From Thermoplasmata archaeon (lineage in GTDB: Archaea > Thermoplasmatota > Thermoplasmata > Lutacidiplasmatales > UBA184): a DNA stretch of 38,985 bases. A program made the position numbers and the translations under genes. The stretch is taken from positions 1-38,985 of the forward strand of contig JASHQX010000139.1 of assembly GCA_030038895.1 (NCBI GenBank), read 5' to 3'. Below, piece after piece: positions 1 through 38,985 of this stretch (its first letter is position 1; each line of letters opens with the position of its first letter). The notes beneath the pieces are model-generated. The model did no database searches, was not told where the DNA came from, and worked only from the letters and a program-made list of their open reading frames with translations.

Positions 1-1
1 C

Positions 2-265
2 CTCGAGGCGCTGGCCGAGGGAACACCCGTCGTCGCCTCGCGAGTCGGCGGAATCCCTGAGGTCGTCGAGGAGGGAAAGGCGGGCCTGCTGGTTCCACCC
101 CGGTCGCCGGAGGAGCTCGCGCAGGCGATCGAGACCCTGTGGAACGATCGAGAGCTCGCCGGCCGTTTCGGGGCGTACGGTCGCGATCAGGTGGTGCCGC
201 GATACTCCTGGGATCGTCTCGCCGACCGGCTCTCGACGCTGTACCGGGAGGTCGTACAGCCGTGA
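2..265 (+). CDS. Glycosyltransferase family 4, C-terminal fragment (truncated by window start)
   Basis: Frame 2 reads LEALAEGTPVVASRVGGIPEVVEEGKAGLLVPPRSPEELAQAIETLW...STLYREVVQP*, a typical GT4 C-terminal motif; its stop overlaps the next GTG start (GTGA). Confidence 0.8.
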   Translation, partial: LEALAEGTPVVASRVGGIPEVVEEGKAGLLVPPRSPEELAQAIETLWNDRELAGRFGAYGRDQVVPRYSWDRLADRLSTLYREVVQP

Positions 266-1419
266 AGATCGTCCACGTCACCCTGCGGTTCGATGCACCC
301 GGCGGCGTCGAGACGAACGTGCACGAACTCACCCGGCGGATGCGGGCCGCGGGGGACGAAGTCGAGGTCTTCGCGAGCGACCTCTACGACGAATCCTCGG
401 GGGAACGACGGACCGACTACCGACCCGTCGTCGACGGGGTGCCGGTCCGTCGGTTTCCCGTCCGCCGCCGGCTCGTCCCGCACCTCAACCTGCCGCTGAT
501 GGTCGGGCTCATCGACGCGCTCTCCGAGAGCGGCGCTGACGTGATCCACGCGCACTCCCATCGGTACGGCCACGTGTTGCAGGCCGCTGCTGTCGCAGAC
601 CGACGTGGGATTCCGCTCGTCATCTCGACGTCGTACCACCCGCCGGACCTTCGGGAGTCCTGGCGCAACCGGAACCTACTACGCCTCGACGACGTCGCCT
701 TCGGCATGAGTGCGTACCGGACCGCCCGCGCGATCGTGGTCCAGTCGGAGCTCGAGGCCCGGATCCTCCGTGAGTTCGCCCCGAGCGACCGGATCCGGAT
801 CGTTCCTCCAGGGGTTGACCTCGAGGCGTGGAGCCACCCCTCGGCCGATCGGGCCGACGCACTTGACCTCCCTACCGAGTACTTCGTTTTCGTCGGGCGC
901 ATCGCCGCGAACAAGGGCCTTCCCTCCCTCGTGGACGCCGTCGCCGAGCTCCCCATAGGCGCCCGCCGTCCCCTCGTCCTCCTCGGGGCGGACTGGGGCG
1001 AACGGGCCTCTCTCGAGGAGCGGGCCCGTCGCCGGGGGGTGTCCGACGTGCTCCACTGGCTCGGGTACTTCCCCGACCGGAGCGTCTATCGAGCCGTGAT
1101 CCGGGGGGCGCGTGCCCTCGTCCTGCCGTCCGAGTGGGAGGCGTACGGGTTCGTGCTTCTCGAGGCGATGGCCGCGCACACTCCCATCGTCGCGACCGCG
1201 GTCGGCGCGGTTCCCGAAGTGTTGGACGGGGGGCAGCTGGGACTCCTCGTCCCCTATGGCAACCCGAGCGCCCTCGCACTGGCGATGCGGCAGATCCTCG
1301 AAGATCCGGGCGGCGCGCGGCAGCGCTCGGACGCCGCGGCGGCGAAGGTCCAGGGGCTCGACTGGTCGGTCTCGTCCGAGCGGTTCCGCGCGCTCTACCG
1401 TGAGGTGGCACGCGGCTGA
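262..1419 (+). CDS. Glycosyltransferase family 4 (GT-B)
   Basis: VKIVHVTLRFDAPGGVETNVHEL...VFVGRIAANKGL...VLPSEWEAYGFVLLEAMAAHTPIVATAVGAVPEVL. GTG start at 262 preferred over the longer ORF start at 139 because it overlaps the upstream stop. Confidence 0.9.
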   Translation: MKIVHVTLRFDAPGGVETNVHELTRRMRAAGDEVEVFASDLYDESSGERRTDYRPVVDGVPVRRFPVRRRLVPHLNLPLMVGLIDALSESGADVIHAHSHRYGHVLQAAAVADRRGIPLVISTSYHPPDLRESWRNRNLLRLDDVAFGMSAYRTARAIVVQSELEARILREFAPSDRIRIVPPGVDLEAWSHPSADRADALDLPTEYFVFVGRIAANKGLPSLVDAVAELPIGARRPLVLLGADWGERASLEERARRRGVSDVLHWLGYFPDRSVYRAVIRGARALVLPSEWEAYGFVLLEAMAAHTPIVATAVGAVPEVLDGGQLGLLVPYGNPSALALAMRQILEDPGGARQRSDAAAAKVQGLDWSVSSERFRALYREVARG

Positions 1420-1538
1420 CCGCGGCGCCGGTCGAGCCGGATGAGCTCCTGCCCGACGTGGTCGAGGTCGCGTCCCGCGTCACCTGGGGTGAAACGGGCC
1501 ATCACGCACAGGAATCGCCCGATCAGACCGACGAGCAT
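1395..1538 (-). CDS. Possible small protein (47 aa), hypothetical
   Basis: The minus frame between two GT genes reads MLVGLIGRFLCVMARFTPGDAGRDLDHVGQELIRLDRRRGQPRATSR, more protein-like than the plus frames there. Confidence 0.25.
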   Translation of the reverse strand: MLVGLIGRFLCVMARFTPGDAGRDLDHVGQELIRLDRRRGQPRATSR

Positions 1539-1781
1539 GCTGAGCGCCTTCTGCGACCCCCGGAGGAGAACGGGTGCGATAGATTTCGCTTTGGACCGCG
1601 GCGCGGGAACCTCCCGCAAGGAACCACCAGCCTCCCACGAACGGTAAAGAAGACCTCCGGTCGTTCTCCTCGGGATGCGAGTCCCCTCGGCCGGTCCGGG
1701 TCTCTTCGATGCGCCCCAGGGGTGCGGGTGGGTCGTCCGAGCGCGACCGTTCGAGGGTGAGGGATGGGGCGTCCCGGTGAC

Positions 1782-2960
1782 ATGAGGATCGCCCAGGTGA
1801 CCCTGCGGTACGACGCGCCCGGCGGGGTCGAGACCACCGTCCAGAAGCTGAGCCGCGGGCTTCAGGCGCGCGGAGAGGACGTCGAGGTATTCGCGAGCGA
1901 CCTGGTCGACGAGTCGGGATGGGTCCGTCGCGCCGACTTCCCCCCGACGGTCGATGGCATCCCCGTCCACCGTTTCGCCGCCATCAAGCAGCCGGTCCCT
2001 GGTCTCAGCCTCCCGTATCTCGCCGGTCTCGCGGGCGCCCTCGCCGATAGCCGCCCCGACCTCATCCACGCCCATTCCCATCGGTACGGCCACGTCCTCC
2101 AGGCGACCGCCGTCGCCCGTCGCCGGAGACTTCCGATTGTGATCTCGACGCATTACCACCCGGCGGACGTGCACGAGCCGGCGCTGAAGAAGCGGCTCCT
2201 CCGCGTCGAGGATTACCTGTTCGGTTTCGCATCCTACCGGGACGCGGACGCGCTCGTCGTCGAGTCGGAGCTCGAGCGCTCCCTCGTGCGCGAATTCGAC
2301 TTTGGCGGGCCGGTCCGCGTCATCCCCCCCGGGATCGACCTTGAGGAGTGGCAGGACCCGGCCGCCGACCAGCCCGAGGGGCTCCACCTCCCGGAGGAGT
2401 ACTTCCTTTTCGTCGGGCGCATCGCGCGAAACAAGGGCCTAGCCTTCCTGTTCGACGCTCTCGCACGCGTGCCCACCTCCGAGCGCCTCCCCCTCGTCTT
2501 GGTCGGTCCGGATTGGGGGGAGCGGGCCGAGCTCGGGGCCCGGGCCCGACGCCTCAACATCGATGAGGCGGTACGCTGGTTTGGCCCCTACCCCGATCGA
2601 CGGACGTATCGAGCGATCCTCCGTCGAGCGTGCGCGCTCGTCCTTCCTTCGGAGTGGGAGGCGTACGGACTCGTCCTCTTGGACGCCATGGCTGCCCGGA
2701 CCCCGATCGTTGCGACCGAAGTCGGCGCGGTCCCCGAGGTGCTCGAACGGGGCCGCGCAGGTCGGCTCGTTCCGTACGGCGACTTCGAGGTGCTCGCATC
2801 GGCGCTCCGCGACGTGCGGGGGAATCCGGGACGGACGCGCGAGCTCGTGGCCCGCGGTGCCGAGAAAGTCCAGCAATGTGACTGGTCCGTGGCCGTCGAA
2901 CGGCACCTGGCCCTCTACCGTGAGCTGGAGGAGAACCGTTCGAGGGGGACGACCGCCTAG
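1782..2960 (+). CDS. Glycosyltransferase family 4 (tandem paralog of 262..1419)
   Basis: MRIAQVTLRYDAPGGVETTVQKLSRGL...FVGRIARNKGLAFLFDAL...EWEAYGLVLLDAMAARTPIVATEVGAVPEVL. Internal ATG at 1782 preferred by alignment with the upstream paralog; longest ORF starts at 1764. Confidence 0.9.
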   Translation: MRIAQVTLRYDAPGGVETTVQKLSRGLQARGEDVEVFASDLVDESGWVRRADFPPTVDGIPVHRFAAIKQPVPGLSLPYLAGLAGALADSRPDLIHAHSHRYGHVLQATAVARRRRLPIVISTHYHPADVHEPALKKRLLRVEDYLFGFASYRDADALVVESELERSLVREFDFGGPVRVIPPGIDLEEWQDPAADQPEGLHLPEEYFLFVGRIARNKGLAFLFDALARVPTSERLPLVLVGPDWGERAELGARARRLNIDEAVRWFGPYPDRRTYRAILRRACALVLPSEWEAYGLVLLDAMAARTPIVATEVGAVPEVLERGRAGRLVPYGDFEVLASALRDVRGNPGRTRELVARGAEKVQQCDWSVAVERHLALYRELEENRSRGTTA

Positions 2961-4090
2961 CCCGCCCGGATCTCCTCAGCGTACGTCCGAATGATCCCGA
3001 TGCCCTTGCGTAGGTTCGGCCGGGACGCGGCGAATGATAGCCTCAGGTGCGAGGCGCCGAGGGACCCGAAGGCGTCGCCGGGGGTCGTGATCACCCCGCG
3101 CGACAGGAGCTCGGTCGCGACCCCGAGCGCCGGCCGGGGCCACTCGAACGAAGGGAAGACGTAGAACGCGCCGGCGGGGCGGACCACGTCGAGGCCCGGT
3201 ATCTGTTTGAGGAGCCGGACCACGAGCTCTCGCCGCGCGCGGAACTCCCGGACCATCGCCTCGATTGTCCCGTCCCCCGCCTTGAGACCAGCGAGGACCG
3301 CCGCCTGGATCGGAGTGGCCGGGCAGGCCATGATGTGATAGTGAATCTTGTTGAAGTCGGGGGCGAGGCGTCGGGGGGCGAGGAGGAACCCCACGCGCCA
3401 GCCGGTCATCGCGAGGGTCTTCGAGAACGAGTTGACGATCACGGCGCGGTCAGTTCGTCCCCAGAACGACGTCGCCTCTCCATCGTAGACGATCTGCTCG
3501 TAGACCTCGTCCGAAACGATCGTGAGGTCGTGCCGGTCGGCGAACGCGACGAGCTGGTCGACGACCGATCGGGGGAACACGCCTCCGGTCGGGTTGGAGG
3601 GGCTGTTCACGATCAGGACGCGCGTGCGGTCGGTGACCAGCCGTTCTAGCTCGTCGAGGTCGGGCAGGTACTTGCGGGAGGCTCGGAGACTGTAGGGGAT
3701 CGGCACGGCCCCGAGGAGACGCGCGTGCGCCGGGTAGAGCACAAAGCCGGGATTGGGGACGAGGACCTCGTCGCCGGGATCGTACAGGGATAGCGCCACT
3801 ACCATGAGCGCCTCGGACCCCCCGCAGGTGACGATGACGTTCTCCCGGGTCGTCGTTGGCTCCTTCACCGCGTACCGCCCGGCGATCGCATCGCGAAGGG
3901 GGAGGAGACCCGCTGAGGGCCCGTAGTGATTCATCCCCTCGCGCGTGGCCCGCGCGAGCGCCTCGAGCACCACGGGGGGAGGCTCGAAGTCCGGCTCCCC
4001 GAGACCGAGGTTGACCGTGTTCGGAGGCGCGGCGTCGAACATTTTGCGGATGCCGGAGATCTCAATCGAGCTCACCCGGCGGGCGACCAC
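2957..4090 (-). CDS. PLP-dependent aminotransferase class I/II (aspartate aminotransferase-like)
   Basis: NLGLGEPDFEPPP...HYGPSAGLLPLRDAIA...NSPSNPTGGVF...SDEVYEQIVYDG...NSFSKTLAMTGWRVGF. Confidence 0.93.
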   Translation of the reverse strand: MVARRVSSIEISGIRKMFDAAPPNTVNLGLGEPDFEPPPVVLEALARATREGMNHYGPSAGLLPLRDAIAGRYAVKEPTTTRENVIVTCGGSEALMVVALSLYDPGDEVLVPNPGFVLYPAHARLLGAVPIPYSLRASRKYLPDLDELERLVTDRTRVLIVNSPSNPTGGVFPRSVVDQLVAFADRHDLTIVSDEVYEQIVYDGEATSFWGRTDRAVIVNSFSKTLAMTGWRVGFLLAPRRLAPDFNKIHYHIMACPATPIQAAVLAGLKAGDGTIEAMVREFRARRELVVRLLKQIPGLDVVRPAGAFYVFPSFEWPRPALGVATELLSRGVITTPGDAFGSLGASHLRLSFAASRPNLRKGIGIIRTYAEEIRAG

Positions 4091-4224
4091 GCGCGTCGCA
4101 CCGAAGGGGTACTCATTATCGTTGTGCCGTGTGATGCTGCGTCACGCGCCGGGAGAGCCGGACGCGTTCGCAAGCACAAGCGGTTTCTACACGGCGCCGC
4201 TCGGGAGAGCGGGCACGGGAGAGC

Positions 4225-5565
4225 ATGACCGTTCGGGTTGTCGTCGGAGCCCAGTTCGGAGACGAGGCCAAGGGAAAGATCACGGACTATCTTGCTGCGA
4301 ACGCCCGGTACGTCGTCCGCTCCGCCGGAGGACCGAACACGGGCCACACCGTCCACACGCCCGAAGGGACCGTCATCCTCCACCAGCTCTCTTGCGGAGT
4401 CCTCCGTCCGCACACCGTCGGCGTGAGCGGACCCGGGATGGTCCTCCAACCGATGAAGCTCGAGGACGAGATGCACGACCTCGAGAAGCGGGGCCTCCTC
4501 CGCGGGGAGGTCGTCATCTCGGACCGTGCGCATGCGATCCTCCCGATCCACGAGATCGAGGACGCCTGGGAGGACGACCTCCGGGGAAAGAAGGATCCTC
4601 ACGCGAGCCTCGGGACGACCCGGCGGGGGGTGGGCCCCGCGTACGCCGACCGGGCGGGCCGGTGGGGGATCCGCATGTCGGACCTCACCCGTCCGGCGAT
4701 TCTCCGAGACCGTCTCGAACTCCTCTACGCGACAAAGACCCACATCCCGGGTCTCCCTCCGCGCGAGGAGTTGACGGGCCAGCTCGCCGAGGTCGGTTCC
4801 CGCCTCGCGCCGCTCATTCGGCCCACAGAGCCGATCGTCTGGGACGCCATCGCTCGCGGCGATAACGTCCTCCTCGAAGGAGCCCAGAGCGCGCTTCTCG
4901 ACGTCGACTTCGGAACCTATCCCTACGTGACGAGCTCGCACCCCACGAGCGCTGGGGCGCTCGTCGGGAGCGGGATCCCCCCGACCGAAGTCGACGAGGT
5001 AATCGGGGTCTCGAAGGCGTACACGACGCGCGTGGGCGCGGGGCCGTTCCCGACCGAGGACACAGGGGAAGCGGGCGAATACCTCCGCCGCGTCGGCGGA
5101 GAGCGAGGGGCAACCACCGGACGCGAGCGCCGGTGCGGCTGGCTCGATCTCTCCCTCCTACGCTACGTCGCCCGGCTCAATGGACTCACTTCGCTCGCGA
5201 TCAGCAAGGTCGATGTCCTCGGGGGCCTGGACGAGGTGCCGGTCTGCGTCCAGTACGTGATGCCCGATGGCAGCACGGTCCGCGATCTCCTTCCATCCCA
5301 GGCCGACGATCTCGCGCGTGCCCAGCCCGTCTACGAGCGACTTCCCGGCTGGCCCGAATTCCACGAACGGCTCAAGGAGCGGATCCGCCGGGAAGGCGCT
5401 CGGGCGCTACCGACCGAGCTCCGAAGGTACCTCGGCCGGATCGCCTCCGAGACCGGCGTGGCCGTCGAGTACGTTGGCTACGGGCCGGGCCGGGACGAGA
5501 CGGTCCGTCTCGACATCGGTCCGAACCGACCCTCTGCCCAGGGACTCCCGGCGTGGTCGGGCTAG
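4225..5565 (+). CDS. purA: Adenylosuccinate synthetase
   Basis: VVVGAQFGDEAKGKITDYLA...VRSAGGPNTGHTV...GTTRRGVGPAYADRAGRWGIRM...GATTGRERRCGWLDL. Confidence 0.95.
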   Translation: MTVRVVVGAQFGDEAKGKITDYLAANARYVVRSAGGPNTGHTVHTPEGTVILHQLSCGVLRPHTVGVSGPGMVLQPMKLEDEMHDLEKRGLLRGEVVISDRAHAILPIHEIEDAWEDDLRGKKDPHASLGTTRRGVGPAYADRAGRWGIRMSDLTRPAILRDRLELLYATKTHIPGLPPREELTGQLAEVGSRLAPLIRPTEPIVWDAIARGDNVLLEGAQSALLDVDFGTYPYVTSSHPTSAGALVGSGIPPTEVDEVIGVSKAYTTRVGAGPFPTEDTGEAGEYLRRVGGERGATTGRERRCGWLDLSLLRYVARLNGLTSLAISKVDVLGGLDEVPVCVQYVMPDGSTVRDLLPSQADDLARAQPVYERLPGWPEFHERLKERIRREGARALPTELRRYLGRIASETGVAVEYVGYGPGRDETVRLDIGPNRPSAQGLPAWSG

Positions 5566-5571
5566 TGGCCC

Positions 5572-6441
5572 GTGGCGTTCGACCCGTTCCTCTACGCCGC
5601 CTTAGGGGCGGGGGTCCTTACGGGGCGCATCGTTCGCGCTCGCACTCCGTGGACCGGCCGGCTCACCCGCGTGACGATCGTGGTCCTCGTTGGACTGCTC
5701 GGAACCCTCCTCGATTCCGTTCCGGCCGGCTCGCTCGCAGTCACTCTCCCCGTCGCCCTCGGCTTCTCGCTCCTCGTTCTCGGCCTGACGGGCGGGCTCT
5801 ACCTGCTTCTCACACGTGAAGAGCCGACGACCCCCGGGACCTCAATCGCGCCCGGTTCAAGAGAGAGGATTCCGTTCGGAGGAATCCTGGTAGCCGCCCT
5901 TGTCGGAGGGTTCGTCCTGGGCCACTTCGTGACCCTTCCGAGCGCGAGTGGGATCACCTGGGCCCTCTACGTGATGCTCGCACTGATTGGCTTCGACCTC
6001 AAGCTCGAGTGGGTCCAAGTGAAGGTGCTGGCCGTCCCGATCGCCTCCGCAGGGACCGCAGCGGTGGCGAGCGCCGTTCTGTTTGCGGTCGTCTCCGGCA
6101 TCCCGTGGACCGTCTCGTTCGCGACGTCGCTCGCGTTCGGTTGGTACAGCCTAGCGGGTCCTCTCGTCGCGGCGAGGGCCGGCACGCTCTTCGGACTCCT
6201 CGCATTCCTTACGAACTTCTTCCGGGAGAACCTCACGATGGTCCTGAGCCCGTACCTCGGCCGAAGGCTCCGGGGCGGCGGTTTGGCCGCGATCGGTGGA
6301 GCGACATCCATGGACACGACGCTCTACTTCATCACGCGGTACGGCGATGAGCGTGCCGGCAGCCTGGCCCTAGCGACCGGGCTCGTTCTCACGCTGACGG
6401 CCGGGCTGGTCCTCCCCGCACTGCTCGCTCTGCCGATATAA
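5572..6441 (+). CDS. LysO-family (DUF340) amino-acid exporter-like membrane protein
   Basis: GTG start; multiple hydrophobic segments; FGWYSLAGPLV and FLTNFFRENLTMVLSPYLGRRL...GGATSMDTTLYFITRYGDE resemble the LysO C-terminal domain. Confidence 0.75.
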   Translation: MAFDPFLYAALGAGVLTGRIVRARTPWTGRLTRVTIVVLVGLLGTLLDSVPAGSLAVTLPVALGFSLLVLGLTGGLYLLLTREEPTTPGTSIAPGSRERIPFGGILVAALVGGFVLGHFVTLPSASGITWALYVMLALIGFDLKLEWVQVKVLAVPIASAGTAAVASAVLFAVVSGIPWTVSFATSLAFGWYSLAGPLVAARAGTLFGLLAFLTNFFRENLTMVLSPYLGRRLRGGGLAAIGGATSMDTTLYFITRYGDERAGSLALATGLVLTLTAGLVLPALLALPI

Positions 6442-6444
6442 AAT
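6435..6444 (+). promoter_or_regulatory. TATA-like box upstream of tRNA-Val
   Basis: gatataaaat about 40 nt 5' of the tRNA, in an otherwise GC-rich background. Confidence 0.5.
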
Positions 6445-6478
6445 CCTTAAGCGCGCGGGGGACTCGCGGGGATTCGTC

Positions 6479-6551
6479 GGGCTCGTGGTCCAGCGGTTAC
6501 GACGTCGCTCTCACACAGCGAAGGTCGCCGGTTCGAATCCGGCCGAGCCCA
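6479..6551 (+). tRNA. tRNA-Val (anticodon CAC)
   Basis: GGGCTCG...CGAGCCC acceptor stem, TCGCT-CTCACAC-AGCGA anticodon arm (CAC), GCCGGTTCGAATCCGGC T-arm, discriminator A; no intron. Confidence 0.95.
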
Positions 6552-6727
6552 TCCGATTAGGCCGCCTCGACCCTCGTTTTACTCGGGGCCGACCGGGAGT
6601 CGTGGGGCCGTTTACCCACGAATGCTCAGCGGCCTAGCGTTCTCCACACCGCCGCCGGGTCGGCGGAGGGTCGTCATTCCCGTTCTTGCACCAAGAAGTC
6701 CATAACCCCGGGCTCGATTGACCTGCC

Positions 6728-9505
6728 ATGTCGAAGCAGAGCACGCTTCCAAAGAACGGTTGGTTGGTCCTGGCGGCGGTCGCGATTGGCGCACTAATGA
6801 TCGTGCCGGCAGGTTCCTTGCTGTCCGGCGGCGTGGGGTCCCACGCCCCCGGTACTTCGACAAGTGGTCTCTCAGCTAGCGTCGTGCAGAGAGGGCTCGC
6901 GGACTCCCAGACTGCGAGCAACTCGCGCCTCGCCTCGTTGGCTCCCCAGTCCACTCCGGCTGCTACGCTGCTTTCCGGGCTTCCCCCGACGCTCAGCCAT
7001 GTGCCCTGGATTGAATCCCTGAGCGATCAGGGACCTACCCTCGCGCCGCTGACCTCTCTACCGAACCTGGCCCTCCTTAAAGATCCCGCGACGGCCACCA
7101 ATGGACGCATTAACCCCTACTACGTCGCGCAGCCGGCGCCGCTCGGTCTCACGGACTTCGGCCTAGGCGTCAAGACGTACTCCTACAACACCTCCCATAT
7201 CCTCGGCGAGGTGACGTTCAACACACCGCCGAACGTTACCGACCCCGCGTCCATCCAACTGACCGAGGTTTCGGGTCAGCACCTCGGGCTCGTCGGAAGC
7301 CTCAACGAGTTCGGGATTCAGCTCAACACCGTGGCGACGAACATCTCGATCCCCGGCTCTCAACACGGATTCTTCTGGACCCAGAACGTGCTCGACTACA
7401 ACGACACCGGCATCCACTTCGTTTCCGACACGTTCAACATGACCTCGGCGACGCAAGACCCGTTTTACATCGCACCGGGGACGATTTACTCCGCGTGCAA
7501 CAACGGGTCTTCTGGGGTGGATAGGATACTGGAGGTCTATGGCGGCGTCCTCCAGTGCGTCGGCGGGACGGTCCCGGTGAGCCCCGCTTCCTACCCGGTC
7601 ACGGTCCAATTGTACAACAACGCCACGACCAATGCGCAGAAGCGTTCAGTCGTATCGTACGGGTACCGGATCATCGAGGCCGGAACTGACCAGGTCTTTA
7701 CGGGTGTCTCCGACGAGGTCGTGTTCAACAGTACGGGCGCGCCCCACCACGCATCCCCGTATCCACCGGGGTTCTCGATCGACGGTTTCGCTCCCTCCCC
7801 GACCGGGCTGTTCCGCGACGCTGAGATCGTCCTCTGCGGCAACATCGGCGGCGACAACTCGGTCTTCCGCGCGATGAACGCCACGATGAACCTCGAGTAC
7901 TCCAATGCGAGCAGCGGCGGTTTCCAGAGCGTGCCCTCGGCGTACAACTGGGGCGGCGACACCGGCGAGACTGCGACCGGGGTTGCCGACTACTGGACCC
8001 CGAGCCACACGCTCGTCATGAACCAGGGCCCGGCGATGCTCTACGGTCTCTGGGGCGCGGAGCCGTACGTCTCGGTGAAATCGGGCGACATCCACCTTGC
8101 CGGGTCGATCAGCCCGTCGTACGGGTTCGTCTTCGTCAGCAACACCCCGCCGGTCCTCGACCCGTGGAACACGAACCTCAACGAGCGCGACAACATGAGC
8201 TGGCTCCCCACGTCCGACACCGGAACGTTCAGCACGTACCTCCCACCGCTCGGCGCGCCGTGGACGAAAAGCTACTACGTCCAGGCATTCGCCGCCGGCT
8301 TCCAGGAGCTGAACGGCTCGGCGGTGACCGGAACGGACACGTCGTACGACCTCAGCCTAACCTCGGCGCCAGGTTCGCTCCGCGCCCCGCTCTACGCGTT
8401 CTCGAATAGTCAGCTCGCCAGCCTGGCCCAGAACGCCACTGGTGCGACGAGCATACCGTACCTTTTCATCAGCCTAGTCGTCGACATGAACTTCACGTTC
8501 GAGCACGTGAACGACTACGGATACGCAACGTTCGAGGTCTTCATGACTCAGGGCGCCAGCGTGCCGGTCGACGTAGACGACGTCTATCAGGGAGTCGATT
8601 CGTCCGGGGGGAACTTCGTCTTCGCCGACTACTCGTCGCCTCCCGAGGAGGGGCTCCTCGGTCCGGCGCCGGCGTTCTACACGCTCTTCTACTGGACGTC
8701 CGGGATCAACATCTACGAGGGCGTGGGCGATGTGGTCGCGGACCAGACCACAATTGAGACCTTCTACAATCTCCAAATCGTGCTCTGGCACGATACGGAC
8801 GCTTTGGTCGAGGGCGTGACCTCCGAGCTCTCCAGTCCCGGCGTGTGGGTGGGCGATTCGGTCGGCACGCAGGTCCAGGGCGTAGTCGCCGAATATGCCT
8901 CGACGGGCGTCACCGACATGGGGTCGTTCGATACGTCGGTCTCGGATGTCGAGGCCGTCGGGTCCCTCTCCACCGCGATCGTGGGCCACAGCAGCTCGGA
9001 CGGGACGTACTCCAACATCTCCGCGCAGGACGGAGCGTACGGCGTGGCCACGGGGGACGACTACGGATTCGGGGTCGACTACGATCCGTACTACTACCTC
9101 CCGGGTACGACCGGTACCGCGGTGAGCATCGTCCTCGCGCTCACTGACTCCGTAGGAGTGAACATGAGCCTATCGTACGGCACGACCGTCGTCGGGGTCA
9201 CGGCAGACACGAATTCTGTCGGCGTCGAGGTCGACGATTCCCACGCGATCCAGATCTACGGGGTTACCGGGGAGGTCCTGTCCACCGCGGTTTACCTCCA
9301 CAACGCGTCGAGCGTACATGTCGAGCAGATCACCGCGGATGAAAATTCGACCGGCGTCTTCGTGGACGTGTGCCACAACGTAACGATCCAATCGGTGCTC
9401 GCCTATGATTACTCCACCGGGGTCTACCTCGTAGCGTCCACCCACGTGACCATCACCGACGTGAGAGCCTACGATCACTCGATTCGGATACACGTGGTCA
9501 AGTGA
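6728..9505 (+). CDS. Thermopsin-like (peptidase family A5) secreted protein with C-terminal beta-helix-like repeats
   Basis: N-terminal signal/TM segment; YVAQPAPLGLTDFGLG, ASIQLTEVSG.., NEFGIQLNTVATNISIPGSQHGFFWTQNVLDYND motifs typical of thermopsins; C-terminal ~18-24 aa repeats (TGVFVDVCHNVTIQSVLAYDYSTGVYLVASTHVTITDVRAYDHS). Confidence 0.85.
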   Translation: MSKQSTLPKNGWLVLAAVAIGALMIVPAGSLLSGGVGSHAPGTSTSGLSASVVQRGLADSQTASNSRLASLAPQSTPAATLLSGLPPTLSHVPWIESLSDQGPTLAPLTSLPNLALLKDPATATNGRINPYYVAQPAPLGLTDFGLGVKTYSYNTSHILGEVTFNTPPNVTDPASIQLTEVSGQHLGLVGSLNEFGIQLNTVATNISIPGSQHGFFWTQNVLDYNDTGIHFVSDTFNMTSATQDPFYIAPGTIYSACNNGSSGVDRILEVYGGVLQCVGGTVPVSPASYPVTVQLYNNATTNAQKRSVVSYGYRIIEAGTDQVFTGVSDEVVFNSTGAPHHASPYPPGFSIDGFAPSPTGLFRDAEIVLCGNIGGDNSVFRAMNATMNLEYSNASSGGFQSVPSAYNWGGDTGETATGVADYWTPSHTLVMNQGPAMLYGLWGAEPYVSVKSGDIHLAGSISPSYGFVFVSNTPPVLDPWNTNLNERDNMSWLPTSDTGTFSTYLPPLGAPWTKSYYVQAFAAGFQELNGSAVTGTDTSYDLSLTSAPGSLRAPLYAFSNSQLASLAQNATGATSIPYLFISLVVDMNFTFEHVNDYGYATFEVFMTQGASVPVDVDDVYQGVDSSGGNFVFADYSSPPEEGLLGPAPAFYTLFYWTSGINIYEGVGDVVADQTTIETFYNLQIVLWHDTDALVEGVTSELSSPGVWVGDSVGTQVQGVVAEYASTGVTDMGSFDTSVSDVEAVGSLSTAIVGHSSSDGTYSNISAQDGAYGVATGDDYGFGVDYDPYYYLPGTTGTAVSIVLALTDSVGVNMSLSYGTTVVGVTADTNSVGVEVDDSHAIQIYGVTGEVLSTAVYLHNASSVHVEQITADENSTGVFVDVCHNVTIQSVLAYDYSTGVYLVASTHVTITDVRAYDHSIRIHVVK

Positions 9506-9941
9506 CGATGCGTTGACCGGTTCCTTAGCGACCAACCATTTCCTCGCGCTCGAGCGGCGGGTCCTACGGCCTGGGCCGGGATCGTTCGGCGGCACCAGTG
9601 GATGGGTCGCCTCGGCCTTACCGAATCGGATTCTCCCCCTCTCTCGCCTTCATGGAGCGAACGATTCCTCGAGACAACCCGGCCTACCCTTGGCTCGCGC
9701 TGAAGCTGGGCCTGGGCCATCCTAGCCTGTTGGCCGCCGAGGACGGATCCTGGACGGGACAGGGCCCTCGAACGACACCGCATCACATCGATCCCTGTTC
9801 ATCTCGAAACTTGCGGATTGCGGACGGCATAAATCGAGGAGCGTCGCTATACCGGTTTACATGCACGGGAGAGCCCGGCCCGCGGGCCGCCAATGGTATC
9901 GGCTGTCCAGGTACCGATGGCATCATTCTCGGGGGAGAACG

Positions 9942-11033
9942 ATGGGCTGGGCAGGGCCAGCGACCGCGGCGATGGCGTCGTTGGTGGGATTGATGGCACT
10001 CCTTGGAGCGTTTCCGATCGGATCGGTTCCGTCCGCCCATCTTTCCCCGTTCGCTCCGTTTTTCAATCGAGTCGGGCCCCGCGCAACCCTTCCCTCCATG
10101 GTACCGATCATCCCCTCGTATCGGGTCACCCACAAGATATGCGCAGACGGTACTCCGAGCAACCCGTTTCCCGTATCGTTCCTTCCTTACGGCTATGAAA
10201 CGCCGAACCTCTTTGGGCTCGGAAACGGGAGTGTCGGAAGCGACAAGGTCTGCTACACTGGAGGGTCCGCCGGCGTACTGACCAACCGGGTGCACTTCAG
10301 CAGCGTCGGGGGGGCCGGCGGCGTGCTCGGCTACCCACACGTCGAGTATGGTCAGGATCTCTGGGGTGGCAGTCCGGGAAAGATGGCGCCGGGATTCAAG
10401 TTGCCCGAGCTCGATTCCCGGGCCGTCGATCAGAACATGTGGTTGACCAACACGTACTCGATCTACGACAAGGGTCGGGCTGCGTACGACTATGTCTGGG
10501 ACAACTTCCTCTCGTCGTATGTACCTACCCCGTCGAACGTTACGGGGCCCGGCAACTTTTCTCTCGAAATCATGCTCTGGATGACTATAGGGTACGAAAG
10601 TTCTCCCTGGAACTACTTCACGTACGACGGTTCGACGAGCCTGCCGACCCTGATCAACGCAACCCTATCGAGCCAGCCGTGGGACTTCTCGTACTTCTGC
10701 CAGGGGACCGACAACAACGAACTCACTGTCCTGTACTTCTACAACGGCACCGGGAACGCCATGAACACTACGAGCCGCACCTTCGGGGTGGACTTCAGTG
10801 CGGTCCTGGTCAACGTCAACGAGATGATTCATCGAACGAACGAGTCGTGCTGGTCGTATCCGGCAAATTCTGACGCCGGAATGTACCTGGACGACCTGAA
10901 TCTCGGTTCCGAATTCCTGACCCCCTGGCCCTCCCCGTACTACGGGACCGCGGTATTCCACTGGACCATCTCCTCGATGTGCTTCCGGTTCCCGCGAGGC
11001 GCACCCACGGTGTCGACCGTCTCCTGCGACTAA
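9942..11033 (+). CDS. Secreted GH12-like endoglucanase/xyloglucanase candidate
   Basis: Signal peptide-like N-terminus MGWAGPATAAMASLVGLMALLGAF; NFSLEIMLWMTIGY resembles the GH12 nucleophile motif (E-[IL]-M-[IL]-W); MYLDDLNLGSEF resembles the acid/base motif. ATG at 9942 follows a GGGGGAGA Shine-Dalgarno; the longest ORF begins at 9861. Confidence 0.6.
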   Translation: MGWAGPATAAMASLVGLMALLGAFPIGSVPSAHLSPFAPFFNRVGPRATLPSMVPIIPSYRVTHKICADGTPSNPFPVSFLPYGYETPNLFGLGNGSVGSDKVCYTGGSAGVLTNRVHFSSVGGAGGVLGYPHVEYGQDLWGGSPGKMAPGFKLPELDSRAVDQNMWLTNTYSIYDKGRAAYDYVWDNFLSSYVPTPSNVTGPGNFSLEIMLWMTIGYESSPWNYFTYDGSTSLPTLINATLSSQPWDFSYFCQGTDNNELTVLYFYNGTGNAMNTTSRTFGVDFSAVLVNVNEMIHRTNESCWSYPANSDAGMYLDDLNLGSEFLTPWPSPYYGTAVFHWTISSMCFRFPRGAPTVSTVSCD

Positions 11034-11190
11034 GGGTCGACTCGCTCGCCGGCTCTCTGGGCGCGAGCGTTTCGGCCTCGCTTCTCCCGGGTCCGGATGT
11101 GTCGGGCTCCCGCGGAGTCGGACCGACGCCCAACCTCAGGGTTCAAGTGGTGTCGGGGCATGACAGCGGGGCGCGGGGAAAGAGCGGAGC

Positions 11191-11592
11191 ATGCCGGCGA
11201 AGAAGGCGACCAAGACGAAGGCGAAGCGCGGGGCCCCATGGATGGCGAGTGTCGCCGTCGTGGTCTCGGATCGGGAGAAGGCGAGGGCCTGGTACACGGA
11301 GAAGCTCGGCATGACGGTCCTCCAGGACATGGATCACTGGCTGACGGTCGGGCGAAAGAGCAAGGGGGGCGCGATCCACCTGTGTCTCGGCCCGGAGGTG
11401 GGGTACTCTCTCGAACCGGGAAATACCGGAATCCTAGTGCTGGTTGACGGGGACTTGAAGGCCGAGTGCGCGAAACTGAAGGGCCGGGGAGTCGATTTCG
11501 TCCACGAGCCCACGAAGCAGCCCTGGGGGGTCTGGGACGCGACGATCCGCGATCCCGACGGGAACGAAATCCTTCTGATGGAGGCCGACTGA
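11191..11592 (+). CDS. VOC/glyoxalase superfamily protein
   Basis: MASVAVVVSDREKARAWYTEKLGMTVLQD...TIRDPDGNEILLME. Confidence 0.85.
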   Translation: MPAKKATKTKAKRGAPWMASVAVVVSDREKARAWYTEKLGMTVLQDMDHWLTVGRKSKGGAIHLCLGPEVGYSLEPGNTGILVLVDGDLKAECAKLKGRGVDFVHEPTKQPWGVWDATIRDPDGNEILLMEAD

Positions 11593-11648
11593 ACTGGTCG
11601 GGGACTGGCCAGAAAGATGTTATCCCGCTCCACTCCGGTCATCGGAGC

Positions 11649-12842
11649 GTGAGCGAGACCGGTTCCCTCCTCACCCGGCTCGAGTGCCGGGCCTGCTGCT
11701 CGGAGGTCGACCCCTCGCAACCTCGCGGGACCTGTCCCACGTGCGGCCACACGCTCTTCGCGAGATACGACCTCGACCGGTTGTCCGGGCGGTCCTGGCG
11801 GGACGCACTCCGGGACCGGGAGCGATCGCTCTGGAGGTACCGCGAGCTCCTGCCCGTTTCGAGGACCGAGTCGATCGCCAGCCTAGGGGAGGGAGGATCG
11901 CTGATCCTGCCCCTGGGATCCGTTCCGGAAGCACCGGGAGTGGAAGTCTCGGTGAAAGACGATGGCGGACTTCCCACGGGCTCTTTCAAGGCGCGAGGGA
12001 TGGCGGTCGCCGTCTCCCGGGCGAAGGAGCTCGGCCTCACAGACCTCTATGTCCCGAGCGCGGGTAATGCCGGAGTCGCGCTGGCCGCGTATTGTGCCCG
12101 GGCCGGACTCAAGGCACACGTCTACCTCCCGGAACGAACTCCTCCGGCCCTTCGGGCCGCCTGCGCGAGCTACGGCGCCCAAGTGACGGAAGTCCCGGGC
12201 ACGATCCGCGAGGCGGGAGAGATGGCACGCCGTACGGAGAGAGGCCGCGGGTCGTTCGACATGTCGACCCTTCGAGAGCCGTACCGTGTCGAGGGGAAGA
12301 AAACGATGGGGTTCGAAATCTTCGAGCAGACTCACCCCGACCGGTTCCCCGATGCGATCGTGTACCCCACCGGAGGGGGAACGGGTCTTGTCGGAATGGC
12401 GAAGGCGTTCGACGAGCTTCGTACGATCGGCCTTTTGGAACGGGTGCCCCGGCTCTGCGCGGTGCAGCCCGCGGGATGCGCCCCCGTCGTCCGAGCGCTC
12501 GCCTCGGGCGGGACGAAGGTCGATCCTTGGCCCGAACCCCGCACGATCGCCCCCGGACTTCTCGTCCCTTCCCCGTTCGACTCCGAGCGGATCCTCGAGG
12601 CCGTTCGGACGACCGGTGGCGCGGGCGTCACCGTGACAGACCAGGAGATTGTGGACGGGATGCGATCGCTTGCTCGACGGCATGGGATCTCCGCATCGCC
12701 GGAGGGGGCGGCCCCCTACGGCGCGCTGGACCGCCTGGTGAGGGACCGGGCCATCCGTCCGGGGGAGCGCGTGCTCCTCTACAACACCGGCACAGGGATC
12801 GGCTTCTCCATCGAGGATCTCGCCCGATCGCTCGGGCCCTGA
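11649..12842 (+). CDS. thrC: Threonine synthase-like PLP enzyme
   Basis: N-terminal zinc ribbon (CRACCSEVDPSQPRGTCPTCG), VKDDGGLPTGSFKARGMAVAVSRAKELG, PSAGNAGVALAAYCARAGL, YPTGGGTGLVGM. GTG start at 11649. Confidence 0.88.
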   Translation: MSETGSLLTRLECRACCSEVDPSQPRGTCPTCGHTLFARYDLDRLSGRSWRDALRDRERSLWRYRELLPVSRTESIASLGEGGSLILPLGSVPEAPGVEVSVKDDGGLPTGSFKARGMAVAVSRAKELGLTDLYVPSAGNAGVALAAYCARAGLKAHVYLPERTPPALRAACASYGAQVTEVPGTIREAGEMARRTERGRGSFDMSTLREPYRVEGKKTMGFEIFEQTHPDRFPDAIVYPTGGGTGLVGMAKAFDELRTIGLLERVPRLCAVQPAGCAPVVRALASGGTKVDPWPEPRTIAPGLLVPSPFDSERILEAVRTTGGAGVTVTDQEIVDGMRSLARRHGISASPEGAAPYGALDRLVRDRAIRPGERVLLYNTGTGIGFSIEDLARSLGP

Positions 12843-12870
12843 GCGGACTCGATTCCGAACGCGTGCCGGG

Positions 12871-13518
12871 CTACTTGCGCAGGAGCCTGAACGCGATATC
12901 CCAATTCCCTAGCCGGAGCGCGGATTTCACCCAGAGGATGCAGAGCGACTCAAGCTCGCGGGAGCACTCGATCCCGCCGAGGTCAATCACCGAGGGCCAC
13001 CCGAACTCGAGCAGGATCTTCTCGACGGTCCGCTTCGCGGCGGCGTCGTTCCCGCAGATGAACATGTCCGGCGGACCCCCCGGGAACGTCGGGTGGAACA
13101 TGTGCGCGTTGCCGATGATGTTGAGCGCCTTCACGACCCGTGCTTTGGGCAGGAGGTGCTGGATCAGTTCGCCGTTCGACCGGGCCGGCAGGTCAGCGAG
13201 TTGGGGGACCCCGTTGGGCCCGAAACCGAGGGGGTTGGTCACGTCTATGACCACTTTTCCATCGAATACGAGCGGGCCGGCGGCCTGGATCACCTCAGGG
13301 GCGGCCACCCCCAAGCATGCGAGGACCGCGATCTCTCCGAACTCGGCCGCTTGCGGGAACGAGCCGACCGATCCTTTGGGCCCCGCCTTCGACTTCCATT
13401 CGGCCACCTTCGACTGATCCGGGTGTCGAGTGCCCAGCTTGACCTCGTGACCCGACGCGAGAAACGCAGTAGCCAGCACCCTCCCAACGTCCCCGCTCCC
13501 CAGAACCCCGACCTTCAT
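12871..13518 (-). CDS. NADPH-dependent F420 reductase-like NAD(P)-binding protein
   Basis: MKVGVLGSGDVGRVLATAFLASGHEVKLGTRHP...VVIDVTNPL...VVKALNIIGNAHMFHP...MFICGNDAAAKRTVEKIL. Confidence 0.8.
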   Translation of the reverse strand: MKVGVLGSGDVGRVLATAFLASGHEVKLGTRHPDQSKVAEWKSKAGPKGSVGSFPQAAEFGEIAVLACLGVAAPEVIQAAGPLVFDGKVVIDVTNPLGFGPNGVPQLADLPARSNGELIQHLLPKARVVKALNIIGNAHMFHPTFPGGPPDMFICGNDAAAKRTVEKILLEFGWPSVIDLGGIECSRELESLCILWVKSALRLGNWDIAFRLLRK

Positions 13519-13576
13519 CGAGCGAACACCGTCCACCCACGAACGAGCGGGAAGATGAACCCGCGCTGAACTTCGG

Positions 13577-14020
13577 TTACGAGTCGCTCGGATTCCTTGA
13601 CGGTTCCCGGGAACGCAGAAAAGCGCGAGTTTTTGACCGGTGGCATTCGCGGCATACGGTCTGAAGGTTCGAGTACTCGAGCGCGGCCCCGCCCGACGCG
13701 ATCTCCACGATGTGGTCCACGTCGAGCTCGCGCACCCGTTTCCTCTTCCCGCAGATGCGACAGGTGTACCCGTCGCGCAGCATCGTGTACGACCGGGCGG
13801 AATCCCAGAAGTAGTGGCCATGGAACCTCCACTGGCACCGGCGGGAGCAGTACGGCGACCGATGGTTCGCGAGCGGAGCGTTGCACTCCACGCATCGGGC
13901 AGTCCGGCGGGCCTCGGTGCGCCGCCGCGCCCCGTCGGAGAACCAGGCGCTCGATAGGGCCAGGATCCGACCGTTCGGCCCGATCCTTACCGAGGGCAAC
14001 GCCGCTTCTGTCCCGGACAC
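13577..14020 (-). CDS. HNH endonuclease family protein
   Basis: CVECNAPLANHRSPYCSRRCQWRFH and TCRICGKRKRVRELDVDHIVEIASGGAALEYSNLQTVCRECHRSKT (HNH core with Cys pairs). Confidence 0.85.
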   Translation of the reverse strand: MSGTEAALPSVRIGPNGRILALSSAWFSDGARRRTEARRTARCVECNAPLANHRSPYCSRRCQWRFHGHYFWDSARSYTMLRDGYTCRICGKRKRVRELDVDHIVEIASGGAALEYSNLQTVCRECHRSKTRAFLRSREPSRNPSDS

Positions 14021-14147
14021 GGTGGGAGCCGGGTCGGTGGTCCCACTTGAGCGTTCGGTTGCACGAGTTCGCCTGAGGGGGACCGGAGGACCGGGACCCG
14101 TCGGTCGGAGGGGTCGAACTCGTAAGCTCGCGCGACGTGGCAGCGTC

Positions 14148-15200
14148 GTGAAGTTCCCCCTCGCCGACTGGATCGATGGTCACGAGAACTGCCGACACCA
14201 GCTCGGTTCGAGCGGCATGGTCGTTTCGATTCGGCATCCGCTCCCGACAGCGAGGCAGACGCGCGATGCTTCCGTTGACGAGTTGCGGGAGCGACTCGCG
14301 CGACGGCACGGCGTCGACCCACAGAGGGTGTTCCTAACGGCGGGTGCGACCGAGGCCAACACCGGTGTGATATTCTTCCTCGCGCACGTCCGGCCCGTCT
14401 TTTCTCGCCGGTGCCGCGTGCGATATCCGGAGTACCCTCCCCTCTTCGACACCGCCCAATCCGCCGGGTGGGTCGCTACCAGCTCCGCAGATCCCGCCGG
14501 CCTAGCGGCCATCTCGCGGCCCCGGAACCCGGAAGGGTACCTCGAGTCCGTCGATGAGCTCGAACGGTGGTCGGAAGGCGCCCGCCACTTGCTCGTGGAC
14601 GAGACGTTCCGGGATTTCTCTGGCGCGCCTTCGGTCGCGACGCTCGACCGGCCCCATACGTGGGTCTCGGGCTCCCTCACGAAGTTCTTCGCCGCCGACG
14701 ATCTTCGCGTGGGGTATGTTGTCGCTCCCGAGGAGGATCGGGAGTCCTACGCCCGGTTCCATGGTCTCCTGTTCGACTCGCTCTCCGATTACTCGGTTGC
14801 CGGAGCGATCGAATGCCTGCACGCGCTGCCGAAGATCCGGCGCGACGTCGGCGCCATTCTTGGCCGAAATGTGGCGGCCCTCGTGGCCGGACTACCTGGA
14901 ATCCGTCCGCCCGTCGCACCGGTGTACTTCGACCGGGTCCGAGGAGTGGAGGGGGAGACGGTCACACGGCGTTGCCTCAAGGCCTCCGTCCTCGTCTGCC
15001 CGGGAGCGATGTTCGGGGACCCAAGCGGGGTACGGCTCTGCCTGACGAGGCGCTCTTTCCCGCGCGATCTGGCCGCGTACCTTTCGATCCGGCGGGCGTT
15101 GGTATCAGAACGGTTCACGGCGCGTCCGCGCGCTTTGGAGTGGCGGCGGGCTCGACCGCGCCGCGGGGGAGCAGTCCGAGGCCGAGCCGGGCCCGACTAA
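14148..15200 (+). CDS. PLP-dependent aminotransferase, fold type I
   Basis: GTG start VKFPLADWIDGHENCRHQLGSSGM; FLTAGATEANTGVIFFLA; HLLVDETFRDFSG; WVSGSLTKFFAADDLRVGYVVAP (PLP Lys). Confidence 0.8.
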   Translation: MKFPLADWIDGHENCRHQLGSSGMVVSIRHPLPTARQTRDASVDELRERLARRHGVDPQRVFLTAGATEANTGVIFFLAHVRPVFSRRCRVRYPEYPPLFDTAQSAGWVATSSADPAGLAAISRPRNPEGYLESVDELERWSEGARHLLVDETFRDFSGAPSVATLDRPHTWVSGSLTKFFAADDLRVGYVVAPEEDRESYARFHGLLFDSLSDYSVAGAIECLHALPKIRRDVGAILGRNVAALVAGLPGIRPPVAPVYFDRVRGVEGETVTRRCLKASVLVCPGAMFGDPSGVRLCLTRRSFPRDLAAYLSIRRALVSERFTARPRALEWRRARPRRGGAVRGRAGPD

Positions 15201-15414
15201 CCCGGCCCGCGGCCGGGCCGGGGGAGGGGCCCGTGCGCCCGGTCTGCTCCTTCAGGAACGTCTCTGCGAAGAGGAGGGCCCGGTGCGGGTTCGATTCGTG
15301 CTCGAGCAGGAAGCCGCGGGCGAGCTCGGTGAGCACCGCACGAGCCGGGACAATCTCTCGGATCTGCTCGGCCTCGGGATCCTCGGGAATCCCGGGCTCG
15401 GCACGCGGTTCCAT
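15115..15414 (-). CDS. Hypothetical protein (99 aa)
   Basis: Helical-looking segment EAEQIREIVPARAVLTELARGFLLEHESNPHRALLFAETFLKEQTG; overlaps the 3' end of the convergent aminotransferase. Confidence 0.4.
   Translation of the reverse strand: MEPRAEPGIPEDPEAEQIREIVPARAVLTELARGFLLEHESNPHRALLFAETFLKEQTGRTGPSPGPAAGRVSRARLGLGLLPRGAVEPAATPKRADAP
15201..15217. terminator. GC-rich hairpin directly after the aminotransferase stop
   Basis: Perfect CCCGGCC-CGC-GGCCGGG inverted repeat; no clear T-tract. Confidence 0.3.
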
Positions 15415-15534
15415 CGATGGCGAGCGAGCCGGTCGTTACGGCATAAAGGGAGACGTTCCATCGGACGTCGAGTTCCGCGTGTCGGACCGTGAACCCTTTT
15501 ACGGGTCCGGGGGTCTTTGCCGTTCGGTGTACTC

Positions 15535-16926
15535 ATGAGCCAGACCGCTCAACCCCCGGTGATCCCGACGTCCCACGAACCGACGCGCGCGCCCGCTCGT
15601 GGGGTGATTCTCCGCACGCCGATCCCGGGCCCCAACGCCCAGCGAATCATCGCTCGCGACCGCCAGTTCCTGATGACCACAACCAAGGGCTCGCCGGTCG
15701 TCGCCGCCTCCGGCAGCGGGGTCTGGATCACCGACGTGGACGGGAACCGGTTGCTCGACTTTGCCTCGGGCGTAGCGGTCCAGGCGGTCGGATACTCGCA
15801 CCCCGAGGTCGTTCGCGCGATCCGTGAGCAAGCCGGGCGCCTCACCCACTTCGCGGGGACCGACTTCTACTACGAGGCCCAGGTCCAGCTGGCCGAGCGA
15901 CTGATTCACCTCACGCCGGGAGATTTCCCGAAGAAGGTATTCTTCACGAACAGCGGGACCGAGAGTGCCGAAGCTGCGCTCAAGCTCGTCCGCTGGAACC
16001 GCCAGCGTCCGATCGTCATCGGGCTCCTCGGCGCCTTCCACGGTCGCACGATGGGCTCGCTTTCGCTGACCGCGTCGAAGCCGGTCCAGCGGGCCCGCTA
16101 CGCCCCGTTCGTCGGTGGCGGAACGCATATTCCGGCCCCGTACTGTTTTCGTTGCCCCTACAAACTCGAATACCCGAGCTGCGATTTCTATTGCGCAAAG
16201 ATCCTCAAGGAACTCTACTTCCAGACCTCAATCCCGCCGGACGACGTCGCGGCGTTCCTCGCGGAGCCCGTGATGGGCGAGGGGGGTTACGTCGTTCCGC
16301 CGCCGGGCTGGCATCGCTCGATCAAGACGATCCTCGACGAGTACGGGATCCCGCTGATCGACGACGAGGTGCAGGCCGGGATGGGGCGGACGGGGAAGTG
16401 GTTCGCGATCGAGCATCACGGGGTCGTCCCCGAGATCGTCACGATGGCAAAGGCGCTCGGCGGAGGTCTCCCGATGGGGGCGGTGATCTTCCCGGCCGCG
16501 CTCGACTACCCCGTCTCGGGTTCGCACTCGAACACGTTCGGCGGGAACCTGGTTGCGAGCGTCGCGGCCATGGCCACGATCGACGTCATCGAGAAAGAGC
16601 ACCTTCTCGAGAACGCGAGAGTGCAGGGCGACTACCTCATCGGACGGTTGCGCGAACTCGCTGACCAACACCCCGAGATCGGCGACGTACGCGGGCTGGG
16701 ACTCATGACCGCGACCGAGTTCGTGAAGGACCGGCGGACGAAGGAGCCCGCGCCCGCCCTCCGCGACCGCGTCCTCGAGGAGGCGTGCCGCCGAGGGCTC
16801 GTGCTCCTCGGATGCGGAAGGTCCTCTATTCGGTACGTTCCCCCGCTCATCGTGCGCCGCGAAGAGATCGATGAGGCGATCGAGATCGTCGACGCCGCGA
16901 TCCGGGCGGCCCGCTCTCGAGAATGA
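15535..16926 (+). CDS. Aminotransferase class III (4-aminobutyrate/ornithine aminotransferase or archaeal amino-acid racemase-like)
   Basis: VWITDVDGNRLLDFASGVAVQAVGYSHPEVV...FTNSGTESAEAALKL...GAFHGRTMGSLSLT...LIDDEVQAGMGRTGKWFAIEHHGVVPEIVTMAKALGGGLPMGA. Confidence 0.92.
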   Translation: MSQTAQPPVIPTSHEPTRAPARGVILRTPIPGPNAQRIIARDRQFLMTTTKGSPVVAASGSGVWITDVDGNRLLDFASGVAVQAVGYSHPEVVRAIREQAGRLTHFAGTDFYYEAQVQLAERLIHLTPGDFPKKVFFTNSGTESAEAALKLVRWNRQRPIVIGLLGAFHGRTMGSLSLTASKPVQRARYAPFVGGGTHIPAPYCFRCPYKLEYPSCDFYCAKILKELYFQTSIPPDDVAAFLAEPVMGEGGYVVPPPGWHRSIKTILDEYGIPLIDDEVQAGMGRTGKWFAIEHHGVVPEIVTMAKALGGGLPMGAVIFPAALDYPVSGSHSNTFGGNLVASVAAMATIDVIEKEHLLENARVQGDYLIGRLRELADQHPEIGDVRGLGLMTATEFVKDRRTKEPAPALRDRVLEEACRRGLVLLGCGRSSIRYVPPLIVRREEIDEAIEIVDAAIRAARSRE

Positions 16927-17960
16927 AGGTCGGCCGGCTCGCGTCGGGTGGGGCGGTCGCCCTCGTGGACATTCCCGCTCCGATCGCCGGACCGGGGGAG
17001 GTCACGGTCACGCTGGCCGCGTGCGGGGTATGCGGGACCGATCTCGAAAAAGCTCGGGGGAACTACCGCACGGCAGGGATTCTCGGTCATGAACCCGTTG
17101 GGCGGATCGCCGAGGTGGGGGCCGGGGTCACTGGGCTCACCGTGGGCCAGCGGGTATTCGCCCACCACCACGTGCCGTGCTACGCCTGCGAGGTTTGCGC
17201 GCGCGGAGACTACACCTTCTGCCCGACCTACTCGAAGACCAACCTCGACCCAGGCGGATTCGCCGAGACGTTCCGGGTCCCTCGGACGCACGTCGAGCGG
17301 GCGGCGGTCCTCCCGCTGGCCGGGAACGTGGACTGGGATGCGGGCGCCCTGCTCGAACCTGCGGGGTGCGCGCTGACCGCGATCCGACGGGTGGGGCTCC
17401 CGGATCGCGCGACCGCGTTCGTCCTCGGGCTCGGCCCGGTGGGCCTGCTGTACGCCCGACTCCTGCGCTCGCTGGGCGCATCGTGGATCGGGGGGACGGA
17501 GATCGCATCCCGCCGGCGCGCGGCTGCCGAACGTGGGGGCATCGACGTGGCCCTGGATCCCCGGGAAGAGGGAGCGGCGCGGCGGGCCGTGGACGAGGCC
17601 ACCCAAGGTCGGGGGGTCGACCTCGCTGTGGTCGCCACGGGACACCCAGCCGTGGCGAAGACCGCGGTCGGTCTCGTTCGCCGGGGCGGAACGGTCAACC
17701 TGTTCGGGCTGCCGGAGTCCGGGAGCCGGCTCGATGTGGACCTGCAGGCGCTGTACCTCAACGGCATTCGGGTCATCCCCACGTACGCGACGACCGAGCC
17801 GGATATCGCGGAGGTCCATCGCCGGGTCGCCGCGGGGGAGCTCGTCCTCTCCGACTTGGTTTCGCATCGGATCCCCCTCGAACGGATCGATGAGGCGTTC
17901 CGCCTCGCCGGACGTCCGGATGAGTCAGTGAAGGTTGTCGTGACGGGACCGGCGGCCTGA
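16923..17960 (+). CDS. Zinc-dependent MDR alcohol/threonine dehydrogenase-like
   Basis: CGVCGTDLEKARGNYRTAGILGHEPVGRIAEVG, structural-zinc Cys cluster CYACEVCARGDYTFC, VLGLGPVGLLYARLL Rossmann motif; ATGA overlap with the upstream gene. Confidence 0.9.
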   Translation: MKVGRLASGGAVALVDIPAPIAGPGEVTVTLAACGVCGTDLEKARGNYRTAGILGHEPVGRIAEVGAGVTGLTVGQRVFAHHHVPCYACEVCARGDYTFCPTYSKTNLDPGGFAETFRVPRTHVERAAVLPLAGNVDWDAGALLEPAGCALTAIRRVGLPDRATAFVLGLGPVGLLYARLLRSLGASWIGGTEIASRRRAAAERGGIDVALDPREEGAARRAVDEATQGRGVDLAVVATGHPAVAKTAVGLVRRGGTVNLFGLPESGSRLDVDLQALYLNGIRVIPTYATTEPDIAEVHRRVAAGELVLSDLVSHRIPLERIDEAFRLAGRPDESVKVVVTGPAA

Positions 17961-17964
17961 CCCC

Positions 17965-18939
17965 TTAGGCCTCTCCGGCCTCCCCGATCACCTGTCCGGT
18001 GAGTCGGTGGCCGGCGTGAACCCGGGCCCGGGGGCCGAGGACGCTGCCGGCGACAAAGGCCCCGTCCTCGACGGTGGCCCCTTCCATCACGATCGAGTTT
18101 TCGACATGCGCGCCGGGCCCGACCGAGACGCCCGCCGCGAGGGTGACGTACGGACCGAATGACGCGCCGCGCGCCCGGACCCCCTCGTCGGCCGCCACGG
18201 GGCCTCGACCCAGCGATCCCGGGGGCAGACCGGTCCGGGTCGCCCGCCCATCCTCGAAGAGGAGCCGCTGCGAGCGCAGGATACGTTCCGGTGTGCCGGC
18301 ATCGTCCCAGTACCCGGACAGCTTGAAGCCGTAGACTCCCTCATCCAGGACCCCCGGGAGGACCTCCTGTTCGAAACTGACCGGCCGTCCCGGGGGGATC
18401 CGGTCGAGGATAGAGCGACGCCATACCGATAGACCCGCGTTGATCCACCGTGACGGGGACTCGGACGGCTCGGGTTTCTCCACGAACCTCAGGATCCGGT
18501 CGTCCGGGCCGAGCGCCGCCACTCCATACGGACGGGTGTCCTCCACCTCGGCGAGGGTCATCACGCCCAGTGCGCCGCTTCGCCCTTGAACGGCGGCGAC
18601 CGCCGTGAGGTCGACGCGCGCGATCACATCCGAATTGAGCAAGATGAACGGGTCCGACATCCCCGAACCGGCGTTCTTCATCCCACCGCCGGTAAGGAGC
18701 GGCTCGGCCTCCGGTACGGTGCGGGTCGGCCATCGAAGCGGATGGGAGCGGACGAATGCGTCGATCATCTCGGACTTGTACCCCGTCGCGAGCACCACTT
18801 CCTCCACGTCGGAGGGCAGGAGATCAAGAACGTGGTAGAGCATCGGCTTGCCGGCGAGGGGGATCAGCTGCTTGGGCAAGGTGTAGGTCACCGGCCGCAG
18901 CCGCGTCCCGAATCCCCCGATGAGGACGAGAGCCTTCAT
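17965..18939 (-). CDS. Sugar-phosphate nucleotidyltransferase (mannose-1-P guanylyltransferase-like) with C-terminal hexapeptide repeats
   Basis: MKALVLIGGFGTRLRPVTYTLPKQLIPLAGKPMLYHVLDLL...LLNSDVIARVD...NAGLSVW; C-terminal VTLAAGVSVGPGAHVENSIVMEGATVEDGAFVAGSVLG. Confidence 0.92.
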   Translation of the reverse strand: MKALVLIGGFGTRLRPVTYTLPKQLIPLAGKPMLYHVLDLLPSDVEEVVLATGYKSEMIDAFVRSHPLRWPTRTVPEAEPLLTGGGMKNAGSGMSDPFILLNSDVIARVDLTAVAAVQGRSGALGVMTLAEVEDTRPYGVAALGPDDRILRFVEKPEPSESPSRWINAGLSVWRRSILDRIPPGRPVSFEQEVLPGVLDEGVYGFKLSGYWDDAGTPERILRSQRLLFEDGRATRTGLPPGSLGRGPVAADEGVRARGASFGPYVTLAAGVSVGPGAHVENSIVMEGATVEDGAFVAGSVLGPRARVHAGHRLTGQVIGEAGEA

Positions 18940-19032
18940 CCCCCGGGGAAAAGAGGGGTCCCATATCGCCCTTGGGGACCGTCATAGCGGAGAAAATTTG
19001 GGCGAGCCCCAACGCCTATCAACTGCCGGAGA

Positions 19033-19515
19033 ATGAACGCGGTCGTGGCGCTGGCATCGATTCTTGTGGCCTATGACGGTACCCCATCGTCCCTCGCCGC
19101 CCTCGACCAGGCGGTCGAGATCGCGGAACGGAATGATTCGCGGCTGACCATCGCCTGCGTGATCCCGGTGATGGCTGCGGCGTACGGGATCGAGATGCCG
19201 CCCGGCGCCTCGGTGGTCGAGACGATCGAAGCTGCCCGGCGAATGCTGGCCGAGACAAAGTCGAAGATCGTCCAGCGGGGGGTCTCCCGGGTCGAGACCG
19301 TGCTGCTCGAAGGGGACCCGGTGGACCGGATCCTCGAGTACGCGGAGAAGCACCCGCCCAACCTCATCGTCGCCGGGTCCCGGGGGCTCTCCGACGCCGG
19401 CCGGTTCTTCCTCGGCAGCGTTTCGGACGGGATTCTCCACCACGCACCCTGTTCGGTGCTGGTCGTGAAGACGGGGGCCGTGCCGAGGACGCCCCGGACC
19501 TCCCGAGCGATGTGA
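19033..19515 (+). CDS. Universal stress protein (UspA family)
   Basis: ILVAYDGTPSSLAALDQAVEIAE...NLIVAGSRGLSDAGRFFLGSVSDGILHHAPCSVLVVK. Confidence 0.93.
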   Translation: MNAVVALASILVAYDGTPSSLAALDQAVEIAERNDSRLTIACVIPVMAAAYGIEMPPGASVVETIEAARRMLAETKSKIVQRGVSRVETVLLEGDPVDRILEYAEKHPPNLIVAGSRGLSDAGRFFLGSVSDGILHHAPCSVLVVKTGAVPRTPRTSRAM

Positions 19516-19630
19516 TCGAGCCGGTTACGTACTGATCCTTTCCCTGGCCGCCGTTCGGTGCCGCCCTGAGGGGAGTGCGGTCGTCTCAGCGTTGCCGCCC
19601 CTCTTCTTGGTTCGGCCCGCGCCAAATTGC

Positions 19631-19656
19631 GGCATACCAAATAATTAGGGTATGCC
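19631..19656. promoter_or_regulatory. Perfect 8-10-8 inverted repeat, candidate operator
   Basis: GGCATACC-AAATAATTAG-GGTATGCC immediately upstream of a TATA-like ttatatt; the GTG of the DtxR-like gene is at 19686. Confidence 0.6.
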
Positions 19657-19663
19657 TTATATT
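19656..19663 (+). promoter_or_regulatory. TATA-like box of the DtxR/ABC operon, likely leaderless
   Basis: cttatatt about 25-30 nt before the GTG at 19686. Confidence 0.45.
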
Positions 19664-19685
19664 CTAGCCCTGACTAACCACACAC

Positions 19686-20123
19686 GTGGAGACTCTTCAG
19701 AAGCTCACGCGACGTCAGCTCGAGACGTTGCAGGTCCTCCGTGTCCGCGAGACGCCCGAACGCGGCGTCTCCCTCAAGGTGATTGCCGCCTCGCTTCGAC
19801 TGACGCCCCCCTCGGCCCTGGGTCATCTCACGCCGCTCGAGGAACTGGGGCTGGTCGAGCGCCATCGCGGGAAGAGCCGGCTCACGCTCAAGGGCCACCG
19901 GACCCTGAGCGAGTACCAGCGCCACCACCGCGTGGCCGAGACCCTGTTCGGAAGCTTGGGCCTTCCGCCGAACGAGAGCTGCGCGGCGGCACGAGAGATC
20001 GACCTCGCGCTCTCGCACCGTACCGTAGAGGAGGTCTGTCGCGCCCAGCAGCACCCGACCTCCTGTCCTCACGGGGCACCGATTGCCCCGTGTCACTCCT
20101 CGAACGTGTCGAAGGGAAACTAG
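19686..20123 (+). CDS. DtxR/MntR-type metal-dependent transcriptional regulator
   Basis: Winged-helix N-terminus (LKVIAASLRLTPPSALGHLTPLEELGLVERHRGKSRLTLKGHRTLSEYQRHHRVAETLF) followed by a DtxR-like E/H/C-containing segment (NESCAAAREIDLALSHRTVEEVCRAQQHPTSCPHGAPI); adjacent to a metal ABC operon. Confidence 0.75.
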   Translation: METLQKLTRRQLETLQVLRVRETPERGVSLKVIAASLRLTPPSALGHLTPLEELGLVERHRGKSRLTLKGHRTLSEYQRHHRVAETLFGSLGLPPNESCAAAREIDLALSHRTVEEVCRAQQHPTSCPHGAPIAPCHSSNVSKGN

Positions 20124-20150
20124 ACCCGTATCGGACGAAGGAATCCCCAC

Positions 20151-21233
20151 ATGCAAACCTGGGCGAAAATCGTGGTGATTGTCGTCGGAGTGGTCGCGGT
20201 GGCGGGATTCGGAGCGTACGAGGTCGTGACGAGCACGGCCGCGCCCGATCCCTGTGCGGGCACGACGGTCTCGAACACTACGGCATCCGTCGAGACCCCT
20301 GAACCGACTGCGCTGGCCTCCACGTTCTCGGGCGCGGTCCACTCCTCGAGGTCCAGCGATACGGCGGGGACGACCGGACGCGCTCACGTGGCCGCCGGGA
20401 GTACGATCCAAGTTGTGGCCGCCGAGAACTTCTGGGGCAGCCTCGTCTCCCAGCTGGGCGGGAACCGCACCTCCGTGCTGAGCATCGTCACGGACCCGAA
20501 TGCGGATCCGCACGAATACGAAGCTAACACCTCCGACGCCCAGGCGATCGCGAATGCGCAGTACGTTATCGTTAACGGAGTGGGGTATGATGACTGGGCC
20601 CTCCAGCTCATCTCGGCGGCGAACACCCCCAACCAGGTAGTACTGAACGTCGGCGACCTCAACGGGGTCAGCGTCACGGGCGGGATCGTGACGGGCAACC
20701 CGCACATGTGGTACAACCCGGTCTACGTCAACCGCACGGTCGCCGCGATGTACTCGAACCTCGTATCGATCCAGCCGCCGTCGACGGCCTACTTCCAGGC
20801 GAACTATGCGGCCCTCAATGCGTCGCTCGGATCGCTCTATGCCCGGGCGAACGAGATCCGGGACCAGTTCGCCGGAGCGATCGTCGCCTCGACGGAGAGT
20901 ATCTTCGTCTACCTCGCGAACTACACCCACCTCGACCTTGTCTCGCCGCCCGCGTTCATGGAGGCGATCGCCGAGGGAAACGATCCCCCGGCCCAGAGCG
21001 TGGTCCAGTTCCAGTGCCAGCTCGAGAGCGGCAAGGTCCGAGTCCTCGTCTATAATGAACAGACCGTCACGCCGATCACGACGAACATGAAGGCGATCGC
21101 CGCGTCCAACAACGTGACGATCGTCGGAGTGACCGAGACGATCCAGCCGCCGAATGTCCCGTTCCAGGTCTGGATGAACGCGGAGTACCTACAGCTGGAG
21201 AACGCGCTCAACGCCAACGCGCTCGGGCAATAG
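20151..21233 (+). CDS. Metal ABC transporter substrate-binding protein (ZnuA/MntA-like)
   Basis: N-terminal TM anchor; VVAAENFWGSLVSQLGGNRTSVLSIVTDPNADPHEYEANTSDAQAIANAQYVIVNGVGYDDWA...NPHMWYNPVYV. Confidence 0.92.
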   Translation: MQTWAKIVVIVVGVVAVAGFGAYEVVTSTAAPDPCAGTTVSNTTASVETPEPTALASTFSGAVHSSRSSDTAGTTGRAHVAAGSTIQVVAAENFWGSLVSQLGGNRTSVLSIVTDPNADPHEYEANTSDAQAIANAQYVIVNGVGYDDWALQLISAANTPNQVVLNVGDLNGVSVTGGIVTGNPHMWYNPVYVNRTVAAMYSNLVSIQPPSTAYFQANYAALNASLGSLYARANEIRDQFAGAIVASTESIFVYLANYTHLDLVSPPAFMEAIAEGNDPPAQSVVQFQCQLESGKVRVLVYNEQTVTPITTNMKAIAASNNVTIVGVTETIQPPNVPFQVWMNAEYLQLENALNANALGQ

Positions 21234-21239
21234 AGGTCC

Positions 21240-22067
21240 GTGAGCAGCGTACTCTCCTCGTCCCCGGACGTCGTGGATGGGTCGGCGGCGATTGTCGCCG
21301 ACCACGTCGAAGTCGGGTACCGGAACAAGGTCGTCTGGCACGACGCGAGTTTCGATGTTCAACGAGGGGAATTCGTCGCCGTCATCGGGCCGAACGGGTC
21401 CGGAAAGACGACCCTCTTCCGGCTCCTCCTCGGCCTCCAGCGACCCCGACGGGGTTCCCTCACGGTCCTCGGCGAACCTCCGCGTCGCGGGAACGTTCGA
21501 ATCGGATACGTTCCCCAGCGCCACACGATCGACAACGACACCCACGTGGCGGCGAGCGCCCTCGTCCGACTCGGAGCGTCCGGTTCGCGGTGGGGACCCG
21601 GTGTCGCGTTCCGGGCGGTGGCCGACGCCGCGGACGAGGCGCTCGCGTCGGTCGGGGCGACCGAACTGGGCTCGAAGTCCCTCGGATCGATGTCGGGGGG
21701 CGAGCTCCAGCGCGTCTTCCTCGCTGAGGCGCTCGTCGGGAACCCCGAGATGCTCCTACTGGACGAGCCGCTATCGAATCTCGACCTCCGCCGGAGCCGG
21801 GAACTCGTCGAGGTCGTCCACGAGCTCGTCCGTTCGCGTCACGTGACCACGCTCCTGGTCGCGCACGACATCAACCCACTCATCGAGTGCCTGGACAAGG
21901 TCATCTACATCGCGAACGGCCACGTCGCGACGGGACCGCCCGAGACGGTGCTCACGTCGCCCTCCCTGTCGGAGCTCTACGGGGTACCGGTCGAGGTCCT
22001 CCACGACTCGCGCGGCAACATCGTGATCGTGGGAGGGGAGAACCCGCACGAACCGGAGGCCCCATGA
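21240..22067 (+). CDS. Metal ABC transporter ATP-binding protein (ZnuC/MntB-like)
   Basis: GPNGSGKTTLFRLLLGLQRP Walker A, LGSMSGGELQRVFLAEAL signature, LLLDEPLSNLD Walker B. Confidence 0.95.
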   Translation: MSSVLSSSPDVVDGSAAIVADHVEVGYRNKVVWHDASFDVQRGEFVAVIGPNGSGKTTLFRLLLGLQRPRRGSLTVLGEPPRRGNVRIGYVPQRHTIDNDTHVAASALVRLGASGSRWGPGVAFRAVADAADEALASVGATELGSKSLGSMSGGELQRVFLAEALVGNPEMLLLDEPLSNLDLRRSRELVEVVHELVRSRHVTTLLVAHDINPLIECLDKVIYIANGHVATGPPETVLTSPSLSELYGVPVEVLHDSRGNIVIVGGENPHEPEAP

Positions 22068-22957
22068 CCTTCAGCTGGAACCTTGTCACCGATCTCCGTG
22101 ACATGTGGCAGTACGCGTTCATGCGGAACGCGTTCGAAGCCGGAACGATCGTCGCGATCGTCGCCGGCATCATCGGCTACATCGTCGTACTGCGGCGCTC
22201 CGCCTTCGCCACCCACGCTCTCGGGCACGTGGGATTCTCGGGCGCGGCCGGAGCAGTCCTGTTCGGCGTGAACCCGGTCTACGGCCTCCTCCTCTTCACG
22301 ATCGGAGGCGGGACGGGAATGGCCCTGCTCGGTCGAAGAGCTTCGACCCGGGACATCGAGATCGGGACGGTCCTCGCGTTTATGCTCGGGTTAGGATTGG
22401 TCTTCCTCAGCCTGTATACCGGCTACGCGACCGAGGCCTACTCGATCCTCTTCGGGGAGATTCTCGGGATCAGCAGTGCCGGGGTCCTCCTGACCCTCGA
22501 AGCTGGTCTGATCGTCTTCGCGGTCCTGGCGATCATCTATCGGCCGCTCCTGTTCTCCTCGCTCGACGAGGACGTCGCCGAGGCGAAGGGGTTGCCGATG
22601 ATGGCGCTCGGACTCGCGTTCATGATCCTCCTCGCTGTCACGATCTCCTTCGCGGTCCAGGTGGTCGGGGTCCTGCTCATCTTTGCGCTCATGGTCACCC
22701 CGGCGGCGACCGCGGTCCGCCTGACGAAGCGGCCGCTCTATGCGGCTATCGTTTCCGTAGTGATCTCCCTCTTCGCGGTGTGGGTCGGTCTGTTCATCTC
22801 GTGGTACGAGCCGTACCCCGTCAGCTTCTTCATCGTGAGCATCGCCTTCGCTCTCTATGTGCTCGTCCGCGGCGGTGCCGCGCTCTCCGCGTGGCTTTCT
22901 CCGCGAGCCCGGGCCGTTGCAGTCCCCGATTCCCAAGCCGGTCCGGAGTCCGCGTAA
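22064..22957 (+). CDS. Metal ABC transporter permease (ZnuB/MntC-like)
   Basis: ATG at 22064 (ATGA overlap); YIVVLRRSAFATHALGHVGFSGAAGAVLFG, DEDVAEAKGLPMMALGLAFMILLAVTISFAVQVVGVLLIFALMVTPAATA. Confidence 0.93.
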   Translation: MTFSWNLVTDLRDMWQYAFMRNAFEAGTIVAIVAGIIGYIVVLRRSAFATHALGHVGFSGAAGAVLFGVNPVYGLLLFTIGGGTGMALLGRRASTRDIEIGTVLAFMLGLGLVFLSLYTGYATEAYSILFGEILGISSAGVLLTLEAGLIVFAVLAIIYRPLLFSSLDEDVAEAKGLPMMALGLAFMILLAVTISFAVQVVGVLLIFALMVTPAATAVRLTKRPLYAAIVSVVISLFAVWVGLFISWYEPYPVSFFIVSIAFALYVLVRGGAALSAWLSPRARAVAVPDSQAGPESA

Positions 22958-22974
22958 CCCGGCCGGCCCGGTCG

Positions 22975-22995
22975 GGGCCGGTGCTCCACCGGCCC
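22975..22995. terminator. Perfect 9-bp stem hairpin between the ABC operon and the DAO-GNAT gene
   Basis: GGGCCGGTG-CTC-CACCGGCCC; no T-tract, so the terminator role is uncertain. Confidence 0.35.
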
Positions 22996-23011
22996 ACGGA
23001 GCTCGCCGGGG

Positions 23012-25018
23012 GTGACGACGATGACCGATCGTCCGGACGTCGTGGTGCTCGGATGTGGCATCTTCGGCGCGGCACTGTCGTGGCACCTCGCGGTCCGGCG
23101 ATCGCAGACGGTGTGCACGATCGATCTGGATTGGCGCGATACGGGTCGGGGGGCCACCGCCGCCAGCGCGGGCATCCTGACCTATCCGGGCTGGGACCCG
23201 TGGGACCTCGACGTCGTGCGCCGCACCCGCGAGGAGTACCGCGCGCTCTGCGACGGGTCGGGGGTGGGAGAGTTCCGACCGAACGGGGGACTCCGGCTGA
23301 CCGGCTGCGAGGAAGGCGCCGTATGGATCGATCGAATCCTCCGGGTTCTCGTGCGAAACGGCGTCGAGGCCGAGAGGCTCGACAGGAAACAGGTGGACGC
23401 GCTCTTGCCCGGAGGGGGACCTGAGGGGATCCAAGCCGCCCTATTCACCCCGGGAGACGCCGTCTTCTCAACCGCCGGCGTTGCTTCCGCTTACATCCGC
23501 GGTGCGACTCGCGTCAGAGCGGAGTTCGCGCGTACTTCGGCGCCACCCAGGATACTTCGTTCGGGTGGCCGGTGGCAGGTGGAGCTCGGGAGCCGCACGA
23601 TCGACTCCGGGGCACTCGTCCTCGCCTGCGGGGCCTGGACGAAACGGATCCTCGAAGGTCTGGGTTGCCCGCTCCCGATGGCCCCGTTCCGGGCCCAGGC
23701 CTGTCGCCTACGGCCCCGGCCTCTGCTAGCGCCGTTCCCAACGATCCACGACATCGATCTCGGCCTCTACGTCCGCCCGGCCGCCGAGGGCCGGCTGCTC
23801 GCCGGCGACGGTACTGAGAGGGTCGAATCCGACCCGGACCGGGTCGACCGACGGGCGGATCTGGGAACTCTCGAGCGGATCGTCACGGATGTAGGCGCCC
23901 TGTTCCCCGGAACGGATTCTTTCGCTGTCGAGCATGGCTGGGCCGGGGTCTGCGTCGCATCGCCCGACCGGTACCCCCTGGTAGGTCCGGTCCCGGGCGC
24001 GCCGAGACTCTTCATCGCGACCGGGTTCAACGGGTTCGGGGCCATGCGGGCCGGCGGACTGGCCGGCCTTCTCGCCGAGGGCATCGTCGATGGAGCGTGG
24101 GAGGGCCTGGCGCCGGCCAATCCCGGGCGTTTCCCGGAACCGATTCTTCCCTTCGCGCCCCAACCCGAATTCCCTCTCGAATCCGTCGGGGAGGCCGAGT
24201 ACGCGCTCGGCCCCACGGTGTCGGCGGTGACCGTCACTTCCGCTCCCCTTTCCCTCTTCTCGGAAGAGGCGTCCTATCGGTCCCTTCGCTCCCCTATCGA
24301 ACTCGAGGGCCTCTGCCTGTCTTCGCTTTCCGAGTGGTTCGACCCATTCTTGCCTCTCTTCCTGCGGGAGGCGCTGAGGACGCACGGAACGGTCGAAGTG
24401 GCGGAGGTCGAGGGAGGGGTCCGCGGGATCTATCTCCAGGGGACGAGCGAAGGGGTCGGGTCCCTGTTCACCCGGACACGTTGGATCGCCGAGCACTTTC
24501 TCTCGCGGCTGGGGCCCCAGGGCGCCTACAGTGAAGGGGCCTGGATACCCGGAGGAGATCCGATCGACATCCTCGCGGCAGACCTTCGGGACTGGCCGGG
24601 CGTCACGACCCTTCGAAACCCCGTACGGATGGCACGAGCGGAGGACCTTCCGGCGGTCCGAGCCCTCGCGCGGGAAGTCGGAGGAGCCGGCGACGATTCG
24701 TGGTTCGCTACGCTCCCCCGGCCGGAGGAGACTCTCTTCCTCTGTGAGCTCGACGGCCGGGTGGTGGGAATGAGCGGGCTGACGCGGGTCGGCGCGTACG
24801 CCCGGGGCCATTCGTTCCTCGTACATCCCCGGTACCGGGGGCTGGGCATCGGGACGGATCTGCTCCAGGCCCGGATGCTCTGGCTCTCTCGGACCGGGGG
24901 ACGACAGGTGGTTTCCGAAATCTACGATGGGAACATCGCCTCCCACATCGCGGCCGGGAAGGCGGGAATGGCAGTGGTGGGACGAATGTACCACTACCGG
25001 CCGAACCGCCACTCGTAG
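23012..25018 (+). CDS. FAD-dependent oxidoreductase (DAO family) fused to a C-terminal GNAT acetyltransferase domain
   Basis: N-terminal VVVLGCGIFGAALSWHLAVRR, GATAASAGIL, LFIATGFNGFGAMRAGGLAGLLAE; C-terminal RMARAEDLPAVRALAREVGG...FLVHPRYRGLGIGTDLLQARMLWL...VSEIYDGNIASHIAAGKAGM. Confidence 0.85.
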   Translation: MTTMTDRPDVVVLGCGIFGAALSWHLAVRRSQTVCTIDLDWRDTGRGATAASAGILTYPGWDPWDLDVVRRTREEYRALCDGSGVGEFRPNGGLRLTGCEEGAVWIDRILRVLVRNGVEAERLDRKQVDALLPGGGPEGIQAALFTPGDAVFSTAGVASAYIRGATRVRAEFARTSAPPRILRSGGRWQVELGSRTIDSGALVLACGAWTKRILEGLGCPLPMAPFRAQACRLRPRPLLAPFPTIHDIDLGLYVRPAAEGRLLAGDGTERVESDPDRVDRRADLGTLERIVTDVGALFPGTDSFAVEHGWAGVCVASPDRYPLVGPVPGAPRLFIATGFNGFGAMRAGGLAGLLAEGIVDGAWEGLAPANPGRFPEPILPFAPQPEFPLESVGEAEYALGPTVSAVTVTSAPLSLFSEEASYRSLRSPIELEGLCLSSLSEWFDPFLPLFLREALRTHGTVEVAEVEGGVRGIYLQGTSEGVGSLFTRTRWIAEHFLSRLGPQGAYSEGAWIPGGDPIDILAADLRDWPGVTTLRNPVRMARAEDLPAVRALAREVGGAGDDSWFATLPRPEETLFLCELDGRVVGMSGLTRVGAYARGHSFLVHPRYRGLGIGTDLLQARMLWLSRTGGRQVVSEIYDGNIASHIAAGKAGMAVVGRMYHYRPNRHS

Positions 25019-25021
25019 GGT

Positions 25022-25040
25022 CCCCGGACTAGGTCCGGGG
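25022..25040. terminator. Bidirectional hairpin between convergent genes
   Basis: Perfect CCCCGGAC-TAG-GTCCGGGG; it contains the minus-strand stop codon and begins 4 nt after the plus-strand stop. Confidence 0.45.
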
Positions 25041-26093
25041 CGCGCCGCAGTTGGGGCAGTTCGTCGCGGTCGAGTCGATCAGGGTTCCGCAGAAACGGCA
25101 CGGGACCTTGACCGTCTCCCTGATCACCACCTGTTGAACGGGAGGCTGGTCCCGGGGGATCAGGTTGATCGCCGGCGGAGGAGCGTAGCTCGGGAGGGTG
25201 CCCGGGATCTGCGCGGTCGGGTGCCGGGGAAGCGCCGGTCGGGAGCGACGGCGCAGGGCGTAGACGATGATGAGGAGGATCACGACGACCACCACGGCGA
25301 GCACGATGACCAGTAGGATCGGGACCCCGGTGGAGGAAGCGGCCGCGGCGGGAGGAGGAGAGGCGGCGGTCAGCGGGAACGATGTCTGCATGTCGGTCAG
25401 CGTGTCGGTGTAGGTGAAGCTGGTCCCGTTCGGGTTGGTGTCCTCTTCCGAGTAAACGTACTCGAGCATGTAGCCGGTCGACGGATCGAAGTAGGCCTTC
25501 CAGTTGTACGTGGCCAAAAAGTGCCCGTAGACGTCGTTGCGAGTGTACGACCCATTCCCTTCAGCAAAGATCGTCGAGACGTACCCGGTCGGGCTGATTC
25601 GGAACGGGATCGTGTCGTCTGCCGAAACGACCGTGAACTCCGTGTTGAGAAGATAGAAGGTCGAGCCGGCGGGAAGTGTGTTGTTCATGTAGAACCAGAC
25701 GTACGGATTGGAATAGCCGGTCTGGTTGTCCGTGCCTTGCACGTAGTGGAACGTGCTCGGCGAGAACGTGAACGACCCGCTTTCCGACCAGGGGTACGAT
25801 TGGCCCTGGCTGTTGCTCCAGGTCCCGGAAGCGAGATACGCGGCCTCTACCGTTCCGTTCAGAAGAACGCCAGTGATGGCAATCGAGCCGGTATAGTTGC
25901 CATCCTCGGAGTAGCCCTCGTAATAGCCCGTGCCGTTCCCGAGGCGGGTGGATTCGGCGTAGTCGAACCGATCGCCCGGGATTGGAATGTAGTGGGTTAC
26001 GGGCGAGGCCGAACGGGCGGCCGGCACCGCCACGAGAACGATGAGCACCAACGCCACGACGGCCGCCGCAGGGAAGACGGTCCGCCGGCTCAT
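25029..26093 (-). CDS. Signal-peptide/TM protein with extracellular domain, Pro-rich tail and C-terminal zinc ribbon
   Basis: MSRRTVFPAAAVVALVLIVLVAVPAARS...; TM GVPILLVIVLAVVVVVILLIIVYALRRR; C-terminal CRFCGTLIDSTATNCPNCGAPRT. Confidence 0.75.
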   Translation of the reverse strand: MSRRTVFPAAAVVALVLIVLVAVPAARSASPVTHYIPIPGDRFDYAESTRLGNGTGYYEGYSEDGNYTGSIAITGVLLNGTVEAAYLASGTWSNSQGQSYPWSESGSFTFSPSTFHYVQGTDNQTGYSNPYVWFYMNNTLPAGSTFYLLNTEFTVVSADDTIPFRISPTGYVSTIFAEGNGSYTRNDVYGHFLATYNWKAYFDPSTGYMLEYVYSEEDTNPNGTSFTYTDTLTDMQTSFPLTAASPPPAAAASSTGVPILLVIVLAVVVVVILLIIVYALRRRSRPALPRHPTAQIPGTLPSYAPPPAINLIPRDQPPVQQVVIRETVKVPCRFCGTLIDSTATNCPNCGAPRT

Positions 26094-27628
26094 CCTCCTC
26101 CGCCCCCGAAGCCCCCGCCGCCCCAGGCGTGGACGTGACCCGGATGGGCACCGCCGATCCCGCTGAACGTCGAATAGTAGACGCCGTGGGTCACGAAAAC
26201 CGGCACCCAGAAGATGGGCGGGCGTCCCACGTAGGAGAATTGGGGCACCGGCGGGGGTTTCGCCTGGGTGGGGTCGAGCTCGTTTACGCTGCGGACGTCC
26301 ACGCCATGGATCATCCGGACGGCGAGGCAGATCAGCTCCGCCTGCGTCATTGGGCCGGTGCGCGTGCCGAGGATCTCGTACGCTTTCTCGAGGAGGTTCA
26401 ACGTCTCGTTCGCTTCGAGCACCGGGATCGAGGCGAGGATCGCGGCGGCGACGAGGGGGTAGGCGAGGTAGCTGGCGAGCCCGCGAGCGAGGATCGCGAC
26501 CTTCGTGTTCACCGTGCCGATCGGGAGCTGCGAGAGCGCTAGATACGCGCTCGAGAGCTCGGTGTCCTCGGAGGGAGAATATCCCCACGAGCCGAAGAGG
26601 GACTTGATGGAGTTGAACTGGGATGCGACCTCATCGAAGGGCCGGTTCACGACCGCGAGCAACGCCGCCGATTCGTACGAAGGGGTCACCTTCAGAAACT
26701 GGCGCAGCGGATCCATCGCGAAAGTCCCATCCGCCCGGCGTCCGAGGAGCACGATCGACGCTACGCCGAGGGCCGAGTCTCGGGGAACTTTTAGCGCGCT
26801 GACCTCTTGGATCAATGGTCGAAGGGTCGCAAGTGAGTCCGGAATCGCTCCGGGAAGGACGGAAAGGATCTCGCTAGACATGAGCCGGTTCTCAACGTTG
26901 GGGGAGAGAGAAGTGACGCCCTGATACGCCTCGAGGAACGACTGGATGCGCTGTCGGGGGTCTCCGTCCGCCTTCACCATACCGATCGAGACCGCCCAGA
27001 GGTACGACCGATCGACGGATGGCAACGACGAGGCGAGCGGGGCAAACACGAGCGCCCCACCACTGGCGATCCCGACGAGCTGTTGGGTGATCCACTTGGC
27101 CTGATCCCAGTATACCGTGAACTCCGCGTCGCCGACCCGATAGAGGGCGACGTTCAGGTCCCGCAGGGCGACGCGGCCGGGCGTGGTGATCGCGATGAAC
27201 CCGGAGTCGTAGGGTGTCATCTGGCCCAGGAGGGACTTCTTCACGAGAAGTTGCGCGAACTCCTGCTGCCGCTTCACGAGGTCCGCGTCGATCGATCGCA
27301 GGGCACTCTGCTCTTGGGCGAGACGTTCGAGGGTCGCGTGTTCCTTGTCGACCCCCTCGAGGTGAAAGAGGATGGAGTGGGTCTTTTGGGTGTCGTCGCC
27401 GATCTGGTCGGCCATCTGGGCGCGCTGTTCCGCCTCTCGAGCGAGCGCGACCTGCGCCTGCTCAAGCTGCGTTACTTCCTGCTGGAGCCCTCGGAGCTCC
27501 TCGGCCCCGAGCACGGACACCAACCCAAGCTGCTGAAGGTTGGTCACATCACCGGCGGGCAACTCCAACTGGACGCTTCGGGCATTCACCTGCCCGAGAA
27601 AGGCGGCCACCTGGTTGCACTTCGACAC
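26090..27628 (-). CDS. Hypothetical coiled-coil plus helical-repeat protein with Gly-rich C-terminus
   Basis: Coiled-coil EELRGLQQEVTQLEQAQVALAREAEQRAQMADQIGDDTQ; helical C-terminal half; tail HAWGGGGFGGGGG. GTG start at 27628 lies just after the upstream stop; longest ORF starts at 27682. Confidence 0.75.
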   Translation of the reverse strand: MSKCNQVAAFLGQVNARSVQLELPAGDVTNLQQLGLVSVLGAEELRGLQQEVTQLEQAQVALAREAEQRAQMADQIGDDTQKTHSILFHLEGVDKEHATLERLAQEQSALRSIDADLVKRQQEFAQLLVKKSLLGQMTPYDSGFIAITTPGRVALRDLNVALYRVGDAEFTVYWDQAKWITQQLVGIASGGALVFAPLASSLPSVDRSYLWAVSIGMVKADGDPRQRIQSFLEAYQGVTSLSPNVENRLMSSEILSVLPGAIPDSLATLRPLIQEVSALKVPRDSALGVASIVLLGRRADGTFAMDPLRQFLKVTPSYESAALLAVVNRPFDEVASQFNSIKSLFGSWGYSPSEDTELSSAYLALSQLPIGTVNTKVAILARGLASYLAYPLVAAAILASIPVLEANETLNLLEKAYEILGTRTGPMTQAELICLAVRMIHGVDVRSVNELDPTQAKPPPVPQFSYVGRPPIFWVPVFVTHGVYYSTFSGIGGAHPGHVHAWGGGGFGGGGG

Positions 27629-27629
27629 G

Positions 27630-28853
27630 CTATCGGTCGACAAGCGGAAATGTGGTATAAAGTCCCTCGTCGCCGAGGGCATTACGAATCTCCATCTCCA
27701 GACCGGAGGCGGAATCGCGGAGACGCACGAACGGATCCTTGGCTAACGCCTCAATCAATAGCCCGGTGAGCTGCGCCTTGCGCGACCCTCCCTCGCCGAA
27801 CCGCCGGACCCTCTCCTGTTCGATCTGCTCGTAGGCGAAGAGAAGTTCGTACAGGGAGCGGTAGACCTGGTCCTCGAGCCTTTCGGGCACCCGCTCCCGG
27901 TCGACCCCCTCCTCCTCGATCCCCTCGAGGTCGACGAAGTACACGGAGCCGTTGGGGGCCAGGACCGCGTCCTTGTCCAGCCAGACGTCATGGAAATCAA
28001 GCCCGAGGTAGCGCTCGGTCGCCGGATCGTATCGGAGCGTGCGTGCGTAGAGAGTCAGGAGGGCCACCGTAGAGCGGAGGAACGCGACCTCGAAGCGCAG
28101 GGCCTCGGCATTCGAGCGAACGCCGAATAGGTCGAAGATGTGACGGACGTCGCTCCCGATCGTGCTCCGGGAATGGAAGTAGATCCGGACGTTGGAGGGA
28201 ACAAGCCGGATCTCCTGAACGATCGGTCCGGAAAACCGTCGGTACCAGTGGAGCGTCCGAATTCGTTCCTCGAGCTCCGCCGGGAAATATGCGATCTTCA
28301 CGACCGGCGCGATCAGGAACCCGTGGAGCGAGGTCAGGTCCGCCTGCTCGGCGACGCGCATCGCGATCGTGGCGTGTTCAAGCCCTTGACCTCCGTACGG
28401 CGAACCGCGCAACCACCGTTCGCCCGTGATGATCCGCTCCGGTTCGCCGTCGATCGGGGCGACCCGGGGCTCGGCGAGCCGCCGGCGAACGTCATCGCTG
28501 TCGGTCAGGGCCGAGGCGAGAGTGCGGTCGAGGGCGCGAGATGAGAACGGATCCGTGGTCGACCCGACCCCCTTGATCGAGAGGTGGAACCCGAGCCCGT
28601 CGAGCGTCGCCACGGGCTCCGGCGAGACCGCGCCTCGATTGTCGTCCTCGAGGAACGTCCTCACCGAGGCCGGCAGCGCATCGACCAGGCCGGAGAGCAT
28701 CGGGGGGAGGTAGATCCGGTCCAAGGCCGCGAGGTCGAACCCTTCGAACCGCGGATTCGTGGTTGTTCGCGCCGGATACTCACCGAGCGTCAGGGGAAGG
28801 CCGGACAGCCTCACTCGAAGCCCCGTCGGGGGAAGAGTCCCGAGTCTCTTCAA
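27630..28853 (-). CDS. Hypothetical protein with possible kinase-like C-terminal segment
   Basis: FHLSIKGVGSTTDPF...YGGQGLEHA...YLGLDFHDVWLDKDAVLAPNGSVYFVDLEGIEE; apparently first gene of a three-gene operon. Confidence 0.75.
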   Translation of the reverse strand: MKRLGTLPPTGLRVRLSGLPLTLGEYPARTTTNPRFEGFDLAALDRIYLPPMLSGLVDALPASVRTFLEDDNRGAVSPEPVATLDGLGFHLSIKGVGSTTDPFSSRALDRTLASALTDSDDVRRRLAEPRVAPIDGEPERIITGERWLRGSPYGGQGLEHATIAMRVAEQADLTSLHGFLIAPVVKIAYFPAELEERIRTLHWYRRFSGPIVQEIRLVPSNVRIYFHSRSTIGSDVRHIFDLFGVRSNAEALRFEVAFLRSTVALLTLYARTLRYDPATERYLGLDFHDVWLDKDAVLAPNGSVYFVDLEGIEEEGVDRERVPERLEDQVYRSLYELLFAYEQIEQERVRRFGEGGSRKAQLTGLLIEALAKDPFVRLRDSASGLEMEIRNALGDEGLYTTFPLVDR

Positions 28854-29269
28854 ACCGACGCAGTCGCTCCGGGCGTTGGCACCGTGAACAAGAGGTCAAA
28901 GCCAGCGTCCCGAAAGAGGGACATTGCCTCCTCGGGCCCTCCCGGGCGCGGGGCGTAAGCTTCCATTTCCGGGGAGTGCGCTCGCACTATGGAGGATCCA
29001 GCTACCTCCTCGGATTTTCGAGCACCCTACCTCGACAAGGTCCTCGAACGGCAGCGTTGGCAACGATGATCGGATGATTTGCCCCCGAGGCCTTGGGCCG
29101 CGGGACGTCCGTACGGGTCACGTGATTGGAAACGGACTGCGATCCTCGAGGGTAGTTCCTCTTTCCGTTCGGCTCCGTTGTCGGGAACGGACGAGCGGCG
29201 AGCCCTCGCGGTGGGCCACATTTGCTAAGCCCGGAGGAGCATCGGGGTCGCTGAGGTTAGGAGGAACGA

Positions 29270-29647
29270 ATGTCGGCGGGTCCAGCCTACCCCTATGTGA
29301 ATCGGATGAATGTCCAGTACGGTCCACTCGAGGTCATTCCCGAGAAACAGGTCGCGGACTCCTGCCCCTACCAGTGGTTCAATCAGACCCTATGTGAGGT
29401 GAATGACACCTGGATTCGCCTCGGAGTCTGCCAAGGGGAGTATCACTGGCACGAGCACACCGACACCGACGAGTTCTTCTATGTGGTCGAAGGGAAGTGG
29501 CTCATTGACCTCGAAGGGCGGACCGTCGAGCTGGGCCCCCGCGAGGCATTTGTTGTCCCGAGAGGGGTGCGACACCGCCCACGGGCCCCGGTCCGTACGG
29601 TTGTCCTGATGGCCGAGAAGCGAGGCGTCGTACCCACGGGGAAGTAG
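29270..29647 (+). CDS. Cupin domain protein
   Basis: YHWHEHTDTDEFFYVVEGKWLIDLEGRTVELGPREAFVVPRGVRHRPRAP (both cupin motifs); AGGAGG Shine-Dalgarno. Confidence 0.9.
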   Translation: MSAGPAYPYVNRMNVQYGPLEVIPEKQVADSCPYQWFNQTLCEVNDTWIRLGVCQGEYHWHEHTDTDEFFYVVEGKWLIDLEGRTVELGPREAFVVPRGVRHRPRAPVRTVVLMAEKRGVVPTGK

Positions 29648-29832
29648 CGATCGACCTGAATCATGCCGGATTTCGGCCATTCGGAATTCCTCCTCGGAGC
29701 GGAGCTGATAGCGCGCGACGCAGGTTCGTGCTCGCGAATCCTCCGGTTTGTAGATATGAGATTGGGCCACCGAAATGCGTCGATACGGCGTGAACCGAGC
29801 GCGACGACGAATTCCAGAGCCCGTGCCAACGG

Positions 29833-30060
29833 ATGAGGAATCTCCGTATGACGGATACCGGAGCCGGCTCGACAGCTCGCGGAGGAGAGGTTCCGTTCCC
29901 TGAGTCTCTGTGTCATCGTTGCGCCGCGCCCCCCCGGTACGTGCGGACGAAAAGCAGCGTCTTCATTCTGTGTCCACTTCTTCCCGAGCGTTACCCCCGG
30001 CAACCAGTCCTTTCTTGTCCGCTTTTTCGCGCGCGTCCAGAGACTCGTATCGGACCGTAG
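29833..30060 (+). CDS. Small Cys-rich conserved protein
   Basis: PFPESLCHRCAAPPRYVRTKSSVFILCPLLPERYPRQPVLSCPLF: CxxC plus later Cys spacing of a putative small zinc-binding protein; an internal ATG at 29848 is an alternative start. Confidence 0.6.
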   Translation: MRNLRMTDTGAGSTARGGEVPFPESLCHRCAAPPRYVRTKSSVFILCPLLPERYPRQPVLSCPLFRARPETRIGP

Positions 30061-30359
30061 GCGGATCGATTCGACCCATCGTTGGATGGCCGTGTGAGTC
30101 GTCGCGAGCGCACCCACTGGAAACTGGCAAGAGAACACCGGAGACCCGACCCCGATGACAGATGGTCGCTTGCGACCGAGTTCAGAGTATTGAGGCGTTT
30201 CAGCACCTCTTTGGCGAGTTAAACCATGTAACCGAACTGTTTCGTCGATATGACGCCGAAAGTTCGTGGCGCGAGGACGGGAGGTACGACCGGATCTTCT
30301 GAAATGGCCGAATCTATCTTCCCTGCACGCGGATCGCCGCAGGCTCGGAGGAGCCCGCC

Positions 30360-31061
30360 ATGACGCAGTTCATCCTGATTCCTGGCGCCTGGCTGGGAGC
30401 ATGGGCCTGGAAGCCAGTCATACCTCTTCTCGAGAAGGAGGGCGACCTTGCCCTCGCAGTTACCTTGACGGGGATGGGCGAAAGAGTACACTTGGCGACG
30501 AAGGACGTCGGCATGAGTACCGCGGTCCAGGACGTTCTGAACGTGATCCAGTACAACGAAGTCGATGACTTCGTATTGGTGGGGCACAGCTTTGCGGGCA
30601 AGGTGGCGGCAGCCGTAGCCGACCGGGCCCGTGGCAAGGTGCGGAAGGTCATCTATGTTGACGCGTTCCGCCCAGAGAGAGTCAGGACCCCCCAGGGAGG
30701 GGGAGATCCGACCGGAGAGTTCGGACCCCTACCAAAGGGGGGATTCGCAATCCCTCTTACCGAGGAGATCGTTGGCCGCATCGGAAAGGACGTCAAGGGA
30801 CCGAATCTTCGGCGGATGATGTCTTTGGCCACTCCCTGGCCCATCAAACTCGCCGCCGATCCGATCACCCTTTCCGAGGGATACGACGCGATTCGAGAGG
30901 CGTACGTCTTCTGCACCCTCAGCGGGGACCCGGTTGACGAAATCGTCGCGGGGAAGTGGGGAAAGCTGGAGGGGCCCTACAAGATCATCGAAGCCGGCCA
31001 TTGGCCGATGATCACGAGTCCCGAAGAGTTGGCCAAGGGCCTAGTTGAGCTAGCCCGGTGA
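30360..31061 (+). CDS. Alpha/beta hydrolase
   Basis: FILIPGAWLGAWAWKPVIPLLEKEG, VLVGHSFAGKVAAAVADRA (GHSxAG nucleophile elbow), EAGHWPMITSPEELAKGL (catalytic His); GGAGG Shine-Dalgarno. Confidence 0.92.
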   Translation: MTQFILIPGAWLGAWAWKPVIPLLEKEGDLALAVTLTGMGERVHLATKDVGMSTAVQDVLNVIQYNEVDDFVLVGHSFAGKVAAAVADRARGKVRKVIYVDAFRPERVRTPQGGGDPTGEFGPLPKGGFAIPLTEEIVGRIGKDVKGPNLRRMMSLATPWPIKLAADPITLSEGYDAIREAYVFCTLSGDPVDEIVAGKWGKLEGPYKIIEAGHWPMITSPEELAKGLVELAR

Positions 31062-31142
31062 CAGACCTTGGGCCCGGACGATCGGTTCGGCTCTATTCCG
31101 CTCGCCCAGGTGGATCTGACTATTTCGCGGGGATACCCCAGC

Positions 31143-31820
31143 CTACAGTCTCCAGAATGGCCCGGTCAGTCCCAGGCTTTCGAAGGTGGACTGAATTACG
31201 CTGGGCGGAGGGCGCTCGTACTCGAGGCGCAGCTTCCCTGAGTAAATCGGCACACTCATTCGGTAGACCTGATCCACTGTAACGATACCAGGATCCTCAG
31301 AGTCGCCGAGGGCTCCAGACTGCCGACCGCTCTCCTCGGGTCCGAGAAACACCATCGTGTTCGCGCAGGTTCGCGTGATGTCCTTCCACCATTCCGCCGC
31401 CGGCAGCGCGAGCCGCACCCGAGGTAGGGGCTGGCCGATCGAAATCCCTTTCCCACCTTCCAGCCGGAACGCGAGAGACGCTTCACAACGGTCGCAGAAC
31501 GATTCGATCAGGACGGGCTCGTTCAGCATCGCGTGGAAGGCGATGGAATCCCAGGCACAGTTCGCGAAGTAGCGCTGGCCGTTCTTCCGGGTCACGCGAT
31601 AGGGAGTGGAGATCGCGGAGAAGGGGAACGCCATGAGGATCCTCGAGGTGCCTTCGAGGAGCTTGAGATGATGGGCCTGGTCGAGTCGTTCGAGCGCATC
31701 CATTATCGCAGGTAACGACAGGTCCAGGCGTCCCGCGACCTCCTGCGCAGAGGGCGCGAAGGCGTTCTCCAAGAAAAAGTCGAACACAAACTTGCGCACG
31801 TCACGGTCCACGGAATCCAT
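31143..31820 (-). CDS. Alkylmercury lyase (MerB)-like protein
   Basis: N-terminal wHTH-like segment; YFANCAWDSIAFHAML (Cys-x2-Asp) and DITRTCANTMVFLG (second Cys) match MerB catalytic-site spacing. ATG at 31820 follows GGGGAGAGGAAG; longest ORF starts at 31853. Confidence 0.7.
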   Translation of the reverse strand: MDSVDRDVRKFVFDFFLENAFAPSAQEVAGRLDLSLPAIMDALERLDQAHHLKLLEGTSRILMAFPFSAISTPYRVTRKNGQRYFANCAWDSIAFHAMLNEPVLIESFCDRCEASLAFRLEGGKGISIGQPLPRVRLALPAAEWWKDITRTCANTMVFLGPEESGRQSGALGDSEDPGIVTVDQVYRMSVPIYSGKLRLEYERPPPSVIQSTFESLGLTGPFWRL

Positions 31821-32370
31821 CTTCCTCTCCCCTGGTGAGCTGAATCGAATCATGGTCGGCCCGCTCTTGAAACCGCGTTCTCAGAATACGGAACGACGCA
31901 GCTCCAAACCGCGTCGCCCGGAACAGTCGAGCAGTTCGTGAGGAACCGAGCTCAGGACGGGCGTAGTCGTCTAACAAGTTTGAAATGCGCATTTCGATGA
32001 GAATAGGCTGTGCCGATCGGCGGCAAGCGCCGAGTTCGGCCATGCGAAGACGATACGGCTGATTGCTATCGCTTCTAGTTGTCACTCTAACCGGGGCCCC
32101 GTCGAGTTATTGGTCTCACTATTGCCCTGCGACGCCCCCGAAAACGACCTCCCCATCCAGCGTACGAATTCGGAGGGGACGCCCATTATCGGAAGCCAAG
32201 AGAGGGATCTAGGCAGGGGTCCGATTCCTTGCTCGTTCCGAACAATTCCCCGGGAACCCCCGAGTAGGATACTGTGGCTTGGCAGCCCAAGGCGAACAGC
32301 CTGGGAGCGGGCCAGGTGGCGTCCTCGCAAGGGCGGAGGGCTAAAGTCCCTCGGTTACCCTGAAAGGTCG

Positions 32371-32637
32371 ATGAGCGAGAACGGTCCACGGGAGGGCACG
32401 CGGGACCTCCCCAAACGGGACCGGGACTCCGGGCATCGAGCCGTCGATCCGGGGACCCCCGCCGGCATGGCGTACGCCGCGTTGGGCCGGGCCGCTCGCC
32501 GACGGCGTGAGGAGCTGCTCGAGCTCCTTCGTCAGGGATTTTCCGGTCCACGCGTCGTCGAGCTATACCGGATCGCGCATCCACTCGAACCGGTGGTCAC
32601 GACCGACGAGATCCGAGCCTTGGCCCGACACCGGTAG
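32371..32637 (+). CDS. Hypothetical protein (88 aa)
   Basis: GMAYAALGRAARRRREELLELLRQGFSGPRVVELYRIAHPLEPVVTTDEIRALARHR looks protein-like; the N-terminal extension of the longer ORF (32110) does not. Confidence 0.4.
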   Translation: MSENGPREGTRDLPKRDRDSGHRAVDPGTPAGMAYAALGRAARRRREELLELLRQGFSGPRVVELYRIAHPLEPVVTTDEIRALARHR

Positions 32638-32718
32638 CGTCGCGGGCTGCCCTGAGGCGGGAGGAGCACGGGAGTGGCGGTCAGTCGGAGACCAAAGACC
32701 TCTGTTCCTGGCTTCCGA

Positions 32719-32733
32719 AGCCGAGGGAGGGAA
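32719..32733. repeat. 15-bp exact copy of the tRNA-Cys 3' end (att-like)
   Basis: AGCCGAGGGAGGGAA, identical to 35276..35290, which starts at the tRNA-Cys discriminator base. Confidence 0.5.
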
Positions 32734-32866
32734 GCGAGCTAAGGGTTCGATTCCCAGCTGCCCACCGAAGCGCGCGTACTCTTACACGGCAGTGAGACGA
32801 GACCTTCATGGGAGAGTTTGTATTGCCCGGGCGTTATCGGCGGCGGGGTACGGTGACTTGAGCGGT

Positions 32867-34129
32867 GTGCCTCCGATATCTTTCTTGGACCAACTCGCTC
32901 CGGGAGCGTTCGACTACGGACGAATCGTGCTAGTTGAGTTCCGGTCTCACTCCCTTTGGTACGAGTCCGCTCTAACGATCACCGGTCAGGCGTTGAAAGC
33001 CGGAATTCGCAGTGACTTCCACACGTTCCAGCATCCGCCCGACGACGCACGTCGGGCCCTTCGCGGCCAAGGGATCGACGTGGAAACCGCCGAAAGCGAG
33101 GGGAAGCTGCGCATCATCGACAGCTACTCCGTCCAGACCGGGCTTCGTCCTCCCGTGCGCCACGAGCCGTACGGCTTCGCCGCGCAGTCCCTCAAAATGT
33201 CCGATTGGATTCGCGCCAGTCCACAGGTCTTGAACGAGCCCAAAGAGCGGAGGCTGGTTCATATCGACGAGAATAATTCGGTCCTACTGAACCATAACAG
33301 CGAGGCAGAGGTCCTAGAGTTTTTCCGTACCCGCGCGTACGAAGGAGCGCGGCGGAACGAGATCCTCTTCATCCACTCGTTCTTGTCGAACCAACACTCT
33401 CGCCGCTTCTACGCCGCATTCGAGTCGTTGGCCGACGTCATCGTCGATTTCGAAAGCCGGGAGGAAGAAGGCCGCCTGACCCAACGAGTCCGGGCACGGC
33501 AGATTCGGGGTAAGGCCGCGGACACTCGCTGGCGTCCCATCGAGGTGACCGGAGAAGGGGAGGTGGTCTTTGGACGGGGGACGGTCGACGACCGGTCAGG
33601 AACACCTTCGTCGGCTCCGCCGGAACGTAGGCTCGCCGCCATCATGTTCACCGACATGGTCGGGTACACTAGGCTCGCGCAAGAAAGCGAAAACGCGGCC
33701 GTTGAGCTGCTGGCCGAGCACAACGCGCTCCTTCGACCGGTCTTCCGTAAGTATCACGGATTGGAGGTCAAGACGATGGGAGACGCGTTCCTCGTGGAGT
33801 TCCCTAGTGCCCTCGCCGCTACGGAGTGCGCCCGGGGGATTCAGCGGGCTCTGGAACAGCGGAATGCGACGCACGTAGGCGGACCCATCCGCGTGCGAAT
33901 CGGCATCCATGTAGGCGACGTCATCCACCGAGCAGGAGATGTCTACGGAGACGCCGTCAACATTGCCTCTCGTATCGAGCCGTTGGCCCCGCCGGGGGGA
34001 ATTTGCGTAACGCAGCAGGTCTACGACCAGGTCTGGAACAAGCTCGACTGCTCCTTCCGAGAACTCGGCGCTCAGGATCTCAAAGGATTGCGTTTACCCC
34101 TCGCCATCTATCGGATCGACGCCCAATAG
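32867..34129 (+). CDS. Degenerate RecA/KaiC-like domain fused to class III adenylate/guanylate cyclase
   Basis: N-terminal YGRIVLVEFRSHSLWYESALTITGQALKAG...KLRIIDSYSVQTG...VRARQIRGKAADTRWRPIEVTGEGEVVFG (KaiC/RAD55-like, no Walker A); C-terminal RRLAAIMFTDMVGYTRLAQ...VKTMGDAFLVEF...VRIGIHVGDVIHRAGDVYGDAVNIASRIEPLA. Start uncertain (GTG 32867 or TTG 32858; ORF open from 32507). Confidence 0.85.
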   Translation: MPPISFLDQLAPGAFDYGRIVLVEFRSHSLWYESALTITGQALKAGIRSDFHTFQHPPDDARRALRGQGIDVETAESEGKLRIIDSYSVQTGLRPPVRHEPYGFAAQSLKMSDWIRASPQVLNEPKERRLVHIDENNSVLLNHNSEAEVLEFFRTRAYEGARRNEILFIHSFLSNQHSRRFYAAFESLADVIVDFESREEEGRLTQRVRARQIRGKAADTRWRPIEVTGEGEVVFGRGTVDDRSGTPSSAPPERRLAAIMFTDMVGYTRLAQESENAAVELLAEHNALLRPVFRKYHGLEVKTMGDAFLVEFPSALAATECARGIQRALEQRNATHVGGPIRVRIGIHVGDVIHRAGDVYGDAVNIASRIEPLAPPGGICVTQQVYDQVWNKLDCSFRELGAQDLKGLRLPLAIYRIDAQ

Positions 34130-34711
34130 CTCCCGAGCACCGGGGGACCGTGGGCATCGACCGCTCCTCCCACGGATCACGCAGCGAACGGGGCACCGTC
34201 GCGGGCCTCCGCACGGTCGACATGGCCGTCGCGGCCCCCAAACAAGGCACCGTCCTCCACCCGCAGGCCGACGAGCGAGAGGCGACCGTGGTGCGAGCGT
34301 TGCTTAGGGTGCCCGCGCACCGCTCGGCCGCGAACTTCGGCGTTCCGATCGTGAGGGCTTTCCACGGCGAGAAGAGACATTCGTCCGCCATGTGGTGGGA
34401 AGACGCCGCCGGGTATCACGGAAGGGGGAGGGTGAGCTTCCAGGCGAGGCGCGTTGTCACACGATGAGAGGGCACGCGCGTTTCCATCAAGGTCCGTCGC
34501 ATCCCCCGGGCGATTCGGTTCAGGTTGAGACCACTCGGTCGAAAACGGTAATCCTCCGCTCTGAGCCCACTCCGAGAATCGGAGGAGGTCCGCGAAACGA
34601 GTTGATCGTTCGTCTCCCGCCAAAAGGTCCGCCGACGCCGTTGCCCCTACCGACCCAGGTCAAGAGACCAATTTGGAAATTGCCCGATGAGCGGGCGACC
34701 GGGCCCTGGAT

Positions 34712-35047
34712 CTAGGCAGGAATCGGTTTCTCGATGGGACCGCGAGTGACCTTCGTGTGCTCCTCGAGGATCCCGAATGTCTTCGCGCTGATGTTGCTCA
34801 GCTTGGGGTGATTCTTTACCGCGGCGATGATCTCCCCATCGAGGTATCGCTGCGCAGAAGCCGCGTCATCGAAAAGGTAGATCCCCCCCGACTCCTTCCT
34901 CGCCTCGTTCATGAGCCAGACCTTCCAGAGAAGGCCCGGTACTCGCGCGATCGGCTCCGCAAACGGACTGAACTCCTTCCCGAGGTCGTTCGCCGAGCCG
35001 CTGAAGTTGAAGTTAATCTGTACGATCTGCTTCGTCGTAGGACTCAC
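34712..35047 (-). CDS. YdhR-like putative monooxygenase (dimeric alpha/beta barrel)
   Basis: KQIVQINFNFSGSANDLGKEFSPFAEPIARVPGLLWKVWLMNEARKESGGIYLFDDAASAQRYLDG; GTG start at 35047 preferred over 35230. Confidence 0.75.
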   Translation of the reverse strand: MSPTTKQIVQINFNFSGSANDLGKEFSPFAEPIARVPGLLWKVWLMNEARKESGGIYLFDDAASAQRYLDGEIIAAVKNHPKLSNISAKTFGILEEHTKVTRGPIEKPIPA

Positions 35048-35275
35048 CCCGAGGCCCCGGTACAGGGAAGGGTGCAATAATACTATGCTAAGCCGTATCA
35101 CGGCCTCCGTACGAGGTTGTGGGAGACCCCGCCCGATGAGCCCATTGAGAGCGGGGGATCGCCTTCCCCGGACCGGGCGTAGCGAGACGCGAATAGTACA
35201 TTTCCGAGTCGGGAGAATGATTGGCTCCATCCCTTGGAGGAGGGTTCCTACAGATGCGCATGGCCTCGAATCCTG

Positions 35276-35348
35276 AGCCGAGGGAGGGAATCGAACCCCC
35301 AGGAAACGGATCTGCAGTCCGTCGCATTAACCATTCTGCCACCTCGGC
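35276..35348 (-). tRNA. tRNA-Cys (anticodon GCA)
   Basis: Reverse complement GCCGAGGTGGCAGAATGGTTAATGCGACGGACTGCAGATCCGTTTCCTGGGGGTTCGATTCCCTCCCTCGGCT; ACGGA-CTGCAGA-TCCGT anticodon arm; discriminator U as expected for tRNA-Cys. Confidence 0.95.
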
Positions 35349-35400
35349 GCCGTGAGAGGCAGGGGACCTCGGCTTAAAGCGCTCGGGGCGACCCCAGGAT

Positions 35401-36081
35401 TCAGACGGAACGGAACCCCCGCGCAATCCGAAGCGCCCCGGTACGGATCCCCCAGCGTACCCGTCCTGGCCAACGTAGCGAGTTCCCCCGTCCGGCGGTG
35501 CGACCCCTACGGATCGCCTCGAGGAGGCCTTCGACCGAATCGATCCCGGGCGTGAACTCCGTGAACGCGCGTCCCACGTCCGCGATCTCGTGGACGTCGC
35601 TTCCCCCGGTAGTGCCCAGGTGCCGCTGGGCCGCGGCTAACTCGGCCTTCGCGTTTGACACGGCCGAGGCGTGGCCGTTCACCGACTCGAGCGCGGCGAC
35701 TCGGGCCGTCTTCGCGATCCTCGACCCGACGCCGTGGGCCCAACGAAAGGGATGTGCCAGGACAGGGACCCCCCCGCGCGTCTCTACCCAACTCAGCGTT
35801 TCCGCGATCGGCCGATGCGGGGGAGGGGCCTCGGCAATCCCGTAGACGAGCAGATGCCCCTCCTGCGTCGATGCCTCGACGCCGGGGACGAAGAGCAGTC
35901 CGGGGAATCGTTCGCGCAGTGCCGGAAGATCCCGGTGAGCTGCCACGGTGTTGTGGTCGGTGATCGCAAACCCCTTCAGGCCCACATACGGGAGACGACC
36001 GGCGATTTCGTCGAGCGCAAGACGAGAGTCCGGAGAATGGAGAGAATGGACGTGAAGATCGATTCGAACCACGTCGGTCAT
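35401..36081 (-). CDS. PHP-domain metal-dependent phosphoesterase
   Basis: VRIDLHVHSLHSPDSRLALDEIAG, GFAITDHNTV, VPGVEASTQEGHLLVYGI, VPVLAHPFRW, GGSDVHEIADVG; ATGA overlap with metG. Confidence 0.9.
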   Translation of the reverse strand: MTDVVRIDLHVHSLHSPDSRLALDEIAGRLPYVGLKGFAITDHNTVAAHRDLPALRERFPGLLFVPGVEASTQEGHLLVYGIAEAPPPHRPIAETLSWVETRGGVPVLAHPFRWAHGVGSRIAKTARVAALESVNGHASAVSNAKAELAAAQRHLGTTGGSDVHEIADVGRAFTEFTPGIDSVEGLLEAIRRGRTAGRGNSLRWPGRVRWGIRTGALRIARGFRSV

Positions 36082-38348
36082 CGGACCTTGGTTCCCGGTG
36101 CGACGGCCTCGGAAGGCGTCAGTGGCAGGTCGGGGCCGAAGGAGATCCATTCGCCCTCCTCGGCTCCCGCGCCCATCAGTCGAACCACGCCGATGGTCCC
36201 CTCCTTCCAATCTCCCGGCACCCTGACGGTTCGTCCGCCGACGTCGACCAATCGTCCTCCGCCGGGGGCCGGACCGCCTATCCGGCCGACGAGCAACGGG
36301 ATGGCGGCGAACTCGTCGTATGAAATGATCCGGTCCCCCGCGCTCCGGCCGATCACGAACGTGCCGGGGGCCACGGCTTCCGGCGACGAGAGGAGAACGG
36401 CCCGGTCGTTCTGGTCGGCGGCGAGGACCATCCCTTGGGAGGTCATTCGGCGGATCGTCCGGGGAGCGAGGTTGGCGAGCAGGACCACCCTTCGACCGGT
36501 GAGCTGCTCGGGGGTGTACGAGGAGCGAAGGCCTGCGACGACGGTCCGGGGACTCGGCTCGCCCACGTCGACTTCCATCACGTAGAGCTTGTCGGCCGAT
36601 GGGTGCAACGCGACACTTCGGATCACCCCAGCGCGAGCCGCGAGTGGCGGGAGGCCGGTGGAGGGAGTGACGGGCGGCGTGGCGATGGAAGCCGCTTTGG
36701 ACTCCTCCCGGGATCGAGGGAATAGCGGTCGGATCTCCCCGAGGATCTGGCCGGGCACCGGCGGGTCGAGCACGCGATCCCAATCGCCCGGGCCGGGCGG
36801 GCCCGACGCGCCAAGCATCCGGAAGACCTCCGCGCTTGAGAAGGGAAGCACGGGGGCCATCCAGGTGGCGATGGCTTTGAGGCGCCAGACAGTCTCGTAG
36901 AGGATCCGCGAACGGTCGGCCTCCTCCGCATTCCAGGGATGCGCATCATGGAACCGCCGGTTGGATTCGCGGACCTCTTCGAGCGCGGCGTCGAGAGCTT
37001 CCTTCAGATGGACCTGCTCGAATTCCGTCGTGATCCGCTCGTGGGCCGCCCTCAGGTGGTCTCCTACTTCGCCCGGGCGCGTCGGATCCCATTCCTTCGG
37101 AGGGGTGGGGATCTTCCCCCCGTGCTGTTCCCGAATCAGGACCAGTGTTCGCTGGACAAGGTTCCCGTACTGATTGGCCAGTATCTCGTCCCGAACCTTG
37201 TGGAACTCGTCCCAGTTGAGCTCGGTGTCATGGTTCTGGGGAGCGAGGAGCGCGGCGTAGAAACGGATCACGTCGGGGGGGTACCGCTCTAGGAGCGAGG
37301 GAATGAAGACGTCCTCGGCTCCGGTCCGGGACTTCGAGACCTTCTCTCCCTCGGTGAGCAACCACTCGTTAGCGGGCACGTCATCGGGTAGGTGGAGCCC
37401 CCCGACGCCGAGCAACATCCCCGGCCAGACGATCGTGTGGTGGAACTTGTTGTCTTTGCCGACGAAATAGTACGATCGGACCGGCTCTCCCTCGATCCAG
37501 TACCGTCGCCAGGCGTCCGGACGGCCCGCGCGAATCGCCCACTCCTTCGAAGCAGAGAGGTAGCCGGTTACCGCGTCGAACCAGACGTAGAACCGTTTGC
37601 GGTCGTATCCGTCAAGCGGGATCGGGATCCCCCATTCCAGGTCCCGGGTGATCGGCGTCGGATGGAGACCTTCGGCGAGGAAGTTCTCGGCGACGTGGAG
37701 GGTCCCGGGGCGCCATCCTTTCCGTGACCGGATGTACTCGGTGAGCTGACCCTGGAGCCGGTCCAGTTCGAGGTAGAAGTGTTCGGTGGGGCGGAACTCG
37801 GCGGGGGTTCCGCAAAGGAGGCACCGCGGGTTCCCGAGCTGCCGCGGCTCGAGGGGACGGCCGCAATGATCGCATTCGTCCCCCCGAGCCTCCGCGAACC
37901 CGCAGTGCGGGCACGTCCCGACCAGGTAGCGGTCGGGCAGGAACCGCTGATGCTTCGGACAGTACGCTCCTTCGGCGGTCTGCCGGCGGACGTACCCGTG
38001 CTCGAGGAGCGCGAGAAAGACCTCCTGTACCGTCCGTTCGTGGACGACGGTGTGCGTGGTCGTGAAGAGGTCGAAGGAGAACCCGAGCTTCTCGAACGCG
38101 GCCTTGTTCACGGCATGGTAGCGGTTCGCGATCTCCGCCGGCGTCACCCCCTCCTTCTCGGCGGTGACGAGCGCCGGGGTCCCGTGCATGTCTGAACCTG
38201 AGACCATCAACACCTCGTCCCCGCGTAACCGGTGGTAACGGGCAAAAGTGTCGCCGGGAAGGTACGCCCCGGCGAGGTGACCGATATGGAACGGGCCATT
38301 GGCATACGGCCACGCGACGGCCACCAGGACCCGTGCCACTCGTTCCAC
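36078..38348 (-). CDS. metG: Methionyl-tRNA synthetase with C-terminal tRNA-binding (EMAP/Trbp111-like) domain
   Basis: VAWPYANGPFHIGHLAGAYLPGDTFARYHRLRGDEVLMVSGSDMHGTP, zinc knuckles CPHCGFAEARGDECDHCG and CLLCGTP, EKVSKSRTGAEDVFIP (KMSKS variant), C-terminal VIRSVALHPSADKLYVMEVDVG...TVVAGLRSSYTPEQLTGRRVVLLANLAPRTIRRMTSQGMVLAA. Confidence 0.96.
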   Translation of the reverse strand: MERVARVLVAVAWPYANGPFHIGHLAGAYLPGDTFARYHRLRGDEVLMVSGSDMHGTPALVTAEKEGVTPAEIANRYHAVNKAAFEKLGFSFDLFTTTHTVVHERTVQEVFLALLEHGYVRRQTAEGAYCPKHQRFLPDRYLVGTCPHCGFAEARGDECDHCGRPLEPRQLGNPRCLLCGTPAEFRPTEHFYLELDRLQGQLTEYIRSRKGWRPGTLHVAENFLAEGLHPTPITRDLEWGIPIPLDGYDRKRFYVWFDAVTGYLSASKEWAIRAGRPDAWRRYWIEGEPVRSYYFVGKDNKFHHTIVWPGMLLGVGGLHLPDDVPANEWLLTEGEKVSKSRTGAEDVFIPSLLERYPPDVIRFYAALLAPQNHDTELNWDEFHKVRDEILANQYGNLVQRTLVLIREQHGGKIPTPPKEWDPTRPGEVGDHLRAAHERITTEFEQVHLKEALDAALEEVRESNRRFHDAHPWNAEEADRSRILYETVWRLKAIATWMAPVLPFSSAEVFRMLGASGPPGPGDWDRVLDPPVPGQILGEIRPLFPRSREESKAASIATPPVTPSTGLPPLAARAGVIRSVALHPSADKLYVMEVDVGEPSPRTVVAGLRSSYTPEQLTGRRVVLLANLAPRTIRRMTSQGMVLAADQNDRAVLLSSPEAVAPGTFVIGRSAGDRIISYDEFAAIPLLVGRIGGPAPGGGRLVDVGGRTVRVPGDWKEGTIGVVRLMGAGAEEGEWISFGPDLPLTPSEAVAPGTKVR

Positions 38349-38439
38349 CTCGGGGTTTTACCCGAGACGGTACGTGTCTTAAGACTTTCGAGTAGAACGG
38401 CCGTCGGCTTTATTCAGTCGGCGGCCTCCGTTCCACATC

Positions 38440-38985
38440 GTGGCGGAGTCTGAGAGCCAGATGGTCCGTCCTTCGGTCCCGGAAGCGGACCAGATGATCG
38501 GGGTTCGTCGTCCAGTGCTGACCCACGGCTTCGTCGCGCTGGTCGACTACATGGGGAACGACGCGGCGATCGTACAGGCGGCCCGGGTCTCCTACGGTGC
38601 CGGCACCAAAACTGTCCGTGACGACCGAGGACTCATCCGTTATCTGATGCGCCACCGCCACACCACCCCTTTCGAGATGGTGGAATACAAGTTCCTGATC
38701 CGGCTCCCGATCTTCGTCGCCCGACAATTCATCCGTCATAGAACGGGCTCCTTCAACGAGTTCTCGGCGAGATACAGCGTGATGTCGGACGAGTTCGAGG
38801 TCCCCCCGCCCGAGGAAGTGCGTCACCAATCGACCCGGAACCGGCAAGGTCGAGGTGACCCGCTCCCTCAAGACGTCGTAGAACGATTTCGGTCCGATCT
38901 CGAACGGGTTTCTAAGGACGCCTACGAGGTGTACTCGAGAGCGCTCGCGGAGGGGGTGGCCCGCGAGACGGCGCGGTTGCTTCTT
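38440..38985 (+). CDS. thyX: Flavin-dependent thymidylate synthase ThyX (truncated at window end)
   Basis: GTG start; VAESESQMVRPS...VALVDYMGNDAAIVQAARVSYGAGTKTVRDDRGLIRYLMRHRHTTPFEMVEYKFLIRLPIFVARQFIRHRTGSFNEFSARYS (ThyX RHR...S motif); TATA-like ctttatt about 30 nt upstream. Confidence 0.93.
   Translation, partial: MAESESQMVRPSVPEADQMIGVRRPVLTHGFVALVDYMGNDAAIVQAARVSYGAGTKTVRDDRGLIRYLMRHRHTTPFEMVEYKFLIRLPIFVARQFIRHRTGSFNEFSARYSVMSDEFEVPPPEEVRHQSTRNRQGRGDPLPQDVVERFRSDLERVSKDAYEVYSRALAEGVARETARLLL

Follow-up and report, generated by a model that had tools for sequence, protein, structure and literature searches.

The window analysed here, a stretch of 38,985 nucleotides from a Thermoplasmata archaeon (contig JASHQX010000139.1 of assembly GCA_030038895.1), carries three translationally coupled genes on the minus strand (25029–28814) and a fourth gene convergent with the third, with 10 bp between the two stop codons (Table 1). 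Three coupled minus-strand open reading frames had been described in the original prediction, and they are borne out, as is the ATGA common to genes 2 and 3 (26090–26093). The stop of gene 1 had been said to abut or overlap the start of gene 2; the two nearly abut, the GTG start of gene 2 (27628) lying 1 base past the stop codon of gene 1 (27630), and they do not overlap. Nor does gene 1 seem to extend to 28853, as had been proposed: homologs favour an in-frame GTG at 28814 over the TTG at 28853, and residues 1–9 counted from that TTG have a pLDDT below 50 in the model. Residues of protein 1 are numbered from TTG 28853 throughout. The genome that contains the window shares its GTDB genus with a Candidatus Lutacidiplasma silvani genome.

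Table 1. Genes and candidate functional elements of the module in the window
Feature	Position	Strand	Description
Gene 1	27630..28814	-	Protein with predicted kinase-like fold, 394 aa from GTG 28814 (407 aa from TTG 28853)
Gene 2	26090..27628	-	GTG start, 512 aa; predicted winged helix, coiled-coil hairpin, alpha-solenoid and disordered tail
Gene 3	25029..26093	-	354 aa; predicted signal segment, ectodomain, TM, linker and zinc ribbon
Gene 4	23012..25018	+	Fusion protein: GNAT (about aa 400-662) behind a DAO-type FAD oxidoreductase domain (aa 9-356)
GNAT part of gene 4	24209..25015	+	LSxxFxPF N-terminal segment and canonical GNAT domain
Candidate catalytic residues of protein 1	DDNR 70-73, K94, E145, D289/D293/K294/D295, D308		

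The products of genes 1–3 matched nothing in Pfam, NCBIfam or PADLOC above cut-off, as expected of proteins described as unrecognised; the zinc ribbon of gene 3 accounts for the only meaningful sub-threshold Pfam or NCBIfam matches among them. Scanning the gene 1 alignment against 84,980 species genomes yielded 71 loci, all archaeal except two labelled simply "bacterium". The archaeal loci fall in Thermoplasmata, together with several labelled Bathyarchaeota and one Nitrososphaerales. Of the 68 related loci whose gene 1 is complete, 63 had all of genes 1–3 in the same order; among the other five, four stop at a contig edge and one (L087) lacks gene 3. Spacing is conserved too: of the 63 three-gene loci, 53 have an overlap of exactly −4 between genes 2 and 3, and 28 have a gap of +1 between genes 1 and 2. 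A whole-genome search recovered full-length gene 2 in 19 of 36 congeners, each time with genes 1 and 3 beside it in the same order. We conclude that conservation of the three genes is far beyond chance, and the gene-neighbourhood check suggested with the prediction thus came out in its favour.

Clustering of all open reading frames in the 10-kb flanks of the loci revealed one further conserved gene, convergent with gene 3, and no conserved neighbour beyond these four. It encodes a GNAT acetyltransferase, which in most relatives is a standalone protein of about 250 aa. The GNAT was found in 53 of the 54 loci with room downstream, typically 15–60 bp and usually within 70 bp of the gene 3 stop. 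A profile places it in the convergent position in L051 as well; L056 has no GNAT at its locus. The window and five close relatives carry it fused to the C-terminal side of a DAO-type FAD oxidoreductase. We rejected the oxidoreductase itself as the conserved fourth gene: what the loci share is the GNAT, and only the window's subclade has the oxidoreductase domain. Of 61 genomes, 22 carry gene 1 and 39 lack it; a GNAT ortholog is present in 18 of the former and in none of the latter. The contigs of the four gene 1 genomes without GNAT are either short or break off close to the cassette. The probability of this overlap arising by chance is about 6e-12 if genomes are treated as independent, which related genomes are not.

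The window's gene 4 matches PF00583 at 40.4 bits against a curated cut-off of 20.7, the Pfam domain was matched in 27 of 27 members, and the acyl-CoA loop R/QxxGxG is present (YRGLGIGTDLL in the window, YRxxGIGTDL in the GNAT alignment). The protein also has an extra conserved N-terminal segment, LSxxFxPFL...GGEV...FTRS. A degenerate second GNAT in the N-terminal half of the GNAT part was considered and rejected, as hhalign lent it no real support.

The main arrangement, genes 1, 2 and 3 in a row with a convergent GNAT, is not the only one. In one genome (G768) the genes run on a single strand in the order 2, 3, 1, GNAT; this genome belongs to the same phylum as a Bathyarchaeota-labelled one (G431) and to a phylum other than that of the window. 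A second genome of that other phylum (G796) matches this order within the limits of its contig, whose end cuts gene 2. In two others (G060 and G083, loci L145 and L146), from another family of the window's class and from elsewhere in its phylum, respectively, a single gene joins the gene 3 ectodomain and TM directly to the GNAT; gene 1 comes next, and then a divergent gene 2. The strongest argument for one functional unit is that these four components recur in independent arrangements and that two of them occur fused. In the core set, correlations among the distance matrices of the four genes' trees range from 0.77 to 0.90. Collectively, it is nearly certain that genes 1–3 and the GNAT are linked as one module. 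The envelope-spanning three-gene module originally envisaged is supported by how strictly the genes keep together and by the absence of family matches, but it was incomplete in lacking the GNAT, an essential-looking partner encoded on the opposite strand. The module is accessory and has probably moved horizontally: of the near-complete congeners searched, 8 of 17 carry it, as do 4 of 398 genomes of the second phylum. Being patchy, it is also dispensable.

The AlphaFold2 model of protein 1 is confident (pLDDT 93.7, pTM 0.92). Its best PDB matches in Foldseek are proteins of the protein kinase-like (PKL) fold, namely ACVR1, SelO/YdiU and the NIS synthetases DesD, AcsD, DfoC, AlcC and IucC. These matches are weak, with E-values of about 1e-3 (8e-4 for the top one), probabilities of 0.4–0.98 and TM-scores of 0.2–0.35. 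Named viral structural matches were mostly protein kinases. Twelve residues (D70, D71, R73, K94, E145, E214, R216, D289, D293, K294, D295 and D308) are the same in all 53 homologs, a set that takes in the most divergent members, and the protein contains the segment LDFHDVWLDKDAV..FVDLEG. D289, D295 and D308 are spaced nearly like the HRD Asp, the catalytic-loop Asn and the DFG Asp, and are candidates for these roles by position. In the model, the third strand of the small lobe terminates at K94, a candidate beta3-type Lys, again by position. The kinase-like character attributed to protein 1 is supported at the level of fold by these weak matches, and the candidate catalytic residues looked for (K94, D289, D295 and D308) are invariant.

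Profile–profile comparison (hhalign) with archaeal RIO and APH kinases gave probabilities of about 0.1% or less and so revealed no relationship of protein 1 to either by sequence profile, and no Pfam family matched the protein. In the absence of RIO or APH profile similarity, we claim kinase kinship at the fold level only: going by the model, protein 1 looks like an active kinase-fold enzyme, and we do not assign it to any known kinase family. The SelO and IucA/IucC (PF04183) families are absent from the window's genome.

The model of protein 2 (pLDDT 84) agrees with the long coiled coil, helical-repeat half and Gly-rich tail originally reported, and adds a winged helix, overlooked until now, that the coiled coil splits. 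Assigned by eye from the order of its elements, this domain comprises helices 4–15, 25–33 and 42–53 and a wing at 138–147; a long coiled-coil hairpin (about aa 55–135) is inserted between the helical part (4–53) and the wing. An alpha-solenoid follows from aa 149 to approximately 440, and then a disordered tail of the His/Gly type (HPGHVH...GGGGFGGGGG). The HxxHxH motif of the tail, present in 62 of 67 orthologs, may bind metal; the L146 protein ends in SHPGHFHGGMG. Standalone winged-helix/solenoid paralogs elsewhere in the genus match residues 145–448 of protein 2 (hhalign E=1.5e-27) and lack the coiled coil and the tail. A fold search with protein 2 returned only designed alpha/alpha toroids and noise. 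The protein is acidic (pI 5.4 and charge −9.5 overall, pI 4.6 for the first helices), and by pI and charge we found no basic DNA-binding surface on the winged helix. This acidity makes protein binding the likelier function of the domain, and we accordingly marked down protein 2 as a DNA binder.

Protein 3 has all the features first read from its sequence: a signal segment, an ectodomain (about aa 30–245) enriched in sequons, one TM (about 255–280) followed by RRRSR, a Pro-rich cytosolic linker and a C-terminal CxxC...CxxC. Ectodomains carry 7.2 sequons each versus 3.6 in shuffled sequences. The CxxC...CxxC is retained in 59 of 62 gene 3 orthologs, and Pfam zinc ribbons were matched in 45 of 47 members (best E 3.4e-7), the window's own match lying below the curated cut-off. 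By predicted topology, the zinc ribbon, or the GNAT in the fused forms, would sit inside the cell. A ribbon tail of the gene 3 type is also found on PH-like proteins of the window's genome and so probably serves as a general adaptor.

The analysis shows the linkage of the genes, the domain make-up of their products, the fusion of GNAT to gene 3 and the invariance of the candidate catalytic residues; sensing or signalling by the module is plausible. Our preferred reading, held tentatively and at somewhat less than an even chance, is a membrane-tethered sensing and modification complex, with a sensor outside and, inside, a kinase-like enzyme and a modifier of proteins or metabolites. Protein 3 would hold its glycosylated-type ectodomain outside and, through its single TM, its zinc-ribbon tail (the GNAT in distant relatives) inside. 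Judging from topology, the ectodomain would bind an extracytoplasmic ligand or an envelope substrate. The cytosolic side would recruit the GNAT, which would move an acyl group from acyl-CoA. Protein 1 would use Mg-ATP on the target of the GNAT or on a component of the module, by phosphorylation, AMPylation or ligation. Protein 2 would serve as scaffold, its winged helix, coiled coil and alpha-solenoid holding the enzymes or the target. The genomic context of the loci shows no target, ligand or regulated gene.

As the main alternative, the module could modify a small molecule or the envelope. Protein 1 would then be an NIS-like ATP-dependent ligase and the GNAT would acylate an amine, as in aerobactin synthesis, where a GNAT-fold acyltransferase acetylates hydroxylysine (PMC2922099); protein 3 would anchor or export the product, and the fused FAD amine oxidase would act as a tailoring enzyme in the window. 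DesD is indeed the top Foldseek match of protein 1, with AcsD, DfoC, AlcC and IucC also among the matches, and the window's clade adds a DAO domain. However, IucA_IucC (PF04183) matches neither protein 1 nor anything in the genome, protein 1 is shorter than the matched NIS synthetases (394 versus about 580 aa), no transporter or monooxygenase is conserved in the 10-kb flanks, and distant forms join the GNAT to a membrane ectodomain. We consider both the ligase–acylase chemistry and the accompanying roles of protein 3 and the oxidase unlikely, if still serious contenders.

A defence or stress-immunity cassette, coupling envelope recognition to protein modification, appears improbable. Its patchiness among the near-complete congeners, its apparent transfer between phyla and the way its arrangement shuffles while the gene set stays together would all suit such a role, yet PADLOC models match none of the four proteins, a search of plasmids, phages and viral contigs with protein 1 found nothing, and the conserved neighbourhood contains neither defence nor integrase genes. 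As most loci come from one archaeal order, synteny could also simply be inherited, the genes forming an ordinary operon of unrelated functions with the GNAT as a bystander. The four different arrangements, including the gene 3–GNAT fusion, already contradict this reading, and the correlated distance matrices and the want of any other conserved neighbour leave it scarcely credible.

Returning to the membrane-tethered complex, a bolder form of it is possible, though less likely than not. This would be a new archaeal transmembrane system in which the ectodomain directly controls or is bound to the acetyltransferase, which would act together with a new kinase-like family on the solenoid/coiled-coil scaffold of protein 2, a proposal that we put forward with caution. 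That this system is a dual-modification machine (acyl plus ATP-derived), acting in signalling or on the envelope and unlike two-component or Ser/Thr-kinase receptors, is a suggestion we make with the same reserve.

The module brings together four components, three of them from protein families that Pfam, NCBIfam and PADLOC do not cover, in soil archaea largely known just from metagenomes, and its rearranged and fused forms indicate which proteins belong together. If active, protein 1 would represent a new branch of the kinase-like fold. The GNAT–ectodomain fusion would be direct evidence that acylation can be driven by an archaeal membrane sensor.

We found no description of this module in the library of papers searched, including those on Lutacidiplasmatales or on GNAT and kinase-like gene neighbourhoods, and parts of it resemble known systems. 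The PKL superfamily corresponds to Pfam clan CL0016 and unites SelO, IucA/IucC and canonical kinases. SelO and IucA_IucC have both been counted in the protein kinase-like fold (PMC9758233). Protein 1 may share the fold of this superfamily, going by its weak structural matches, and resembles it in its invariant K94, D289, D295 (putatively metal-type) and D308 (DFG-like) at near-canonical spacing, whereas it has no sequence match to any member, an acidic EDDNRG loop instead of the Gly-loop, a TGExWLRGSPYGGQG segment where the alphaC region would be and (x)DVWLDKD instead of HRD. The C-terminal half of the fourth protein is a GNAT by its PF00583 score and acyl-CoA loop, but differs in its N-terminal segment, its dedication to genes 1–3 and its membrane tethering by fusion in L145 and L146. 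With the NIS synthetases DesD, AcsD and IucC, the module shares a weak fold match and a GNAT-fold partner of the kind known from aerobactin synthesis; protein 1 is, however, much smaller and without a PF04183 match, and no siderophore genes neighbour the module. Protein 3 recalls the archaeal membrane receptors of two-component systems in its predicted topology of ectodomain, single TM and cytosolic output. Unlike these sensor kinases, the module has no histidine-kinase domain, and its output would be a zinc ribbon or a GNAT together with a separate kinase-like enzyme and a scaffold.

The zinc-ribbon tail that closes protein 3 is shared beyond the cassette. We found the same motif, VxREIVKVxCxYCG...CPxCGAP, at the C-terminus of PH-like proteins (a label assigned by eye rather than via a family search) in the same genome and in congeners. 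The tail looks like an adaptor tag common to several proteins.

Protein 2 has standalone relatives at four loci (L021, L024, L026, and L027), in which the winged helix and solenoid are present without the coiled coil or Gly-rich tail. At L024 and L027, the relative is immediately preceded by a gene for a small membrane protein (~151 aa), and this pair may represent another system of this type in a less elaborate form.

One locus (L087) has genes 1 and 2 together with the convergent GNAT gene, but gene 3 is absent from between them. Genome G022 carries two complete cassettes, on contigs C2 and C4 (L003/L035 and L023/L045), one with the FAD-oxidase–GNAT fusion and the other with an unfused GNAT. 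Compared with the gene 2 protein of the window, those of the two cassettes show 59% and 48% identity. These cassettes are either paralogs or the product of a mixed assembly. Two records labelled merely “bacterium” (L032 and L092) contain the archaeal cassette, with protein identities of 54–66%; probably the labels are wrong or the bins are mixed.

In another phylum, a conserved large gene adjoins the four-gene operon in two genomes; it is accompanied by small membrane-protein genes, and its product looks like an AAA-type ATPase.

Coordinates of the features discussed and of tRNA genes in the window
Feature	Location	Positions	Strand
tRNA-Val (CAC)	window	6479-6551	+
tRNA-Cys (GCA)	window	35275-35348	-
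Cassette lacking gene 3	L087	9998-13789	
Conserved large gene (~900 aa) adjoining four-gene operon, two genomes	L153	2185-4986	
Same	L154	4271-6970	
PH-like protein with protein 3-type ribbon tail	L220 (G000, C158)	3000-4900	
Same	L221 (G000, C38)	15300-17300	
Same	L222		
Same	L223
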